Source: Candidatus Cybelea sp.
GTDB taxonomy: Bacteria; Vulcanimicrobiota; Vulcanimicrobiia; Vulcanimicrobiales; Vulcanimicrobiaceae
Assembly: GCA_036489315.1 (NCBI GenBank)
Contig: DASXFZ010000006.1
Coordinates: 1-63,719, forward strand
Length of the DNA stretch: 63,719 nucleotides
Direction: 5' to 3'
Each line of letters begins with the position of its first letter. Positions within the stretch are counted from its first letter, which is position 1. The notes under the pieces were generated by a model. It was not told where the DNA came from and made no database searches. It saw only the letters and a list, made by a program, of their open reading frames with translations. Below, piece by piece: positions 1-63,719 of this stretch. The translations under genes and the position numbers were made by a program.

Positions 1-1502
1 GCCGCATCGACGCCGGAGAGATCGTCACGCCAATCGCCGTACCCGAAATCCTTGATGTTAGCGCGGGTGAACGCTTCACCCTGACCGAAGCTGCCGCGCG
101 GATTCGGCATAAACACGAAGTAGCCGGCGGAGCACAGCGCGCTGACATTGCGGTTGCCGAAACCGGGCACCGTCTCCGCCGAGGGACCGCCGTGAATCAT
201 CGTCACCATCGGATAGGTCTTATTGGCGTCGAAATCGAGCGGATAGACCAGCCAGCCCTGAACATCCAGGCCGTCGCTTTTCCACTGCAGCGAGACCGCC
301 TTTCCGTAGAGGCGCCGCGCGTTTGCGTTGCTCTGCGAGATCTGACGAAGCGAATCGGGGCTTCCCGCCCAGATTTCGGGCGCGTCGTCGAACGACGCCC
401 GCACCAGCGCGATCACGGCGCCGTGGTGCGCGGTCGACCAGCTCCAGAGCGACTCTTCCCCCGGCGTAACCGGATGGCTTTGCTTTCCGGTGGCCGCGTC
501 GATTTGCATCAACTGCATCGTTCCGGAGACGTGCGCGACGACGTCGAGGCTCGCGGCGTCGTTCCAGCGTAGCGACTGCACCGAGAAGCGGTCGCCGTCG
601 GTGAGGTTTCGCGCGGCCCCGCTCTGCGCGTCGACGAGGTAGAGATCGCCGCCGGTCGAGCCGAAGTCGCTCATGATGCCGCCGATGAGAGCGATGCTTT
701 TCCCATCGGGCGACCACTGCGGATCGTTGAGCTGAAGCGCCGGTGCGTAGAGGTCGTGCAGCGCTCCGTCCGCCACGTCGACGCGCGCAAGCCGCGCGAT
801 CCACCAGTTGTTGTCGCCGTTGCCTTTTGCGTAGGTCACGGCGATCTGCCGGCCGTCCGGCGACCACCCATACTCGTAAATGTAGCTATCGCCGGGCGTA
901 ACGAGCCGGATGTTGCCGCTCGATGCGTCGATGATGGCGAGCCGCTGCTCGTCGACGGTCGAGCCGATGACGCCGACATCGCGCGCTCCCGGCGCCAGCG
1001 CGCCGGCCTTGCGATGCGCCGAGGGAATATAGAGGATGGCGAGCGCCCTGCCGTCGGGCGCCCACGTCAGGCGTTGCGCGTTTCCGCTCAGGCGGCCGAG
1101 TTGCCGCGCGCCCGATCCGTCAGAACGCGCGACGAAAATCTGCGATTGTCCCTTTGAGCGGGCATCGGAGAGAAACGCGATCTTACTGCCGTCTGGCGAC
1201 CAAACCGGGTTCTCCTCGTCGTAGAAACCGCTGGCGCTGCCGGCCGTCAGGCGGAATTGCTTTCCGTTTCGCAGCGGCGCGACGTAGATCGAGGTGTAAC
1301 GCGGCGAGTGCAGCAGGTTGGCTGGATTGTGAAAGCTCTCGTCCCAGGCGACCGCGTCGCCGGCCGGCGCAAGGTTCACGCCGCCGAGATCGTGCAGGGC
1401 AAAGGACGCCGTCAGTACTTGAGTCATGGTCGGCGCAGCGGCCACCGGCGCCGCCGCGCCGCTGCAGAGTGCCGCAAGGAGTACCGGCAGCAGCCACCTC
1501 AC
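1..1502 (-). CDS. S9 family peptidase (prolyl oligopeptidase / acylaminoacyl-peptidase type), 3' end outside window
   Basis: Probable exported serine peptidase that cleaves short peptides. The GTG at 1502 overlaps the stop of the upstream gene (GTGA). The protein opens with a signal-like segment (LLPVLLAALCSGAAA), then a beta-propeller region with WSPDGSKIAFLSDA, WAPDGRALAI and WSPDGRQIAVTY repeats typical of WD40-like/TolB-like S9 N-terminal domains. The start of the alpha/beta-hydrolase domain is visible (YPMVTMIHGGPSAE, the oxyanion segment). The catalytic Ser, Asp and His would lie beyond the window edge, so activity cannot be judged. About 500 residues are present out of a usual 650-700. 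The family call is strong; the substrate is unknown. Confidence 0.9.
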   Translation of the reverse strand, partial: MRWLLPVLLAALCSGAAAPVAAAPTMTQVLTASFALHDLGGVNLAPAGDAVAWDESFHNPANLLHSPRYTSIYVAPLRNGKQFRLTAGSASGFYDEENPVWSPDGSKIAFLSDARSKGQSQIFVARSDGSGARQLGRLSGNAQRLTWAPDGRALAILYIPSAHRKAGALAPGARDVGVIGSTVDEQRLAIIDASSGNIRLVTPGDSYIYEYGWSPDGRQIAVTYAKGNGDNNWWIARLARVDVADGALHDLYAPALQLNDPQWSPDGKSIALIGGIMSDFGSTGGDLYLVDAQSGAARNLTDGDRFSVQSLRWNDAASLDVVAHVSGTMQLMQIDAATGKQSHPVTPGEESLWSWSTAHHGAVIALVRASFDDAPEIWAGSPDSLRQISQSNANARRLYGKAVSLQWKSDGLDVQGWLVYPLDFDANKTYPMVTMIHGGPSAETVPGFGNRNVSALCSAGYFVFMPNPRGSFGQGEAFTRANIKDFGYGDWRDDLSGVDA

Positions 1503-1867
1503 TGCGCACGGCCTTCAATCGTCAACGTGAGCGGCGAGGGATGGCGCGGCTCGTAGAGTCCAAGGCGTTCGCCGCCGGGCAGAACGATCGTCGTCACCAG
1601 ACCCCATCCTCGTTCGGTGACCGGCTCCGTTTCAACCCCGCGCGCAGCGAGCCGCTCTTTCATCGCGTGCACGTCGTCGCAAATCAGATAGACTTCATGT
1701 TCGGGCTCTTCTTCGGTCTCGTGAACGGCCAACTCGGCCGGGGGTGCGGCAAAGATCGGCCATCCGTTGCCCGCATCGACCGAGCGCATCTCGAGCACAT
1801 CGCTCAAGAATCGCTGCACTTCTCGTGCGTGCCGGCTGAAAAGGAGCACGTGCATTCCGGTGATCAT
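1499..1867 (-). CDS. VOC family protein (glyoxalase/bleomycin-resistance fold)
   Basis: 122 residues, a single VOC module of two beta-alpha-beta-beta-beta units. Visible marks are an N-terminal MHVLLFSRHAREVQRFLSDV helix, the segment HEVYLICDDVHAMKERLAARG at the start of the second unit, and a C-terminal PGGERLGLYEPRHP strand with the usual Glu near the metal site. Such proteins bind or isomerise small molecules, but substrate cannot be read from sequence. The stop overlaps the GTG of the S9 peptidase, and the start overlaps the end of the DUF167 gene, so the three form a tight operon. Confidence 0.85.
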   Translation of the reverse strand: MITGMHVLLFSRHAREVQRFLSDVLEMRSVDAGNGWPIFAAPPAELAVHETEEEPEHEVYLICDDVHAMKERLAARGVETEPVTERGWGLVTTIVLPGGERLGLYEPRHPSPLTLTIEGRAQ

Positions 1868-2079
1868 CGGGTCTCCTTTCTAACGGCGATTGCAAATCGC
1901 TTCCTTCGAGCGCCCGCTCCTCGGACGAGCCGCACGGCGCTCGGCGGCACGCCGAAGGCTTGCGCTAGCGCGCGGCCCGCAGCAATATTCGCTGCACCGT
2001 CGATTGCGCGTTCGCGCACGCGGATCACGAGAAGTTCGCCTTCGTGCGAAGATGGAATGCGCTCGCATGCTTTCCTCAT
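1864..2079 (-). CDS. DUF167 (YggU-like) family protein, short N-terminus
   Basis: 71 residues matching the core of the DUF167 family: GELLVIRVRERAIDGAAN corresponds to the conserved apP.dGkAN segment, and PPSAVRLVRGAGARRKRF to the second half with the usual SGxxxRxK stretch. The family normally has about ten more residues in front (a first beta strand); no ATG, GTG or TTG is visible just upstream in frame, so the copy is either short or misread at its 5' end. The function of the family is not established. The stop overlaps the start of the VOC gene by four bases. Confidence 0.75.
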   Translation of the reverse strand: MRKACERIPSSHEGELLVIRVRERAIDGAANIAAGRALAQAFGVPPSAVRLVRGAGARRKRFAIAVRKETR

Positions 2080-2195
2080 ATTATGGGATGTTAAGCCGTG
2101 GTTTACCTTTGTTATCCGGCGGGGTAAGATGCCACTTGCTGTTGTAGCATAGCAGCTGTACGAATCGTAGCGTCCACTTCAATGGCGAGGATTGA

Positions 2196-2477
2196 ATGCA
2201 AGACGAACACGGATTCCCAGCGATGCACGTGAGGCGTAAGCCCTCGCCTTTGGCGAGGATCGTCCTCGGAGCGGGCGTCGTTGGACTGCTCTTCTTCCTA
2301 GCGGTCATCGTGCAATCGTTCTTAGGCGATGCATACCTCTCAAGCGAGGGCGGCTTATGGCAGACCGCGCAGCAGGTGTGGTGCGGAGTTGCATCGTGGA
2401 GTTCGAACTGCGGAACGGTACACGGCAGTACAAGTACGAGCACGAGCCTCAGTACGAGCACGAGCGCCGGACGCTAA
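2196..2477 (+). CDS. Small single-pass membrane protein with C-X8-C loop and Ser-Thr repeat tail
   Basis: 93 residues, no family recognised. A basic N-terminus (MHVRRKPSP) precedes one strong membrane segment (about residues 20-44), so the rest probably faces outward. Then come two cysteines eight residues apart (WCGVASWSSNC) and a tail of alternating Ser and Thr (STSTSTSLSTSTS) encoded by AGTACAAGTACGAGCACGAG-type codons. A purine-rich GGCGAGGATT lies in front of the ATG. The gene at 4244-4516 on the opposite strand has the same layout, which supports both as real. The tail might be a cell-surface stalk or glycosylation target; that is a guess. Confidence 0.6.
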   Translation: MQDEHGFPAMHVRRKPSPLARIVLGAGVVGLLFFLAVIVQSFLGDAYLSSEGGLWQTAQQVWCGVASWSSNCGTVHGSTSTSTSLSTSTSAGR

Positions 2478-2616
2478 GGGCGATCCGCTTCAAGTACGCT
2501 GCGTTTTTCCGATTTTCCCGGCTATTCGTCACCCATCCGTCACCCACTTGCACTCTTTCGGATCTCTGAAGCCGCACGCCACCGTTATTAAGCCTTACGG
2601 TGGTACGGTTTTCTAA

Positions 2617-2663
2617 ATCGCGGTCGGGAGGGGCTCGAACCCCCGCCTACAGGTTGGAAACCT
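2617..2663 (-). repeat. Duplicated 3' half of tRNA-Arg (attachment-site-like remnant)
   Basis: This stretch repeats the 3' half of the tRNA-Arg gene at 4081-4153, from about the anticodon loop to the discriminator base, in the same orientation. It shares the GGGGCTCGAACCCCC T-arm and the CGCGGTCGG acceptor end, with two one-base indels and a few substitutions. No matching 5' half, D arm or acceptor partner precedes it, so it is not a working tRNA. Such copies mark the far end of elements that integrate into tRNA 3' ends. Confidence 0.65.
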
Positions 2664-2774
2664 CTGCGCGGCGCAAATCGAAGATTCGGAATACCCGCCC
2701 CAGATGGCCCAGCGCGGCAAGGGACTAATGGACCTCACTTGCTTGCTCCGGGACATGTCAGTGTAAGAGACGAT

Positions 2775-4064
2775 ATGGGGAACGCAAAGACGGTCGCCGG
2801 AGCCTGCATTTGTGCAACTCTCGTAATGGGGTGCGGAGGCCCAGGCCGTAGCGCCTTGCCGGCGAGAACGACATCGCTCGCGCCGGCGACGACTGCTTCG
2901 GGCGAAACCGTCCTTTATCGCTTCAAAGGCTACTCTCGCCGGGACGGCCAGGAACCTTTGGGGGGAGTAACGGGGCTGAACGGCGCGCTTTACGGGACCA
3001 CGGCCGAGGGCGGCGATGCAAAAAGCTGTAACCAGGCCAACAAATGCGGGACAGTGTATCGAGTTAGCGCATCGGGCCGGGAAGAAGTACTCTACAGTTT
3101 TAAGGGAGCTCCCGATGGTCAGCAGCCGTTGGGGAATCTGCTGGCGTTAAATGGCCTGCTCTACGGTACGACGGGAGCCGGCGGCGAAAAAAACCTGGGG
3201 ACCGTCTTTGCGTTCGATCCCGCCACCGGCGCCGAGAGCGTCGTCTATAGTTTCAAAGGGCAAGACGCAGGTGACGGCGCGTATCCGAGCGCTACTCTTG
3301 TCGCACTTGACGGCGTGCTCTACGGTACCACTAATCAAGGCGGTGTGTCGGGGTGCACTTTTTATTCTCACGGGTGCGGAGTTATCTTCAGCCTCACGGC
3401 CTTGGGCACGGAACACGTGATTCACGTCTTCAACGCTAATAAACAGAACCGCGAGGGTGCTTTCCCGTCCGGTTTGACCGCGACGAATGGCTTGCTGTAC
3501 GGCGGCACCGCTATAGGAGGTCGCTACTCGGAATCATGCCCTCAAGGATGCGGTATCCTCTACGCGATGAAACCTTCGGGCCGTGGATTTCGCTCGGTCC
3601 ATCGCTTCAAAGGGGGCAACGACGGTGTTGGGCCGGCGAGCCTGATCTATTTAAACGGTAGATTTTACGGTAACACGAGCGGAGGCGGAGGCTACTCTTG
3701 CGACGCCGTCGGCGACGGCTGCGGAACAATCTTTGAAGTCAGTGCATCGGGCGGCGAACACATCCTGCACCATTTCAGGGGCGGATATGATGGAAACGGG
3801 CCGAACCGCTTGATCGCCGTGGGAGATACACTCTATGGCACCACGATAGGAGGCGGTTCGTTCTCCTGCACCGGATACGGATGCGGAACAGCCTTCAAAA
3901 TCAAGACGTCGGGCGCCGGTTACGCCGTCCTTCACAATTTCTTGGCCTCTCCTGACGGCGTTGCTCCTACGGGACCCCTGCTGGACCAAAACGGAACGCT
4001 CTACGGAACGACATCCTCCGGCGGTCGAAAAGGCTTAGGAACAATCTTTGAACTAACACCTTGA
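2775..4064 (+). CDS. GloVer-repeat lipoprotein (seven tandem repeats)
   Basis: Predicted surface lipoprotein. The ATG at 2775 has AAGAGA upstream; a TTG at 2739 is possible but would spoil the signal peptide. The lipobox is LVMGC. The mature part holds seven repeats of about 45-60 residues, each with a YSFKG-like strand, a Leu/Asn-Gly turn and LYGTTxxGG, the signature of the choice-of-anchor tandem-repeat GloVer family (TIGR03803). Seven repeats suggest a beta-propeller, which is inference. Function of the family is unknown. The gene is the only cargo between the tRNA-Arg gene and its duplicated 3' half. Confidence 0.88.
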   Translation: MGNAKTVAGACICATLVMGCGGPGRSALPARTTSLAPATTASGETVLYRFKGYSRRDGQEPLGGVTGLNGALYGTTAEGGDAKSCNQANKCGTVYRVSASGREEVLYSFKGAPDGQQPLGNLLALNGLLYGTTGAGGEKNLGTVFAFDPATGAESVVYSFKGQDAGDGAYPSATLVALDGVLYGTTNQGGVSGCTFYSHGCGVIFSLTALGTEHVIHVFNANKQNREGAFPSGLTATNGLLYGGTAIGGRYSESCPQGCGILYAMKPSGRGFRSVHRFKGGNDGVGPASLIYLNGRFYGNTSGGGGYSCDAVGDGCGTIFEVSASGGEHILHHFRGGYDGNGPNRLIAVGDTLYGTTIGGGSFSCTGYGCGTAFKIKTSGAGYAVLHNFLASPDGVAPTGPLLDQNGTLYGTTSSGGRKGLGTIFELTP

Positions 4065-4080
4065 ATCGGAGTTTAAAGAT

Positions 4081-4153
4081 CGCGGTCGGAGGGGCTCGAA
4101 CCCCCAGCCTACAGGTTCGAAGCCTGTTGCTCTATCCATTGAGCTACGACCGC
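4081..4153 (-). tRNA. tRNA-Arg (anticodon TCG)
   Basis: On the minus strand the sequence folds as a standard cloverleaf. The acceptor is GCGGTCG/CGACCGC, the D arm is TAGCTCAATGGATAGAGC, and the anticodon stem-loop ACAGG-CTTCGAA-CCTGT gives anticodon TCG. The T arm is GGGGGTTCGAGCCCC. CCA is not encoded. Its 3' half is repeated at 2617-2663. Confidence 0.95.
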
Positions 4154-4243
4154 GTGGCGTCCATTTGCGACCTTGGGTCAGTATTCGCGGCAACGCGAGA
4201 GAAAGCCCGCTCGAACCCGATTCTCCGACGACTGCACGGTACG

Positions 4244-4516
4244 TTACTTCGGGTTGATACTGGTGCTCGTGCTGGTACTTGTGCTCGGAGATACGGGCGG
4301 GCAGACAGCCCGGTTTCGTTCGACGCGACATAACTCCACCTGGTGCGTCAAGCGGTTGATGCGGGTTACAAAGTGCGGGCCGTCGGAATCGCGCGCGTGA
4401 CTAAACGCCCCGAACGCGGCAAAACAAACGTAGATAGCGATCGCCAACAGGGTCGCACCCCAGAGTATAACGGCACCGTTTGCACGCAGTGTATGGATAT
4501 TCGCGTTGTTCCTCAT
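4244..4516 (-). CDS. Small single-pass membrane protein with C-X8-C loop and Ser-Thr repeat tail (second member)
   Basis: 90 residues, unrecognised family. One membrane segment (about residues 14-37, GAVILWGATLLAIAIYVCF) is followed by a short linker, two cysteines eight residues apart (LCRVERNRAVC) and a Ser-Thr tail (SPSTSTSTSTSINPK). The layout matches the protein at 2196-2477. GAGAGACC precedes the ATG. It points toward the tRNA-Arg gene. A disulfide-closed outer loop plus flexible tail is the simplest structural reading; no function can be assigned. Confidence 0.65.
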   Translation of the reverse strand: MRNNANIHTLRANGAVILWGATLLAIAIYVCFAAFGAFSHARDSDGPHFVTRINRLTHQVELCRVERNRAVCPPVSPSTSTSTSTSINPK

Positions 4517-4557
4517 GGTCTCTCGTAGGATCGTCTAGCGAAGGAGCGCGCGAGCCC

Positions 4558-4827
4558 CTACGCAACATCCCTCGACTGTTCCTTCGCAGAACTTTTAAGC
4601 TGCCTCCCGGGTCCGTTAATGATACGGCTAATCTCTGAGGTGAGAATGCGAGTGTGATCGAACGGCGTTCGAAATGACGCGCGGCCGGGAGCCTCTCGTT
4701 TTTTGCGTCGAAGGTTTTTTACAACGGCCCTGAGTACTGCTGCACGCGCGGGGTGATCCTTCGGCCAGCCGGCGATTCGAAGGGCTTCTTCTTGCATTTT
4801 TACCCAAGCCTTCTCTAACGCAGCCAT
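4558..4827 (-). CDS. Hypothetical protein
   Basis: 89 residues, no recognised domain. The N-terminal half is helical and charged (AALEKAWVKMQEEALRIAG), followed by a basic stretch (KNLRRKKREAPGR). The ATG is preceded by a strong ribosome binding site (AAGAAAGG with a 4-base spacer), and the start lies only 14 bases after the stop of the exported-protein gene upstream, which suggests co-transcription. Base composition is lower in GC than the core genes, as in the rest of this accessory stretch. Confidence 0.5.
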   Translation of the reverse strand: MAALEKAWVKMQEEALRIAGWPKDHPARAAVLRAVVKNLRRKKREAPGRASFRTPFDHTRILTSEISRIINGPGRQLKSSAKEQSRDVA

Positions 4828-4841
4828 CTAGCCTTTCTTCA

Positions 4842-5200
4842 TTAGTCGGTATCGCGCGCAATAAACACGAAAGCAGAATCGCGAGAAAGGAGAACCTGAA
4901 ACTCTCTACGGCATGAGAGACGCCTGACGTCGGCGACGTCATTGATAAGTTCGGCGGTAGCTACCATGACGGGGCAGTTTCCTTTGAACTGGCCCCTGTC
5001 AAACGTGATATCGTATGTCCCCGCCGATACATGGGTAGCAGTAAAGCCACTGCCGTGAAATATGCTACCATCGATAGCGACCTCGCCCGCATTGACCCTT
5101 GTGTTTTCGCGATCGGGAGTGACGTACCGAAAGGCAGACGCTGCTGAAGCAAAACCGATGAGGCCGAACGACAGGCCAAGAAGATAGCAAGTTTATTCAT
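4842..5200 (-). pseudogene. Small exported protein, reading frame broken by one missing base
   Basis: Read with one base restored near 5176 (a GG that would be GGG), the gene gives a clean signal peptide (MNKLAIFLGLSFGLIG then FASAASA) followed by about 95 residues with FRYVTPDRENTRVNAGEVAI and FDRGQFKGNCPVMVATAEL. Without it the ATG frame leaves the coding frame within ten codons. The length, 359 bases, is one short of a whole number of codons. No family is recognised. It sits directly upstream of the 4558-4827 gene. Either a sequencing error or a recent frameshift would explain it. Confidence 0.6.
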
Positions 5201-5441
5201 GCCTGGATGGATTCATCGTGCCGCAGAACCTTACTTCTTCACGAAGCGAGCACTTGAGGCGCCTCGCGACTTAGCGCACGCACAGCAGTCGCAGAAGCCG
5301 ACTACTCTCCCGCAGATCGCGCGAGACAAACCTCTTCAAGCGTTCCGTGAACGCTGGCGACATCACGCCGGCAGCGCGAAGCGGCGCGCGTTCTTGAAGG
5401 ACGACTTACGTCGCCGGCACGCCGCGAAGAAAAAACCGTGA
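5199..5441 (+). CDS. Hypothetical protein (weak)
   Basis: 80 residues, rich in Arg, Lys and Ala, with a basic tail (RRRHAAKKKP). No domain is recognised and no convincing ribosome binding site is visible. Its ATG lies back to back with the exported-protein gene on the other strand. Listed because the frame is open over a stretch otherwise empty up to the tRNA at 5463; it may not be translated. Confidence 0.3.
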   Translation: MPGWIHRAAEPYFFTKRALEAPRDLAHAQQSQKPTTLPQIARDKPLQAFRERWRHHAGSAKRRAFLKDDLRRRHAAKKKP

Positions 5442-5462
5442 AGCATAGGGCTTTCGAGACTC

Positions 5463-5535
5463 TGGAGATGTGGGGGTTCGAACCCCAGACCCCCTGCTTG
5501 CAAAGCAGGTGCTCTACCAGCTGAGCTACATCCCC
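5463..5535 (-). tRNA. tRNA-Ala (anticodon TGC)
   Basis: Minus-strand cloverleaf: acceptor GGGGATG with CATCTCC (one G-T pair), D arm TAGCTCAGCTGGTAGAGC, anticodon stem-loop CCTGC-TTTGCAA-GCAGG giving TGC, and T arm TGGGGTTCGAACCCC. CCA is not encoded. Confidence 0.96.
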
Positions 5536-5766
5536 ACATGCATTGGTTTTCTACATCTTTTTCGGGCGGCCGGAACGCTGAACCTTCGCTCTCAACCGGC
5601 TGCGCCGCCCCACGGCTTCCCGCTCGCGAAGCCGTGTTTGCTTAGCGGGTTCCGTTGCGGGCCTGCGCTTGCGGCTGCGCAAGCCTGGCGCCGGGAGCGG
5701 GCACGAATATATTCGCACTGCCCCGGCGCAAGCAGCCTCATTCGGCTACGTTACCGTTGATGCTGA

Positions 5767-6489
5767 TTACGGAGATCGATCGAAGGACCAGAGCCTCAGT
5801 TTTTCCCGCATCGCATCGTTGATCTCTTGTCGTCCGACAAGCGTGATCGACCCTGTGGTATAGGCTTGGCCACTCTTCTGCTTGAGCGTCATGTTACCGG
5901 AGCCGCCTTTGGCCGACAGCTTCGAGATGACGAGCGCCGAGATCGGTCCCTCGCCGATGAGCTTGGAGTTGGACGCCGCCGTGATGTTCGGGAAACCTGC
6001 CGTCTCGCCGCTGAACTTTATGCCATGCAGCGGCTTGCCGTCGGTCGACGTGAACAGGTACGCGCAGCCGGCCTGTTTGTTCTTCGTCGCAAACGCGCCG
6101 TAATAATAGTAGAGTTTCTGCGGCTTCGGCGTTGGTGTTGGTTTCGGCGTCGGAGTCGGCTTCGGCGTCGGGGTCGGCTTCGGCGTCGGGGTCGGCTTGG
6201 TGTAGCTTTCCAAGGCCCAAAGCGCCTCGTCATTACCCGTGACCGCTGTAAACGTCGTACCTTTGACGTTACCGAACGCAAAATAGCTAAGGTATTTTCC
6301 GGGCACTTTCCGCTTGGGCGCCGAGCACGCGCTTCCAGCTAGCGGCGACGGCGCGGACGCATCGGACGCAGAGGCATCGCCCGGCGCGGCCGAAGGCGTG
6401 TAGCCGCCCGAACCGATGCCGTGGCACGCGACGAGCAGCGCCGCTACGAAGAGCGCGACGCCGCAATTTAATCGTACACCGTTGGTCAT
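5767..6489 (-). CDS. Lipoprotein with KPTPTP repeat linker
   Basis: The ATG at 6489 is chosen because GGAGG lies 9 bases upstream and it gives a short lipoprotein signal with lipobox LLVAC; an upstream start at 6537 would bury it. After a Ser/Ala/Pro-rich region comes a globular part with YLSYFAFGNVKGTTFTAV, then four tandem KPTPTP units and a second globular part (YYYYGAFATKNKQAGCAYLF). The repeat is probably an extended linker between two small domains at the cell surface. No family or function is recognised; 240 residues. Confidence 0.75.
   Translation of the reverse strand: MTNGVRLNCGVALFVAALLVACHGIGSGGYTPSAAPGDASASDASAPSPLAGSACSAPKRKVPGKYLSYFAFGNVKGTTFTAVTGNDEALWALESYTKPTPTPKPTPTPKPTPTPKPTPTPKPQKLYYYYGAFATKNKQAGCAYLFTSTDGKPLHGIKFSGETAGFPNITAASNSKLIGEGPISALVISKLSAKGGSGNMTLKQKSGQAYTTGSITLVGRQEINDAMREKLRLWSFDRSP
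6121..6198. repeat. 18-bp tandem repeat encoding KPTPTP
   Basis: Four copies of an 18-bp unit (GGCTTCGGCGTCGGGGTC on the plus strand, slightly degenerate at one end) lie in frame inside the lipoprotein gene and encode the Pro-Thr-Lys linker. Such arrays can change copy number by slippage without breaking the frame. Confidence 0.85.
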
Positions 6490-6667
6490 TCCGTAAAACC
6501 TCCGAAATAGTAAGCACCAAGGCTCTTTGAGTTGCAAAGACCCCTTGCTTCCTTTCTAAGCTCTCGCGCCGACATCCCTGGGACTTTAGGACGTAAAAGG
6601 CGCCTCGGAGGAGTCACAATATAGGCCCTGAATACCGGCGGGTTGCCGTAGCGGCGGCCGGCCTCAT

Positions 6668-6743
6668 GGGGGCATAGCTCAGCTGGTAGAGCATTACGCT
6701 GGCAGCGTAAGGGTCAGGAGTTCGAGTCTCCTTGCCTCCACCA
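6668..6743 (+). tRNA. tRNA-Ala (anticodon GGC)
   Basis: Cloverleaf with acceptor GGGGGCA/TGCCTCC (one G-T pair), D arm TAGCTCAGCTGGTAGAGC, anticodon stem-loop TTACG-CTGGCAG-CGTAA giving GGC, and T arm AGGAGTTCGAGTCTCCT. CCA is encoded, unlike in the other tRNAs of this window. Confidence 0.96.
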
Positions 6744-6747
6744 TAGA

Positions 6748-6772
6748 ACGCTCGTTTTAACGAGCGTTTTTT
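6748..6772 (+). terminator. Rho-independent terminator of tRNA-Ala(GGC)
   Basis: Stem ACGCTCG/CGAGCGT with a TTTTAA loop, followed by a run of six T, beginning four bases after the encoded CCA. Confidence 0.85.
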
Positions 6773-6850
6773 CGTTGCCTCCGCCGGCGTCTGCCTTGGA
6801 GGGAGCGGCGCACAGGCCGATAACTCCGTGCACACCTACAGGAGAGTTTT

Positions 6851-8380
6851 TTGAAACGGTTAGTCGGATTGCTTGCGGCGCTGGCATTCGTTAACGCGGC
6901 GCCGTCTCTCGCAGCGCAGGCCGCAGGATCGGCGAAGGCTTCGCCAGCGGCGCCGGCCGCGGGCACCGAGGTCGCGGACTCGGTGACGCACCACACGCTG
7001 GCGATGAACGGGACCACGCTCGCCTACACGGCGCGTGCCGGGACGATCACGCTAAAGGGGCCCGACGAGAAGCCGACGGCGAAAATGTTTTACGTTGCGT
7101 ACACGCTCGACGGCAGCGATCCGAACCGCCGCCCGGTTACCTTTCTCTACAACGGCGGCCCCGGCAGCAGCACGATGTGGCTGCACATGGGCTCCTTTGG
7201 GCCGGTGCGCGTTGCAACGGCGGACGGCACGCTGACCGGTCCACCGCCGTACCACATCGCCGCCAATCAGTACAGCCTGCTGGCTCGCAGCGACCTAGTG
7301 TTTATCGACATGCCCGGAACCGGCTTCGGCCGAATCGACGCAAAGCCGAGCGAGTTCTTCGGGCTCGATCAGGACGTTCGCGCGTTCGCGCAGTTCATTC
7401 AGCGATATATCACCACATTCGGACGTTGGAACTCACCCAAGTTTCTCTTCGGCGAAAGCTACGGCACGACGCGCTCCGCCGCGCTGGTCGACTACCTGGA
7501 GCGCAACGCCGGCATCGGTATCAACGGTGTGGTGCTGCAGTCGACGATTTTGAACTTCGGCCTCGACAACGGCGAGGTGGGCGGCGACGACTGGGGATAC
7601 ATCCTCTACTTGCCGACGGAGGCGGCGACGGCGTGGTATCACAAGACGCTGCCCAATTCGCCGGCCGCCTTGGGTGCGCTGCTGCCTGGCGTCGAGCGCT
7701 TCGCACTGGGTGAGTATGCCGACGCGCTCTCCAAAGGCGCCTTCTGCCCGCCCGGCGAGTACGCCGACGTCGTCTCGAAGCTGCACCAGTACCTTGGCGT
7801 CTCCGACCAATACATTCGCAACTCGGACTTGCGCATTCCGTACAACCGGCTGGAGAGCGAGCTGCTGCGCGGCCAAGGCGTCGCGGTCGGACGGCTCGAC
7901 TCGCGTTTTCAAACGCCGTCGCTGGACCGCGTCGAGGATCAGCCCGACTGGGACCCCGCCGACGCCGCGATCGACTCGGCGTTCACGGCGGCGGTGAACT
8001 CCTACCTGCGCGGACCACTCGCGTACAGTACGCCGCTGCTCTATAACAAGAGCGCGTACCGCGAGATCCGCGCTGCCGGCGGCTGGGACTTCAAGCATCG
8101 CGGGATCTCGCAGCCCGACGTCTCGGTCGACCTAGGAGAGGCGCTTTCGTATAACCCCGATCTGCGAATTTTCTCGGCGAACGGGTACTACGACTTTGCC
8201 ACTCCGTACTTCGAGACGATGTACGTGCTCGGACACCTCGGCGTGCTGCCCGCGCTGCAGAAAAACATCACGTACGGTTTCTATCCATCGGGGCACATGA
8301 TCTACCTGCAGCCGCAGGCAATCGCATCGATGCACAACGACCTCGAGCGTTGGTATGCCGCCACGCTGGCGGGGCACTAG
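6851..8380 (+). CDS. S10 family serine carboxypeptidase, exported
   Basis: Releases C-terminal residues from peptides, probably outside the cytoplasm. The start is TTG at 6851, with ACAGGAGAG at a good distance; it yields a signal peptide (LLAALAFVNAAPSLAAQA). The S10 marks are all present: NGGPGSSTMWLHMGSFGP (oxyanion region), FGESYG with the nucleophile Ser, YNPDLRIFSANGYYDFATP with the Asp, and YPSGHMIYLQP with the His. 509 residues is normal for bacterial S10. The next gene is a close paralogue three bases downstream, so the pair is a tandem duplication in one transcript. Confidence 0.93.
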   Translation: MKRLVGLLAALAFVNAAPSLAAQAAGSAKASPAAPAAGTEVADSVTHHTLAMNGTTLAYTARAGTITLKGPDEKPTAKMFYVAYTLDGSDPNRRPVTFLYNGGPGSSTMWLHMGSFGPVRVATADGTLTGPPPYHIAANQYSLLARSDLVFIDMPGTGFGRIDAKPSEFFGLDQDVRAFAQFIQRYITTFGRWNSPKFLFGESYGTTRSAALVDYLERNAGIGINGVVLQSTILNFGLDNGEVGGDDWGYILYLPTEAATAWYHKTLPNSPAALGALLPGVERFALGEYADALSKGAFCPPGEYADVVSKLHQYLGVSDQYIRNSDLRIPYNRLESELLRGQGVAVGRLDSRFQTPSLDRVEDQPDWDPADAAIDSAFTAAVNSYLRGPLAYSTPLLYNKSAYREIRAAGGWDFKHRGISQPDVSVDLGEALSYNPDLRIFSANGYYDFATPYFETMYVLGHLGVLPALQKNITYGFYPSGHMIYLQPQAIASMHNDLERWYAATLAGH

Positions 8381-8383
8381 GAG

Positions 8384-9906
8384 ATGCACAGCCTGAAGTA
8401 CTCCGCTGCTGCGGCCTTCCTCGCATTCGTGGCGGCGTCTGCACCGGCCGCCACCGAATCCAAGGGCGCACCCTCGCCGATCGTTCCCGACTCGGTAACG
8501 ACGCACTCGATCGTTCTCCACGCAAACCGGTACGACTACACCGCGCGCGCGGGGTTGATCGCGCTGCGGGATACGAACGAGAAGCAGACCGCGACGATGT
8601 TCTACACGGCGTATACGCTCAACGGAGCCAACCCGCGCACACGCCCGGTGACCTTCTTCTACAACGGCGGCCCCGGGAGCGCGACGATCTGGCTGCGGAT
8701 GGGCTCGTTCGGCCCGGTCCGCGTCGTCGTGGGTAACGCGTCGATGACGCCGCCCGCGCCCTATCGTTTAGTAGGAAATCAATACTCGCTGCTCGATACG
8801 AGTGACCTCGTCTTCGTCGACATGGCTGCGAGCGGATACGGACGAATCCTGCCCGGCGCGGACCCCAAGAAGATCTTCGGCAGCGACAACGACGTGAAGG
8901 CCTTCGCGCAGTTCGTCGAGCGCTATCTCAAGCGATTCAACCGCTGGAACTCGCCGAAGTTTCTCTTTGGTGAGTCTTACGGCACACCGCGCTCGGCGAT
9001 GCTGGTCGATTATCTGCAGAGCCAAGGCATCGGCGTCAACGGCGTCGTCCTGCAGTCGTCGATCCTGAACTTCGGGCTGGCCTCATCCGACACGTACGGC
9101 GGCGCGAGCACCGACGACTGGCAGTACATTTTCGCTCTACCGACCGAAGCCGCCACGGCCTGGTACTTCAAAGCGGTGCCGGGCGCTCCGCGCAGCCTCC
9201 CGGAATATGTTAATCAGGTACGCGACTTCGCCATGGGCGAGTACCGCAACGCGCTCGCCCAGGGTGCGACCCTGCCGCCCGCCGAGTACGATAGAATCGT
9301 GGCGCAGCTGCACCATTACACCGGCATCTCGGAGGCCTACATCCGCAGCGCTGACCTGCGCATCGACGGCTCGCGCTTCCTGGCGGAGTTCCGGCGCAAT
9401 CAGGGCAGAACACAAGGCGCGTATGACGGCCGCTACTGGCTGTATACCGTCGACCGCGAATCGCCCAACCCGCAGCTCGAGGCCACCGACGCCGCTATCG
9501 ACGCGGCATACGTTGCATCACAGAACGCGTACTTTCACGACACGCTCAAGTACCAAACGCCGCTGCTCTACTCACGGGAGCGTATGCGACCATCTCGGCA
9601 AGCGGCCCCTGGGACTACAAGCATCGCGACGAGCTGCCGCTCAACTCGGCGCGCGATCTCCAAGAGGCGATGACGAGGGATCCGAACCTGCGGGTATTTT
9701 CCGCAAACGGCTACTACGACTCGGTCACGCCGTGGCTCGCCACCATCTACGCGCTGGCCCACTTGGGGCTGGAAGCGCCGCTGCAGGGACACATCGCCTA
9801 CGGATTCTATCCGGCAGGCCACATGATCTACTTAAATCCGGTCGCGCTGGGGCAGTTCCACGACGACCTCGAGCGATGGTATCGAAGCACGTTGAACGTT
9901 CGTTAG
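8384..9906 (+). pseudogene. S10 family serine carboxypeptidase, second copy, single-base frameshift
   Basis: Paralogue of the preceding gene, with signal peptide (LKYSAAAAFLAFVAASAPA), NGGPGSATIWLRMGSFGP and FGESYG in the first frame. The frame is lost at about 9572, where one base is missing between TACTC and ACGGG, and resumes to give GAYATISASGPWDYKHRDEL, FSANGYYDSVTP (Asp) and YPAGHMIYLNP (His). With one base restored the length is a whole number of codons (507 residues) and the triad is complete. As written it would be translated as two fragments (8384-9673 and 9670-9906). Sequencing error is the leading explanation. Confidence 0.85.
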
Positions 9907-10073
9907 CGCTGCGCCGCGTGCGCTCAAAGCTGGCCTGGCAAGGGGACCAAGCGGGGGACTGCTGCCCCCGTAGCGTATAGCGGTTACCTACCCGGTTCGA
10001 GCCATGGAGGACGTGAGGTTTGTACTCCCTGGTGTTCAGGTTTCCGTTCGTTGCTTCTGAGAGGAAGAGTTCT

Positions 10074-10517
10074 ATGAAATTTCGCGTTCTTGTCGGTCTC
10101 GCCGCCGTAGGGTTCGTTTCGCTTTCTGCATGTGGAAGCATCAACACGACGGGCGGCCTAGGCGGCACACCGGCCGCTAATGCGGTCATCCCGCTAACCA
10201 GTACTCTGATGGTCACAGCACGCTATGGAAAGAGCCCGATTCCCCATTTGGAAATTACGTTGACCCGAGGCACCTGGCCTAAGGGTAAGCTGATCGCAAA
10301 AGGCAAGACCGGGCCGATGGGCCGAGTCACGTTGTCCGGCAACTGGACGGCGCAAGAAACAATCTGTGTGGGGGGCAAATACGTCAGAGCCTCCGGCATC
10401 TTCGAGGCGAGTCATTGCGAACGGCCCGCCCCTCGATCCGTCACTCTGGACTTCCAGCCACATCACGACTCGATCGGCGGCACCCCCCGTCGCGATCTAC
10501 AGGAGAACAGGAAGTGA
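10074..10517 (+). CDS. Small lipoprotein, Ig-like fold possible
   Basis: 147 residues. The ATG at 10074 has GAGAGGAAGAG upstream. The signal ends in the lipobox LSAC. The mature part (LMVTARYGKSPIPHLEITLT, then GKTGPMGRVTLSGNWTAQET) resembles the short beta-sandwich modules with a Gly-Lys-Thr turn seen in carboxypeptidase-regulatory-like and SpaA-like domains; this is a pattern impression only. Its TGA overlaps the GTG of the next gene, so the two are co-translated. Confidence 0.7.
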   Translation: MKFRVLVGLAAVGFVSLSACGSINTTGGLGGTPAANAVIPLTSTLMVTARYGKSPIPHLEITLTRGTWPKGKLIAKGKTGPMGRVTLSGNWTAQETICVGGKYVRASGIFEASHCERPAPRSVTLDFQPHHDSIGGTPRRDLQENRK

Positions 10518-10873
10518 GCTTCTTACGCCTATCTGCAACGGCGGCCGCGTTGGTCGCACTGTACCTCTTCGGAACGCTCGCTGCGGTGCATGCCGGAACC
10601 TTGCCCAATATCAGCGGTACGTGGTACGCGCAAGGAGATGCTGCAAAGCGCTGCCATATCGAGCAGAGTGGGCTTGACGTTTCGTTTACCAACGAGATTG
10701 GCTCTCACGCGCACGGCAAATTTACCGATCCGTCCACGCTTTCGGCGAGCTGGCCGGACTGGCATAACTCAGCGGGCGTGGGGCCGCGCACCACGTACAC
10801 CGGCACCATCGGCAGCGGTCTCTCGGTGATTCGCTGGAGCAACGGCACGTACTGGACGCGACATCCGCGCTAG
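10514..10873 (+). CDS. Small exported protein
   Basis: 119 residues. The GTG at 10514 is chosen because it overlaps the upstream stop (GTGA), has AGGAGAACAGGA ahead of it, and gives a clear signal peptide (ATAAALVALYLFGTLAAVHA). The mature protein starts with LPNISGTWYAQGDAAKRCHI and contains further Ser/Gly/Trp-rich strands (SASWPDWHNS, VIRWSNGTYWTRHPR), suggesting a small all-beta domain. No named family is recognised. It ends directly against the DUF1003 gene on the other strand. Confidence 0.7.
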   Translation: MSFLRLSATAAALVALYLFGTLAAVHAGTLPNISGTWYAQGDAAKRCHIEQSGLDVSFTNEIGSHAHGKFTDPSTLSASWPDWHNSAGVGPRTTYTGTIGSGLSVIRWSNGTYWTRHPR

Positions 10874-11320
10874 CTAGTCCGGCGACGTCGCCAGCATCTT
10901 GGCCTGCGCCGCAAGGTCCGAAACGTCGATTCCGGCGTGCTGCGCGATCTGCAGCAGCAGCTTATTTTGAAGTTCCTGATGGTAGAGCAGGCGCGAGATC
11001 GAGTCGTGATCGGCTTCCGCGCGCAGCTCGGCGTGCTGCGTCTGCTGCTTTTGCGCGACGGCGATCACGAAGATCAGGATCAACTGCAAAACGTTCGAGC
11101 ACGTAAGAAGAAAGACGAAGGGGAAGGGATCCCAGTGCGTTGCGGCGCCGACGCCGATCCAGAGAAGTTGAACGAGGATCGCCAGGAGCAGCGCGATCGG
11201 CGCGCCCGTCGCATCGGCGATGCGGCGACAGATCTTCTCAGTCTCGCTGAGCTGATCTTGATGCTCGGCGTTGACGTCGTCGACGAGCGGGTGATCCTCG
11301 ACGTCGGTGGTGTGACTCAT
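10874..11320 (-). CDS. DUF1003 family membrane protein
   Basis: 148 residues from the ATG at 11320 (AAAGGAGAAG upstream; it overlaps the purN stop as ATGA). The DUF1003 core is visible: a cytoplasmic start, two membrane helices (APIALLLAILVQLLWIGVG and FPFVFLLTCSNVLQLILIF) and a following AQKQQTQHAELRAEADH helix that carries the family's R/A-D/E pattern. The C-terminal tail (LQNKLLLQIAQHAG) is helical. The role of the family is unknown; a place at the end of a purine operon is probably incidental. Confidence 0.85.
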   Translation of the reverse strand: MSHTTDVEDHPLVDDVNAEHQDQLSETEKICRRIADATGAPIALLLAILVQLLWIGVGAATHWDPFPFVFLLTCSNVLQLILIFVIAVAQKQQTQHAELRAEADHDSISRLLYHQELQNKLLLQIAQHAGIDVSDLAAQAKMLATSPD

Positions 11321-12456
11321 TGGGACTTCTCCTTTCGAGCGACGCTGGGAGGGCGTTCGAAGAGCCAGCGGATGACGGCGGCGTTCACCAGCTTGTGCTC
11401 TTCGCGGTGAAGGCGCTCCATCAGCGCTGCCTCTTCTTCCGCGGGTGCGACGCGAAGCGGTTTTCGCGCCAGGACTGGTCCCCGATCGGTCGCCGGCGTT
11501 ACGCGGTGAACGGTTGCGCCGATCCACGAACTTTCGCCCGCGAGCGCATCGCGCACCGCGTGCGGGCCGCGAAACGCGGGGATCCGCGTACCGTCAGGCA
11601 TCACGACCGAATCCTCCGCCGGGTCGAGCGGCAAGTAGGCCGGATGAAGGTTCAGCAGGTCCGGAAAAGCGCGCACGAACGGCTCCGCGAGCAAATGCAT
11701 CCAGCCCAGCAGCAGCACGAGATCCGGCTCGTGCGAAGCCGCCTCCTCGAGCAAGCGCGCGTCGTACTGCGCGCGCGTCTCTCGCGCACGATCCCAGCTG
11801 AGCGCTCGAACCGCGGGCACGCCGCCCCGGCGAGCCCGTTCGAGGGCGAACGCGCGCGAATCGTTGCTGACGACCGCGACGACCTCTACCGGCAAGCTTC
11901 CCGCCCCCGACGCGTCGAGCACGGCCTGTAGATTGCTTCCGTTCCCTGAAGCCAAAACCAGCGTGCGCGGCCGCGGCGCCAGCAGCGCGCTGCGCTCGAA
12001 TCGTTCCGCGATGCGCGCGCCGGCCGCGTCGGCGTAGTAGCGGATCAGCGCTTCACCGTTAACCGCCGGTATCAGTGCGCGCCCGTAGCCGCGATCGGCA
12101 AGGCCCGCGAGCGCGCGGCGCAGCAGCGCGACCCCTAGGCCGCTCTTGCGTTCGGCGGCGGCAACGCCGAACGGCCCGAAGAGGCCCACGTCCGGCGCGC
12201 GGCCCAGCCCCGCGAGCCAGCGAAAGCGCAATCCTTGCGCGCAGATCGTCGCAAAGCCGATCGGCGTGGTCACGCGGCGCGCGATCAGCGTTGCGCCCGC
12301 TGCCGCCTCCGAGCTCCAGGTTGCGCTGAACGTTTCGTCGATCCATGCCAACGTGCGCTCGTCGGCGGGTGCCGCCGCGGAGATGGCGCCTTGCGGTGCA
12401 GGAGGGAGAGCGGAGAGCGTATCGAGGTCGACGATGAGATTGACGAGCGTCGACAC
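11317..12456 (-). CDS. purN: GNAT acetyltransferase-like domain fused to phosphoribosylglycinamide formyltransferase
   Basis: 379 residues, far longer than ordinary PurN (about 200). Residues 165-370 are PurN, which adds a formyl group from 10-formyltetrahydrofolate to GAR: LVLASGNGSNLQA (phosphate loop), NLHPAYLP with the catalytic Asn and His, and ATVHRVTPATDRGPV with the Asp. Residues 30-160 look like a GNAT fold, with VAAAERKSGLGVALLRRAL matching the acetyl-CoA loop and YYADAAGARI the last strand. Both parts are in one uninterrupted frame. purM ends one base before it and DUF1003 overlaps its stop. What the GNAT part modifies is unknown. Confidence 0.9.
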   Translation of the reverse strand: MSTLVNLIVDLDTLSALPPAPQGAISAAAPADERTLAWIDETFSATWSSEAAAGATLIARRVTTPIGFATICAQGLRFRWLAGLGRAPDVGLFGPFGVAAAERKSGLGVALLRRALAGLADRGYGRALIPAVNGEALIRYYADAAGARIAERFERSALLAPRPRTLVLASGNGSNLQAVLDASGAGSLPVEVVAVVSNDSRAFALERARRGGVPAVRALSWDRARETRAQYDARLLEEAASHEPDLVLLLGWMHLLAEPFVRAFPDLLNLHPAYLPLDPAEDSVVMPDGTRIPAFRGPHAVRDALAGESSWIGATVHRVTPATDRGPVLARKPLRVAPAEEEAALMERLHREEHKLVNAAVIRWLFERPPSVARKEKSQ

Positions 12457-12457
12457 G

Positions 12458-13507
12458 TCAGCTGTGAATGACTACCTGCGGTTCGTCGCCCGCGCGCGAT
12501 TCGATCCAGCCGACGACGCGTGCGCCCGAGACCGCCCCGACCGCGGCAGCCGCGTCGGTCACCGGCACGACCAGCGTATAACCGATGCCCATGTTGAAAA
12601 CCCGGTAGCGCTCCTGCGCGCTAAGATCCCCGCGCCGCACGAGCTCCGCAACGATCGGCGGCACGTTCCAGCGCTGCTGTTCGAAGACCGCTTTGACGCC
12701 CGCAGGCAGCGTGCGTCCGACGTTTTCGAGCAGACCGCCGCCGGTTATATGCGCCATCGACTTGACCCGCGCGACGCGCTCGATCGCGCGGACGTCAGCA
12801 TAATAAGAGGGATGCTCGGCGAGCAGGGCATCGGCGTACGTGCCGTCGCCGAAGGCGGCGTTCCATTCCGAACGATCGATCAGCGCACGAGCGAGCGAGT
12901 AACCATTGGTGTGCAGGCCGACGGACGGCAGTCCGACGATCGCGTCGCCGGGCTCGACGCCGCCGAGCCGCGAAAGCGCTTCGACCTCAACGATGCCGAC
13001 GATCGTGCCCGCCAGATCGAAGTGTCCGGCTTGATAGAGGCCCGGCATCTCGGCCGTCTCTCCGCCGAGGAGCGCGCAGTTGTGGCGGCGGCAGGCCTCC
13101 GCGCAGCCGCGTACGATCTCGGCGGCAACTTGCGGCTCGAGCCTGCCGACCGCGAGGTAATCTAAAAAGAAGAGCGGCGTCGCGTCGCAGACCAGAATGT
13201 CGTTGACGCAGTGATTGACGAGATCGGCCCCGACGCTGCCGTATCGTCCCAGCTCGGTGGCGACGAGCACCTTGGTGCCGACGCCGTCGGTCGAGGCAAC
13301 GAGCGCGCGGCCGCCCTCATCCGGGAGGCGGAAAATGCCGGCGAAACCGCCGATGACGTCGAGTTGCGCGGGGTGGCGCCACGCTCCGAGCACTTCCCGG
13401 TACCGCGCGACGGCTTCGTTGCCGGCGGCCACGTCGACGCCGGCGCGGGCGTAGCTCTCGGGGGCGGCTTTTTGCTCCGGACGAGGATTCTCCCAGCTTT
13501 CCGCCAT
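12458..13507 (-). CDS. purM: Phosphoribosylformylglycinamidine cyclo-ligase (AIR synthetase)
   Basis: Closes FGAM to aminoimidazole ribonucleotide using ATP. The family marks are SYARAGVDVAAGNEAV, VASTDGVGTKVLVA (nucleotide and Mg site), NHCVNDILVCDATPLFFLDY, GGETAEMPGLY and MAHITGGGLLENVGR. The ATG at 13507 is chosen because MAESWEN leads directly into the conserved start; a GTG at 13525 is an alternative. Only about 35 bases separate it from the divergent pepA start, so promoters must overlap coding sequence. It is followed after one base by the purN fusion. Confidence 0.95.
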   Translation of the reverse strand: MAESWENPRPEQKAAPESYARAGVDVAAGNEAVARYREVLGAWRHPAQLDVIGGFAGIFRLPDEGGRALVASTDGVGTKVLVATELGRYGSVGADLVNHCVNDILVCDATPLFFLDYLAVGRLEPQVAAEIVRGCAEACRRHNCALLGGETAEMPGLYQAGHFDLAGTIVGIVEVEALSRLGGVEPGDAIVGLPSVGLHTNGYSLARALIDRSEWNAAFGDGTYADALLAEHPSYYADVRAIERVARVKSMAHITGGGLLENVGRTLPAGVKAVFEQQRWNVPPIVAELVRRGDLSAQERYRVFNMGIGYTLVVPVTDAAAAVGAVSGARVVGWIESRAGDEPQVVIHS

Positions 13508-13542
13508 AGGCTGGCAGTAGTTCACCGTTCGAAAGGCTCACC

Positions 13543-15081
13543 ATGCAAGTTCGTCTTATTCACGATGCGCCCGACCACGCGCGTGCCGGAGCGCTCATCG
13601 TGCCCTTCTTTTCCGATAGCCCGCTGGAAGGCACCAGCGCGGAAGTCGACACTGCGCTCGGCGGCACGATCGCCGACGCGCTCGCCAGCAAAGAGATCGC
13701 CGGACGCCTCGGCGAGCACGTTCTCGTCTACGCAAAAGGCCAGTCCTATCGCCGGGTTCTCGCCGTTTCACTCGGCGAACGCGCGCGCTTCGAGCCCAGC
13801 TTTCTCGCCCGCTACGCCGGAAGCGCCGTACGCTATCTGGGGCGCCGCAACGTCGAGGAGATCGCATTCGCGTTGCCCGGCGAAGCCCAGGGCCACGAGG
13901 CGGCGTGCGCTTCGTTCATTGCCGAGGGCGCGATCACCGGCGCATTCGAAACGACGCTCTATCAGGGGAAGCCCGAGCGCAACATCGTGACCAACGACAT
14001 CGCGATCCTCGCCGGTTCGCTCAACGAAGCGGAGCTGCAGCGCGGGATTGCGCGCGGCAGCGCACTCGGCAATGCGGTGAACCTCGCGCGGCGCCTCGCG
14101 CTCACGCCGGCCAACGACATGACGCCCACACATCTCGCGCAAGAGGCGACAAAGGCCGCGCAGGCCGGTGGCCTCGAGATCGAAGTCTTCGACGAAGACC
14201 GGGCGCGGCGCGAAGGCATGGGATCCTTTCTATCGGTCGCGCAGGGCAGCTCGCAGCCTCCCAAGTTCATCATCATGCGCTACAACGGCGATCCGGGAAG
14301 CAAAGAGCTGCTGGCGCTCGTCGGCAAGGGCATCACCTTCGATTCCGGCGGCATCTCGATCAAGCCCGCGGAGCGCATGGAGGACATGAAGTACGACATG
14401 TCCGGCGGCGCGGGCGTGATCGCCGCGATGTCGGCGCTCGGCGCGCTAAAACCCAAACTCAACGTCGTCGGCATCGTCCCCGCAACGGAGAACATGCCCG
14501 GCGGTAAAGCGACCAAACCGGGCGATATCGTCACCGCGATGAACGGCAAAACGATCGAAGTGATCAACACCGATGCCGAGGGACGCTTGGTTCTCGCCGA
14601 CGGGCTGACGTATGCAAACAAGCTCGGCGCGACGAAGATCGTCGACGCCGCCACGCTTACGGGCGCCTGCGTTATCGCGCTCGGGCACGCGAGCTCCGCG
14701 GCCGTCACCAACAACGAGGCCTTTGGCGCAGAGTTCCTCGCGGCGGCCAAGCCGACCGGCGAACGCTACTGGCAAATGCCGTACTACGACGACTACCTCA
14801 CCGCGATGAAGAGCGATATCGCCGATCTGAAGAACACCGGCGGCCGCGCGGCGGGAACGCTGACGGCAGCGGCGTTCTTGCGCGAGTTCGTCGACTCGAC
14901 GCCCTGGATTCACCTCGACATCGCCGGCACCGCCTATCTCGACAACGAATCGGCGTGGCAAGCGAAGGGTCCGACGGGAACTCCGGTCCGCGCGTTCATC
15001 GCTTTGGTAGAATCGCTCGCGCGCGGCGGCGCCGAAAAAGCCTCTCCGAACGGAGCGAGGACGGCAGAGATAAAGGTGTGA
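13543..15081 (+). CDS. pepA: Leucyl aminopeptidase (M17 family)
   Basis: Cytosolic two-metal aminopeptidase removing N-terminal residues. 512 residues, normal length. The catalytic half is clear: VGKGITFDSGGISIKP (metal-binding Lys and Asp), MKYDMSGGAGVIAAM, and NTDAEGRLVLADGL, the M17 signature with metal ligands. The N-terminal macro-like half is present. GAAAGG precedes the ATG. It is divergent from purM and overlaps panB at its 3' end. Confidence 0.96.
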   Translation: MQVRLIHDAPDHARAGALIVPFFSDSPLEGTSAEVDTALGGTIADALASKEIAGRLGEHVLVYAKGQSYRRVLAVSLGERARFEPSFLARYAGSAVRYLGRRNVEEIAFALPGEAQGHEAACASFIAEGAITGAFETTLYQGKPERNIVTNDIAILAGSLNEAELQRGIARGSALGNAVNLARRLALTPANDMTPTHLAQEATKAAQAGGLEIEVFDEDRARREGMGSFLSVAQGSSQPPKFIIMRYNGDPGSKELLALVGKGITFDSGGISIKPAERMEDMKYDMSGGAGVIAAMSALGALKPKLNVVGIVPATENMPGGKATKPGDIVTAMNGKTIEVINTDAEGRLVLADGLTYANKLGATKIVDAATLTGACVIALGHASSAAVTNNEAFGAEFLAAAKPTGERYWQMPYYDDYLTAMKSDIADLKNTGGRAAGTLTAAAFLREFVDSTPWIHLDIAGTAYLDNESAWQAKGPTGTPVRAFIALVESLARGGAEKASPNGARTAEIKV

Positions 15082-15905
15082 AGGCAGCACGCAACGGCCG
15101 GGAGAGCGCCCGTCCGTACGAGCCGGAGAAGAATCCGGCCATCCGCCGCCTGACGGCGGGAGCGATAAAACGCCGCAAGGGCAAGACGATCTTTCCGATT
15201 GCGACCGCGTACGACGCGCCGTTCGCACAGTTCGTCGAGCGGGCCGGCATCGACGTCGTCTTGGTCGGCGACAGCGTGGGCAACGTCGTACTCGGCTACG
15301 ACGAGACCACACCCGTGACGCTCGAGAACATGATCTATCATACGCAGGCCGTCGCGCGCGGAACGACGCGCGCGCATATCATGGCCGATATGCCCTTCGG
15401 CTCGTATCAAGTGAGCAACGAGGACGCGCTGCGCTCGGCAATCGCGCTGGTGAAAGCGGGCGGCGCGTGTTCGGTCAAACTCGAAGGCGGCCGCGATCAG
15501 GCCGAGCGGATTCGGGCGATCACCGGCGCCGGCATTCCGGTCGTCGGCCACATCGGCGTAACGCCGCAGACCGCCGGGCTCGGCCCGGGCTTCAAGATGC
15601 GCACGCACCGCGATCGATTGATCGACGACGCGCGCTCGGTCGAAACGGCGGGCGCCTACGCGATCGTTCTCGAGGTCGTCGACTACGAGATCTCGCGCGA
15701 AATCACCGAGATGCTCTCGATCCCGACGATCGGCATCGGCTCGGGGCCGCACTGTGATTCGCAAGTGCTCGTGCTCCACGATATTCTCGGCATGTATCCG
15801 CACTCACCCAGCTTTGCCAAACGCTACGCCGAGATCGGCGAAATGGCGACGCAAGCGCTGCAAGCCTACGCGCGCGACGTCTCCGAGCGCACCTTTCCGG
15901 CCTAG
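15078..15905 (+). CDS. panB: 3-methyl-2-oxobutanoate hydroxymethyltransferase
   Basis: First committed step of pantothenate synthesis: transfers a hydroxymethyl group from methylenetetrahydrofolate to alpha-ketoisovalerate. The start is GTG at 15078, overlapping the pepA stop (GTGTGA) with GATAAAGG upstream. Motifs include FPIATAYDAPFAQFVERAGI, VVLVGDSVGNVVLGYD (Mg-binding Asp), AHIMADMPFGSYQ, VKLEGGRDQAERI, GHIGVTPQTAGLG and IPTIGIGSGPHCDSQVLVLHD. 275 residues, normal. No panC follows; the gene shares a transcript with pepA. A GCCGGC-loop-GCCGGC hairpin lies 11 bases after the stop. Confidence 0.96.
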   Translation: MKAARNGRESARPYEPEKNPAIRRLTAGAIKRRKGKTIFPIATAYDAPFAQFVERAGIDVVLVGDSVGNVVLGYDETTPVTLENMIYHTQAVARGTTRAHIMADMPFGSYQVSNEDALRSAIALVKAGGACSVKLEGGRDQAERIRAITGAGIPVVGHIGVTPQTAGLGPGFKMRTHRDRLIDDARSVETAGAYAIVLEVVDYEISREITEMLSIPTIGIGSGPHCDSQVLVLHDILGMYPHSPSFAKRYAEIGEMATQALQAYARDVSERTFPA

Positions 15906-16000
15906 GACCGATAGCGCCGGCCACAGTGCCGGCCAGTTGGCACTCTAGGCGGCTAGGCTCTTTCGTATGCTGGAAACGAACGACTCATCCGATCCGCTGA

Positions 16001-16531
16001 TCATCGCGCTCCGCGCTTTCGAGCGCGTGCTTCTTGCGTGCGACGCCACACCTCGAGCGCGTCGACGCGGCGCCGAAGGAAGCCGAGCTCCTCAACGAGC
16101 GCCAGACCACCCTTGGCCAACTGACCGGCTTGCCCCGGCAACGGTGATTCCGCTTCGTCCTCGGCGTCGCTAGGCGAGGCCTCGCGGACCTGCGCGCCGG
16201 CCCGCTCGAGCGCGGCGGTGACGAAGCTCGCCGCGCGAGCGCGTGCCGCTTCGCTGAGCTTTCGCCCGATGGGACGAACCTCGAGAATCATCGCCGATTT
16301 GTTGGCTTCGACCAACAAGCGCGAATCGTCGCGCTCGAGCCCGTAGAGCGTCTCAGCGCTCGTCCCAAGGGCGCGCGCGATGCGCACGACGACGCTGACC
16401 GAGGGGTTCAGCCGCTGGTCGGATTCGATCTTAAAGAGCGTTGGGTGATTGACTTCGGCCCGGCGCGCGAGCTCGTTCTGCGACCATCCCAAAGCACGGC
16501 GCCGCGCGGCAATCCTTTTTCCCAGCGTCAC
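16001..16531 (-). CDS. XRE-type helix-turn-helix regulator
   Basis: An HTH domain of the Cro/C1 type lies at the start (LGKRIAARRRALGWSQNELA, then EVNHPTLFKIESDQRLNPS and VVRIARALGTS), followed by about 100 residues without a recognised ligand domain but with a helical end (LALVEELGFLRRRVDALEV). The GTG at 16531 is chosen because it begins just before the HTH; no clear ribosome binding site helps, and starts further upstream would run into purF. It lies 65 bases downstream of purF in the same direction and could regulate the cluster, which is inference. Confidence 0.75.
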   Translation of the reverse strand: MTLGKRIAARRRALGWSQNELARRAEVNHPTLFKIESDQRLNPSVSVVVRIARALGTSAETLYGLERDDSRLLVEANKSAMILEVRPIGRKLSEAARARAASFVTAALERAGAQVREASPSDAEDEAESPLPGQAGQLAKGGLALVEELGFLRRRVDALEVWRRTQEARARKRGAR

Positions 16532-16596
16532 CCATTTGGACTGTAGCGTGCCGTAAGCAAGACCCTTGAACCACGTGGTCTTGGCAGTTGGTACTG

Positions 16597-17976
16597 CTAG
16601 GCGGTGGTTGCGTGGAGTTCGTACGGAGCGTGGGTCGACGGGACGTTCGGGTAATCGCCGACGAAGCACCCCAGACACATATCTTCTCGCTTACGCCCTA
16701 CCGCACCGATCAGGCCGTCGAGGCTGAGATAGCCGAGCGAATCGGCGCCGGTCTTGCGGCGGATCTCGTCGACGGTGTAGTTTGCGGCGATCAGCTCGTC
16801 GTAGGTCGCCATGTCGACGCCGAGATAGCAGGGATGCTTGATCGGCGGCGAGGTGATGCGCAGGTGCACTTCGCGCGCCCCGGCCTCGCGCACGAGTGCG
16901 ACGATGCGCGGCGTCGTCGTGCCGCGGACGATCGAATCATCGACGACGATGACCCGTTGATCGCGCAGGTTCTCGACCACGGGATTAAACTTGAGATGGA
17001 CGCCGCGCGAGCGCATGCGCTGGTCCGGACTGATGAACGTGCGCCCGATATACCGGTTCTTGATGAGCCCCTCGATATACGGCAAGCCGCTTTCGGCAGC
17101 GTAGCCGATGCCGCCGGCGACGGCGGAATCGGGGACGGCCATTACGACGTCGGCCTCGACCGGATGCTCGCGCGCCAGCTGCCGGCCCATCTCGTAGCGC
17201 GCCATGTAGACGGAGCGGTCGTTGAGCCGCGAGTCCGGGCGCGCGAAGTAGATGTATTCGAACATGCACAGCGCCTGCTGTGCGTCCTCGACCGGCATCC
17301 GAAGGGTCTCGAGTCCGGAGGCGGTAATCCGCACGATCTCGCCGCGTTCGATCTCGCGCACGTACTGAGCGCCGACGGTTCCCAGCGCGCAGGACTCCGA
17401 GGCGACGACGTAGCCGCCCTCGCTGAGCGCGCCGAGACAGAGCGGCCGCACGCCCCACGGATCGCGGAAAGCATAGAGTTCGTCTTGCGTGCAGAGGACC
17501 ACGGAGTAAGCGCCGCGCGCGCGCGCCAGTACCGAGGCGATCCGGTCGAACATCGAGCCTTTCGACTCGACGATCAGCTTCGCCATGATTTCGGAATCGG
17601 AGGTTGCCTGCAGCACCGTCGTGGGGGAGAGCGACTCGCGCAGCTCGTCGGTGTTGGTCAGGTTCCCGTTGTGTGCAAACGCAAAGTCGCCAAGCTCCGT
17701 GCGTTCGAGCAGCGGCTGCGCGTTGACGACGATCGACGAACCGGTCGTGGAATAGCGCGTGTGGCCGATCGCGATGTAACCGCTGAGTTCGCTGAGAATC
17801 TCTTCATCGAAGATGGCGCCCAGCAGGCCCATCTCTTTGTGCGAACGGATCGTCCCGCCGTCGGCTGCGGCGATACCCGCCGACTCTTGTCCGCGATGCT
17901 GCAGCGCGTAGAGCGCAAAGAACGCGAGGCGGGCTGCATCGCGTCCGGGTGCGAAGACTCCGGTTATCCCGCACAT
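16597..17976 (-). CDS. purF: Amidophosphoribosyltransferase
   Basis: First step of purine synthesis: PRPP plus glutamine to phosphoribosylamine. The protein begins MCGITGVFAPG, so the N-terminal nucleophile Cys is exposed without a long propeptide. Further marks are ALYALQHRGQESAGI, GHTRYSTTG, FAHNGNLTN, and the PRPP-binding VIVVDDSIVRGTTTPRIV. Cysteines in ITSPPIKHPCYLGVD and REDMCLGCFVGDYP fit the iron-sulfur or equivalent region of the Bacillus-type enzyme. 459 residues. Followed by the HTH gene and preceded by the BI-1 family gene. Confidence 0.97.
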   Translation of the reverse strand: MCGITGVFAPGRDAARLAFFALYALQHRGQESAGIAAADGGTIRSHKEMGLLGAIFDEEILSELSGYIAIGHTRYSTTGSSIVVNAQPLLERTELGDFAFAHNGNLTNTDELRESLSPTTVLQATSDSEIMAKLIVESKGSMFDRIASVLARARGAYSVVLCTQDELYAFRDPWGVRPLCLGALSEGGYVVASESCALGTVGAQYVREIERGEIVRITASGLETLRMPVEDAQQALCMFEYIYFARPDSRLNDRSVYMARYEMGRQLAREHPVEADVVMAVPDSAVAGGIGYAAESGLPYIEGLIKNRYIGRTFISPDQRMRSRGVHLKFNPVVENLRDQRVIVVDDSIVRGTTTPRIVALVREAGAREVHLRITSPPIKHPCYLGVDMATYDELIAANYTVDEIRRKTGADSLGYLSLDGLIGAVGRKREDMCLGCFVGDYPNVPSTHAPYELHATTA

Positions 17977-17998
17977 CTCACACCATTATACCAGGCCG

Positions 17999-18670
17999 CT
18001 AGTCTGAAGATCGTCTCCCGCCAAAAATCTGCAGCAAGGCAAGGAAGATATTGATCGCGTCCAGGTAGATGCTGGTGGCCATCTGGACGGGCGTGAGGCC
18101 ATCTCCCCCGGCGCGCAAGCGAGCAAAATCGATGAGTACCAGGCCGGAGAAAATCACCAGCGTCAGCCACGCATAGGTCTCCGGATGGATAAAGCGCACG
18201 AAGAGCGAGATGACGCCGACGACCACTAAACCGAGCAAGGCGATCGTAAAGATGCCCGCAAAGCGGCGCAGGTCCAGCCCGGTGCCATAGACGATCGCCG
18301 CCAAGGCAAACATGCCGAGCCCCGTCGTGAGGGCCGCGTTGACGACGACGTCGGGCCCGAAGGCGGTGAGATACTGGTGGACGACCGGCGCGATGCCGAT
18401 CCCTTCGCAGAACGTGAATGCGTAGAAGAGAATCAGCGAGAGCGGCTCGTTTCGGCGCGCAGCGTTCATCGCCAGGAGCAGAATGAAGCCGACGATCATC
18501 GCGACCAAGCCGAGCCCGTATGGTACGCCCTGGAAGAGCCATGCGGCCAGCGCGGTTACGCATAAGCCCAGCGCCGTGAGACCCAGCACCTGCGCGAGCA
18601 TCGAGTTGACCGGCACCGCCGGAGCAGCCGGGCCGCCATACGGCGGCTGCGGTTGAAAGCGATAAGCCAT
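17999..18670 (-). CDS. Bax inhibitor-1 / YccA family membrane protein
   Basis: 223 residues with about seven membrane helices. The ATG at 18670 has AAGGGACGT just upstream; the cytoplasmic N-terminus is Pro/Gly-rich (YRFQPQPPYGGPAAPAVPV), as is common in bacterial members. Family marks include LILFYAFTFCEGIGIAPV, GMFALAAIVYGTGLDLRRF, and the final LVIFSGLVLIDFARL and TSIYLDAINIFLALLQIFGG with the conserved Asp pair. Members of this family (TMBIM/YetJ) include pH-sensitive calcium leak channels. It sits between purD and purF without an evident link to purines. Confidence 0.93.
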   Translation of the reverse strand: MAYRFQPQPPYGGPAAPAVPVNSMLAQVLGLTALGLCVTALAAWLFQGVPYGLGLVAMIVGFILLLAMNAARRNEPLSLILFYAFTFCEGIGIAPVVHQYLTAFGPDVVVNAALTTGLGMFALAAIVYGTGLDLRRFAGIFTIALLGLVVVGVISLFVRFIHPETYAWLTLVIFSGLVLIDFARLRAGGDGLTPVQMATSIYLDAINIFLALLQIFGGRRSSD

Positions 18671-18748
18671 ACGTCCCTTAATATCCCTTTCCGGAGCGCC
18701 AAGTTGCAGTCGGCAGGGTGGGCATCCTGCGCCCCAGGCCAAAGCCGC

Positions 18749-20017
18749 CTACAGCTTGCCGATATCCGTACGATAGGTCAGGCCGCCGGCCTTCAGGCGC
18801 GTTGCCAGCCCTTTGACGCTCTCGTAGACGCGCGCACGCGCTTGCTCGAGGTCGTCGCCGAGCGCGGTGACCGTGAGAACCCGGCCGCCGCCGCTGCTTA
18901 TCGTTCCATCGCGGCGTTTCGACGCACCCCAAAAGACGTGGCAGCCCTCGGGAAGCGAGGTTCCGGCGTTCAGACCTTCGATCGGCGTACTGCTGCGGGG
19001 ATAATCGGCGGTTGCCAATACGACGCCGGCGCAGTAGTGCGGTAGGACCGTCGTTGCCGACAGATCGATCGCGCCTTGCGCTGCGGAGCCCAGCAGCCCG
19101 GCGAAATCGCCGCCGATGCGCGGCACGAGCACCTGCGTCTCCGGATCGCCGAAGCGCGCATTGAACTCGATGACTTTCGGGCCGTCCGCGCACCACATCA
19201 ACCCGCAATAGAGTACGCCGACGTACTCTTCACCTTCGGCGAGCAGCCCGCGCAGCAGCGGCGCGAGAATGCGCTCGCGCACGCAGTCGTAGAGGTCGTC
19301 GGGAAATCCCGCGGGCGGCGAGTACGCGCCCATGCCGCCGGTATTCGGACCGGTATCGCCGTCCCCGGCGCGCTTGTAATCGCAGGCGCCCGCAAACGGA
19401 AGGATCGCGCGCCCGTCGCAGATCGCAAAGACGCTCACTTCTCGTCCCGCAAGCGGTTCCTCGAGCAAGAGATCGAGGCCGCCGCCGGGCACCTTCCCGT
19501 GCTCGTACCAGTCGGTGACGATCGCGCGTGCGGCCTCGGTGTCCGGCGCTACGACGACGCCCTTACCGGCAGCAAGACCATCGGCCTTGACGACCACCCC
19601 GCCGCCTTGCCAAGCATCGAGCGCGCTGCGCGCCGCATCGAGCGAATGCACGATGATCGCCTTGGCGGTCGGAATATCGTGGCGATCCATAAAACGCTTG
19701 GCAAAGATCTTGCTCGACTCTAAGCGTCCGGCGGAGCGATTCGGCCCGAAGACGGCGATGCCGGCCTCGCGCAGACGGTCGCCGACGCCGGCGGCGATCG
19801 CGGTCTCCGGGCCGAGCACGACCAGGTCGATCTTCTCGCCTAGCGCGCGTTGCGTTATCCCTTTGCCGTCGGTCGCGGCGATCTCCCAGTTCTCGCCGCG
19901 CGAGGCGGTGCCGGCATTACCCGGCGCCGCGAAGATCGCACTGCACGACGGCGATTGCGCCAGCCGCCACGAGAGCGCGTCCTCGCGCGCGCCGTTACCG
20001 ACGACGAGGATGCGCAC
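18749..20017 (-). CDS. purD: Phosphoribosylamine-glycine ligase (GAR synthetase)
   Basis: ATP-grasp ligase joining glycine to phosphoribosylamine. The start MRILVVGNGAREDALSWRLA and the motifs FGPNRSAGRLESSKIFAKRF, VVKADGLAAGKGVVVA (ATP loop), NTGGMGAYSPP and EFNARFGDPETQVLVPR define PurD. 422 residues, normal. The gene begins three bases after the guaA stop, so the two are surely co-transcribed. Confidence 0.97.
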   Translation of the reverse strand: MRILVVGNGAREDALSWRLAQSPSCSAIFAAPGNAGTASRGENWEIAATDGKGITQRALGEKIDLVVLGPETAIAAGVGDRLREAGIAVFGPNRSAGRLESSKIFAKRFMDRHDIPTAKAIIVHSLDAARSALDAWQGGGVVVKADGLAAGKGVVVAPDTEAARAIVTDWYEHGKVPGGGLDLLLEEPLAGREVSVFAICDGRAILPFAGACDYKRAGDGDTGPNTGGMGAYSPPAGFPDDLYDCVRERILAPLLRGLLAEGEEYVGVLYCGLMWCADGPKVIEFNARFGDPETQVLVPRIGGDFAGLLGSAAQGAIDLSATTVLPHYCAGVVLATADYPRSSTPIEGLNAGTSLPEGCHVFWGASKRRDGTISSGGGRVLTVTALGDDLEQARARVYESVKGLATRLKAGGLTYRTDIGKL

Positions 20018-20020
20018 GCG

Positions 20021-21562
20021 TTATTCCCACTCCACGGTGGCCGGCGGCTTGGTCGTGATATCGTAGGCCACGCGGTTGACGCCGCGCACTTCGTTGACGA
20101 TCCGCGCGGAGATTCGCTCGAGCAGTTCGTGCGGAAGGCGCGCCCAGTCGGCCGTCATACCATCTTCGCTCGTGATCGCACGGACGGCAACCAGATTCGC
20201 GTACGTCCGCCCGTCGCCCATCACGCCGACGCTTTTGACCGGGGTCAGAACGGCGAAGTACTGCCAAGGGTGCGGGGAGAGCGTCGCGCCGTCGATCTCT
20301 TCGCGAACGATCGCATCGGCCGCGCGCAAGACTTCGAGCCGCTCTTGCGTTACATCCCCGATGATCCGCACGGCGAGGCCCGGCCCGGGGAACGGCTGGC
20401 GCCCGACGATCGCTCCCGGCAGACCCAGCGCCCGCCCGAGGTTGCGGACTTCGTCTTTGAAGAGCATGCGCAGCGGCTCGATCAGTGCGAGATTCATCTC
20501 TTCGGGGAGGCCGCCGACGTTGTGGTGCGACTTGATCTTTTGACCGGCCTTGCTCTGCGGCGTCTTCGATTCGATGACGTCGGGATAGAGCGTCCCCTGG
20601 ACGAGATATTTGACGCCGGGAATCTTCGCCGCCTCTTGCTCGAAGACCGAGATGAACTCGTGGCCGATCGCGACGCGCTTGCGCTCCGGATCGTCGACGC
20701 CCTCGAGCTTGTGCAGAAAGCGCTCGCGCGCGTCGACTGCGACGACGTTGAGGTGCAGCACGTCGCGAAACGCCGCAACGACTTCGGCGGCCTCGTTTTT
20801 GCGGAGCAGGCCGTGGTCGACGAAGACGCAGGTCAGCTGCTCGCCGATCGCACGCGCAACCAGCGTTGCAGCAACCGCCGAGTCGACGCCGCCGGAGAGC
20901 GCACAGATCGCCTTGTCGCCGCCGACCTGCGTGCGGATCTCCTGAACCGACGTCTCCAAGAATGATTCCATCGCCCAGTCGCTGCCCAGACCGGCGATCT
21001 GGTGCAGGAAGTTGTCGAGAATGATGCGCCCGTATTCGGTGTGCACGACCTCCGGATGGAACTGAACGCCGTAGATCTTCTTCTTCGGATTGCCCATCGC
21101 GGCGACGTGGCAGCGGGCCGTCGCGGCGAGCGGGTGATAGCCCGACGGCAGCTCGACGACGGAGTCGCCGTGCGACATCCAGACGCGCGACTCTTCAGGA
21201 ACGCCGTCGAAGAGCGGTGTCGCGCGATCGGCGACGATCAGCGTCGCCGGACCGTACTCGGCGTGATCGAGCTGAATTAGCTCCGCGCCGACGTCGCGCG
21301 CGAGCAGCTGCATCCCGTAGCAGATCCCCAGGATCGGTACGCCCGCGCGCACGATCTCTTTGTCCATCTCGGGCGCTCCCGCAGCCAGCGTACTCTGGGG
21401 GCCGCCGGAGAGAATCAGCGCATCGGGATTGCGCAGCGAGAGCGCGCTCCACGGCGTATCGTAGGGAACGATCTCGCAGTAGACGCCCGATTCCCGCGCG
21501 CGCCGCGCGATCAGCTGGCTGTACTGCGCGCCGAAATCGAGAATCAGAACCGTGTGCGCCAT
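20021..21562 (-). CDS. guaA: GMP synthase (glutamine-hydrolysing)
   Basis: Aminates XMP to GMP. An N-terminal class I glutaminase domain has [16 protein letters not shown] with the nucleophile Cys and [11 protein letters not shown] with His and Glu. The ATP-pyrophosphatase domain has [13 protein letters not shown] (P-loop) and [13 protein letters not shown]. The C-terminal dimerisation domain has [13 protein letters not shown] and ends [18 protein letters not shown]. 513 residues, normal. Ten bases separate it from tpx upstream. Confidence 0.97.
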
Positions 21563-21572
21563 CGCCCTTTTG

Positions 21573-22115
21573 CTAAGCGGCGGCGGCCGCAGCGGCCTTC
21601 AAGGCCGCGTCGTAATCGGGTTCCGATGCGACCTCCGGTACGAGCTGGACGTACGAAACGGTGCCGTCCTTGGCGATGACGACGGTCGCGCGGGCCAGCA
21701 GCCCGAGTTCGGAGATCAGCAAGCCGTAGTTGGTGCCGAAGCTGCGTCCGCGGTAATCGGAGAGCATCTCGAGCGCCACCCCGCCTTGTTCGGTGCCCCA
21801 GCGGGTCATCGCAAACGGCAAGTCCATGCTGACGACCCAGGCCTTCACGCCCTCTGGGAGCTCGCCGAGACGGGCATTAAACTTCTGCGATTCGAGCGAG
21901 CAGACGCCCGTGTCGAGCGACGGCACGACGATCAAGAGCGCGGCGCGCTTTCCGGCATCGAGGAGCGCCTCGCGGTTCACGGTCGATAGATCTTTGGCGG
22001 TCAGCTCAAAATCGGGCGCCGGATCTCCCACGCGCAGCTCCGGGCCGAGCAGCGTCATCGGGTTGCCTTTGAAGGCGACTGCGCCGGCTCGCTGCGGTAC
22101 GTTGCCAACGGTCAT
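21573..22115 (-). CDS. tpx: Thiol peroxidase (Tpx-type peroxiredoxin) lacking the usual resolving Cys
   Basis: Peroxide-reducing enzyme of 180 residues. GAGGAGGAACTCT precedes the ATG. Tpx marks are [15 protein letters not shown] and [16 protein letters not shown] with the peroxidatic Cys at about residue 72. The segment that carries the resolving Cys in E. coli Tpx (DLPFAQxRFCG) reads [16 protein letters not shown] here, with no Cys; the only cysteine in the protein is the peroxidatic one. It would therefore need an outside thiol for recycling. Lies between purP2 and guaA. Confidence 0.92.
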
Positions 22116-22159
22116 AGAGTTCCTCCTCGTTCGAAATGGCGTAATGCTTTGGAATGAAT

Positions 22160-23302
22160 TTACGTCAACACGTCGGCGAGACGATTGGTGTCGCGAGCCA
22201 TCACGACTTCCATCGCGATCCGTTCCCCGACCGAAACGTCGCGCCCCCAGCGATAGGCCGAGTAGGGCGTATAGCGCGTGCCCGGCGAGCCGGCGATCCG
22301 CAGGGAGACGTCGTAGCACACGAGCTCTTTGGGCGGTCCGGCTGCGACGATGCACTGCAGCGCGAACGGACCGATGATGCCCGGCGGCACCAGCTCGCGG
22401 GCCGCTTTCACGAAGCGCTCGCCCATCTCGAAAGCGGGTCCCAGTAACGACTCGACGACGGTCGCCGCGATGTGGCCGGCCTCTTCGAGGCGCATCGCGA
22501 TCCCGCGTACCGCATCGAACGCCGACGGCGGCACGTTGCGAAAACCTTCAAGATTGGTCTGCCGGCGCGTGTCGGTGCCGGAGAGCTCGAGCTCGTCCAA
22601 CAGCGGCGAGTAAAAAAGGTTGAAGTTCACCGAAGGGCCGAGTGCGAATTCCTCGATCCGCGCCGAGGTGATTCCGTGGGCCGAAATCATGCCCTCCTCG
22701 AGCAGCCGGTCGCGCGTCGAATAGTACTCCTCGGGAGAGGACGCGAGAAAGAAGGCGCGCTCGAACGAAACGCGCGCGTGCGGCGCCTTCACCATCACGA
22801 GCCGGTCGATCTCGTCTGGCGAAGCATACCGGCGCGGATGGCGAATCGCGGCGCGGCGCAAGAGCGTGTATTGATCGACGGCGGCGTGAAGCGAGCGTTC
22901 CTCGGCCCGCAGCAGGCGGCGGCTGCCGAAGAACGGCACGAGCATCCGGTTTTCGATCTCGTCGTAGCCATACGTCGCGTGCAGGTAGACTTCGAAGGAG
23001 CGATTGGCGATGAAGATCACGTTGCGCCCGAGCAGTTCGTGTTGGACGCTTTCGTTGAGGATATCGGGAAATGCGGCCAGCTCCAGCACCTCGTCGACGC
23101 ACCCGCGCCCAACGGGCGACTCCTTTCGCGCGAAGTGACGCGCGTAGATTTGCTCGCGGCCTTGCGCGGTGACTACCAGATTCCGCAGGCCTTGCGCACG
23201 GGCCCCGTAGGCAACCTCGAGCGCCGAGTGGCTGCCGATCGAACAGAGCGTCAGCGCGGAACGATCGTACGCGGCCAGAGCTGCGGCTGCTGCGTCGTTC
23301 AC
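22160..23302 (-). CDS. PurP-like ATP-grasp protein, divergent second copy
   Basis: 380 residues, homologous to archaeal PurP (formate-dependent AICAR formyltransferase) and to the neighbour at 24398-25420. The shared N-terminal GSHSAL motif is present (LCSIGSHSALEVAYGARAQG), as are NVIFIANRSFEVYL, FFGSRRLLRAEER and VNFNLFYSPLLDELELSGTD. The glycine-rich ATP loop of PurP is replaced by VKAPHARVSFERAFFLAS, so catalysis is uncertain. It could be a second subunit, a paralogue with a new role, or a regulatory copy. Its ATG overlaps the stop of the exported-protein gene. Confidence 0.82.
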   Translation of the reverse strand: MNDAAAAALAAYDRSALTLCSIGSHSALEVAYGARAQGLRNLVVTAQGREQIYARHFARKESPVGRGCVDEVLELAAFPDILNESVQHELLGRNVIFIANRSFEVYLHATYGYDEIENRMLVPFFGSRRLLRAEERSLHAAVDQYTLLRRAAIRHPRRYASPDEIDRLVMVKAPHARVSFERAFFLASSPEEYYSTRDRLLEEGMISAHGITSARIEEFALGPSVNFNLFYSPLLDELELSGTDTRRQTNLEGFRNVPPSAFDAVRGIAMRLEEAGHIAATVVESLLGPAFEMGERFVKAARELVPPGIIGPFALQCIVAAGPPKELVCYDVSLRIAGSPGTRYTPYSAYRWGRDVSVGERIAMEVVMARDTNRLADVLT

Positions 23303-24417
23303 GAGGGGCCGAGGAGTTTACGAGCTTGCGGGCTGTCCTGATATTCGACGGTAAGGATCGCCTTTAACTGGCCGGCGGCGCGCCCGGACTGCTGATCGGT
23401 CATGCGTTGGAGCGTCGTATAGCACCAATAGAGGAGCATCGGCAGGTCGCGATCGCGCGGATAGACTTCCTGCATCGCGACGATCGCCTTGGCAACCTGG
23501 AAGGCCTGATCGCTCTCGCGGTTTCCGTAGTTGTAGTCGAGCATGAAGTTGATGTGCTTGAGCTCGTTCTCGATTCCGAGAATCGACATGCCCAAGGGCC
23601 CGAAGTACTCGTCGGCGGGCGCGAGCATCGAGAGGTAGGCGTCGTGCGGCATCACGGTAACCGTGGCGATCACGCGAATCGGATCGACCGCCTTCAATCG
23701 CGTCAGAAACGTCTGTGCGTTGGTTACGTCCTGCGAGGTGTACCCGTCGCGTCCGGCGTCCGCGCTCTGTGCCGCGGCCACGAACTCGTTCCCCCAGGTC
23801 GTCGGCAGGTGCGCGACCGGAAAGCTCGCCGCGGCCGCGCGGGTCAGGGCGAGCGAGCGCCACTGGGGGTCGCGCGTCAGCAGCCAGCCGCGCCAGTTCG
23901 CCTCGACCTGCTCGATCAGCGCGTCGCGGTCGCCGGGATAGGCGCGAACGTTGGCGGCGGCGTCCTCGTCGGCGTAGCGCGCGAGCTGCTCGGGACTATT
24001 CTCCGAGTTGACTCGCGCAAGCAGCGCCTGGGCCTGCCCGATCGTCGCCGTATCTTCAGAGTGCTTGCTGACCCAGTCGGCGGCCTCGCGCACCCACCAG
24101 ACGGCGCCGTCGTGATTGGTCAATGGATTGTAGTGCAAGCCGCTGCCGATCGCGACCGTCAGCGAACAGAGCACCGGATAGTTGGGATCGGTCGGGTACT
24201 GCAGCGAGTAGGCGCGCCCGGCGTTGAAGATCGTCGACAGATAGACCGACTGCGAACGAAAGTTCCAACCGTCGGCGTTTCCTTTGGCGAAGGCATCCTT
24301 CATTTGCTGGTAGAGCACCGTGGGATCGGCCATCAGGGCCGCCCGGCCAGCGACCGGAGCGGCGAGGATTCCGGCCGCGACCAGCGCCGCGGCCAGCTTA
24401 TACGACGCTCGAATCAT
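23299..24417 (-). CDS. Exported helical protein of unknown function between the two purP genes
   Basis: 372 residues with a clear signal peptide (YKLAAALVAAGILAAPVAGRA). The mature part is helical and repeat-like, with segments resembling tetratricopeptide units (PTVLYQQMKDAFAKGNADGW, DTATIGQAQALLARVNSENS, DAAANVRAYPGDRDALIEQV). No family is recognised. It overlaps purP1 by 20 bases at its start and purP2 by 4 bases at its end, so all three are translated together, which is odd for an exported protein beside cytosolic purine enzymes. Confidence 0.8.
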   Translation of the reverse strand: MIRASYKLAAALVAAGILAAPVAGRAALMADPTVLYQQMKDAFAKGNADGWNFRSQSVYLSTIFNAGRAYSLQYPTDPNYPVLCSLTVAIGSGLHYNPLTNHDGAVWWVREAADWVSKHSEDTATIGQAQALLARVNSENSPEQLARYADEDAAANVRAYPGDRDALIEQVEANWRGWLLTRDPQWRSLALTRAAAASFPVAHLPTTWGNEFVAAAQSADAGRDGYTSQDVTNAQTFLTRLKAVDPIRVIATVTVMPHDAYLSMLAPADEYFGPLGMSILGIENELKHINFMLDYNYGNRESDQAFQVAKAIVAMQEVYPRDRDLPMLLYWCYTTLQRMTDQQSGRAAGQLKAILTVEYQDSPQARKLLGPS

Positions 24418-25420
24418 CCAGGACCAGGCGGAGGTTGTTCGTCAGCAGAGCGTTCTTGATCTCGCGCGCGATCCGCCGCCCCGTCGACATCGGCTCGGAG
24501 TAGTTGAGATACGAGTAGGGCGAGCCGTCGATGAAGAGGTTCGTTCCAGCCACGATGCGCGCCGAGATCTCCATCACGTAGAACTGAATGTCGGGCGTGA
24601 TGATCGTTTCGATGCAGAAGGCGCCGAAGAGGCCCTTGGGTCCGCAGATTTCCTGGCTCACGCGCACGACGTCGTCGCCCATGCGCAGCGCCTCGGCGAG
24701 CATCGACTCCCGCAGCGAGACCGGCTGATTGCCGACGACGACGTACGAAGGGTCGACGTTCATGCCTTCCTGCGCGGCGGCCGGGATGCGCCCCAGGGAA
24801 TCGACGTTGGTTTCGTAGCGGCGATCCATCGACATGATCTCGAGCTTGTTCTGCAGCGGCGAATAGAAATAGTGAATGTAGAGCGGTACGCCGATGACGT
24901 ATTCCTGAATGATGTAGGCTTCCTTGAGATCGGCGGCGCGGGCCTCGAAATCTTGCGCATCTCTAATGAACATGTATCCTTTACCGCCCGCCGCCCCGTA
25001 GAGCTTTACGATAACCGGCCGGTCGATCTCGGCGCCGCTGCGGAACTGGCGCGGCAGCTTCAGGCCGGCCCGCGAGAGCCAGTCGCGCTGCAGCTCGCGG
25101 CTCGCCTCCCAATCGAGCACGGCCTTATTCCCGAAGTAAGGGATCGTCATCTTCTTATGCTCTTCGAGCGAGAGGTACGCGACGAACGATCCGTGCGGAA
25201 CGATGATGCACTTGCGGCGTTGGAGCTCGTCCATCAGCGTCATGAACTGCGAGTACCGCTCCAAAACGATGACGTCGTCGACAAAAGCAAAGTCGCGATA
25301 GAGCCGCTCGGTATCGCGGTTCGAAATCGCCAGGGTCCCGAATCCCTCGTCGTGAGCGCCCTTGAGAATCTGCAGGGCGGAGTGCGAGCCGAGCGTCGCG
25401 ATGGTGTACGGCCGGTTCAT
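24398..25420 (-). CDS. purP: Formate-dependent AICAR formyltransferase (archaeal-type PurP)
   Basis: Predicted to make FAICAR from AICAR, formate and ATP, replacing the folate-dependent half of PurH. 340 residues. PurP marks are ATLGSHSALQILKGAHDEGF, KCIIVPHGSFVAYL, TIPYFGNKAVLDWE, the ATP-grasp loop VIVKLYGAAGGKGYMF, YIIQEYVIGVPLYIHYFYSP, and GAFCIETIITPDIQFYVMEI with metal-binding acids. PurP is known mainly from Archaea, where two copies are common. It follows purS by 52 bases and overlaps the exported-protein gene. Transfer from Archaea or an old bacterial lineage are both possible. Confidence 0.87.
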   Translation of the reverse strand: MNRPYTIATLGSHSALQILKGAHDEGFGTLAISNRDTERLYRDFAFVDDVIVLERYSQFMTLMDELQRRKCIIVPHGSFVAYLSLEEHKKMTIPYFGNKAVLDWEASRELQRDWLSRAGLKLPRQFRSGAEIDRPVIVKLYGAAGGKGYMFIRDAQDFEARAADLKEAYIIQEYVIGVPLYIHYFYSPLQNKLEIMSMDRRYETNVDSLGRIPAAAQEGMNVDPSYVVVGNQPVSLRESMLAEALRMGDDVVRVSQEICGPKGLFGAFCIETIITPDIQFYVMEISARIVAGTNLFIDGSPYSYLNYSEPMSTGRRIAREIKNALLTNNLRLVLDDSSVV

Positions 25421-25472
25421 CGGATTTTACTCTACTCGCCTTGGCTGGGAATGTCCCGTTTTCATCACGGCG

Positions 25473-25883
25473 TCAGTATACTGCGCGTTCGATCGCGGGG
25501 TTGCAGAGAAGCCGCTCGATCGCGGCGCGTAAGCCGCCGGCATCGAACGGCGCACCGTGCGCATCGAGCAGCCGCCACGCGGTCGCGGCGGGCCTTCGAC
25601 TCTGCTGCGGGTGCGCTTCGGCGTCGAGCGATTCGATCCAAACCTCGCCCGCACGCGGCGCCGGCCGCGCGAGGATCGTCGCGACGTGCTTATTCGGGTT
25701 GAAGATCCTCTCGTCGGCTTCGATGCGCCGCAGCAGCGCGTGCGAGTCGCCGCCGTCGTCGAACAACCAGATCTCGCTGCGCTCGACGTGCCCGACGCCC
25801 AGCCCCAGCCGGCGCAGCACGACCGCCGCAGTATACGCCGTGTTGTCGGGAATTTTCAGTGCGATCGCAACGGCGACGTTCAT
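25473..25883 (-). CDS. purS: PurS-like subunit of FGAM synthase, with C-terminal extension
   Basis: PurS bridges PurL and PurQ in the FGAM synthase complex. The ATG overlaps the purQ stop (ATGA). The first 80 residues resemble PurS: VAIALKIPDNTAYTAAVVLR, LGLGVGHVERSEIW and FNPNKHVATI at the usual ends of strands. PurS is normally about 80 residues; this one has 136, with an extra 55 residues (AWRLLDAHGAPFDAGGLRAA) not seen in the family. Sequence similarity is modest, and position after purL-purQ carries much of the call. Gene order L-Q-S is the reverse of the usual S-Q-L. Confidence 0.75.
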   Translation of the reverse strand: MNVAVAIALKIPDNTAYTAAVVLRRLGLGVGHVERSEIWLFDDGGDSHALLRRIEADERIFNPNKHVATILARPAPRAGEVWIESLDAEAHPQQSRRPAATAWRLLDAHGAPFDAGGLRAAIERLLCNPAIERAVY

Positions 25884-26647
25884 CGCTCGAGTGCTTTCAC
25901 GAAGCTTTCGAAGAGAATCGAACCGCCCGAGGGCGCGAGCACGTCTTCGTGGCGCCGCCGCTGGAGGTGGTTGAACTCCCAGCCGTCGCGCTCCGGGTGC
26001 GGCATCACTGCGAGCACGTTGCCTTCGCGATTCACCAGGCCGGCGCAGCCGAGCGCGGAGCCGTTGGGCACGGCCGCGGCATCGACGCTGCCGTCGGGAT
26101 GGGCGTAAACGAAGGCGAGGTGGCCGCCGTCGACGATCTGCTCCAAATGCTCGCCGGTCGCGGCTAGACGGCCCTCCGCATGGGCGGCCCAGGCCGGCAC
26201 GAGCGCCTGCTCGGAGAGCGCGGCGGTTATCGGACTGCGCTCGGGCGGGACGGCCAGCTTCATATAAACGTGCCGGCAGACGAAGTGCGGTTCGGGAGCG
26301 TTGCGCGTAAAGGCCGCGGTCGGGCGGCGAATCTCGCCGGTCCCCGGCAGCAGTCCGGCCTCGAGCAGAATCTGCGCTCCGTTGCAGATGCCCAAAACGA
26401 GTTTTCCAGCGCGAGCCGACTCGATGACGGCATCCATCATCCGGTCGTGCGCGGCGATCGCGCCCGCACGAACGCGGTCTTCGTACGCGAAGCCGCCGGA
26501 GAGCACGAACGCGTCGAAGGCCGCCAGCTTCGCGGCATCGGACCAGTGCACGAGCTCGGCAGTGCCGCCGCAATCGCGCAGCAATCTCAGCGTCTCTTCT
26601 TCAGAGTTGGTGCCCGGGAAGACCGGTACCGCGATTCGCGCCTTCAC
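25880..26647 (-). CDS. purQ: FGAM synthase glutaminase subunit
   Basis: Supplies ammonia from glutamine to PurL. The GTG at 26647 overlaps the purL stop and starts the conserved VKARIAVPVFPGTNSEEET. The nucleophile Cys is in LVLGICNGAQILLEAGLLPG and the His-Glu pair in VLAVMPHPERDGWEF. About 255 residues, slightly above the usual 225 because of insertions in the middle (RNAPEPHFVCRHVYMKL). Coupled by four-base overlaps to purL upstream and purS downstream. Confidence 0.95.
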   Translation of the reverse strand: MKARIAVPVFPGTNSEEETLRLLRDCGGTAELVHWSDAAKLAAFDAFVLSGGFAYEDRVRAGAIAAHDRMMDAVIESARAGKLVLGICNGAQILLEAGLLPGTGEIRRPTAAFTRNAPEPHFVCRHVYMKLAVPPERSPITAALSEQALVPAWAAHAEGRLAATGEHLEQIVDGGHLAFVYAHPDGSVDAAAVPNGSALGCAGLVNREGNVLAVMPHPERDGWEFNHLQRRRHEDVLAPSGGSILFESFVKALER

Positions 26648-28821
26648 GGGTAGAGCTGCTCCAGCGGGCGCGACCAGATATCGTAGAGATGGCTCACGCC
26701 AAAGCGCGTTCCATTCACAACGAGTTCCGGTGCGTCGATCGTGCGTCCGATCTGCAGCGCGCCGGTCACGTCGACGCCGCCGTCGCCCGAGACCTCGCAC
26801 AGAAACCCGCCGGCCTCACAGAGCGGATTCCCGAAGTCGATCTCCGCGCCGATCTCGCGGCCTGCCAGCAACGCCCCGAACGCGAGATGGGCAACCGCCG
26901 TCAGCATGCCGCCGTCGCCGATGGCGCGGCAGGAGCGTAAGACGTCGCGCGCGTGGGCGTCTCCCACGATGGCGATCGCAGCGCGCTCCGCGTCGTATTC
27001 GATGACCGGAAGCGTGCCCTCGAGCCCAAGAAGCTCGGCAAGGACGGAGCCGCCGATGGCCAGCTCGCGGCTGCCAACCCACAGCAATGCCGAACCCGGC
27101 GCTTTGAAGCCGGGCGTGACCGTAACCGAGACGTCGCCGATCGTGCCGACGCACGCGACGATAGCCGAAGCCGGCACCGCTTCCCCGGCCGCCGACTCGT
27201 TATAGAGGCTGACGTTCCCGGAGACAAACGGCAGCCCGAGCTCGTTTGCCGCCAGCGCGAGGCCGTCGACGGCGGCAACGAACTGCCCGTACTGCTCGGG
27301 TTTGCGCGGGCTTCCAAAGTTGAGGCAATCGGTGAGCCCGATTGGCTGCGCGCCGACCGCCACGACGCGACGCACGGCGTCGAGTACGGCGCGCTGCGCG
27401 GCATAACCGGGATCGATGCGCCCGTATCGCGGGTTGCCTGCTACGGCCAGCGCGAGCCCGAGCGGGGAGCCGGCGATCGGCGCGAGCACGCCCGCATCGG
27501 CGGCACCACGCGGCAGCACCGTACGCCCCCGAACGACCGCATCGTACCGGCGGTAGAGCGGCTCGCGCGAACAGACGTCGCGATGCGCGAGCACGCGCGT
27601 AAAGAGCCCGCCGACGTCGACGGCCGGCAACTCCTGCGGCGGCTCGTGATAGATGACCTCGGTATACGGCAGCTCGTCACGGATCGAACCGGTGAGAAAC
27701 TCGCTCTCGACGTCCATCACTACTCGACCCTTCGAGTGCAGGACGTATCGCTGCTCTTCGGTCACGACGCCGATCGCGACGGCCCGCGCGTTGTACGCGA
27801 TCTCCGGTAGGCTGAACTCATCGTTGTAGATCCGCAGCAGGTCGTCAACGAACGGCGGCGGCACGACCCACATCAGGCGTTCCTGCGTCTCTCCGACCGC
27901 GATGACTTCGGGCGGCATGTTTTCGACCGCAACGTTCACTCGGTCGAGGTCGATGTGCGCGCCGTAACCGCCGTGTCCGGTCATCTCCCCCGAGCAGCCG
28001 ACGATGCCGCCGGCGCCGAGATCCTTGAAGGCCGCCTCGATGCCGCGTTCGCGCAGCGCCGCGAAAGCGCGGTAGCTCGCCCGCATCAGCACGTTTTTCA
28101 AAAACGGGTCGGGAACTTGCACCGCGCCCTTGTCGAGCTCGGCATCGCGCGCGTCAAGCGTCAGTGAGGAGAACGACGCGCCGCCAAAGCCGCTCGGATC
28201 GGTTGCTTTGCCGACGAGCACGATCGCCCAGCCGCCCGCGCCTTTGGGCGCGTACGAGTGAACGATCTGCTCCTCCTTGACGAGTCCCAGCGCGACGACG
28301 TTGACGAGCACGTTCTCGTCGAAGCCGCCGTCGAAGTAGACGTCACCGGCGAGATTCGGAACGCCGATCGCGTTGCCGTAGGCGCCGATCCCGTCGACGA
28401 CACCGCGCGCGACGTGGCTCTGGTGCGACTGGAGATCCTCACATCGCCCGAAGCGCAGCGCATCGGCCACCCCGATCACCTCGGCGCCCATGCACAAGAC
28501 GTCGCGCACGATCCCGCCGATTCCGGTCGCCGCGCCCTCGAAAGGAACGACTTGCGAGGGATGGTTGTGCGATTCGTGCGCGACGACCACTCCATAGCGC
28601 ACGCCGTCGTGCGTGCCGAGGTGAAGGATGCCCGCGTCCTCACCCGGTCCCAGTACCGTGCGCAGCGTTTCGGTGGGAAGGCGCCGCAAGAAGTGACGGC
28701 TCGATTTATAGCTGCAATGCTCGCTCCAGGCGGCATCGAAGGCGGCGAGTTCGACCGCCGACGGACCTCGCCCGAGCCGGTGGGCGATGCGCTCCAGTTC
28801 GTCTTGGCGAAGGTTAGCCAA
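26644..28821 (-). CDS. purL: FGAM synthase large subunit
   Basis: ATP-dependent conversion of FGAR to FGAM with PurQ and PurS; a small-type PurL of about 725 residues. Marks include FDAAWSEHCSYKSSRHFLR, VVAHESHNHPSQVVPFEGAA, GGIVRDVLCMGAEVIGV, GIPNLAGDVYFD-like VPNLAGDVYFDGGF, and GLTDCLNFGSPRKPE. The TTG at 28821 gives LANLRQDELERIAHRLG, matching the family start; an in-frame ATG at 28866 would add 15 residues inside purC. It overlaps purC by 8 bases and purQ by 4. Confidence 0.95.
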   Translation of the reverse strand: MANLRQDELERIAHRLGRGPSAVELAAFDAAWSEHCSYKSSRHFLRRLPTETLRTVLGPGEDAGILHLGTHDGVRYGVVVAHESHNHPSQVVPFEGAATGIGGIVRDVLCMGAEVIGVADALRFGRCEDLQSHQSHVARGVVDGIGAYGNAIGVPNLAGDVYFDGGFDENVLVNVVALGLVKEEQIVHSYAPKGAGGWAIVLVGKATDPSGFGGASFSSLTLDARDAELDKGAVQVPDPFLKNVLMRASYRAFAALRERGIEAAFKDLGAGGIVGCSGEMTGHGGYGAHIDLDRVNVAVENMPPEVIAVGETQERLMWVVPPPFVDDLLRIYNDEFSLPEIAYNARAVAIGVVTEEQRYVLHSKGRVVMDVESEFLTGSIRDELPYTEVIYHEPPQELPAVDVGGLFTRVLAHRDVCSREPLYRRYDAVVRGRTVLPRGAADAGVLAPIAGSPLGLALAVAGNPRYGRIDPGYAAQRAVLDAVRRVVAVGAQPIGLTDCLNFGSPRKPEQYGQFVAAVDGLALAANELGLPFVSGNVSLYNESAAGEAVPASAIVACVGTIGDVSVTVTPGFKAPGSALLWVGSRELAIGGSVLAELLGLEGTLPVIEYDAERAAIAIVGDAHARDVLRSCRAIGDGGMLTAVAHLAFGALLAGREIGAEIDFGNPLCEAGGFLCEVSGDGGVDVTGALQIGRTIDAPELVVNGTRFGVSHLYDIWSRPLEQLYP

Positions 28822-30013
28822 GCGCGGACTTTTGCGGCATGGGCGGCGGCTGCTGCAGCGACGCATCGGCCTGCAGCACCACGGTGCGCGAGTTCGCCTG
28901 CATCAAAAGCGTGCGTCCGTAGAGCACCGTGTCTTCCAAACCGAAGAGCTTGGCGCACTCCATCATCACCCGCCCCGTCTCGTCGCGGCCGTCGAGCACC
29001 GGCGCCGAGGATGACGCGTCGAGCATCGCGCGCAGCAGATCGTTCTCGCCGGCGGCGATGATGACGAGCCGGCCAAAGCTCGCCTCGAGTTGCCCGAGCA
29101 GCTGCAGCACGAAGCCCGGCGTCGTGGCGGGGCTCGCGACGTGGCGAACCGAGGGCAGGCCGAGCTGCCCCAACGCGTTGACGATCTCGTTCGCGCGCTC
29201 GACGCGCGCCGGTGAGTCGGAGATGACCGCGACCATGCCGGGGCGCATGACGGGAAAGGTCCCGACAAAGTCGGCGACGCGCTCGTAGGCGCGTTTGACC
29301 ATCTCGAGCGCGTTCTCGTCGACCGTCTCGAGGTTACGGTACATCTGCTTGTCGAGCATCAGCTCTTCGCGGCCTTGCGGCCAGATGCGCCAGGAGTCGT
29401 TGTCGATCACGTCGGCGATCACGAGCTGGCCTTGGTTCTCTCCGCCGGCCAGGCGTCCGAACTCGATCTTGAGATCGACGAGCAAAACGTCGCGCCGCCG
29501 CCAGGCGTGGGAAAGAATCTCGAACGTCAGCCGCGCCAGCTCGCTCATGATTCCGACTTCCTGCGCGGCGGCGATATTGCGCGCGATGATCTGGTCCGGC
29601 GCGATCAGGGGATCGTGATTGGCGTCGTCTTTGAAGAAAAACTCGACGACGCGCGGGACGAGCAGCGTGCCGCGCGCAAGCCCCGGGTTGCGCTTGACGA
29701 ACGAGCCGGCTGCGACGCCGCGGGTAACGACCTCAAGCGGAATCATGTTCGCGCGCCGCACGACCATCTCGTTGTTGTCGTCGTCCTCGCCGCCGGTGAG
29801 ATAGTGCGTCGGCAGGCCGCAAAGGTTGAGCAGCCGGAAGACGCGCGCGGTCGTCTGCGCGGCCAAGCGTCCCTTCCCCGCGATCACGTTGCGGCGCGCC
29901 CCGTCACCCGACGAGATCTGATCCGTTTGCGCTACGACCAGCTGATGCGGCTGACCGGGGTTCTCGTAGAGCACCTTCGTCTTTCCACGGGCGATTTCGA
30001 TCCCTTTGTTCAC
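28814..30013 (-). CDS. purC: SAICAR synthetase fused to a degenerate PurE-like (PAICS-type) domain
   Basis: 399 residues against about 240 for PurC. Residues 1-245 are SAICAR synthetase: ARGKTKVLYENPG, DQISSGDGARRNVIAGKG, PLEVVTRGVAAGSFVKR, LVDLKIEFGR and VIADVIDNDSWRIW. Residues 258-390 follow the class II PurE fold of animal PAICS (VAVISDSPARVERANEIVNA, LVIIAAGENDLLRAML, and a tail AKLFGLEDTVLYGRTLLMQA). The carboxylase motif SAHRTP/SAHKGP reads SPATTP, without the catalytic His, so this half is probably not an active carboxylase. It overlaps purB by four bases. Confidence 0.92.
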   Translation of the reverse strand: MNKGIEIARGKTKVLYENPGQPHQLVVAQTDQISSGDGARRNVIAGKGRLAAQTTARVFRLLNLCGLPTHYLTGGEDDDNNEMVVRRANMIPLEVVTRGVAAGSFVKRNPGLARGTLLVPRVVEFFFKDDANHDPLIAPDQIIARNIAAAQEVGIMSELARLTFEILSHAWRRRDVLLVDLKIEFGRLAGGENQGQLVIADVIDNDSWRIWPQGREELMLDKQMYRNLETVDENALEMVKRAYERVADFVGTFPVMRPGMVAVISDSPARVERANEIVNALGQLGLPSVRHVASPATTPGFVLQLLGQLEASFGRLVIIAAGENDLLRAMLDASSSAPVLDGRDETGRVMMECAKLFGLEDTVLYGRTLLMQANSRTVVLQADASLQQPPPMPQKSALG

Positions 30014-31428
30014 GTCAAGCTCACTTCAGGCTGTTGCGGGAAATCCGGCAGACGATCGATGCGGTCGGCCAAGAGCCGGGCGCGCTGCGGAGCCGTGCCG
30101 ACGTGGCCGCTCGGATCGAGCAGCCGCCGAATCTCCGCCGGATCCAAAAAGGCAGTCAGCGCGCGATCTTCGGCGAGCAGGCGCGCGAGCGGATTCTCTT
30201 CGCCGCGGCGTACCGCTTCCCACGCTTGCACCGATGCATTGCGCAACGCTTCGTGTAGAACTTGCCGGTCCCCGCCGGCGCGTACCGCCTCCATCATCAC
30301 GGTTTGCGTTCCGGTAAAGGGTGCGTAAGTCCGGCAGTTCGCGACGATGCGACGTTGGTCGACACGCAATCCGTCGACGACCCTGCGCGCCAGGGCAATC
30401 AGTTCGTCGGCACAGAGCAGCGCTTCGGGGAGCACGACTCGGCGGTTCGCGCTATCGTCGAGCGTTCGCTCCAAGAAATTCGTCGCGGCGTTCTGCCACG
30501 TCACGTCGGCGTATGCGGGAAGCAATCGTGCGAGCGAGCCGATTCGCTCGGAGAGAATGGGGTTCTGCTTAAACGGCATTACGGAGCTGCCCACCTGCGA
30601 CTTCGCGAACGGCTCGCCGAGCTCGCCGAAGCCGGGGCTTGCGAGAATGCGCACGTCCGCCGCGAACTTTGAAAGCGACGCGCCGAGGCCGGCGAGCGCG
30701 CTGAGCAGCAGGTAGTCGAGCTTTCGCGGATAGGTCTGCGTGCTGATCTCGAGCGCTTGCAGGCCGAAACGCTCCAGCACGTAGCCCTCGATCTGAGCTG
30801 AGCCGCCGCCCTCCCCGGCGAGGCGCTCGTAGGAGGCCGCGGTCCCGACGGCGCCGCGCAGACCCTTGGTCGTCAGGTGATCGAAGACGAAGCGCAGCTG
30901 GTCGTCGTCGACGAGCAGGTCCTGTGCGTACACCGCGAACCGGTAGCCGAGCGTCGTCGGTTCTGCCGGCTGCAGATGCGTGAACGCCATGCAGACCAGC
31001 TCGGCCGTTTCGCGGATCTTCGAGGCGAAGGCCGCGAGCAGCTCGCGCAGGCTCACGCCGATGTACGACAGCGCGAGGCGCAGCCGATAGGTCTCGACGG
31101 TATCCTCGATGTCCATCGAAGTCGCGCCGAGATGCAGCTTGCCGCCGCCCTGCGTCGCCTGAGATGCGAAGACGCGGATCTCAGCCATCAAATCGTGGTG
31201 GATCTCGCGTTCGATCGCCAGCGCCGCATCGATATCGATCTCGCCGGCGTGGGCCCGCAGATCGTCGAGTTCGGTCTGCGCGATGAGGCCCTGCGAGGCT
31301 TGGGCCTCGGCCAGCGCCACCCAGACCGCGCGCCAAAGACGCCGGCGCGTCTGTTCGGAGAAGAGCGAACGAAGCTCCGCGCGCCCGTATCTCCACGAGA
31401 ACGGCGAGGCGTAGGTGCGATAATCCAT
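30010..31428 (-). CDS. purB: Adenylosuccinate lyase
   Basis: Fumarate-releasing lyase acting on SAICAR and adenylosuccinate. 472 residues. The ATG at 31428 starts MDYRTYASPFSWRYGRAELR. Marks are KLHLGATSMDIEDTVETYRL (substrate His region), AFTHLQPAEPTTLGYR with the catalytic His, and the superfamily signature GSSVMPFKQNPILSERI. It is the first gene of the large minus-strand purine operon; the 61 bases to the divergent binding-protein gene must hold the promoter, though no clear -35/-10 pair stands out. Confidence 0.96.
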   Translation of the reverse strand: MDYRTYASPFSWRYGRAELRSLFSEQTRRRLWRAVWVALAEAQASQGLIAQTELDDLRAHAGEIDIDAALAIEREIHHDLMAEIRVFASQATQGGGKLHLGATSMDIEDTVETYRLRLALSYIGVSLRELLAAFASKIRETAELVCMAFTHLQPAEPTTLGYRFAVYAQDLLVDDDQLRFVFDHLTTKGLRGAVGTAASYERLAGEGGGSAQIEGYVLERFGLQALEISTQTYPRKLDYLLLSALAGLGASLSKFAADVRILASPGFGELGEPFAKSQVGSSVMPFKQNPILSERIGSLARLLPAYADVTWQNAATNFLERTLDDSANRRVVLPEALLCADELIALARRVVDGLRVDQRRIVANCRTYAPFTGTQTVMMEAVRAGGDRQVLHEALRNASVQAWEAVRRGEENPLARLLAEDRALTAFLDPAEIRRLLDPSGHVGTAPQRARLLADRIDRLPDFPQQPEVSLT

Positions 31429-31489
31429 GGGCTTGCAAACGGCCTTCGCCCCGCGGGAAGCCTGCGCCTCGTCACCGTAGAGGAAGCGA

Positions 31490-33117
31490 ATGAAGGCGGC
31501 CGGCGCAATGCTGCTCGTTCTGAATTGCGCGCTTTCCGGCTGCGTCAAAAGCGGCAGCCTTTCTGAAGGGCGGCACTCCTGGACGCGCGCCGGCGTACTG
31601 CGCATCGCCCTGGCGGAGGAGCCCAAAACGCTCAATCCGCTGCTCTTCGGTACGACCGGCGAGGGTTTCGTCGAGCGGCTGATGTTCGAACCGCTGCTCT
31701 CGGCCGACCCGCGCGGCAACCTGGTGCCGATGCTCGCCGCTGCCGTCCCCACGCAAACCAATCGCGGCGTCAGCGCCGACGGGCTCACGATCACCTACCA
31801 TCTTCGCCGCGATGCGCGCTGGAGCGACGGCGTTCCGGTAACGGCTAACGACGTCAAGTTCAGCCGGAACGCGATTGAAAATCCGAACAACAACGTCGTC
31901 TCACGCCACGGGTACGACGACGTTGCGGCAATCGACACGCCCGACGCGAAGACCGTGACCGTGCATCTCAAAAAGCGCTTTCGCCCTTCGTCAACACCTT
32001 TTTCGCCGAAAGCGACCAGCCGTACGACGTGGTGCCGGCGCACGTTCTGGCGCGCGATCCGGATATCAACCGGATTCCGTTCAACGCCGCGCCCACGGTG
32101 AGCGACGGGCCCTTCCGCTTCGTCGCATGGCGGCGCGGCGACCGGATCGAGCTCGCCGCAAACCCCGGCTTCTTTCAAGGGAAACCCGCGCTGCAGCAAG
32201 TCGTCATCGACTTCGTTCCCAACGAAGATTCGGCGATCAACCTGCTGCGCACGCACGCGATCGACTACATCTTCCAGCCCTCGATCCAAACGTACCTGAC
32301 GCTGCGGACGCTCACCGATTCAAAGATCGTCTGGGTCAACGCCAACGGATTCGAGGGTGTGGAGTTCAACATGTCGCACTCCGTCCTCGCCGACGCGCGC
32401 GTGCGTCGCGCGATCGCCGCCGCCATCGACAAGGTCTCGCTCACGCAGCGGTTGACGTACGGGCAGACGACGGTTGCGACCGAGGATCTGCCGAACTGGA
32501 TTTGGGCATTCGATCCAAACGTGAAGTCGGTGCCCTACGATCCGGCGGCCGCAAAACGTCTGCTCGCGCAGGCGGGCTGGGTCGCCGGCCCTGATGGCGC
32601 GGTGCGCAGGAACGGGCAGCCGCTCGAACTGCTCTTCGTCACGGACAACGCGCTTGCGACGCACCGTTCCGAGGCGATTCTGATTCAAGCTGCGCTGCAA
32701 AAGATTGGGATCTCGCTCGAGGTCAAGTATTACCCGTTCGATATTCTGTACGCGCCGCAGGGAATGGGCGGCATCCAGCACGGCGGGAAGTTCGACATGC
32801 TCCTCTACTCCTGGTACTCAGGCATCGATCCCGACAACTCGTCGGAGCTGACCTGCGACAACTTTCCGCCGCACGGTTACAACGATCCGCGCTACTGCAG
32901 CGCAGCGATGGACGCCGCGCAGGCGCTGGCCCTATCGCACTACGATCAGGCGATGCGTACCGTGGCGTACTCGAGGATCGAGCATCTCCTCGCAATCGAC
33001 AATCCGATCCTCTTCTTCTGGTGGCAACGCCAACAAGAGGCGATCAGCGTCGACTTCCATGGATTTGCACCTAATCCAGTCAATGAAGCGTGGAACGCGT
33101 GGAAGTGGAGTATCTAA
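31490..33117 (+). pseudogene. ABC transporter substrate-binding lipoprotein (family 5, oligopeptide type), single-base frameshift
   Basis: Extracytoplasmic binding protein of the DppA/OppA class. AGGAAG precedes the ATG; the lipobox is LSGC. The first frame gives IALAEEPKTLNPLLFGTTGE, LVPMLAAAVP and YHLRRDARWSDGVPVTANDV, typical of family 5. At about 31981 a TTTT appears as TTT and the frame moves; the second frame continues FSPFVNTFFAESDQPYDVVP through VRRAIAAAIDKVSLTQRL to NEAWNAWKWSI. With one base restored it is 542 residues, normal. No permease or ATPase genes follow. The stop codon lies inside the inverted repeat of the structured element. Confidence 0.87.
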
Positions 33118-33268
33118 GCACCGCATCATCGCCCCGTTCCAACTCAGACACATTCGTCGGGCGACATCCATGTCGCCCTCCTATCGTCTGCCTCGCGCCT
33201 TCCGCATCCGGCTGCGGCGCTCGGTCAGACGGTCTTCGTCGGAACGGGGCGATGATGCGGTGCTTAGA
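33113..33268. repeat. Structured repeat unit, copy 1: conserved core in a 28-bp perfect locus-specific inverted repeat
   Basis: Inverted repeats at 33113-33140 and 33241-33268 are perfect over 28 bp (left end TCTAAGCACCGCATCATC). They enclose a 100-bp core running from GACACATTCGTCG to GGTCAGACGGTC. The left repeat contains the TAA stop of the binding-protein gene. The core holds an 8-bp hairpin (GGGCGACA-TCCA-TGTCGCCC) and a CGTCTG/CAGACG stem. The core returns at 48749-48844 inside different inverted repeats. Confidence 0.9.
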
Positions 33269-33336
33269 CACGGCCAAAAAAGAAATTACCGGCTAAGGAG
33301 CGCTGCAGCCGCGCTACTTCCGCGTCGGGGTACGGG

Positions 33337-33360
33337 GCTCGGTCAGACGGTCCTCGTTGG
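33337..33360. repeat. Partial third copy of the structured repeat core
   Basis: GCTCGGTCAGACGGTC matches the end of the core exactly for 16 bases and is followed by CTCGTTGG. The preceding CTTCCGCGTCGGGG resembles a decayed CTTCCGCATCCGGC of the core. No flanking inverted repeat or hairpin half is visible, so this is a remnant. Confidence 0.6.
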
Positions 33361-33410
33361 GATCCCCTCGCACCGCGACAATTAGATCCTGCAGACGAGG
33401 ATACTGGGGG

Positions 33411-33764
33411 CTAAGCGTTGCTTATGAAGACGTGAGAGCGCTCGTAGCACATTACGTCGAGCACTTCGGAGCCGGTGACCGACTCCAGGATACGGTCGAC
33501 CCTTTCGTCCCATAGCGCATTGGCCCAGAGGTGACGCGTCTTCCACGTCGACATGACGGTCACGCTCGTCCCGTCGTCCGCCTGGAAAACTCGGCCCTCA
33601 ATGAAACCTTCCATTTCGGTCGTGACGTGTCGCAAGAGATCGGTCACGCGCGACGCTAGCTCCTCACTCTTGTCGGGATCGAGCGCCGCAGACCAGATAT
33701 GAACGACCGCGCGCGGTCCGCCGTTTGTTTCGTCATTTGGGAACTGCTCGCTCATCGGGGACAT
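33411..33764 (-). CDS. Antibiotic biosynthesis monooxygenase-like (ABM fold) protein
   Basis: 117 residues from the ATG at 33764 (GAGGAAAGGATC upstream). The pattern VVHIWSAALDPDKSEELASR, LLRHVTTEMEGFIEGRVFQA, DDGTSVTVMSTWKTRHLWA is that of the small ferredoxin-like ABM fold (strand-helix-strand with a Trp in the last strand). Members act as monooxygenases, haem-degrading enzymes or simple ligand binders; which applies here is unknown. Separated from the upstream gene by a duplicated 18-bp segment. Confidence 0.7.
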   Translation of the reverse strand: MSPMSEQFPNDETNGGPRAVVHIWSAALDPDKSEELASRVTDLLRHVTTEMEGFIEGRVFQADDGTSVTVMSTWKTRHLWANALWDERVDRILESVTGSEVLDVMCYERSHVFISNA

Positions 33765-33775
33765 GATCCTTTCCT

Positions 33776-33811
33776 CTCTACTGCGAGTAACGTCTCTACT
33801 GCGAGTAACGT
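33776..33811. repeat. Direct repeat, 2 x 18 bp
   Basis: CTCTACTGCGAGTAACGT occurs twice head to tail. The right-hand copy carries the end of the 33796-34185 gene, including its TAG stop, and the left-hand copy lies between this gene and the ABM gene. A simple slippage duplication of a gene end. Confidence 0.85.
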
Positions 33812-34185
33812 CGCGCAATTTGCTCGATTTCGCCGAGCGAAATAGCCGACAAGTCTGCGTCTTGCGCGGCGACCACGCGGTCGGAGATTTCCTTATGCCG
33901 CTCCTTGAGATACGCCAGCAAGTAGTTCATCGCGCTGCTCTTTCCCGTTCCGTCGCCGAGCAGAAGGATCGAGGGCGCGTTCCGTACGTGCTGCGCGATC
34001 CGCTCGTAGAACTCGTCTGCTTCCGGGACGCGCTGACCCTTATAGTCGGCCTCCTTCCGGTGTTCTAGGTGCCGTTGGAACCCGTGCGGGTCTAGCGGTT
34101 CGAGATGCTCGCCCTCCGTGAGGCGGCCCTCCGGCGCGGGCTCGAAGAATCGAGCGCGGCGGTGGTCGATCAGAATGGTTGTCAT
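33796..34185 (-). CDS. Hypothetical protein, baeRF/host-attachment-like
   Basis: 129 residues from the ATG at 34185. The sequence TTILIDHRRARFFEPAPEGR followed by HRKEADYKGQ and the helix EADEFYERIAQHVRNAPSIL resembles the bacterial eRF1-like (baeRF) and host-attachment families, which share an RNase H-like fold; ILLLGDGTGKSSAMNYLLAY fits their G-D/N-G-x-x-K-S strand. The match is by pattern only. It lies downstream of the MFS gene and upstream of the ABM gene on the same strand. Confidence 0.6.
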   Translation of the reverse strand: MTTILIDHRRARFFEPAPEGRLTEGEHLEPLDPHGFQRHLEHRKEADYKGQRVPEADEFYERIAQHVRNAPSILLLGDGTGKSSAMNYLLAYLKERHKEISDRVVAAQDADLSAISLGEIEQIARRYSQ

Positions 34186-34219
34186 CCGGGATAGCTTCAG
34201 CGGCGCAGTTGAACGATCC

Positions 34220-35446
34220 CTAGCGAGCTTCGTTGCGAATCGCCGGCGTGAGCGCGGCACCGACGGCGGCGACGAAATACCCGAGCGTCGCGATCCACAT
34301 CGCCGTATGCGGCGAGTGGTGGTCCGCGACCCACCCGAAGATCAGGATGCCCGGGGCCATTCCGCCAAGGACGAGGAGCCGCACTGCGCCCATCACGCGG
34401 CCGACCATCTCCTCGGGCGCAACGCGCATGCGGAAGCCGAGGATCTGCGCGATCTCGAAATTCGCGATTGCGTTGGAGGTCGACCAGAAGAATGCCGCCA
34501 GCCAAATGTTCGAGACCAGGACGACCGGCAAGAAGAACGCGGCGTCGAGGAGATACGCGACGACCAGCGCCCGCCCGAACGGCCAGCGCTCCGCAAACCG
34601 TGCCGCCAGCGACGCGCCGACCACCGCGCCCAGCGCCGAGAGGCCGAAAAAGATGCCGACCTGCTGATCGGTCGCATCGAAGCCTTTCTTGAGAAACGGA
34701 ATCAGAATGGCGTAGCAGCCAAAACCGAATACATTGAAAGTAAAAGCGACCAGTGCTTGCGCGCGCATTCCGAGGTCGCCCCACAACTGACGATAGCCAA
34801 GCTTGATATCGGCGACGAGATTGCGCAGCGACGGCAGACCGGTCACTCGTTCGGGGCCCAGCGAAGGAATCCAGGCGAGCGAGACCTGCGAGGCAAGGTA
34901 GGTCACCGCGTTGACCGTCAGCGCGGGCAACGGCCCGAAGTAGGCAAAGATCGCGCCGCCGATCGCCGGCGTGATCAGGTTTGAGCCGTTCTCCGCGGCG
35001 ATGAGCACCGCCATCGCTTTGGTCATTTTCTCTTTTCCGAGCAGATACGGAATGCTCGACGACTGGCCGCCCAGAAAGCCGGCCGCGCAGATCGACATGA
35101 TCACGAGCCCCGAGTAGATCATCGGCAGCGTCAGGACATGCAGCGCATAGGTGACGGCGAAGATCGCCATTACGGCGAATCGCACCGCATCGCAGCCGAT
35201 CATGAGCTTGCGCCGGTCGAGGCGGTCGGCAAGCGATCCGCCGACGAGCGAAAAGACCGAAAATGGCGCGACCTCACAGATCAGCGCCGTGCCGGTGGAG
35301 AGGGCGGAGTGCGTGAGGTGGTAGGCCAGCAGCGGAACGGAGAGCATGCGCAGACCGTCGCCGACGTAGCTGAAGGCTTGGCCCACAAAGTATCGCCGAA
35401 AGGCGCGCGAGGCGAAAACGCTCGTCGCCCGGACCCGCGGGCTCAT
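34220..35446 (-). CDS. MFS transporter (EntS/MFS_3-like exporter)
   Basis: 408 residues with about twelve membrane helices. FRRYFVGQAFSYVGDGLRML at the start and GGSLADRLDRRKLMIGCDAV (the loop 2-3 motif with DRxxRR) are typical of the EntS/DitE-type group, which export siderophores or drugs. The second half has KGFDATDQQVGIFFGLSALG and MAPGILIFGWVADHHSPH. Substrate is unknown. It begins four bases before the end of holA is reached (holA stop at 35450), so the two are co-transcribed. Confidence 0.9.
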   Translation of the reverse strand: MSPRVRATSVFASRAFRRYFVGQAFSYVGDGLRMLSVPLLAYHLTHSALSTGTALICEVAPFSVFSLVGGSLADRLDRRKLMIGCDAVRFAVMAIFAVTYALHVLTLPMIYSGLVIMSICAAGFLGGQSSSIPYLLGKEKMTKAMAVLIAAENGSNLITPAIGGAIFAYFGPLPALTVNAVTYLASQVSLAWIPSLGPERVTGLPSLRNLVADIKLGYRQLWGDLGMRAQALVAFTFNVFGFGCYAILIPFLKKGFDATDQQVGIFFGLSALGAVVGASLAARFAERWPFGRALVVAYLLDAAFFLPVVLVSNIWLAAFFWSTSNAIANFEIAQILGFRMRVAPEEMVGRVMGAVRLLVLGGMAPGILIFGWVADHHSPHTAMWIATLGYFVAAVGAALTPAIRNEAR

Positions 35447-35449
35447 CGG

Positions 35450-36433
35450 CTAATGGGCGAAAAGACGGGAGAGGTCGACGCTGATGCGATCCACGAGGCT
35501 GAAGTGATCCTCGGGATCGCCGCCGGACTGCCCCGTCACGACGGCCTCTATGCCGTGCAGCGCGTAGCGAAAAGCGCGCTGCAGCCGGCGCTCGCCAACG
35601 CGCCGCGCGACCGGCCGAAGGTACCGCTCGCGCCATCGCATCCGTTCCGGCAGCTCGCCGCCAGGAACCGAAAGCGCGTAGAGATATCCGCACTCCGTCG
35701 CCAGCGCGCCGAGCAGCGCGACGGCTCCGCGCGCGTTCTCCGAAAGGAATTCGTGGGCGATGGCGAGCGCCTGCGCGGTCTTGCCGTCGACGAGCGCGCT
35801 TGCGTATTCGTACGGCTTGGGGTCGCCGATCTCGAGCGCCTCCCGTTCCAAGTCGTTAACCGTGATCTTCTTCGCCGACAGCGCCAGCTTTTCGAGATCG
35901 TTGCGCACGGAAGTCAAATCGGCCGTGCCGCCGGCGAGCGCATTGACGGCGCGCGCGTCGGCTTTTGCGCCGAGGCGTTCGAGCGTATCGACGATGAAGC
36001 GCTCGCGGCTCGCTTCGTCGGCCGTGGTATCGATGCGCAGGCCGGTGCGTCCGGCGAGACTCCCAAAGGACTGCGGACGCTGGCTGCGCGGCGCGAGCAG
36101 ATCGAGCAGCACGAGCGTGCTCCCTTCGGGAACCGCTTGCGCCGCCGCCCAGAGCTCGCGACGGGGATCGGCGCGCATCGTCTGCGCTTCGGTCACGATC
36201 ACGACGCGGCGATCGGCCAGAAACGGCATCGCGGAGAGCGCCTCGCGCAGCGCCGAGAGATCGCCGAGATCGTCGGGGGTAAAACGCGAGAGGTTTAGTT
36301 CGCGCACGTCGACGGGCAATAGGCGGTCGAGAACGACCTCGAGCGCGCGGTCCGCAAAGACGCGCTCCGTGCCTTCGACGATGACGAGCTTGCCGATTCC
36401 CGGCTGCTTATCGAGAAATTCGTAGAACTTCAA
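35450..36433 (-). CDS. holA: DNA polymerase III subunit delta
   Basis: Clamp-loader subunit that opens the beta clamp. 327 residues. The TTG at 36433 gives LKFYEFLDKQPGIGKLVIVE, in line with the family start; it overlaps mtnA by 26 bases. HolA marks are VRELNLSRFTPDDLGDLSAL, EALSAMPFLADRRVVIVTEA, GSTLVLLDLLAP and GGTADLTSVRNDLEKLALSA, followed by the C-terminal collar helices (YASALVDGKTAQALAIAHEF). Sequence drift is high in this family but the domain order is clear. Confidence 0.88.
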   Translation of the reverse strand: MKFYEFLDKQPGIGKLVIVEGTERVFADRALEVVLDRLLPVDVRELNLSRFTPDDLGDLSALREALSAMPFLADRRVVIVTEAQTMRADPRRELWAAAQAVPEGSTLVLLDLLAPRSQRPQSFGSLAGRTGLRIDTTADEASRERFIVDTLERLGAKADARAVNALAGGTADLTSVRNDLEKLALSAKKITVNDLEREALEIGDPKPYEYASALVDGKTAQALAIAHEFLSENARGAVALLGALATECGYLYALSVPGGELPERMRWRERYLRPVARRVGERRLQRAFRYALHGIEAVVTGQSGGDPEDHFSLVDRISVDLSRLFAH

Positions 36434-37424
36434 CGCGCGGCCGCAGTTCGAGATCGGGGATCGATTCGACGTATGGCGGCGCAACGCTGCCGCATTCGGT
36501 AACGAAGGCCGCGATCAGATGCCCCGGCGTCACGTCGAAGGCCGGGTTGTAGACGTTCGCCTCCTCCGAAGCGACGCGTGCCTCGCGGAAGCTGGTTACT
36601 TCGTCCGCCGATCGCTCTTCGATTGGAATCTGCTCGCCGCTGCGAATCGAAAAGTCGAACGTCGACCGCGGCGCGGCGACGTAGAACGGAATGCCGAAGT
36701 GAGCCGCGAGGATCGCGAGCGCGTAGGTGCCGATTTTATTGGCCGTATCGCCGTTCGAAGCGATTCGGTCGGCGCCCACGATCACCAGGTCGATTGCGCG
36801 CTGCTTCATCGTGATCGCCGCCGCCGAATCGACGATCAGGGTCGTATCGACGCCCGCTTGGCGTAACTCGAGGTAGCTCAGGCGCGCGCCTTGCAGCAGC
36901 GGACGCGTCTCGCACGTGTACGCGCGCGGCTTCTTCCCGGCGCGCTGCGCCGCGATGATGACGCCCGCGGCCGTGCCGCCGCCGGCCGTCGCCAACGGTC
37001 CGGTATCGCAAATCGTCAGGATCCGCGCGTTCTTGGGGACGAGCTCCAAACCGTTCTCTCCGATAAGCGCGTCGATCGCGATCTGCTCCTCGTGAATCGC
37101 GCGGGCTTCGGCCAATGGATCGGGCGCAGCCAGGACGCGGTCGACGGCCCAGGCGAGGTTGACCGCGGTCGGCCGCGAGCGGCGCACGCGCTGCGCGGCG
37201 GCAAAAAACTCCTCGTCGCCGGTGATGCCCTGACGCAGCGCGGCGATGCCGTAAGCGGCAAAGACGCCGATACACGGCGCACCGCGCACCGCGAGGCTCC
37301 GAATAGCCGCTTCGAGCTCCGCAGCGGTGCGCGCGCGCTCGTAACGAACCTCTCGGGGGAGCAGACGCTGGTCGAGGTAGAGAACCGCGTCGCCGTCCCA
37401 CGCGACCGGAACGAACGCTTCCAA
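36408..37424 (-). CDS. mtnA: Methylthioribose-1-phosphate isomerase
   Basis: Methionine salvage enzyme turning methylthioribose-1-phosphate into the ribulose form. 338 residues, normal. Marks are EAAIRSLAVRGAPCIGVFAA, TICDTGPLATAGGGTAAGVI, AYTCETRPLLQGARL with the catalytic Cys, and VIVGADRIASNGDTANKIGT with the Asp. No other salvage gene is nearby. It starts two bases after the ribH stop. Confidence 0.95.
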   Translation of the reverse strand: MEAFVPVAWDGDAVLYLDQRLLPREVRYERARTAAELEAAIRSLAVRGAPCIGVFAAYGIAALRQGITGDEEFFAAAQRVRRSRPTAVNLAWAVDRVLAAPDPLAEARAIHEEQIAIDALIGENGLELVPKNARILTICDTGPLATAGGGTAAGVIIAAQRAGKKPRAYTCETRPLLQGARLSYLELRQAGVDTTLIVDSAAAITMKQRAIDLVIVGADRIASNGDTANKIGTYALAILAAHFGIPFYVAAPRSTFDFSIRSGEQIPIEERSADEVTSFREARVASEEANVYNPAFDVTPGHLIAAFVTECGSVAPPYVESIPDLELRPRVEVLRISR

Positions 37425-37426
37425 CG

Positions 37427-37921
37427 CTAGCTTCGGAAGCCGGCGCGCGGCGCGCCGGCCGTCAGCGTAAGCATCGAGGCCGCAGCAAGCGCGGCGCTGT
37501 AGCCTTTATCTCCGCCCGAAGGGGCCGCGCGCTCCTGCGCCTGCGCGAGCGTTTCGGTCGTCAGCACCCCGAAGCCGATCGGCGTTCCGCTCTGCAGCGA
37601 GACGTTCATGATGCCGCGCGCGCACTCACCGGCAACGAACTCGAAGTGCGGCGTCTCGCCACGTACGACCGCACCCAGCGCAATCAGCGCGTCGAAACGC
37701 TCCGCTTCGATCAGGTTTTTGCATGCGAGCGGCAGCTCAAAACAGCCCGGCACGTCGTAGAGGCTGACGTCTTCGTCGCGGACGCCGCAGTCCCGCAAGG
37801 CGCGGCGCGCCCCGTCGACGAGCCCATCGGCGATCTCGACGTAAAAGCGTGCGGCGAGGATGCCGAAGCGCCGTCCCGCGCAGTCGGGCTTTGTGTTTTG
37901 CGATGGCGAGCCGGACTTCAC
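37427..37921 (-). CDS. ribH: 6,7-dimethyl-8-ribityllumazine synthase
   Basis: Penultimate step of riboflavin synthesis. 164 residues. Marks are FGILAARFYVEIADGLVDGA, VPGCFELPLACKNLIEAERF, ALGAVVRGETPHFEFVAGEC (catalytic His in the ETPHFE segment), and GIMNVSLQSGTPIGFGVLTT. The start overlaps the ribBA stop (ATGA). Confidence 0.96.
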   Translation of the reverse strand: MKSGSPSQNTKPDCAGRRFGILAARFYVEIADGLVDGARRALRDCGVRDEDVSLYDVPGCFELPLACKNLIEAERFDALIALGAVVRGETPHFEFVAGECARGIMNVSLQSGTPIGFGVLTTETLAQAQERAAPSGGDKGYSAALAAASMLTLTAGAPRAGFRS

Positions 37922-39327
37922 GAGACCGCAACCTCATCGAACATGTGGCCGAGCTTCGCGCGCTTGGTATCGATGTAGTGCTTGTTGTGCGCGGTCGGAG
38001 TGGTCTGCAGCGGCGTGCGACCCACGATTTTAAGGCCATAGCCTTCGAGGCCAAAGATCTTCTTCGGGTTGTTCGTAACCAGACGCATCTCTCTCACGCC
38101 GAGATCGGCGAGGATCTGCGAGCCGATTCCGTAGTCGCGCTTATCGATCGGCAGACCGAGCGCGATGTTCGCCTCAACCGTGTCGGCGCCGCGGTCCTGG
38201 AGTTCATAGGCCCGCAGCTTGTTGGCAAGGCCGATGCCGCGTCCCTCTTGCCGCAAATACAGGAAGACGCCGCGCCCCTCGCGGGCGATCAGTTCCATCG
38301 CCGCGTCGCGCTGCGCCGCGCAGTCGCAGCGGATCGAGTGCAGGGCGTCGCCCGTCATACACTCGGAGTGGACGCGCACGAGAATCTCTCTACCGTCGTG
38401 GACGTCGCCCATCAGGAGCGCCACGTGGGTGTTTTCGTCGATCGTCGTGTTGTACGCGATGCCGCTGAACGTTCCGAAGACCGTCGGCAGTTCGAACTCC
38501 GCGATCTTCTGCACGAGCTTTTCGGTGCGCATGCGGTAGGCGATGAGATCTTTGACGGTGATCAGCTTGAGCGAATGCCGGTCGGCGTAGGAACGCAGCC
38601 CCTCCAGCCGTTCCATCGTCCCGTCGTCGGCCATGATCTCGCAGATGACGCCGGCCGGGTAAAGGCCGGCGAGCCGCGCCAAATCGACGGCGGCTTCGGT
38701 CTGTCCGGCCCGCACCAGGACGCCGCCGTCACGCGCGCGCAGCGGAAAGGTGTGCCCGGGCCGCAAGAAGTCGGCCGACTTTGCTTCAGGATCGAGCAGT
38801 CGTTTGATGGTCGCGGCACGATCGTGCGCGGAGATACCAGTCGTCGTCATGCCGCGCGCCTCGACCGAGACCGTGAAGGCGGTCTCGTGGACGGCGGTGT
38901 TCTCGCGAACCATCTGTGGAATGTGCAGCTCGTCGAGCCGCGCACCGGCCATCGGCACGCAGATCAGGCCCCCGGCGTGCTTGCGCATGAAGTTGATCGC
39001 CTCAGGCGTTACCATCTGGGCGGACATCACGAGATCGCCTTCGTTCTCGCGATCCTCGTCATCAAGCACGACGACCATCTTGCCGGATCGCACGTCGGCA
39101 ATGGCCGCCTCGATCGAATCGAACGGGTTGGGCCGAGCCTCGAGCTCGCCGGCCAAGGCCGGCAGCACCGCGATCAGCCGCCGGAGCGTCCGATAGGTTG
39201 GTTCGCGCCGGCCGGCCCGCAGCAGCGAGATCGCCGACTCGGTGAGTCCGGCATTCTCCGCCAGCTCGGCCGCCGTGAGGTGCGCCTCGTCCATCGCCGA
39301 GTTCAGAACATCTGCAAAGCCGCTCAT
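37918..39327 (-). CDS. ribBA: XRE-type HTH domain fused to RibBA (DHBP synthase / GTP cyclohydrolase II)
   Basis: 469 residues. Residues 68-268 are RibB (MVVVLDDEDRENEGDLVMSA, HTFPLRARDGGVLVRAGQTE, DLARLAGLYPAGVICEIM). Residues 280-469 are RibA, with Zn ligands in HSECMTGDALHSIRCDCAAQ and YLRQEGRGIGLANKLRAYEL. Residues 4-62 are an added HTH: VLNSAMDEAHLTAAELAENA then LTESAISLLRAGRREPTYRT. The ATG at 39327 has CTGAGGTGT upstream and gives the full HTH. Ordinary RibBA lacks this domain; it may let the enzyme control its own promoter. Confidence 0.95.
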   Translation of the reverse strand: MSGFADVLNSAMDEAHLTAAELAENAGLTESAISLLRAGRREPTYRTLRRLIAVLPALAGELEARPNPFDSIEAAIADVRSGKMVVVLDDEDRENEGDLVMSAQMVTPEAINFMRKHAGGLICVPMAGARLDELHIPQMVRENTAVHETAFTVSVEARGMTTTGISAHDRAATIKRLLDPEAKSADFLRPGHTFPLRARDGGVLVRAGQTEAAVDLARLAGLYPAGVICEIMADDGTMERLEGLRSYADRHSLKLITVKDLIAYRMRTEKLVQKIAEFELPTVFGTFSGIAYNTTIDENTHVALLMGDVHDGREILVRVHSECMTGDALHSIRCDCAAQRDAAMELIAREGRGVFLYLRQEGRGIGLANKLRAYELQDRGADTVEANIALGLPIDKRDYGIGSQILADLGVREMRLVTNNPKKIFGLEGYGLKIVGRTPLQTTPTAHNKHYIDTKRAKLGHMFDEVAVS

Positions 39328-39348
39328 ACACCTCAGAGTACGACTAAC

Positions 39349-39378
39349 TTTACAGTTGTCAAGCCTTAATATTGACAA
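39349..39378 (-). promoter_or_regulatory. Candidate promoter and operator of the HTH-ribBA operon
   Basis: Reading toward ribBA, TTGTCA (39378-39373) lies 18 bases before TGTAAA (39354-39349), about 22 bases ahead of the start codon. The same stretch holds an inverted repeat TTGTCAA (39356-39362), nine bases, TTGACAA (39372-39378), a reasonable dimer site. Binding by the HTH domain of RibBA is inference. Confidence 0.45.
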
Positions 39379-39426
39379 AGGTTATTGACCAAACGCATCA
39401 AAATTGCCACCAAGGAGGGTGTACAC

Positions 39427-40349
39427 ATGCGTAGACTCGCGTCGCGGCTACAGCTTTTGCTTGTGGTCGTTTCTCTGATCGCGACGTCCTGCACTGGCGG
39501 GGGAGCCGTCGCGCCGCCCGGTCCGGCGACGAACGACTCGGCCCCTCGGCCATCGCATGGTCAAACAGGGCCCCATCTCGAGAAGCCAGCCCTGATCACG
39601 ATCGATCTGCTCACCGGGGATCTGTTGTACTGGCCCATTAAAGAGGGGCCATCCGGCACGCCGATCACGCTTACCGGCAACCTCGGGACCTACAACGCGA
39701 ACGCTTTGGTTTCGAACGGCGACGTCGTCATCATCGCCAGTCAGACGCCCGCTGAGATCATCGAATACAACGTCAAGTCGAAAACCAAAACGACCGTGCC
39801 GGATCCCTTCGGCGCGCCGTCGCATGTGGCGGTCGACCGCGCGGGTACGATTTACGCGTTGAGCCGTCACCAGGTGGGCGTCTTCCCACAGGGCTCCTCT
39901 CAGCCGTACAAAGACGAGCAAGACGTCTTCGTCGCGGCGAGCAACGACATTTTTGAGCTCCCCGCCGGCTCGCGCGACGACTGCGTGAAGCCTCACGTTC
40001 GTCGTCCGAGTAACTTGGGCGGCATTGGAATCGACCCTAAAACCGACGAATTCATCGTCGTCGACAACCCGGGATACGGCTGCAGCTACGAAGGCCGGAT
40101 AACGATCATCCGAAGCCCTATTCGGCCCGCACTTCCACCTCGCATGAGTTTTACGTGAGCTACTGCGCCGGAGGTTTTCGCTTAGACGCGCACTCGAAGC
40201 ACATCTACATCTCCGATGAGACCGTCGACGAAAGCTACCCGCTAATCGATCGCTTTTCTTACCCGTCCCCAGTAGACGGCCAGTACTACGCCGACTACAA
40301 CGCTTACACCGGCGGCTTCACGCTCGTTCCGAGCGCTCTGCCAAACTAG
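39427..40349 (+). pseudogene. Lipoprotein with beta-propeller-like repeats, single-base frameshift
   Basis: AAGGAGGGTGT precedes the ATG at 39427; the signal ends in a lipobox-like IATSC. The mature part (LITIDLLTGDLLYWPIKEGP, VAVDRAGTIYALSRHQVGVF) resembles NHL/SMP-type propellers and is a paralogue of the next gene. One base is missing near 40112: the first frame reads RITIIRSP, and the second resumes as KPYSARTSTSHEFYVSYCAG, matching RITVYRRPYG of the paralogue. With the base restored it is 307 residues, ending TLVPSALPN like its neighbour's TTIPNTLPN. Confidence 0.78.
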
Positions 40350-40366
40350 AGAGGAAAGGAACTATT

Positions 40367-41371
40367 ATGTTTTCGCGACTCGTACTCGCGGCCGCGATGT
40401 TCGGCTTGTTCGCGGCGGCCGGATGCTCGGCGAACGGCAGCGGCACGAGCCTGCCGGCGCCATCTGTGCCCACCTCGTCGGCTTTCGCCGGCGGTGCGGC
40501 GTCAGCTCACCGAACCCTGACCGAGCCCGCGCTGATCGCGCTCGATGACAACACCGGGCGTTTGGAGTACTGGCCGCTGCGCGAGGGCGGCAGCCGCGAC
40601 GCGCACTGGCTTTCGCGTCCTCTGGGAATCTCGGATTCCACCGCCATGGTTGCAAACGGAGACCAGCTCTACATCAGCAGCGAAATCCCGTCGGCCATTA
40701 CAACCTATAACGTCGATACGAAAGCGAGCGGCACCCTCGCCGTTCCGTACGGAACGCCGCAAGACTTGGCGATCGACAAAGCGGGGACGCTGTACGCCCT
40801 CAGTCGGAGCGGGGTGGCGGTCTATCCGGCGGCCTCGGCGCAACCCTATCAGTTAACGTGCTCGGATATGGAGTATCCCTCGTCGATCGCGGTCGATAAC
40901 GAGTCGGACGTTTTCGTTAACGGGACTTCCCAAAACAACGCGGGCGTCGTCGAAGAGTTCCCGGTCGGCTCGACGGGCTGCACCGAACTCCCGCTGCGGC
41001 CCGAAGTCGGCGCCCCCAGCGGCGTGGGAGTGGATCCCAACAACGATAACCTCGTCGTCCTCGATAACGTCTACTGCGCCGGCGGCCAGGAAGGGCGGAT
41101 TACGGTCTACCGCCGTCCTTACGGCTCCAAGAACGAGCGCGTTCGCAATCTACACGCGAACTGTCCAGGGCAGTTCCGATTCGACTCGACTGCAAACGGG
41201 ATACTCTTCGGCGACACGAATCCGGACCTCCGCGCGAGACGGCACCGGCGCGTCTGCCTTGCGTACAGCTGCATCGATCAACGGACCTTTCCCGACGCTG
41301 GGCACAATCGGATTTACACCGGCGGATTTCCGGGCGGGTTCACGACAATCCCAAACACGCTGCCAAATTAG
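40367..41371 (+). CDS. Lipoprotein with beta-propeller-like repeats, paralogue of the preceding gene
   Basis: 334 residues. GAGAGGAAAGG precedes the ATG; the lipobox is AAAGC. The pattern is that of the gene 17 bases upstream: LIALDDNTGRLEYWPLREGG, LAIDKAGTLYALSRSGVAVY, VGVDPNNDNLVVLDNVYCAG, GRITVYRRPYGSK. An NHL-like propeller at the cell surface is the best structural guess; function is unknown. Residues about 283-310 (LRARRHRRVCLAYSCIDQRT) look unlike the paralogue and could reflect compensating base errors. Confidence 0.78.
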   Translation: MFSRLVLAAAMFGLFAAAGCSANGSGTSLPAPSVPTSSAFAGGAASAHRTLTEPALIALDDNTGRLEYWPLREGGSRDAHWLSRPLGISDSTAMVANGDQLYISSEIPSAITTYNVDTKASGTLAVPYGTPQDLAIDKAGTLYALSRSGVAVYPAASAQPYQLTCSDMEYPSSIAVDNESDVFVNGTSQNNAGVVEEFPVGSTGCTELPLRPEVGAPSGVGVDPNNDNLVVLDNVYCAGGQEGRITVYRRPYGSKNERVRNLHANCPGQFRFDSTANGILFGDTNPDLRARRHRRVCLAYSCIDQRTFPDAGHNRIYTGGFPGGFTTIPNTLPN

Positions 41372-41380
41372 CCTTCACTA

Positions 41381-41414
41381 ATACTTGAAACGAGTGTTTC
41401 AAGTATGCTAGGAT
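41381..41414 (+). promoter_or_regulatory. Palindromic TetR operator within the tetR-MFS promoter
   Basis: A perfect 26-bp palindrome, ATACTTGAAAC-GAGT-GTTTCAAGTAT (41381-41406), covers the -35 TTGAAA (41385-41390) and the spacer. The -10 TAGGAT (41409-41414) follows at 18 bases. The predicted transcript start falls on or next to the GTG at 41420, so tetR would be read from a leaderless mRNA. Confidence 0.75.
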
Positions 41415-41419
41415 AACCG

Positions 41420-41986
41420 GTGTCGAGAACCCCGGACGACGCCCGGCGCGCCGAGCTGCTCGACCGTGCGGTGGATTACGTCTGCCGTCACGGGTTGGCC
41501 GACCTTTCGCTGCGTCCGCTGGCAAAGGCCGTCGGCTCGAGCCCTCGGGTCCTGCTCCACTATTTCGAATCGAAGGAGAATCTGGTTGTCGAGATCGTGC
41601 GGCAAGCCCGTGCCCGCCAACAAGCGATGATGGTCAACCTTAAACTCGCCGACGTGGCGCCGGGCGAAGTCGCACGCACGCTGTGGCGCGAGTGGAGCAA
41701 ACCTCAGTGGGAGGCCGTTACGCGGCTTTCTTTTGAAGTGTACGCGTTGGCGCTGCAGGATCGCAAACGCTTTCCCGGTTATCTCGACAGCTCGGTCAAT
41801 GGCTGGCTGCGCGCGCTCGAGAGCTGCGCGCAGGTTCCCGGCTGGGGGCCAAGGGAGGCGCAGACGCTAGCGACGATCTTGATCGCCGGCTTCCGCGGAT
41901 TCTTGCTCGATCTGCTCGCCACGCACGATCGCGCGCGCATCGATCGCGCGGTCGATCGCTGGCTTGCGAGGATCTATGCAGCGTAG
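41420..41986 (+). CDS. TetR family transcriptional repressor
   Basis: 188 residues. The N-terminal HTH is clear: ARRAELLDRAVDYVCRHGLA, LSLRPLAKAVGSSPRVLLHY, FESKENLVVEIV. The C-terminal part is an all-helical ligand domain with a Trp-rich centre (LWREWSKPQWEAVTRLSFEV). The start is GTG at 41420 with no ribosome binding site, consistent with a leaderless transcript. It overlaps the MFS gene by 11 bases and probably represses both through the 26-bp palindrome upstream. Confidence 0.92.
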   Translation: MSRTPDDARRAELLDRAVDYVCRHGLADLSLRPLAKAVGSSPRVLLHYFESKENLVVEIVRQARARQQAMMVNLKLADVAPGEVARTLWREWSKPQWEAVTRLSFEVYALALQDRKRFPGYLDSSVNGWLRALESCAQVPGWGPREAQTLATILIAGFRGFLLDLLATHDRARIDRAVDRWLARIYAA

Positions 41987-43250
41987 GAACGGGCCGCGCA
42001 GCGCTGCGACGATCTTTATCTTCGTCACCGTCCTGCTCGACATGCTGACGTTCGGCATGATCGGCCCGGTGCTTCCCAAGCTGATCGCCGGCTTCGTCGG
42101 CAACAACTACGGGCACGCCGCCGAGATCATCGGGCTCTTCGCGACCGTCTGGGCGCTGATGCAGTTCTTCTGCTCGCCGCTGCTGGGCATGCTCTCCGAT
42201 CGCATCGGGCGCCACCCGGTTATCTTGATATCGAACGCGGTCGGCGTCGTCGATTATGCGATCATGGCGTTAGCGCCGAATCTCTGGTGGCTCTTCGCCG
42301 GCCGCGTGCTCTCCGGCATCGCGTCGTCGAATATGTCGACGGCAAGCGCGTACATCGCCGACGTCACGCCGCCGGAAAAGCGCGCCGCCGCCTTCGGCAT
42401 GGTCGGCAGCGCCTTCGGTTTGGGATTCGTGCTCGGTCCGGCGATCGGCGGCCTTGTCGGAACGATCAACCCCCGCCTGACGTTCTGGGCGGCCGCGGCG
42501 TTTGCACTGATCAACACGCTCTACGGTCTCTTCGTGCTGCCGGAATCGCTGCCCGCGCAGCGGCGCACGCCGCGAATCGAATGGTCGCGCGCCAATCCGG
42601 TGGGAAGCCTGAAGCTGCTGCGCTCGCATCACGAGCTCTGGGGCCTCACGTGGGTGAACTTCATCACCTACACCGCGCACGAAATCTTTCCGACGGTCTG
42701 GGTGATCTACTGCATCGCCGCCTTCGGCTGGAGCACGGGAAGCGTCGGACTCACGCTGGCGCTGGTCGGCGTCGTCTCCGCGATCAACCAAGCAACGGCG
42801 GTCCGTCCCGTCGTCGCCAAACTCGGCGAACGCCGCGTGCTCCTCTTGAGCCTCGCGATCGCCGCAGCGGGCCTCGCCCTGATGGGGGTGAACAACGGCT
42901 ACGCGTTCTTAGTCGCCGCGATTCTCATCTCGCTGCCGATGTACCAAGCCTCGTCGCAAGCGCTGATGACGCGCCGCGTAAAACCCGAAGAGCAGGGAGA
43001 GCTGCAGGGTGCGCTCGGCTCGGTGCGCGGCCTTTCGATGCTGATCGGCCCGTCGATCTTCACCCTGACCTTCGCCCAGTTTGCCGGGCCGTGGCGATCG
43101 TTCGGCCTCATCGGCGCGCCGTGGCTGCTCGCCGCAGCGATGTACACGCTCTCCTTGTTCGTCGCCTCGCGCGCTACTTCGCGGGCGGACGACGTCGTGC
43201 TGCCGGTCGAGCCGGTGCCCCCGCAATACGCCGAGAGCTTCGAAACATAG
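41976..43250 (+). CDS. MFS efflux transporter, TetA-like
   Basis: 424 residues with about twelve membrane helices. GCGAGGATCT precedes the ATG at 41976, inside the tetR end. Loop 2-3 has the motif GMLSDRIGRHPVILISNAVG, as in TetA-type drug-proton antiporters; WWLFAGRVLSGIASSNMSTA and GSAFGLGFVLGPAIGGLVGT are motifs of helices 4 and 5. Control by the preceding repressor suggests export of a compound sensed by it; the compound is unknown. Confidence 0.92.
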   Translation: MQRRNGPRSAATIFIFVTVLLDMLTFGMIGPVLPKLIAGFVGNNYGHAAEIIGLFATVWALMQFFCSPLLGMLSDRIGRHPVILISNAVGVVDYAIMALAPNLWWLFAGRVLSGIASSNMSTASAYIADVTPPEKRAAAFGMVGSAFGLGFVLGPAIGGLVGTINPRLTFWAAAAFALINTLYGLFVLPESLPAQRRTPRIEWSRANPVGSLKLLRSHHELWGLTWVNFITYTAHEIFPTVWVIYCIAAFGWSTGSVGLTLALVGVVSAINQATAVRPVVAKLGERRVLLLSLAIAAAGLALMGVNNGYAFLVAAILISLPMYQASSQALMTRRVKPEEQGELQGALGSVRGLSMLIGPSIFTLTFAQFAGPWRSFGLIGAPWLLAAAMYTLSLFVASRATSRADDVVLPVEPVPPQYAESFET

Positions 43251-43272
43251 GTCCGCTAGAAGCCGGTCGCTC

Positions 43273-43923
43273 CTAGAAGTTGGGGTTGGTCAGTTCGTCG
43301 ACGCCCGAGGAGTGGAGCAGATCCTTCGGGACGATCGGGCAGAACGCAACGGGCTTGGGATCTTCCATCGCTGCCGAATCCCGCTGCCAGCATTTTCCCG
43401 GCAGAATCGCGCAATAGCAGACGCGGAAATTCAGCCGCTCGTAGCCTCTGAGAAAGGGGCGCGCAAAATGCTTGCTTGTCAACGAAAATCCGAGGCCCTG
43501 CTCGCCGGGACGAACGACCGAGCCGGGTGCCGAGCTGTCGATCGTCAACCGAATACGCTCGCCGCGCGGCTTGCGTGCAACCAAATGGTCCCCCAGCAGC
43601 GCGTGCAGAATGCCGGTGAAGCTGCTCTGCGGCACACCGTCGACGAAGGCCGTCACGTTGCGTATGACCGCCGGCCCCAGGCCGTCATTTTTCACCGCGA
43701 TCGTAACCGTATCGCCGTTGACGCTTCCCGTAATGCCGACATAGGGCCAGACTTGCGCGCCCAGCTGCTCTTCGAGCACGTGGGTCTGCGATTGCATCAC
43801 GCGCGCTTGCCACCACGACGCCCCGGCGGCGAGCGTCGAGATCAGCAGCGCGCAAACCGCGATCGTGAGATCGAGGCGGACCCCACGCACGACCTTGCTA
43901 ACGCGATCGTCATCGTTGCTCAT
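43273..43923 (-). CDS. Hypothetical membrane-anchored protein
   Basis: 216 residues from the ATG at 43923. A short cytoplasmic start (SNDDDRVSKVVRGVRL) leads into one membrane helix (LTIAVCALLISTLAAGASWW), then a domain with beta strands (VWPYVGITGSVNGDTVTIAV, KNDGLGPAVIRNVTAFVDG) that resembles the small immunoglobulin-like domains of other one-helix bacterial proteins. Five cysteines and a Pro/Cys-rich tail (FCPIVPKDLLHSSGVDE) are notable. No family name is recognised. Seven bases downstream of the dehydrogenase gene. Confidence 0.72.
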   Translation of the reverse strand: MSNDDDRVSKVVRGVRLDLTIAVCALLISTLAAGASWWQARVMQSQTHVLEEQLGAQVWPYVGITGSVNGDTVTIAVKNDGLGPAVIRNVTAFVDGVPQSSFTGILHALLGDHLVARKPRGERIRLTIDSSAPGSVVRPGEQGLGFSLTSKHFARPFLRGYERLNFRVCYCAILPGKCWQRDSAAMEDPKPVAFCPIVPKDLLHSSGVDELTNPNF

Positions 43924-43930
43924 CGCCGGC

Positions 43931-44935
43931 TCAATCGAAGCAGACGATCGGTTTGACGATGCGCGCCTGTGCAAGCTCGCGATACGCCTGCGGTACGTCG
44001 TCGAGTGCAACGAAGCTCGCGCCGACCTTCTCCGCGGTCACGACCCCGCGTTCGATCAGCGAGAGCGCGTCGCGCGTGTCGTTCGGTCCGCACGAGTAGC
44101 TCGCGACGAGTCGTAGATCTCCGAAGTAAAATCGTGTCGGATCGAGCGTCACCGCGACGTCGGGTGGAAACGGGGTAAACATCACGATCGTTCCTCCGCC
44201 GGCGGCCGCTTGCGAGGCGGCCTGCATGGCCGGCACGCTCCCAGGTCCGCAGATGACCGCGTCGGCTCCTTCGGGCAGTACCTGCTCGACCTCGTCGGGA
44301 TGAAACGCGACGGCTCCGTTGGCTTTTGCTATGTCGCGCCGCTCCTCGACGAAGTCGCTGCCGTAGACCTGGGCGCCCAGCGCCGCGGCGGCGAGCACGT
44401 GCAGCTGGCCCATCACCCCGAGTCCGATCACGTAAAGGCGATCGCCGGGACGAACTCCGCTGCGGCGCAGCGACTTCACGACGCAGGCGAGCGGTTCGAC
44501 CAGCGCCGCATCGCGAAACGGGACGCTTGCGGGCAGGGCGAGCGTGTCGCGCTGATTTTCGCGCGAGACGCGAAAGTACTGCGCGAGCCCGCCGGGCTCG
44601 ATCTTCGTCGCCCGCCAGGTGGAACACTGAACGTGTTCCCCGCGCCGGCAGGCGCGGCATTCGAAGCACGGCGCGTGATGGTGCACGAAGACGCGGTCGC
44701 CGACCGCGAACGCCGATTCGCCGGCGACTTCTGCGACTACGCCCGCCGGTTCGTGGCCGAGCACGAGCGGCGCCTTGCGCCGGATGTACCAGGCCATCAC
44801 GTCACCGCTGCAGATTCCGCTGGCGATCGTTCGCACGAGCAGCTCGCCGTCTTGCAGCTGGGGAACGTCGCGCTCTTCGATGCGAATGTCGTCGACGTCG
44901 TAGAGCACGGCGGCGCGCATCGTCGAGGGTGTCAC
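43931..44935 (-). CDS. Zinc-dependent alcohol dehydrogenase (MDR family)
   Basis: 334 residues. The GTG at 44935 overlaps the stop of the next dehydrogenase. Catalytic zinc ligands are in SGICSGDVMAW (Cys), LGHEPAGVV (His-Glu) and EPLACVVKSL; the structural zinc site is CFECRACRRGEHVQC. The Rossmann loop is VIGLGVMGQLHVLAAAALGA. It resembles sorbitol/threonine dehydrogenases; substrate is unknown. Paired with a second MDR enzyme, perhaps for consecutive steps. Confidence 0.9.
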   Translation of the reverse strand: MTPSTMRAAVLYDVDDIRIEERDVPQLQDGELLVRTIASGICSGDVMAWYIRRKAPLVLGHEPAGVVAEVAGESAFAVGDRVFVHHHAPCFECRACRRGEHVQCSTWRATKIEPGGLAQYFRVSRENQRDTLALPASVPFRDAALVEPLACVVKSLRRSGVRPGDRLYVIGLGVMGQLHVLAAAALGAQVYGSDFVEERRDIAKANGAVAFHPDEVEQVLPEGADAVICGPGSVPAMQAASQAAAGGGTIVMFTPFPPDVAVTLDPTRFYFGDLRLVASYSCGPNDTRDALSLIERGVVTAEKVGASFVALDDVPQAYRELAQARIVKPIVCFD

Positions 44936-45966
44936 GGTTCGATCACCAGCTTGACGGCGTCGCCGCTATCGAGCCGCTCGAAGGCTTGCGCGATTCGTTC
45001 GAGCGGATAGCTCCCCGAGATCAGCGCGCTCAGCGGGAGGGCGTGCGAGCAGATCAGCTCGTAGGCCGTACGAACGTCATCCGGCGTGAAGTGAAAGGGC
45101 GCGACGAGCTGCACCTCGTCGTAGTGCAGGCGCGCTGCGTCGAACGATACGTTCGTCCCCGAGGGGAGCCCCGCGAAGAACGAGACGCGGCCGCCGCGGC
45201 GCGCGAGCGCCGGCGCCCGTTCCCACATCTGCGCGCTTCCGGTGCACTCGACGACGGCGTCGGCCCCGCGACCGGCAGTCCGCTGCGCGATCACGTCTTC
45301 CATCACGATTGCGCGTGTATCGAAATTCTCCAAGCCGAGTTCGCTCGCGAGCGCGGCCCGCTGCGGATTACGCCCGAAGAGGAGCACCTCGACGCCCCGG
45401 CCGCGCAGCAGCAGCGCGTGGAGGATGCCGAAGCCCCCGGTCCCCACAACGGCGACGACCGAGCCCGCCTGCGCGCCGAGCAGTTCGACTGAATGAACCA
45501 CGCACGAGAGGGGCTCGAGAAACGCGCCCTCGACCCAGCTGACGTCGTCGGGCTTCTGGAAGCAGTTGCGATCGACGACGCGCTGCGGCACGGCGATCGT
45601 ATCCGAATACGCACCGAGGATCATCGCCGGCATGATCGATTCGCAGAGTTCCTCTTGCGCGTTGCGGCACCAAAAGCACGCGCCGCAGGGCGCGGTGTGG
45701 ACGCACATCACGGGATCGCCCGGCTCGAAGGCCGTCACGCCCTCGCCGACCGCGGCAACCTCGCCGGAAAACTCGTGGCCAAAGCGGGTCGGCATCGGCA
45801 TCTTCGGGTGGCCGCGCCGATAGGTTTTCAGATCGGTACCGTCGGTCAGCGCGGCGCGAACGCGCACCACGATGCCGCCCGGCTCGGCCCGCGGCGCGGC
45901 CTCTTCCCGCAGCTCGATCCGCTGCGGTTCGACCAGCATCGCAACGCGCGAACGGCCGTCGATCAC
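44932..45966 (-). CDS. MDR-family dehydrogenase with altered catalytic zinc site
   Basis: 344 residues from GTG at 45966 (overlapping the thioesterase stop). The structural zinc site APCGACFWCRNAQEELC and the His-Glu of RFGHEFSGEV are present, and the NAD loop VVGTGGFGILHALLLRGRG is good. At the first catalytic ligand, where most relatives have C-G-T/S-D, this protein reads ALTDGTDLKTYRRG, with no Cys. The Asp might serve as ligand or the site may be empty. Substrate is unknown. Confidence 0.88.
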   Translation of the reverse strand: MIDGRSRVAMLVEPQRIELREEAAPRAEPGGIVVRVRAALTDGTDLKTYRRGHPKMPMPTRFGHEFSGEVAAVGEGVTAFEPGDPVMCVHTAPCGACFWCRNAQEELCESIMPAMILGAYSDTIAVPQRVVDRNCFQKPDDVSWVEGAFLEPLSCVVHSVELLGAQAGSVVAVVGTGGFGILHALLLRGRGVEVLLFGRNPQRAALASELGLENFDTRAIVMEDVIAQRTAGRGADAVVECTGSAQMWERAPALARRGGRVSFFAGLPSGTNVSFDAARLHYDEVQLVAPFHFTPDDVRTAYELICSHALPLSALISGSYPLERIAQAFERLDSGDAVKLVIEP

Positions 45967-46421
45967 GGCGCCGGTTCGGCCACGCAGCTCAGCAGCGCCG
46001 CGCGAACGGGCTCGGGCAGCGGACGGCTCTTGCGCGTCGCATCGTCGATCGTCGCGACGACGAAGGTCCACGCCGCGCCCGCCTCGCCGGTTCGTTCGTT
46101 AAAGAAGACGGTCTTCCAGCGTACGCTCGACGAACCGACGCGCTCGATATGCGTGCGCATGCGCAGCCAGTCGCTCATGCGCGCCGGCGCGTGATACTCG
46201 GCGTCGACCTTGACGCGCGGCAGCCAGAAGCCGTACTCGGTGAAGACGCTTTCATAGGGAAAGCCGAGCTCGGCGAACATCTGCATCTCCGCATACTCGG
46301 CAAAACGGGAATAGGCGGCAAAGTACATGATGCCGACGACGTCGACGTCGGCCCACTGTACCTGCAGCCGCGCCTCAAACGTGCGCGCACCGGCCGGGAG
46401 CATCTCTTTATAGCGTGCCAT
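45963..46421 (-). CDS. Acyl-CoA thioesterase, 4HBT hot-dog fold (YbgC/FadM-like)
   Basis: 152 residues. The family pattern is clear: RLQVQWADVDVVGIMYFAAY (catalytic Asp in WADVD), FAEYAEMQMFAELGFPYESV, and AEYHAPARMSDWLRMRTHIE. Members hydrolyse acyl-CoA or related thioesters; the chain preferred here cannot be told. Its 5' end overlaps ribE by 14 bases, so it belongs to the ribD-ribE operon. Confidence 0.9.
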   Translation of the reverse strand: MARYKEMLPAGARTFEARLQVQWADVDVVGIMYFAAYSRFAEYAEMQMFAELGFPYESVFTEYGFWLPRVKVDAEYHAPARMSDWLRMRTHIERVGSSSVRWKTVFFNERTGEAGAAWTFVVATIDDATRKSRPLPEPVRAALLSCVAEPAP

Positions 46422-46992
46422 GATACCGTGCGATCGGATCGACCTCCAGGTTGACGCGGCTCCCGGGCGGCCGCGCGGCGAGCGTCGTGCGCGCCAGCGT
46501 CTCGGGGATCAGCGCGATCTCAAACCAGCCTTCGCCGGCGGCGGCGACGGTCAAGCTGACCCCGTCGACGGTGACGAACGCTTTCGGAACGATCGAGCGC
46601 GTCAAGGCTGCGGGCAGCTCGAGCCGCATTCGCTCGCCTTGGCCCTCGGCAACGCGCGAAAGCACTTCGGCCGCGGCATCGCCGTGACCGTAGACGAAAT
46701 GGCCGCCGACGCGATCGCCGACGCGCAGCGCGTACTCGACGTTGACCACGTCTGCGGTCCGCAAGTCCCCCGTGGTGCTGCAGGCTATCGTCTCGGGAAT
46801 CACGTCGAACGCAACAGCCGCTGCGGCCACCGCGGTTGCGGTCAGGCAGATTCCGTTGATCGCGATCGAATCGCCGGGGGCCGGGTGCTCCGCCTCGACG
46901 CCCTCGCAGTTCACCACGAGCCGCGCCCCGCCGTCGCTGCGAAACTTGTTCGAGACGACCGTGCCGCGATAGCGAATCAGCCCGCTAAACAT
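46408..46992 (-). CDS. ribE: Riboflavin synthase alpha subunit
   Basis: Dismutates two lumazines to riboflavin. 194 residues from the ATG at 46992, which begins MFSGLIRYRGTVV, the canonical start. The two barrel repeats are visible: PGDSIAINGICLTATAV with YALRVGDRVGGHFVYGHGDA, then AFVTVDGVSLTVAAAGEGWF with LARTTLAARPPGSRVNLEVD. Overlaps ribD by 8 bases and the thioesterase by 14. Confidence 0.95.
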   Translation of the reverse strand: MFSGLIRYRGTVVSNKFRSDGGARLVVNCEGVEAEHPAPGDSIAINGICLTATAVAAAAVAFDVIPETIACSTTGDLRTADVVNVEYALRVGDRVGGHFVYGHGDAAAEVLSRVAEGQGERMRLELPAALTRSIVPKAFVTVDGVSLTVAAAGEGWFEIALIPETLARTTLAARPPGSRVNLEVDPIARYHGTL

Positions 46993-48088
46993 TGGCAAAG
47001 ACTCCGCTGACGAGCAGATCGTCGCCGATTCGCTCGGTGCGATCGAAGCGCAAGCGCCTCCCCTGGAGTTCCGCGCCGGCCAGCACCGGGACGCTGGTTT
47101 CACCGTGCAACAACAGCGGCGCGATCAGCCAATAGAAACGATCGGCTTGGCGCGCGGCGATCAGCCGCCCTGCCAGCGTCGGGCCTCCCTCGCACACGAC
47201 GCTGAAGATGCCTTTTGCGCGCAGCGCCTCGAGCGCTTGCGCAAGGTCGAGGCGGCGGCTATCCGGCGCTCCAACCGCGACGACCTCGGCGACTTCGCGC
47301 AGCTCGCTCAACGTCTCGATTACGCCCCCGGGGGCGAGCACGATTGTGCGCGCATAACCCGCCTCTCCCGCGAAGACTCGACTACGCGAGGTGAGGCCTT
47401 CGCGCTCGCAGACGACCACGCGAACGTACGGACGCAGACGATCGCGCGGCGGACGCACGGTCAGCTGCGGATCGTCGACCGCAACGGTGCCGGCGCCGAC
47501 CATCACCGCGTCGTACGCGATGCGCAGGCTGCGGACGAACGCGCGGCTCTGCTCGCCGCTCAACCATTCCGCAACGCCCGGACGGGGAGCGATCGCACCG
47601 TCGAGCGACATCGCCATCTTCACCGCGAGATAGGGCCGCGCGAGGCTCGCCGCCCGCTCGAAGACTTCGATCAAGGCGCGTGCGGCATCGTCGTTTGCAA
47701 CCACGACGTCGACGCCTTGACGGCGCAGATCGCCCGCGCCGCCGTGCTGCGCGGGGTCGAGCGCGCCGGCGACGACACGCGCGATACCGGCCTCGACCAG
47801 CGCGCCGGCACACGGCGGCGTTGCGCCCACGTGACCGCAAGGCTCGAGCGAGACGTAGAGCGTCGCACCGCGCGCCGCGTGACCCGCTTGTTCGAGCGCT
47901 AGCGTCTCTGCGTGCGCCTCTCCCGCCCGATGATGGTAGCCTTCGCCGACGATGCGGTTCTCGCGCACGATGACCGCGCCGACCGGCGGATTGGGCGAGG
48001 TGCTGCCGATGCCGCGGGCCGCCAGCTCGTAGGCGCGCTGCAGGTAGACTTCGTCGAGCGGTGTCAGCTTGCCATCGGAGTACTCCAC
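46985..48088 (-). CDS. ribD: Bifunctional diaminohydroxyphosphoribosylaminopyrimidine deaminase / reductase
   Basis: 367 residues. The N-terminal deaminase has the zinc site HAETLALEQAG and LYVSLEPCGHVGATPPC, and SPNPPVGAVIVRENRIVGEG. The C-terminal reductase has YLAVKMAMSLDGAIAPRPG, DAVMVGAGTVAVDDPQLTVR and FSVVCEGGPTLAGRLI. Both activities look intact. Its ATG lies 25 bases inside the end of comF. Confidence 0.95.
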   Translation of the reverse strand: MEYSDGKLTPLDEVYLQRAYELAARGIGSTSPNPPVGAVIVRENRIVGEGYHHRAGEAHAETLALEQAGHAARGATLYVSLEPCGHVGATPPCAGALVEAGIARVVAGALDPAQHGGAGDLRRQGVDVVVANDDAARALIEVFERAASLARPYLAVKMAMSLDGAIAPRPGVAEWLSGEQSRAFVRSLRIAYDAVMVGAGTVAVDDPQLTVRPPRDRLRPYVRVVVCEREGLTSRSRVFAGEAGYARTIVLAPGGVIETLSELREVAEVVAVGAPDSRRLDLAQALEALRAKGIFSVVCEGGPTLAGRLIAARQADRFYWLIAPLLLHGETSVPVLAGAELQGRRLRFDRTERIGDDLLVSGVFANV

Positions 48089-48686
48089 GGGTCAGGGCTG
48101 TTCGCCACGGCAACGACTATCGCATGGTTCACCATCCCGCCGGCCTCTCGGACGGCACCGGCGCAGTCGCGCAGCGTCGATCCGGTCGTGCAAACGTCGT
48201 CGAAGAGTGTCACGCAGCGGCCTGCCACCTCGGAGGCGTCGCCGCCGAAACGTCCGCGCGCCGCCAAGCGCGAGGCGCGGGAGCGGCCGCGCTGGGCGTC
48301 GCCCGAGCGCTGACTCAATGCGAGCACGACGCGCGCTCCGGCGACGCTAGCGGCGATGCGCGCTACCAGCGCCACGCCATCCATGCCGCGCAACCGCCGA
48401 CGCTTTAGGGTCGTTGGCACCGGAAGCAGTACCGCGTCGCGCGCGACCAGCGGCGCGGCGAGGCGGCCAAGCGCCTCGGCGACGTCGCGGCGGCCGTCTT
48501 TGAGCGCTAGGATCGCATCGCGCAGCCTTCCCTCATAGGAAGCGACCCGCTGACACGCAGCGACCGAAACCGTGCCTCGATTCCCGGGCCATTCGGCGCG
48601 CACGCACTGCAGAGGCCCGAGCCGAACGCGTTGCAGCCCGCGCATTGCGCCGGAAACACAAAGTCGAGCAGCGGCCGAAGATCCAC
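48064..48686 (-). pseudogene. comF: ComF family phosphoribosyltransferase-like protein, single-base frameshift
   Basis: Competence-related PRT-fold protein. A GTG at 48686 with GGAG six bases upstream gives the classical start VDLRPLLDFVFPAQCAGCNA then GSGLCSACA (zinc-finger Cys pairs). Near 48575 one base is missing (GAGGCACGG), and the frame moves to VASYEGRLRDAILALKDGRR, LLPVPTTLKRRRLRGMDGVA and the PRPP loop VTLFDDVCTTGSTLRDCAGA. With the base restored it is 207 residues, near the family norm. Downstream ribD overlaps its end. The structured repeat lies just upstream of its start. Confidence 0.82.
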
Positions 48687-48715
48687 GCGACTCCATCACA
48701 CACTCCACGCAAAAA

Positions 48716-48877
48716 TCTAGGGTTTGAAGAAGCCCCACTAGTATTGGGCTCGGACACATTCGTCGAGCCACATCCATGTGGCTCTCCTATCGTCTGCCTC
48801 GCGCCTTCCGCATCCGGCTTCGGCACTCGGTCAGACGGTCCTCACCCAACAGTAGTGGGGCTTCTCCAAACCCTAGA
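48716..48877. repeat. Structured repeat unit, copy 2: conserved core in a 33-bp locus-specific inverted repeat
   Basis: Inverted repeats at 48716-48748 and 48845-48877 match at 30 of 33 positions (left end TCTAGGGTTTGAAGAAGCC) and share nothing with those of copy 1 except the terminal TCTA/TAGA. The core differs from copy 1 at 6 of 88 positions. Four of these form two compensatory pairs in the hairpin (here GAGCCACA-TCCA-TGTGGCTC). The right repeat contains the TAG stop of a duplicated gene tail. Confidence 0.9.
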
Positions 48878-49055
48878 CGTTTGCAACTCCGTCGGTGGCG
48901 ACCAGCGTGTCGTCGAGGGTGAGACCTCCCGCGACATCGTAGCTGCAGTCGACGAGGCTTCTTCAAACCCTAGATGTTTGCACCCCGTCGGTAGCGACGA
49001 GCGTGTCGTCGAGCGTGACGCCGCCCGCGACGTCGTAGTCGCGGCCGACGACGGT
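48860..49055 (-). repeat. Diverged tandem duplication of the nucleotidyltransferase gene end
   Basis: About 98 bp (48958-49055), covering the last codons and stop of the 48963-50000 gene plus GCTTCTTCAAACCCTAGA, is repeated at 48860-48957 at roughly 80% identity. The outer copy still reads LTLDDTLVATDGVANV followed by TAG in frame. The structured repeat starts exactly at that outer stop. Confidence 0.75.
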
Positions 49056-50000
49056 GTCGCGCAGCGTTGCGCCGGGACCGATCGTTGAATCCTGCCAGAC
49101 GATGCTGCGCTCGAGCAGCGCGCCCGAGCGAACGCAGACGCCGTCGTCGAGGACGCTCGGGCCGACGATCGCGGCTCCGTCCTCGATGCGTACCGCGGCA
49201 CCAATACGAACCGGCCCTTCGATGCGCACGTCGCTGCCCAGCTTTGCCGACGCGTCGATGCCGTCGGCTCGCGTCTGGGGGATGCGAACGACGCCGCGAA
49301 TCACGTCGTAGCTCGCCCGCCGGTACTCCGACGGCGTGCCGATGTCCGACCAGTAAGCGCCCTGGGCGTCGAAGCCATAGAACGCTTCGCCCGCGCTCTG
49401 CAGCGCGGGGAAGACCTGCTTGCCGAAGTCGTAAAACTCGTCTGCCGGAATCCGGTTGAAGATCTCCGGCGAGAAAAAGTAGACGCCGGTGTTTGCGAGC
49501 TTACTGCGCTCCGTGCCTTTTGCGGGTTTCTCCTGAAAGCCGACGATCTTTCCTCGATCGCCCAGCACGACCACACCGTACTGATCGACCTCCTCGCACT
49601 CAACCAAACCGATCGTCGCAATTGCCTCGCGGTCGCGATGAAAGGCGAGCACCTTGTCGAGCGGTATGTCGGTGACTTCGTCGCAGCCGATTACGAGAAA
49701 CGGCCCGTCGTCGAAGAACGACTCGACCTTCTTCAGCCCGCCCGCGCTCCCGAGCAACTCCGGTTCGTACGAGTACTGCAAACGCACGCCGTACTCCGAT
49801 CCGTCGCCGAGCGTTTGGGCGATCGCATCGGCGAGATAGTGAGTGTTGATCACGATCTCGTCGAAGCCGAACGCCTTCAAGTAGCGCATCAGGTGGATCG
49901 CGTTGGGAACTCCCGCGACCGGCACGAGCGGCTTGGGGACAGATTTAGTCAGCGGGTAGAGCCTCGTCGAGAGGCCGCCCGCCAAGATCATCGCTTTCAC
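48963..50000 (-). CDS. NDP-sugar pyrophosphorylase (nucleotidyltransferase plus left-handed beta-helix)
   Basis: 345 residues. The N-terminal nucleotidyltransferase has MKAMILAGGLSTRLYPLTKS (NTP loop with GGxxTRL) and PKPLVPVAGVP, FLVIGCDEVTDIPL, and NTGVYFFSPEIFNRIPADEF. From about residue 250 hexapeptide-type repeats follow (SDVRIEGPVRIGAAVRIEDG, TIGPGATLRDTVVGRDYDV). The group contains mannose-1-phosphate guanylyltransferases and glucose-1-phosphate transferases. It overlaps the WecG-type gene, which fits surface polysaccharide synthesis. The 3' end is tandemly duplicated downstream. Confidence 0.9.
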   Translation of the reverse strand: MKAMILAGGLSTRLYPLTKSVPKPLVPVAGVPNAIHLMRYLKAFGFDEIVINTHYLADAIAQTLGDGSEYGVRLQYSYEPELLGSAGGLKKVESFFDDGPFLVIGCDEVTDIPLDKVLAFHRDREAIATIGLVECEEVDQYGVVVLGDRGKIVGFQEKPAKGTERSKLANTGVYFFSPEIFNRIPADEFYDFGKQVFPALQSAGEAFYGFDAQGAYWSDIGTPSEYRRASYDVIRGVVRIPQTRADGIDASAKLGSDVRIEGPVRIGAAVRIEDGAAIVGPSVLDDGVCVRSGALLERSIVWQDSTIGPGATLRDTVVGRDYDVAGGVTLDDTLVATDGVQTSRV

Positions 50001-50725
50001 GGTCGGAGTTGATCCAGTGCGACGAGCGCGGCGAAGTGCGGAAGGGCGAGTTGGCGGCGCCAGCGCCGCGGTTCTTTAACGAGCCGGTAGAGCCATTCCA
50101 AGCGCAGGCGCTGCACGATCTGCGGCGCACGAGCGACGCGGCCGGAGATCACGTCGAACGAGCCTCCGACGCCGATGCCGACGCCGCATCCCGTCTCGCG
50201 CAGGTGATCGGCCAGCCAAAACTCCTGGCGCGGCGAGCCCATGCCGACGAAGAGCAGCCGTGCGCCGCTCGCGGCGATCTCCTTGACGACCTGCGGCGTC
50301 TGTTCGCGGGTGAAGTAGCCGTCGCGCGTTCCGGCGATCTGCAAGCCCGGGAAGCGCACTTCTAAGATCGCGGCCGCGTCGGCGGCGACACCTTGGGCAC
50401 CGCCCAGAAAATAGACCGGAATCTCGGCGACGGCGGCGCCCGCGCAGAGGTGTTCCAAGAGCTCGACGCCCGCGACGCGATCGCGCAGCGGCGCGCCTCG
50501 CCAGCGCGCCACCGTGAGCACGCCGGCCGTATCGCAGAGCGAGAGGGCGCTCTCGTTGACGATGCTGCGGAACTTCGCATCCTTTTGCGCGTACACGACC
50601 ATCTCGGTGCCGAGCGTTACGACCTGCGCACCGCTGCCGCCTCGCGCCAAGTCGAGAATATTCTCCGTCGCCTCGTCTGCATCGATCGGATCGAGACGGC
50701 AGCCGAGGATTTGAAGCGAGCTCAC
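49997..50725 (-). CDS. WecG/TagA/CpsF family glycosyltransferase
   Basis: 242 residues from GTG at 50725 (GTGA with the dapA stop). GT26 marks are VVTLGTEMVVYAQKDAKFRS, LSLCDTAGVLTVARWRGAPL, PVYFLGGAQGVAADAAAILE, LLFVGMGSPRQEFWLADHLR and GVGIGVGGSFDVISGRVARA, and the end RLRLEWLYRLVKEPRRWRRQ. Enzymes of this family add N-acetylmannosamine-type sugars to lipid-linked carriers at the membrane face. It is coupled to the sugar-nucleotide gene downstream. Confidence 0.93.
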   Translation of the reverse strand: MSSLQILGCRLDPIDADEATENILDLARGGSGAQVVTLGTEMVVYAQKDAKFRSIVNESALSLCDTAGVLTVARWRGAPLRDRVAGVELLEHLCAGAAVAEIPVYFLGGAQGVAADAAAILEVRFPGLQIAGTRDGYFTREQTPQVVKEIAASGARLLFVGMGSPRQEFWLADHLRETGCGVGIGVGGSFDVISGRVARAPQIVQRLRLEWLYRLVKEPRRWRRQLALPHFAALVALDQLRP

Positions 50726-51624
50726 CGGGACTCGACGGGGTGCGACACGTAGGCGGCCAGCAGCGGGCGCAGCCGATCGGCAACGGCCGGCGGGATCTCG
50801 TCGAGCGGCAGCCGGCACGAGCCGACGCGAAAGCCAAGCTGCGCCATCGCCCACTTCACCGCGATCGGGCTGGTCGTTGCGAAGAGCGCGTCGATGAGCG
50901 GCAGCAGCGAAGCGTGAATCTGCGCGGCGTCGTCTGGGCGGCCGTTGCGATAAGCGTCGACCATTGCGTAGTACTCGCGCGAACAGAGGTGCGAGGCGAC
51001 GCCGACGACGCCGTCGGCCCCTAGTGCCAAGCACGGCAGAAAGAGGTGGTCGTCGCCTGCCCAAACGATGAAACGCTCCCCGCGATCGCGCAGGATCATT
51101 CCGATCTGCTTGAGATCGCCGCTCGACTCTTTGACGCCGGCGACGTTGGGATTTCGCCGGGCGATCTCGAGCAGCGTCTCGGGAAGCATGTTCGCTCCGG
51201 TGCGTCCGGGAATGTTGTAGATGACGACCGGCAGCGGCGTCGTCTGCGCGATCGCCGAAAAATGCGCGATCATGCCGCTCTGCGTCGGCTTGTTGTAGTA
51301 GGGCACGACCGCGAGAATTGCGTCGGCGCCGGCGGCTGCCGCATCGCGGGCCGCGGTGACGGATTCGCGCGTCGAGTTCGTGCCGGCGTTGGCGACGATA
51401 TACGCAGAATTGCCGACGGTCTCTTTGACGGCGCGATAGAGCTCGACGCGCTCGCCCGGCTCGAGCGTCTGGCCTTCACCGGTAGATCCGGCCAGGATCA
51501 GGCCGTCGTTGCCGCGCTCGACGAGCCAGCGCGCCAAGCGCTGCGCCTCGCGCAGATCGAGTTCACCGTGCTCGTCGAACGGGGTCACCATCGCGGTGAG
51601 AATCACTCCGAGTTGCGAGTTCAT
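50722..51624 (-). CDS. dapA: 4-hydroxy-tetrahydrodipicolinate synthase
   Basis: Condenses pyruvate with aspartate semialdehyde, first step of the lysine/DAP branch. 300 residues. Marks are GVILTAMVTPFDEHGELDLR, LILAGSTGEGQTLEPGERVE, AVVPYYNKPTQSGMIAHF, VIYNIPGRTGANM with the Tyr, and NVAGVKESSGDLKQIG with the Schiff-base Lys. Overlaps lysC (ATGA) and the WecG-type gene (GTGA). Confidence 0.96.
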   Translation of the reverse strand: MNSQLGVILTAMVTPFDEHGELDLREAQRLARWLVERGNDGLILAGSTGEGQTLEPGERVELYRAVKETVGNSAYIVANAGTNSTRESVTAARDAAAAGADAILAVVPYYNKPTQSGMIAHFSAIAQTTPLPVVIYNIPGRTGANMLPETLLEIARRNPNVAGVKESSGDLKQIGMILRDRGERFIVWAGDDHLFLPCLALGADGVVGVASHLCSREYYAMVDAYRNGRPDDAAQIHASLLPLIDALFATTSPIAVKWAMAQLGFRVGSCRLPLDEIPPAVADRLRPLLAAYVSHPVESR

Positions 51625-52844
51625 TCGTCGGGATCTCCTCGTTCCAGACAAAACTGATCGTGAACGGCATTCTCGGCCCGCTCGGCCTGCGCGGCCGGCA
51701 CGAGCACTGAGATCGTCACGTTGCTGTCGGTGCAGTGAATGATCTCGACATCCGCATTCGAGAGGGCCGCCACGACGTTGTGTACGACGCCCGGAGCGTA
51801 GCGCATTCCCATGCCGACGACGGAGAGCTTCGAGCATCCCTCGCGCACCCGCACCGCAAGGTTGAGATCGCTGAGCAACCGGCGGATGTCGCTGCCGCGG
51901 TCCCCCTCCACGACGAACGCAACGCCCGCTTGATTGATCGTAACTTGATCGATCGAGATCTCGGCCTCGGCGACGCGGCGAAACATCTCGAGCTCGGTCT
52001 GCATCCGGCGCTCGGGCGATTCGATATCGCCGCGAATGATGCGCACCCACGTTACCCGCCCCGACGAGGTGACGCCGGTGACCGGGCGGTGGTGATCGAC
52101 GTCTTCGTCGACGATCGTCCCGCGATCGGTCGTGAGGCCCTTGACCGCGTAACGGGTCCCGGTACGGTTGGCGTACTCGGCGGCCTTGGAGTGCATCACC
52201 TTTGCGCCCTGATCGGCGAGTTCGCTCATCTCAGTGAGCGAGGCGCGGTCGATGGTGCGTGCGGTGGGGATGCGCCGCGGATCACCGGTCATCGCGCCGC
52301 TGACGTCGGTGTAGATATCGACGCGCTGCGCGTCGAGCGCGTGACCGATAGCGATCGCCGAGAGATCGGTGCCGCCGCGCCCGAGCGTCGTGATCGCCCC
52401 GTCTTCGGCGACGCCCTGAAAGCCGGCGATGACCGGAACGACCTGCTTCTCGAGCAGTTCGCGAATCGCGTTCGGCTCGACCCGCACAATTGTGGCGTCG
52501 CCGTGACGATCGTTGGTGATGATGCCGGCCTGCGCGCCGGAGAGCGCGACGGCCGCGATGCCTTCGGCGCTCAGCTCGCCCGCGAAGACGGCCGCCGAGA
52601 TCAGCTCGCCCGCGGCGAGCAGCAGGTCCGCGTTCGCATTCCCAGCCTGGCCGCCGAGCATCGAGAGCAGCGTATCGGTCGCGTACGGTTCGGGGGAACG
52701 GCCCATCGCCGAAACGACCGCGACGGTTGCAAATCCGGAGTCGCACGCATCGCGCACGCGCCGGAACGCTAGGAGTCGTTGCTCGCGCGTCGCGACCGAG
52801 GTGCCGCCGAACTTCAGGACGGCGATGCGGGCGGTCGCGTTCAT
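51621..52844 (-). CDS. lysC: Aspartate kinase
   Basis: Phosphorylates aspartate at the head of the lysine, threonine and methionine pathways. 407 residues from the ATG at 52844. Marks are RIAVLKFGGTSVATREQ, TLGRGGTDLSAIAIGHALDA, DIYTDVSGAMTGDPRRIPTA, and two C-terminal ACT regions (TINQAGVAFVVEGDRGSDIR, LSVVGMGMRYAPGVVHNVVA), so feedback control by an amino acid is likely. Overlaps asd and dapA by four bases each. Confidence 0.96.
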   Translation of the reverse strand: MNATARIAVLKFGGTSVATREQRLLAFRRVRDACDSGFATVAVVSAMGRSPEPYATDTLLSMLGGQAGNANADLLLAAGELISAAVFAGELSAEGIAAVALSGAQAGIITNDRHGDATIVRVEPNAIRELLEKQVVPVIAGFQGVAEDGAITTLGRGGTDLSAIAIGHALDAQRVDIYTDVSGAMTGDPRRIPTARTIDRASLTEMSELADQGAKVMHSKAAEYANRTGTRYAVKGLTTDRGTIVDEDVDHHRPVTGVTSSGRVTWVRIIRGDIESPERRMQTELEMFRRVAEAEISIDQVTINQAGVAFVVEGDRGSDIRRLLSDLNLAVRVREGCSKLSVVGMGMRYAPGVVHNVVAALSNADVEIIHCTDSNVTISVLVPAAQAERAENAVHDQFCLERGDPDE

Positions 52845-53851
52845 GCGGCGAGAAATCCCTTTTGCAGCAGCAGCTCGAGAATTTGCACGGCGTTGGTCGC
52901 CGCGCCTTTGCGCAGTTGATCGCCAACGCACCACAGCGCAAACTCCGTGCCGCTGTCACCCTGAGCTTGTCGAAGGGCGCGCAGACGCGCGACGTGCACC
53001 TCGTCGGTTCCTTCGACGTCGCGCGGCGTCACGATGCCCTGCGAATGAAAGACGATCCCGGGCGCGCTTTCGAAGGCCGTCGCCAGCTCTGCACAGGTCG
53101 TGGCGCGCTGCGTCTGCACGAAGACCGCTTCACTGTGCGCGGTGCGCACCGGAACGCGAACGGATGTTACGCTTATCTCGAGATCGGGAAGCCCGAGCAT
53201 CTTCTTGCTTTCCTCGCGCACCTTGCGCTCTTCGCCGCTCCAGCCCTCATCGTCGAAGTCTCCCACGTGCGGCACGACGTTGCGCGCGAGGCGGCGGGGA
53301 AAGACGATCGGCTCCGGTTCGGCTTCGCCGCTGACGACGGCGCGTTCGCCGGCCTCGAGCTCGTCGAGCCCGGCCCGGCCTGCGCCGCTGGCGGCCTGGT
53401 ACGTCGCCACGTGGACGGTCTTCAAACCGGCCGCATCGCGAATCGGGCGCAACGCCGTGCAGAGCAGGATCGCCGTGCAGTTGGCGACCGGAAAGAGCCG
53501 GTGCTCCGGACGCATTTCGTCGGCGTTGACCTCCGGAACGATCAGCGGCACGCCGTGGCGCATCCTAAACGTCGCGCTGTTGTCGATAACGACGGAACCG
53601 CGTTCGATCAGCGCCGGAGCATACTTTTCGCTCGCATCCTCGCCGCCGGCGAAGAACACGACGTCGTAGCCGCGCAGTGCGTCGTCCGAGGCCGCGCGTA
53701 CGTCGAGCCGGTCGCCGCGAAACCGCACCGCGGCGCGGCGTTCGCGCGAGGCGAAGGGCGCCAGCTGTGCGACCGGTACGTCGCGCTCTTCGAGCACCGC
53801 GAGAATCATCTCGCCGACGGCGCCGGTGGCGCCCACGACCGCGATCTTCAC
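52841..53851 (-). CDS. asd: Aspartate-semialdehyde dehydrogenase with small in-frame repeat insertion
   Basis: NADPH-dependent reduction of aspartyl phosphate. 336 residues from GTG at 53851. Marks are KIAVVGATGAVGEMILAVLE, FFAGGEDASEKYAPALIERG, PVANCTAILLCTALRPIRDA with the catalytic Cys, and ATYQAASGAGRAGLDELEAG. Near the C-terminus, ARLRALRQAQGDSGTEFALW contains RQAQGD, encoded by a copy of a dispersed CCTGAGCTTGTCGAAGG repeat. It sits in a loop before the final helix and keeps the frame. Confidence 0.95.
   Translation of the reverse strand: MKIAVVGATGAVGEMILAVLEERDVPVAQLAPFASRERRAAVRFRGDRLDVRAASDDALRGYDVVFFAGGEDASEKYAPALIERGSVVIDNSATFRMRHGVPLIVPEVNADEMRPEHRLFPVANCTAILLCTALRPIRDAAGLKTVHVATYQAASGAGRAGLDELEAGERAVVSGEAEPEPIVFPRRLARNVVPHVGDFDDEGWSGEERKVREESKKMLGLPDLEISVTSVRVPVRTAHSEAVFVQTQRATTCAELATAFESAPGIVFHSQGIVTPRDVEGTDEVHVARLRALRQAQGDSGTEFALWCVGDQLRKGAATNAVQILELLLQKGFLAA
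52956..52978. repeat. Small dispersed repeat (CCTGAGCTTGTCGAAGG), copy inside asd
   Basis: TCACCCTGAGCTTGTCGAAG lies in the asd coding sequence and encodes RQAQGD on the minus strand. The 17-base centre recurs at 54589-54611. This short motif is familiar from many unrelated bacterial genomes as a dispersed palindrome-like repeat. Confidence 0.8.
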
Positions 53852-54576
53852 GCGGGAGTTCCAAACGAGAGCGGCGCATCGTCGAGTATCGCGTCGAGTC
53901 CGACGGAAAGCCCGCGGCGGCTCCCGACCGCGTGCACGGCGGCCAGCATGCCGGCAACGAACGAGTCGCGGCTGAGCGAATCGTGACGAATCGTCAGCAC
54001 CTCGCCGGTTCCTCCGAGCATCACTTCTTGGTGGGCGACCATCCCCGGCAGACGAACGCTGTGAATTCCGGGTAGCCGGCCGCCCGCGCGCTCCATGCGC
54101 TCGGCGGTTTCCCGTGCGGTGCCCGAAGGTTTGTCTTTCTTGCCGGCATGGTGGAGCTCGACGATCTCAGCGTCGGGAAAAAAGCGGGCGGCCTGCTCGG
54201 CAAAGCGCATCATCAGCGTCGCGCCGAGCGAAAAGTTGGGGACGAGCAGAACGCCGACGCCGCGCTCTTGGGCGGTCGCCGCGAGGACGGCGCGCTGTTC
54301 GGCGCTCCATCCGCTGGTACCGATGACGGTCGGAAGTCCGCGCGCCACGGCCGCGAGTGAGATGTCGTAGCTGCCGGGCTGCGTCGTGAGATCGAGCAGC
54401 ACGTCGGGTTTGCGGGCGATAACCGCGTCGACGGAATCGACGACGTCCGTGATGCTATCCGAGCGGCGTGCCAAACCACAGCAAAACTCGCCGCTGCGCT
54501 CGAGCGCTTCTCGCGCGATCGTCCCCATGCGTCCGTGGATTCCAGCGACCGCGATCCTCAAACCTTGAGGCACCAT
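53848..54576 (-). CDS. dapB: 4-hydroxy-tetrahydrodipicolinate reductase
   Basis: Second step of the lysine/DAP branch. 242 residues from the ATG at 54576 with AAAGGAGGCC upstream. Marks are RIAVAGIHGRMGTIAREALE, DVLLDLTTQPGSYDISLAAV, PTVIGTSGWSAEQRAVLAA, and the signature EIVELHHAGKKDKPSGTARE with the catalytic His and Lys. Overlaps asd by four bases. Confidence 0.96.
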   Translation of the reverse strand: MVPQGLRIAVAGIHGRMGTIAREALERSGEFCCGLARRSDSITDVVDSVDAVIARKPDVLLDLTTQPGSYDISLAAVARGLPTVIGTSGWSAEQRAVLAATAQERGVGVLLVPNFSLGATLMMRFAEQAARFFPDAEIVELHHAGKKDKPSGTARETAERMERAGGRLPGIHSVRLPGMVAHQEVMLGGTGEVLTIRHDSLSRDSFVAGMLAAVHAVGSRRGLSVGLDAILDDAPLSFGTPA

Positions 54577-54588
54577 GCGGCCTCCTTT

Positions 54589-54611
54589 GTCATCCTGAGC
54601 TTGTCGAAGGA
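54589..54611. repeat. Small dispersed repeat (CCTGAGCTTGTCGAAGG), intergenic copy
   Basis: GTCATCCTGAGCTTGTCGAA lies in the 35-bp gap between the pcrA stop and the dapB start, sharing the 17-base centre with the copy inside asd. It fills most of that gap. Confidence 0.8.
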
Positions 54612-56774
54612 CTAGATTTTTTCGAGGGGCGCGTACTTCAGCATCAGCATCTTCTGCCCGACGTTGGGGAAGTCGATCGTGACCAAGCCGTCCCCGCCCG
54701 CACCGACGATGCTCTCGATCCGGCCTTCGCCCCACTTCGGATGGCGCACACGGTCGCCGGCCTTGAGGCCGAGATGCATGCCCGCACCCGCGGATTCGTG
54801 GATGGCGACTTCGCGCCACCGGCCGCCGGCCGGGCGCGCCAGTGGAACGCTGTCGCTTTCGAGAATCAGCAGTGACGGCAGCTCCTCGATAAAACGCGAT
54901 TTCGGATAGGCGTAGGTGTTGCCGAAGAGCGCGCGACGCGCGGCGTAGGTAAGGAAGAGACGATCGATCGCCCGCGTGATGCCGACGTAGGCAAGACGAC
55001 GCTCTTCTTCGAGTTCGACCTGTTCGGTGAGCGCCCGGCTGTGCGGGAAGACCCCCTCTTCGAGGCCGGTGAGGAAGACGCTGGGAAACTCGAGTCCCTT
55101 CGCGCTGTGCAGCGTCATCAGCGTGACGTAGGACGCTTCGTCGTCGAGCGCATCGAGGTCGCTGACGAGCGCAATGTTGGCGAGGAAGCCGGCCAGGGAC
55201 GGTTCCTCGTCGTTCGTTTCGTACTCGCGCGCGACGCCGATCAGTTCCTGAAGGTTCTCCAGGCGCGCCCGAGCGTCGTGCGTATCCTCGCTCTGCAGCT
55301 CGCGAAGGTAGCCGGACTCTTCCATGACTGCGACGAGCAGATCGGCGACGTTAAACTCTTGTGCGCGCCGGCGCAGGTCGCTGATCAGATCCGCAAAGCG
55401 CTCCAGCTCCTTGAGTTTCTTGGGGACCGCCGTGCGCAGCAGCTCGCCGTTGAAGATCGCCTCGCCCACCGAGAGGCGTGCCGAGCCGGCCGACTGCACG
55501 AGCGCCGAGAGCGTCTGCTGGCCGATGCCGCGCCGCGGCACGTTGACGATCCGCTTGAACGCAAGCGCGTCCGACGAGTTGACGATGTAACGAAGGTACG
55601 CAACGATATCTTTGATCTCGGTACGCGCGTAGAAACCGACCCCGCCGACGACCCGATAGGGAATTCCCTCGGCCAGCAACGCTTCTTCAAAGACGCGCGA
55701 CTGGGCGTTGGTTCGGTAGAGAACGACGAAATCGCGATAGGCCGAGCCTTCGCGCACGAGATTCTTGATTTTCTCGACGACGTAGCGGGCTTCGTCGCGC
55801 TCGGTCGCCGCCGGATAGACCGAGATCGCCTCGCCTTCGTCGCGCGAGGTGAAGAGCTTCTTGGCGGCCCGCGAACGATTGTTGGCGACGAGCGCGTTGG
55901 CCGCTTCGAGGATCCGCCCCGAACTGCGATAGTTCTCCTCGAGCTTGAAGACGTTGGAGCCCGGGAAGTCTTCTTCGAAGCGCAGGATCATGCGGTAGTC
56001 GCTGCCGCGCCACGAGTAAATCGATTGGTCGTCGTCGCCGACGACGGTGATGTTTCCAGAGCGCGCGGCCAGCAGGGCGACGAGCCGGTACTGCGCGGCA
56101 TTGACGTCTTGGTATTCGTCGACCAAAACGTACTCGAACTTGCGCTGGTACTTCTCGCGAACGTCCTTGTCGCGCTCGAGCAGATCGATCGCGCGGACGA
56201 TGAGGTCGTCGAAGTCCAGCGAGTTCGACTCGTTGAGGCGGCGCTGGTACTCGGTGTAGACGTTGGCGATGCGCTCGCCGAGGAACGAGGTCTGGCGCCC
56301 GACGTATTCGTCGGGCCAGATCAGCGCGTTCTTCGCTTTGTCGATCTCCGCAAGACAGGCGCCGGGCGAAAGCTGGCGCTCGTCGTAATCGAGATCGTCG
56401 AGAATCTCGCGTACGAGCTGACGCTGATCGGCGTCGTCGATGACGGCAAACGTCGGCGCGATGCCGATGCGCGAACCGTCGCGGCGCAAGATGCGCACGC
56501 ACATCGAGTGAAAAGTACCGACCCATACGTCGCGGGCATCGGTGCCGATCATGTTCTGCAGGCGGGTTTTCATCTCACCCGCGGCTTTGTTCGTAAAGGT
56601 TACCGCCAGAACGCGATCCGGCGCGATGCGCAGTTCTTTAAGCAGGTAGGCGATGCGATGGGTAAGTACGCGGGTTTTTCCGCTGCCCGCACCAGCAAAA
56701 ATCAAGACGGGGCCATCGGTCTGCCGAACGGCGGCAGATTGCACGTCGTTGAGGACTTCGGTTTCGAGGAGCAT
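54612..56774 (-). CDS. pcrA: ATP-dependent DNA helicase PcrA/UvrD
   Basis: SF1A 3'-5' helicase for repair and replication restart. 720 residues. Marks are LNDVQSAAVRQTDGPVLIFA, AGSGKTRVLTHRIAYLL (Walker A), YVLVDEYQDVNAAQYRLVAL (DExx box), VVGDDDQSIYSWRGSDYRMI, LEENYRSSGRILEAANALVA and VTLMTLHSAKGLEFPSVFLT. The C-terminus (GDRVRHPKWGEGRIESIVGA, FPNVGQKMLMLKYAPLEKI) is the Tudor-like RNA polymerase-binding tail of PcrA. Lies upstream of dapB with a dispersed repeat between them. Confidence 0.97.
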   Translation of the reverse strand: MLLETEVLNDVQSAAVRQTDGPVLIFAGAGSGKTRVLTHRIAYLLKELRIAPDRVLAVTFTNKAAGEMKTRLQNMIGTDARDVWVGTFHSMCVRILRRDGSRIGIAPTFAVIDDADQRQLVREILDDLDYDERQLSPGACLAEIDKAKNALIWPDEYVGRQTSFLGERIANVYTEYQRRLNESNSLDFDDLIVRAIDLLERDKDVREKYQRKFEYVLVDEYQDVNAAQYRLVALLAARSGNITVVGDDDQSIYSWRGSDYRMILRFEEDFPGSNVFKLEENYRSSGRILEAANALVANNRSRAAKKLFTSRDEGEAISVYPAATERDEARYVVEKIKNLVREGSAYRDFVVLYRTNAQSRVFEEALLAEGIPYRVVGGVGFYARTEIKDIVAYLRYIVNSSDALAFKRIVNVPRRGIGQQTLSALVQSAGSARLSVGEAIFNGELLRTAVPKKLKELERFADLISDLRRRAQEFNVADLLVAVMEESGYLRELQSEDTHDARARLENLQELIGVAREYETNDEEPSLAGFLANIALVSDLDALDDEASYVTLMTLHSAKGLEFPSVFLTGLEEGVFPHSRALTEQVELEEERRLAYVGITRAIDRLFLTYAARRALFGNTYAYPKSRFIEELPSLLILESDSVPLARPAGGRWREVAIHESAGAGMHLGLKAGDRVRHPKWGEGRIESIVGAGGDGLVTIDFPNVGQKMLMLKYAPLEKI

Positions 56775-56842
56775 TTATAGCGATTCGACGCACGTGTCGT
56801 TAACGCCTGTTTATGGAAAAAACTGCGGCGTTTTCGGCACCG

Positions 56843-57868
56843 TCAGCGCACGGCACGCAATACGCGAGCGCGCCGGGCGGCAATCGCGAAGGCCGCCGCG
56901 AGCAATGCTAGCGTCGATTCCGCGCCCATGTTGTGGTTGACGGAGTCTTCGTCCAGGCCGTCGTAGCAGCCGCCGCCCTGCGCCATCACGACGCCGCGCG
57001 AATTCTTTCCATAATACCATTCCAGCGCGAGTTCGGCGGCGGCAAAGCGACTAACGTCGCTGGTCAGGTCGAAAGCGGCTAGCTGCGCGTCGACCATCGA
57101 GGCGGCTTCCAACGGCTGCTGCGCATAGACGGCCCGCCGCCCGCCGCGGGGGTACCAGCCCTCGTTGCCGATTGGCACGTGCACGCCGTTTTCCGTCGTG
57201 ACGCTCTCGTAGAAGGCCAACGTCGTCAAGCCCACCTCCTGGAAGGCCTTCTCGCCGAGCATCTGCCCCGCGCGAATCATCGCTTCGGGCAGACGCGCGT
57301 TATCGTAGGTCATGACGTCTTCGTACCACGGCCACTCGCCGGACGCCGTCGATTCGTAAGCGGCGTGCAGGTCGCCCGCGATCGCGGCGAGCGCACTCGC
57401 GTAGCGCTCCTCTTTGACGGCGGCGTAGGCGTGCGCGAGCCCGAGCGCCGCGTAGGCGCGGGAGCGAAGATAATCGAGCGCTCCAAGCGCCGGCAGCGCG
57501 CGGTCGAGCAGCGTCGCGCAGACGCGCCGCCACGGCTGCGCGGGCGCATTGGCCACGCCGTAGCCGAGCGCCCAGATCGCCCGGCCGATGCTATCGTGCG
57601 TGCCGCACTCGTCGCTCCAGCGGCGGTCGTACTCCATGAAGTTGTGGAAGCGTCCGTCGGCGAGCTGCGCGTGCTGCAGAAAGGCGAGATAGGTCGAAGC
57701 GAATCGCTGGCTCTGGCGGTCGTTGGGCGAGAGCCGCAGATGCGCGAGTGCAACGATGAACGCGCGCGCGACGTCGTCGGTACAGTAGCCGGTCTTGCGG
57801 TTGGGCGACGTGTGCAGTGCGTGTTGAATTACGCCGGCGTCGTCGGTGAGGACGGCGAGGTGGTCCAT
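56843..57868 (-). CDS. Six-hairpin (alpha/alpha-barrel) glycosidase-like protein
   Basis: 341 residues, helical throughout. Repeated hairpins are marked by GYCTDDVARAFIVALAHLRL, DECGTHDSIGRAIWALGYGV, SRAYAALGLAHAYAAVKEER, EWPWYEDVMTYDNARLPEAM and NGVHVPIGNEGWYPRGGRRA. Acidic and aromatic residues line the hairpin ends as in six-hairpin glycosidases. Proteins of this type are often encoded beside GT4 transferases, as here (26 bases downstream of one). Whether it cuts, phosphorolyses or only binds a glycan is not known. Confidence 0.72.
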   Translation of the reverse strand: MDHLAVLTDDAGVIQHALHTSPNRKTGYCTDDVARAFIVALAHLRLSPNDRQSQRFASTYLAFLQHAQLADGRFHNFMEYDRRWSDECGTHDSIGRAIWALGYGVANAPAQPWRRVCATLLDRALPALGALDYLRSRAYAALGLAHAYAAVKEERYASALAAIAGDLHAAYESTASGEWPWYEDVMTYDNARLPEAMIRAGQMLGEKAFQEVGLTTLAFYESVTTENGVHVPIGNEGWYPRGGRRAVYAQQPLEAASMVDAQLAAFDLTSDVSRFAAAELALEWYYGKNSRGVVMAQGGGCYDGLDEDSVNHNMGAESTLALLAAAFAIAARRARVLRAVR

Positions 57869-57893
57869 CGGCGGGAGCGCTCGGCTCCGCCCC

Positions 57894-59066
57894 TTACGCA
57901 GTGTTCACGAGCTCCATCGGTCCGCGCGGGCAGAGCTCGGCAAAGAGCGCTCCGTACTGCGCGGCGACGTGCGGCCACGTCATCTGCCGTCCGAAGCGAT
58001 AGGCGCGGCGTTCGGTCGCGCGCCGCAGCGCGGGATCGTCGAGCAGCATGTTCAGCCGGCTCGCAATCGAGGCGGCGTCGCGAAAATCGCAGAGAAAACC
58101 GCGATTATGGGCCAGGAGCTCTTGCGCGTAGAGATACGGCGTCGAGACGATCGCCTTGCCGCAGCCGACGGCGTAGGCCAGCGTTCCGCTGACGATCTGC
58201 GCGGGGTTCAGGTAGGGCGTGAGATAGATGTCGGTCGCCGCGAGATAGCTGACGACCTCGTCGAAATCCAAGTATTTGTCGATCAGCTGCACGTTATAGT
58301 TCAGGCCGAAGTCGCGCACCATCGAGATCAGCGATTCGCGGTACGACTCGCCTTCCTGACGGCGTACGACGGGATGCGTTTCACCGAGGATCAGATAGAG
58401 CGTCTCGGGATGACGCTTGACGACGTCGCGCATCGCCTCGATCGCATACTCGAGGCCCTTTCCGCGGCTGATCAAACCGAAGGTCGAGATGACGGTGCGC
58501 TGGCCGATGCCGAAGGAGGCCTTGGCGGCGTCGGTATCCTGAAACGGCACGTCGGGCACGCCGTGATGGATGACGGCCAGCCGCTCGGGATCGACGCCGT
58601 AAATATTCTCTAACAGCCCGCGTCCGGTCTCCGAGAGCGCGACGACCTTCGACGCCTGCTCGCAGAGCGCTCGCGTCACGCGCAGATAGTCTTCGTCGGG
58701 CTCCGGCAGAACGGTATGCATCGTCAAAACGACCGGCTTCTGCAGGACGCGAATAAAATCGACGAGCCACTCGCCGCGTTCGCCCCCGAACAGCCCGTAC
58801 TCGTGCTGAATGTTGACCAGCTCGATCGGATAGACGGAGACGAGTTCGGCGGCTCGGGCGTAGCTCTCGCGGTTCTGTTCCTTGATGCGCGCCACAACCT
58901 CGGGCCCGTAGCGGCGCACCTCGGCATCCGGTTCATCGATCGCGATGACCGGGCTCGAAAAGCTGAAGGCACGGTCGTAGGCATCGACCACATCCTTCGT
59001 AAAGGTCGCAATTCCGCACTCCCGGGGCGGATACGAGCCCAAGAATAAAACCTGGGGTGGAAGCAT
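57894..59066 (-). CDS. Glycosyltransferase family 4 protein
   Basis: 390 residues from the ATG at 59066. The start VLFLGSYPPRECGIATFTKD and ELVNIQHEYGLFGGERGEWL are typical of a GT4 subgroup found next to mannose-1-phosphate nucleotidyltransferases. The acceptor-donor face has VIHHGVPDVPFQDTD, STFGLISRGKGLEYAIEAM and TPYLNPAQIVSGTLAYAVGC (E-x7-E-like region with Gln-Ile). GAAAGGAGGAGGAG lies somewhat far upstream. Probably builds a surface glycan or glycolipid with the adjacent sugar-nucleotide enzyme. Confidence 0.92.
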   Translation of the reverse strand: MLPPQVLFLGSYPPRECGIATFTKDVVDAYDRAFSFSSPVIAIDEPDAEVRRYGPEVVARIKEQNRESYARAAELVSVYPIELVNIQHEYGLFGGERGEWLVDFIRVLQKPVVLTMHTVLPEPDEDYLRVTRALCEQASKVVALSETGRGLLENIYGVDPERLAVIHHGVPDVPFQDTDAAKASFGIGQRTVISTFGLISRGKGLEYAIEAMRDVVKRHPETLYLILGETHPVVRRQEGESYRESLISMVRDFGLNYNVQLIDKYLDFDEVVSYLAATDIYLTPYLNPAQIVSGTLAYAVGCGKAIVSTPYLYAQELLAHNRGFLCDFRDAASIASRLNMLLDDPALRRATERRAYRFGRQMTWPHVAAQYGALFAELCPRGPMELVNTA

Positions 59067-59167
59067 GCGTGGGTGCGTCTCCTCCTCCTTTCTGGATCCC
59101 CATTTACCCCGCCCCGGATGCAGGGTAAACCGAACGAGCGCTGGGCGCCCTGCTGCTGCGCGCTTGA

Positions 59168-60238
59168 CTAGGTCGGCGAGCCGACCCTTGCGCCGGCCTC
59201 CACTATCGTACCCGGTTCGAGGCTCACGTCGTGGCCGATGACGCTGCCCCGGCCGATCTGGGTTTTCGGGCCGACCGTGACGTTGCTCGCGAGAATCGCT
59301 TCCTCTATAACGGCCCCGGCGCCGACGCTGACGCACTCCCACAAGACGGACTCGCGAACGACCGCGCTCGCCCCGATGCTGCAGCCCCGGCCAAGGACGA
59401 CGTTTGGGCCCACGGTGGCGCTGGCGTCCACCACGACGTCGGCGTCGGCGTGGACGGGTGGAACGACTCCCGGGTGGCCGCGGAGCACGTCGCCGCCGTT
59501 GCCGCTGATTCCCGGTTCGACGAGCAGCGGCATCGCGCCGCTGAGCACGTCGCGGTGGGCAGCCAGATACTGCTCCGGCCGCCCGAGATCGATCCAATAA
59601 TCGGTCGTCGTGTACGCGTAGAGCTTCTTTCCGTCCGCGATCGCTTTGGGGAAGGTCTCGCGTTCGATCGAAACGTTGCGCCCGGGAGGAATCAGCGAGA
59701 GAATCTCACGCTCGAGCAGATAGGTTCCGGCGTTGATTTCGTCGGTCTGCGCTTCTTCTTTCGGCGGTTTTTCGATGAAGGCGGTGATCCGGCCGTCGGG
59801 TTCGTGCGCGACGCAGCCGAATGCCGACGGATCCTCGACACGAATCAAATGCAGACAGCCAACGCCGCCCTTCTCTTCGTGGTAGCGGCGCATCGTGGTC
59901 AAATCGAGGCTCGTAAAAATGTCGCCGTTGAGCACGAAAAACGGTCCGGTGATGTGCTGCTCGACGTTTATGAGCGCGCCGGCCGTGCCGAGCGGGGTCT
60001 CCTCGATCGCGTAGGTCACTTTCATGCCGAGGCGCGATCCGTCGCCAAAGTAATCGATGATCGCCTGCGGCATATAGCCGGCAGCGAGGATCACGTCCAG
60101 TATCTCGGCCGCGAACAAACGCTCGAGGGTGCGGGCCAGAAAGGGCACGTTCATGATGGGCACCATCGGCTTGGGGGTGCCGTAGGTCAAGGGGCGAAGC
60201 CGCGTCCCCTCGCCGCCAACCAAAACGATTGCCTGCAT
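59168..60238 (-). CDS. Mannose-1-phosphate guanylyltransferase-like NDP-sugar pyrophosphorylase
   Basis: 356 residues from the ATG at 60238. QAIVLVGGEGTRLRPLTYGT is the NTP loop and PKPMVPIMNVPF follows; FFVLNGDIFTSLDLTTM carries the metal-binding Asp, and DEINAGTYLLEREIL and TTTDYWIDLGRPEQYLAAHR complete the sugar site. The C-terminal third is a left-handed helix (DASATVGPNVVLGRGCSIGA, SVGAGAVIEEAILASNVTVG). GDP-mannose synthesis is likely but glucose is not excluded. First gene of the polysaccharide operon. Confidence 0.92.
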   Translation of the reverse strand: MQAIVLVGGEGTRLRPLTYGTPKPMVPIMNVPFLARTLERLFAAEILDVILAAGYMPQAIIDYFGDGSRLGMKVTYAIEETPLGTAGALINVEQHITGPFFVLNGDIFTSLDLTTMRRYHEEKGGVGCLHLIRVEDPSAFGCVAHEPDGRITAFIEKPPKEEAQTDEINAGTYLLEREILSLIPPGRNVSIERETFPKAIADGKKLYAYTTTDYWIDLGRPEQYLAAHRDVLSGAMPLLVEPGISGNGGDVLRGHPGVVPPVHADADVVVDASATVGPNVVLGRGCSIGASAVVRESVLWECVSVGAGAVIEEAILASNVTVGPKTQIGRGSVIGHDVSLEPGTIVEAGARVGSPT

Positions 60239-60333
60239 TGGGTCGGTTATTCTGCTTCCCTCAAGCGGGTACTTGCAAGGGAATATCGCGGTAATGCCAC
60301 CCGGTTGGCACCGTGGCTTGCGAGGATCGCCGT

Positions 60334-60930
60334 ATGGGACGCAGACTTCACGATTGGGGCGCGGTGCAGGCATATCACGACCTCGGGCACGGCTTCGTCG
60401 AATGCGCTCGCCATTTCGGTTTTTCGCACACCGCTTGGACTAAGGCGATCAAACGCGGCGCACTTCGTGCGGCGCCGTCACGATTTCGCGATCGGCGGCG
60501 ACGTTACGATTGGGCGGAAGTGCAGGCGTACTATGATGTGGCGAACAGCTATCGAAAAACAGCAGCGCATTTCGGTTTTTGCTCGGTGGCGTGGTACAAG
60601 GCAATTCAAAGAGGGGAAATCCAGCCGCGGCCGCCCGAAACGGGTATGCCAATCGGCGAGCTTCTCTCAAGCCCGAAGAGGAATCGTAGCCACCTTAAAG
60701 GACGCCTGCTTCGCGCAAAGCTGCTGGAGAACCGCTGCCAGGGATGTGGGCTCGAGACTTGGCTCGGCCGGCCTTTAAACATGCACCTCGACCACACCAA
60801 CGGCATTAAAACCGACAACCGCCTTGAGAACCTAAGGATGCTGTGCCCGAACTGTCACAGCCAGACGCCTACGTATAGCGGACGGAACGCCAAGCTGCGC
60901 CGCTTGCAAGACCTCAGGGCGGTCATGTAG
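60334..60930 (+). CDS. HNH endonuclease with duplicated helix-turn-helix repeats
   Basis: 198 residues. The ATG at 60334 has GCGAGGAT upstream; a GTG at 60313 is possible. Two copies of a DNA-binding-like unit are visible (HDWGAVQAYHDLGHGFVECA with HFGFSHTAWTKAIKRG, and YDWAEVQAYYDVANSYRKTA with HFGFCSVAWYKAIQRG). The C-terminal HNH nuclease has NRCQGCGLETWLGRPLNMHL, DHTNGIKTDNRLENLRMLCP and NCHSQT, with zinc Cys pairs and the HNH histidine. It lies beside two tRNA genes and the tRNA-Glu element, a usual setting for homing-type or phage-derived nucleases. Confidence 0.88.
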   Translation: MGRRLHDWGAVQAYHDLGHGFVECARHFGFSHTAWTKAIKRGALRAAPSRFRDRRRRYDWAEVQAYYDVANSYRKTAAHFGFCSVAWYKAIQRGEIQPRPPETGMPIGELLSSPKRNRSHLKGRLLRAKLLENRCQGCGLETWLGRPLNMHLDHTNGIKTDNRLENLRMLCPNCHSQTPTYSGRNAKLRRLQDLRAVM

Positions 60931-60949
60931 TATAGAGCGTCGCTATCGT

Positions 60950-61020
60950 TCCGGGGTCGTCTAACGGCAAGACGCGGGCCTCTGAAGTCCGTTATCGGAG
61001 TTCAAATCTCTGCCCCGGAG
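60950..61020 (+). tRNA. tRNA-Gln (anticodon CTG)
   Basis: Acceptor TCCGGGG/CCCCGGA, D arm CGTCTAACGGCAAGACG, anticodon stem-loop CGGGC-CTCTGAA-GTCCG giving CTG, T arm GGAGTTCAAATCTC. CCA is not encoded. Three bases separate it from tRNA-Glu, so the two are one transcript. Confidence 0.93.
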
Positions 61021-61023
61021 CGC

Positions 61024-61096
61024 GGCCCTATCGTCTAGAGGCCTAGGACGCCGCCCTCTCACGGCGGTAACGCGGGTTCGAATCCCGCTGGGGCTA
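61024..61096 (+). tRNA. tRNA-Glu (anticodon CTC), integration target
   Basis: Acceptor GGCCCTA/TGGGGCT (with G-T pairs), D arm TCGTCTAGAGGCCTAGGACG, anticodon stem-loop GCCGCC-CTCTCAC-GGCGG giving CTC, and T arm GCGGGTTCGAATCCCGC. CCA is not encoded. The end of the integrase gene lies on the other strand inside this gene, so the 3' half is the probable att site of the element to its right. Confidence 0.95.
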
Positions 61097-62441
61097 AACT
61101 TTCCGGCCTGTATTTACGGGCCTTTTTCATTGCGAGCGGCTGCACGTGGCACCGTTGTGGCACCGCCGTTGCGGTACTCGTCGCCGCCTTCTCGCCAATC
61201 ACGCTCGCAACGGCGTCGCCGAGTATCGCTTCAATCCGGTCGGCATGCGTACGCTGCATCGCTTCGACCGCGTGAATGTAGATGTTCGCAGTGACCGATA
61301 TCGTTGAATGGCCTAGCGCTGTGGAAATAGTCTTGAGGTCCGTTCCAGCGGACAGCGCCAAGGTTGCGTGCGAATGCCGGAGGTCGTGAAGCCGAACTTT
61401 CGGCAGCTTCGAAAGCCGCACAAGATTCGCGAATGCCCAGGAAAATGAATCCGGCTTCCATAGCGAGCCGTCCGCGCGATCGAACACGTAGGCGTTCTCG
61501 TGGCGCCGCCGCGCTTCAAGCTCGCTCTCACAAGAGAGTTTCAGTCGATCGAGCTGCTCGCGCTTTTGGCGCCGGAGCGCCTCTACTACGAACGAGGCGA
61601 GCGAGAGCGTCCTGGCGCTGCGTGCGGTCTTTGGCGGCTTCTCGCGGCGGGCTCCATCGACCATTTCAAGGCTACGGCGAACCCTCAAACGACCCGCTTC
61701 AAGGTCGAGATCGCCCCAACGCAAACCGAGTAACTCGCCCCGGCGCACGCCCGTGCCGACAAGGACCGTAATCGCAGCCTGCAGCGGTGTGCCTTCCGCG
61801 GCCTTCAGCAGCGCGGCGACGCTGGCGGCATCAAGCGTACGCATCTCCTTCTGTTCCACTTTAGGCGGCTCGACGGCGGCCGTCGGATCGCGAAGGATCA
61901 GCTCCATGCGCGCGCCCCAGCGACAAATAGTACGCATCGTGTCTCGCAGGTGCTTCACGCTGCGCGGCGACAACGGCTTGTGGGTGCGCTCAATGCTCGC
62001 AGTCGAACTCCAGCCCGCGAGTGCGGCCTCGATATGCGCTGGTCTGAGCTTGTCGAGCCTCAAGTTGCCGAACGCCGGTAGGAGATACTCCTTGACAATC
62101 TGGCGATACCGATGCCATGTGTGATGCCCAACGCGTGTCTTGGTCGCGTTGAGCCAGCCGCCCTCGCGGTGCTTCTCATGAAAGTCGAGTTCGCATTGGG
62201 CGTCGCAAGCGGAGTTTGACTTGACCGAGCCGAGTGCAAGCTCGATGAAGGTCAGCCGCGCTACGTCGATCCCACCGCTTTCTGCCAGCCGCAGCACCTC
62301 GCGCAGGCGCACCTCGGCCTCGCGCTTCGTCCCACGGTACGTCTCGCGGCGTTGACGACGCCTTCCGTTGGCGTCGCGGGGAATCTCGACTCGCAGATAC
62401 CAGGTGCCTGCCACGCGCCCGCGTGCGATGTAGCCCTTCAT
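61059..62441 (-). CDS. int: Tyrosine recombinase / phage integrase
   Basis: 460 residues. Catalytic residues are in order: Arg233/234 in VLVGTGVRRGELLGLRW, His352-x-x-Arg355 in LHDLRHSHATLAL, His378 in TALGHSTISV and Tyr388 in NIYIHAVEAM. The N-terminus (RREAEVR-type AP2-like region, then HHTWHRYRQIVKEYLLPAFG) is the usual DNA-binding part. The last codons read LAPAGFEPALPP, translated from the antisense of tRNA-Glu, as expected when int abuts its att site. The next genes to the right are transcribed from the element. Confidence 0.95.
   Translation of the reverse strand: MKGYIARGRVAGTWYLRVEIPRDANGRRRQRRETYRGTKREAEVRLREVLRLAESGGIDVARLTFIELALGSVKSNSACDAQCELDFHEKHREGGWLNATKTRVGHHTWHRYRQIVKEYLLPAFGNLRLDKLRPAHIEAALAGWSSTASIERTHKPLSPRSVKHLRDTMRTICRWGARMELILRDPTAAVEPPKVEQKEMRTLDAASVAALLKAAEGTPLQAAITVLVGTGVRRGELLGLRWGDLDLEAGRLRVRRSLEMVDGARREKPPKTARSARTLSLASFVVEALRRQKREQLDRLKLSCESELEARRRHENAYVFDRADGSLWKPDSFSWAFANLVRLSKLPKVRLHDLRHSHATLALSAGTDLKTISTALGHSTISVTANIYIHAVEAMQRTHADRIEAILGDAVASVIGEKAATSTATAVPQRCHVQPLAMKKARKYRPESLAPAGFEPALPP
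61105..61127 (+). terminator. Rho-independent terminator after tRNA-Glu
   Basis: Stem GGCCTG/CGGGCC with loop TATTTA and five T, eight bases after the tRNA. It also lies inside the 3' part of int on the other strand. Confidence 0.75.
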
Positions 62442-62493
62442 TTTGTCCCCTTTATCTCGGGCTACCCTTCAGGTTCCCGAATAGCCGTTAGTT

Positions 62494-63402
62494 TCAAAGT
62501 GATCGTTTCATGACGCTTAGGAGGCCAGCCTGAGCCTTATCGAACGCGCTGCTACTCGTTAAGGTGAGCGAAAGGGTCATCAGCCCGTACTCCCATTCGT
62601 TTCGTAGCTTTGGGTTCAGTTCCGGGATCGAATGCAGTGTGTTTACTGCCCAATCGAGGAGCAGGCGCCACGCAAAGGAGACTTCATCAAGGAAGGCAAG
62701 ACGCACGTTACGGTTACCACGCGCGGCCTCGCGTTGATCCAAGAAGTCAAGCTCGCCTGAATAAAGCGATGTCTCAGTGATTCTGTTTCGTTGATCCCAG
62801 ACAGCGCGAGACACATGGCCTGCCGATGCGGCGGCGCAATCGAGCAAAGCTCGGCATTGCTTTAGGCGAGCCGAAGCGGCTTCTCTAACTCTTGCCACCG
62901 TTTTAGGGTCGGCGTGTAGCAACGTTTTCCCGTACTCCGAGTCCTTCTGCATACGGACCACATCGTGGGCGAAGATCGGCAGGACCGAGTACAATGAAAG
63001 CGCTATGTGCCCGAGTTTTGCATGCTCGTATTTCCCTAACGCTACAAGCGCGCGCGAGAGGTCGCTCGCAAAGCCGAGTCGGTACGTGCAATAAAAGCCC
63101 GACATACCCGCCACGCCAAGCTCTCGTAAGGCCTCGCCGAGCCCAAATGCCGAGTCCGCCCGCAGCGTGGCTTGGCCCAGGCGCCATTTTCTGACTCGCG
63201 ATCGCTGAGCGGCCCACGCCACCGGCGCCTGCCCAGCTAGGCTAGCTCTACGCTCCGCTGGCAGCATGGCCACCGCGATTTTTGAGTCGCTAAGGTCGTG
63301 GCGGCTACGATAGCCGCTTAGCCAGCGCCTCAGCTCGGCCCGCCGCAAGTAATCACGCTCGGTGACCTTCCTCATGGTTGGGTCATTTATATAATCATAC
63401 AC
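62494..63402 (-). CDS. Hypothetical protein of the integrative element
   Basis: 302 residues, no recognised family. The N-terminal 80 residues are basic and helical (RRAELRRWLSGYRSRHDLSD, then SKIAVAMLPAERRASLAGQA and SRVRKWRLGQATLRADSAFG), suggestive of a DNA-binding part; the rest is helical with many Leu, Ala and Trp (LDEVSFAWRLLLDWAVNTLH). A start at 63375 (MRKVTERDYL) is also possible. It is divergent from the excisionase gene across an 86-bp AT-rich gap and 52 bases upstream of int. A regulator of the element is a plausible guess only. Confidence 0.75.
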   Translation of the reverse strand: MYDYINDPTMRKVTERDYLRRAELRRWLSGYRSRHDLSDSKIAVAMLPAERRASLAGQAPVAWAAQRSRVRKWRLGQATLRADSAFGLGEALRELGVAGMSGFYCTYRLGFASDLSRALVALGKYEHAKLGHIALSLYSVLPIFAHDVVRMQKDSEYGKTLLHADPKTVARVREAASARLKQCRALLDCAAASAGHVSRAVWDQRNRITETSLYSGELDFLDQREAARGNRNVRLAFLDEVSFAWRLLLDWAVNTLHSIPELNPKLRNEWEYGLMTLSLTLTSSSAFDKAQAGLLSVMKRSL

Positions 63403-63488
63403 CCCAAAAGCTCGAACGTTCCCTTGTATTACCGTATTATACCGATTGGGTCACTATAAGGCAACCGGAAGACAGAAGGGATTAACAA

Positions 63489-63674
63489 ATGCTACTGACG
63501 CCAAGCCAGGCCCGCGAGCGCCTCAACCTAGGCAGAAATACTGTTTACGAGCTACTCCGCGAGGGTCGCCTGCGCAGCATCCGCGTGGGCCGTCTAATTC
63601 GCATCCCCGAGGCAGAAATTGAACGCTTCGTTGGGGAGGCGCAGGCTGTTGCCGCTAGAGGCGGCACGGCATGA
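63489..63674 (+). CDS. Excisionase-family helix-turn-helix protein
   Basis: 61 residues: LLTPSQARERLNLGRNTVYE, LLREGRLRSIRVGRLIRIPE, AEIERFVGEAQA. This is the small MerR-like winged-helix family of excisionases and related regulators. AGAAGGG lies nine bases before the ATG. Its stop overlaps a further ATG (ATGA), so another gene of the element follows. Confidence 0.92.
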   Translation: MLLTPSQARERLNLGRNTVYELLREGRLRSIRVGRLIRIPEAEIERFVGEAQAVAARGGTA

Positions 63675-63719
63675 GAAACGGCGCCCCCTGGAACGGGGCG
63701 CCGCCTGGAACGGATACAG
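63671..63719 (+). CDS. Start of a further element gene, truncated by the window edge
   Basis: An ATG overlapping the excisionase stop (ATGA) opens MRNGAPWNGAPPGTDT and runs off the window. The first codons hold an inverted repeat, GGCGCCCC and GGGGCGCC (63680-63702), which could form a hairpin over the start. Product unknown; in related elements a replication or primase gene often follows. Confidence 0.35.
   Translation, partial: MRNGAPWNGAPPGTDT

Follow-up and report, generated by a model that had tools for sequence, protein, structure and literature searches.

The window analyzed here, a stretch of 63,719 nucleotides from Candidatus Cybelea sp., contains two copies of a structured repeat, each with a conserved core held between the arms of an inverted repeat. 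The core of copy 1 (33143 to 33237, minus strand) lies between a left arm at 33113 to 33140, which starts at the TAA stop codon of the gene to its left, and a right arm at 33241 to 33268, which is the inverted copy of the left arm. The two arms pair perfectly over 28 bp and fall within a 40-bp repeat of 90% complementarity. In copy 2, the core (48749 to 48843, minus strand) is bounded by 33-bp arms at 48716 to 48748 and 48845 to 48877 that have three mismatches, and the left arm is an inverted copy of the 3' end of the adjacent gene (48963 to 50000, minus strand). A third copy, decayed and partial, is found at 33308 to 33360 on the minus strand, oriented like copy 1; it corresponds to part of hairpin B (described below) and is 81% identical. 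Upstream of copy 1, a peptide-binding-protein-like gene is split into overlapping frames (31490 to 32101 and 32029 to 33117), which suggests a frameshift or an assembly error. The gene beside copy 2 is nucleotidyltransferase-like, and its tandemly duplicated 3' end (48886 to 49051, minus strand; 70-bp units at 48886 to 48955 and 48982 to 49051, 83% identical) directly adjoins the repeat. The duplication and copy 2 may have arisen in one event.

The initial annotation of this DNA had described compensatory hairpin changes between the two cores and an inverted repeat peculiar to each locus, and both observations were accurate. The cores are 92% identical across 95 bp, and on the strand read at the time the hairpin is GGGCGACA-TCCA-TGTCGCCC in copy 1 and GAGCCACA-TCCA-TGTGGCTC in copy 2. 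RNA folding z-scores against shuffled sequences were -12.6 for copy 1 and -10.6 and -13.9 for the two strands of copy 2; together with the number of cores in the genome and the covariation reported below, these values bear out the view that the structure is not due to chance. The annotation had also stated that each arm begins at a stop codon. This was correct for copy 1, in which TCTAA is a genuine, in-frame gene stop. In copy 2, by contrast, the reading frame of the neighboring gene does not run through the TAG of TCTAG. The true stop is a TGA eight bases further on (..VQTSRV*), so the arm contains the last codons of the gene as well as its stop.

The genome to which the window belongs (G000; 3.09 Mb, 64 contigs) contains about 11 cores that are complete or almost so, along with two fragments. 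Three of its contigs (C13, C50, and C3) end within the core, which implies that copies are undercounted in assemblies. A covariance model search, which the initial annotation had proposed as a check, was performed with a model built from 22 copies and yielded matches with locus-unique flanks in the genome and its relatives. At an E value of 0.1, matches occurred in 44 of the 99 genomes of the family; at 0.01, they occurred in 42 of 149 Eremiobacterota genomes, including members of two further families. Copy number varies among relatives from 0 to 18 per genome, with 18 copies in G089. Apart from one titled only "bacterium," the named records in which a related core occurs are MAGs of Candidatus Eremiobacterota. 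Divergent subtypes share the same plan of a long, locus-unique stem with hairpins A and B.

Analysis of the 22 copies with RNAalifold gave a three-way junction composed of two hairpins on a closing stem. This stem is locus-unique and 25 to 50 bp long, with a median arm of 33 pairs, although the arm-length totals are approximate because of wrong arm calls at L133 and at a few contig-end copies (the "arm" of L075 is 105 nt). Among the 22 aligned copies, 93 cells were doubly changed compared with a shuffled mean of 33.7, a count above all 500 shuffles and every slid control. The 110 model-aligned copies contained 1,220 such cells (shuffled mean, 344.8) and both-side changes in 36 of 37 pairs, values from an alignment that was fitted to the model and leans toward it. 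Read on the reverse of the strand used initially, both hairpin loops are usually ANGGA or ANGGAN (for example, CACGGAUG, CAGGAUG, and CAUGGAUG), and a simple scan detected two GGA hairpins in 117 of 136 copies. In copy 1, hairpin A (33159 to 33178) reads GGGCGACA TGGA TGTCGCCC on the minus strand, giving an AUGGAU loop, and hairpin B (33185 to 33231, minus strand) has a loop with GGA and a G-A/A-G internal loop.

We counted G-U and A-C mismatches in arm alignments that scored these two transition mismatches equally. On the AYGGAY strand, the stems contained 267 G-U and 79 A-C mismatches. In successive 8-bp bins from the junction, the G-U:A-C counts were 64:7, 85:10, and 47:16 in the inner three bins and 26:17, 27:21, and 15:6 in the next ones outward; the overall counts were 196:33 in roughly the first 24 bp from the junction and 72:46 beyond it. 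Counted per element, the ratio was 90:11 for the inner 24 bp and 30:13 farther out. A nonredundant set of 116 distinct inner arms gave 149:31 (73 elements in favor of this strand, 11 opposed). Model-based counts agreed for the stem (73:14) and were 7:1 for hairpin A (a sparse sample), and 14:25 for hairpin B. The restriction of the G-U excess to the inner stem points to selection at the RNA level there. A strand bias in mutation could contribute to this asymmetry; it would not by itself explain the drop with distance. These comparisons suggest that the functional RNA is on the AYGGAY strand, which is the minus strand in the window and the opposite of the one considered initially. About 24 bp of the inner stem appear to be maintained at the RNA level on this strand, with the remainder nearly neutral.

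The initial annotation had recognized no described family, a conclusion that did not stand: the nearest relative is TwoAYGGAY RNA (Rfam RF01731; Weinberg et al. 2010, PMC2864571), and the resemblance is to the reverse of the strand read then. Rfam models at gathering scores detected only tRNAs in the window, and the link surfaced only in E-value mode, on divergent copies. The RF01731 model covers one family member end to end with a score of 34.4 bits (cutoff, 43). Across 99 genomes it matched twelve places, one of them in G109 at 43.6 bits (gathering score, 43) and the other eleven at 26 to 35 bits, scores to be read with the fact that long stems by themselves raise hairpin-model scores (MIR918 scored too). 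Several of these places coincide with covariance model matches and lie on the AYGGAY strand; copies from the window's genome are not among the twelve. As in TwoAYGGAY RNA, two hairpins with AYGGAY-type loops are set on an external stem on the same strand, though the loops here are broader (ANGGAN). The external stem of TwoAYGGAY RNA is not well conserved (PMC4333381), and the outer arms of our element likewise have near-chance identity between loci. The differences are that most copies here score below the cutoff, that there are many copies per genome, and that the stem is locus specific and partly copied from the flank. Moreover, TwoAYGGAY RNA was described from the human gut, gamma-Proteobacteria, and Clostridiales, whereas the copies reported here are from G+C-rich Eremiobacterota. 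Given its shape and loops, and scores that mostly fall short, we regard the element as a putative distant variant of the TwoAYGGAY type.

Binding of CsrA has been proposed for TwoAYGGAY RNA (PMC4333381), and the copies might accordingly be CsrA sites or sponges with a host function, their arms shaped by pairing selection and ordinary mutation. The presence of two GGA-loop hairpins in most units fits this reading, as does the detection of csrA in 81 of the 99 family genomes, including that of the window. GGA in hairpin loops, more than once per RNA, is also a trait of CsrA-binding RNAs of the CsrB/RsmZ type, which differ in lacking the three-way junction on a 25- to 50-bp stem and the dispersed repetition. 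Unlike those RNAs, our element showed no association with csrA in the genomes compared: at a completeness of 90% or more, 25 of the 49 genomes that have csrA contained copies, as did 2 of the 6 that lack it (Fisher's P = 0.67), and two genomes of one genus (G026 and G077) carry a copy with csrA not detected. One orthologous copy, in G099, lacks hairpin A entirely, and the range of 0 to 18 copies among relatives also argues against a host function of this kind. We consider this reading possible rather than probable. It concerns function and is compatible with the explanation we prefer below; the two can be true together.

The history of individual sites was accessible through orthologous empty sites in relatives, a comparison that the initial annotation had called for. 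These sites are hairpin-free spacers of 3 to 64 bp. A first set of relatives gave spacers of 12 to 64 bp, and more closely related pairs gave a sharper picture. At L030, only 3 bp separate the convergent stop codons of the empty site (G003). In the filled site (G009), the end of the insert, GGCTACTTCTTGC, is the end of the left gene in inverted form, and the insert is joined at a GC common to the target. At L040, the spacer of G014 (ACCAGTCTCG..) recurs in G009 as the right arm and, in inverted form, as the left arm. The original side thus differs between L030 (left) and L040 (right), and the strand polarity was not uniform. The arms at L041 and at copy 2 in the window repeat codons of the adjacent gene. 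Inverted copying of an adjacent gene end or spacer into an arm was seen directly at only four loci, the spacers at other loci being too diverged to distinguish local from imported DNA. At L147, arms of 49 bp occupy a site at which relatives have spacers of 13 to 20 bp, and part of an arm may therefore arrive with the element. Site comparisons thus show, at the level of sequence, that the element was gained together with its arms in hairpin-free spacers and that neighboring gene ends or spacer are present in the arms as inverted copies. The suggestion that placement copies neighboring DNA in inverted form is upheld to this extent: the arms are at least partly inverted copies of the flank.

An alternative is that the arms are kept purely by selection for RNA pairing, with long stems built through many compensatory changes and no inverted copying. 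The massive covariation and the strong one-strand excess of G-U over A-C in the inner stem are what this alternative predicts. The outer stem, however, is long and well paired even though the type of wobble there is nearly neutral (72:46), the arms at L030, L041, and copy 2 carry inverted codons of adjacent genes, and related empty sites are wholly stemless. L030 and L040 are also close to being filled/empty pairs at strain level in which the copied flank is directly visible. We therefore judge the alternative unlikely. The best reading of the arms is that the inner part is a selected RNA stem and the outer part an extension made by DNA copying. Among copies of one genome, inner-arm identity is 0.52 to 0.54, compared with 0.30, near chance, for the outer arms.

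Orthologous sites also record changes after insertion. In the atpG-atpD spacer of one genus (names assigned from translated ends), G097, G098, and G101 contain the element, G096 and G100 are empty, and G099 has lost hairpin A with the stem retained. In G095, the core and inner arms are inverted relative to those in G097, G098, and G101, so that alignment of this spacer shows core inversion at an orthologous site. In a separate case, L097 (G007:C65:27439-27585), a divergent element occupies the same spacer as the G000 copy L002, after a DnaB-like gene, and other species are empty there; this is repeated use of one site.

Among 135 copies, with gene context based on a codon-usage score rather than annotation, 47 had convergent neighbors, 41 had both neighbors on the same strand, and 4 had divergent neighbors; the others had no clear gene on at least one side. 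Gene stops fell mostly within approximately -20 to +20 nt of the outer end of the arm, and gene ends were inside an arm in 61 of 159 cases. The stops thus cluster near the outer end, as the initial annotation implied, but their position is not fixed, and the stop-codon start is a tendency expected from short spacers, not a rule. At sites with a single gene end, the AYGGAY strand was antisense to the adjoining gene end in 46 cases and sense in 19 (P = 0.001).

The preponderance of convergent over divergent neighbors (47 versus 4 of 135) is the point in favor of a model in which the core was inserted into the loop of preexisting bidirectional terminators, whose hairpins became the arms. The empty sites speak against it, since they are short and hairpin-free and none had the same 30-bp hairpin. 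The arms contain coding sequence, and U-tracts after the stem were about as few as expected on each strand (2 and 2 observed; 1.4 and 2.2 expected). We consider this model exceedingly unlikely. The same U-tract result, and copies that persist between atpG and atpD within the ATP synthase operon, argue against a terminator role there; we rejected the terminator reading, and the suggestion of a gene-end processing or termination device was not supported.

The element does lack fixed ends and lie at gene 3' ends, as had been proposed, and it has many copies. In being short, intergenic, biased to gene ends, foldable, and multicopy, it resembles REP/REPIN, MITEs, and ERIC (e.g., PMC2267715). Those repeats have conserved ends or arms. 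The conserved terminal inverted repeats typical of MITEs are absent here, the ends being unique to each locus, and copy-rich genomes have no RAYT. A conventional nonautonomous transposon, whether a REP/REPIN mobilized by a RAYT (Y1) transposase or a retroelement dependent on a reverse transcriptase, would account for the dispersal of the copies and for the opposite-orientation pairs seen in about ten places. It would not account for the lack of fixed ends; in addition, no target duplication of fixed length was evident in the empty/filled comparisons, in which diverged spacers preclude a clean test. Searches for Y1_Tnp and RVT_1 found no match in G000, G089 (18 copies), G007, G013, G060, or G103. 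Because both enzymes are absent from G000 and the copy-rich genomes, we rejected the RAYT and reverse transcriptase readings, group II introns and retrons among the latter, and hold a conventional transposon to be very improbable. A phage or plasmid source was likewise rejected: blastn gave no match, and neither did a search of viral contigs with one exact pattern.

The explanation that we favor, and consider reasonably probable, is that the element is a dispersed, noncoding RNA repeat of the TwoAYGGAY type whose arms are both generated and repaired through fold-back template switching. The unit that spreads would be the core with a short inner stem (about 14 to 24 bp), landing in a spacer. 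After folding back at the stem, a 3' end would extend on the opposite arm and copy the flank outward, so that each copy would acquire a stem of local DNA. The arms would subsequently stay alike through template switching between them, which would also occasionally flip the core. Placement at gene ends would be a consequence of tolerance there. The RNA most likely binds a protein via its two GGA loops, and a CsrA-type dimer is the leading predicted candidate. Template switching has been put forward as the origin of perfect stems in RNAs (PMC8794818), and between inverted repeats it is reported to homogenize arms and invert spacers (PMC8604942). The inverse copying of the flank, the similarity of the arms, and the inverted core match these template-switch hairpins and quasipalindrome corrections. 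Those studies concern stems of RNA genes and yeast genes, whereas in the present case the copying accompanies a repeated RNA core of about 95 nt. More tentatively, the element could be a mobile structured RNA, or a single-stranded DNA form of it, that has no fixed ends and builds its closing stem by fold-back copying of the target. In that speculative mobile-element version, it would spread with no known transposase or reverse transcriptase and would represent a class defined by structure alone.

Overall, the initial annotation was partly supported, and the element is best filed as a real, unusual repeat family, a variant TwoAYGGAY-type RNA whose closing stem is partly local DNA. To our knowledge, no function has been demonstrated for TwoAYGGAY RNA since its description in 2010. 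A similar RNA that is a phylum-wide dispersed repeat, with more than 100 copies, reveals strand, fold, site choice, and history. The copies also amount to a naturally preserved history of how template switching acts on a bacterial RNA locus, covering stem growth, arm repair, and core inversion, and a repeat family without fixed ends raises the question of its mode of spread.

Two further observations concern the arrangement of copies. Ten places have two oppositely oriented elements (L112, L070, L150, L144, L081, L129, L161, L118, L168, and L180), always with the AYGGAY strands outward; L066 is the one tandem exception. A second palindromic repeat family, of the GTGTCATCCTGAGCG..GAAGGATGACAC type, occurs near the element in L055, L049, L032, L048, and L219, and in L055 and L049 it is located inside the element's hairpins.
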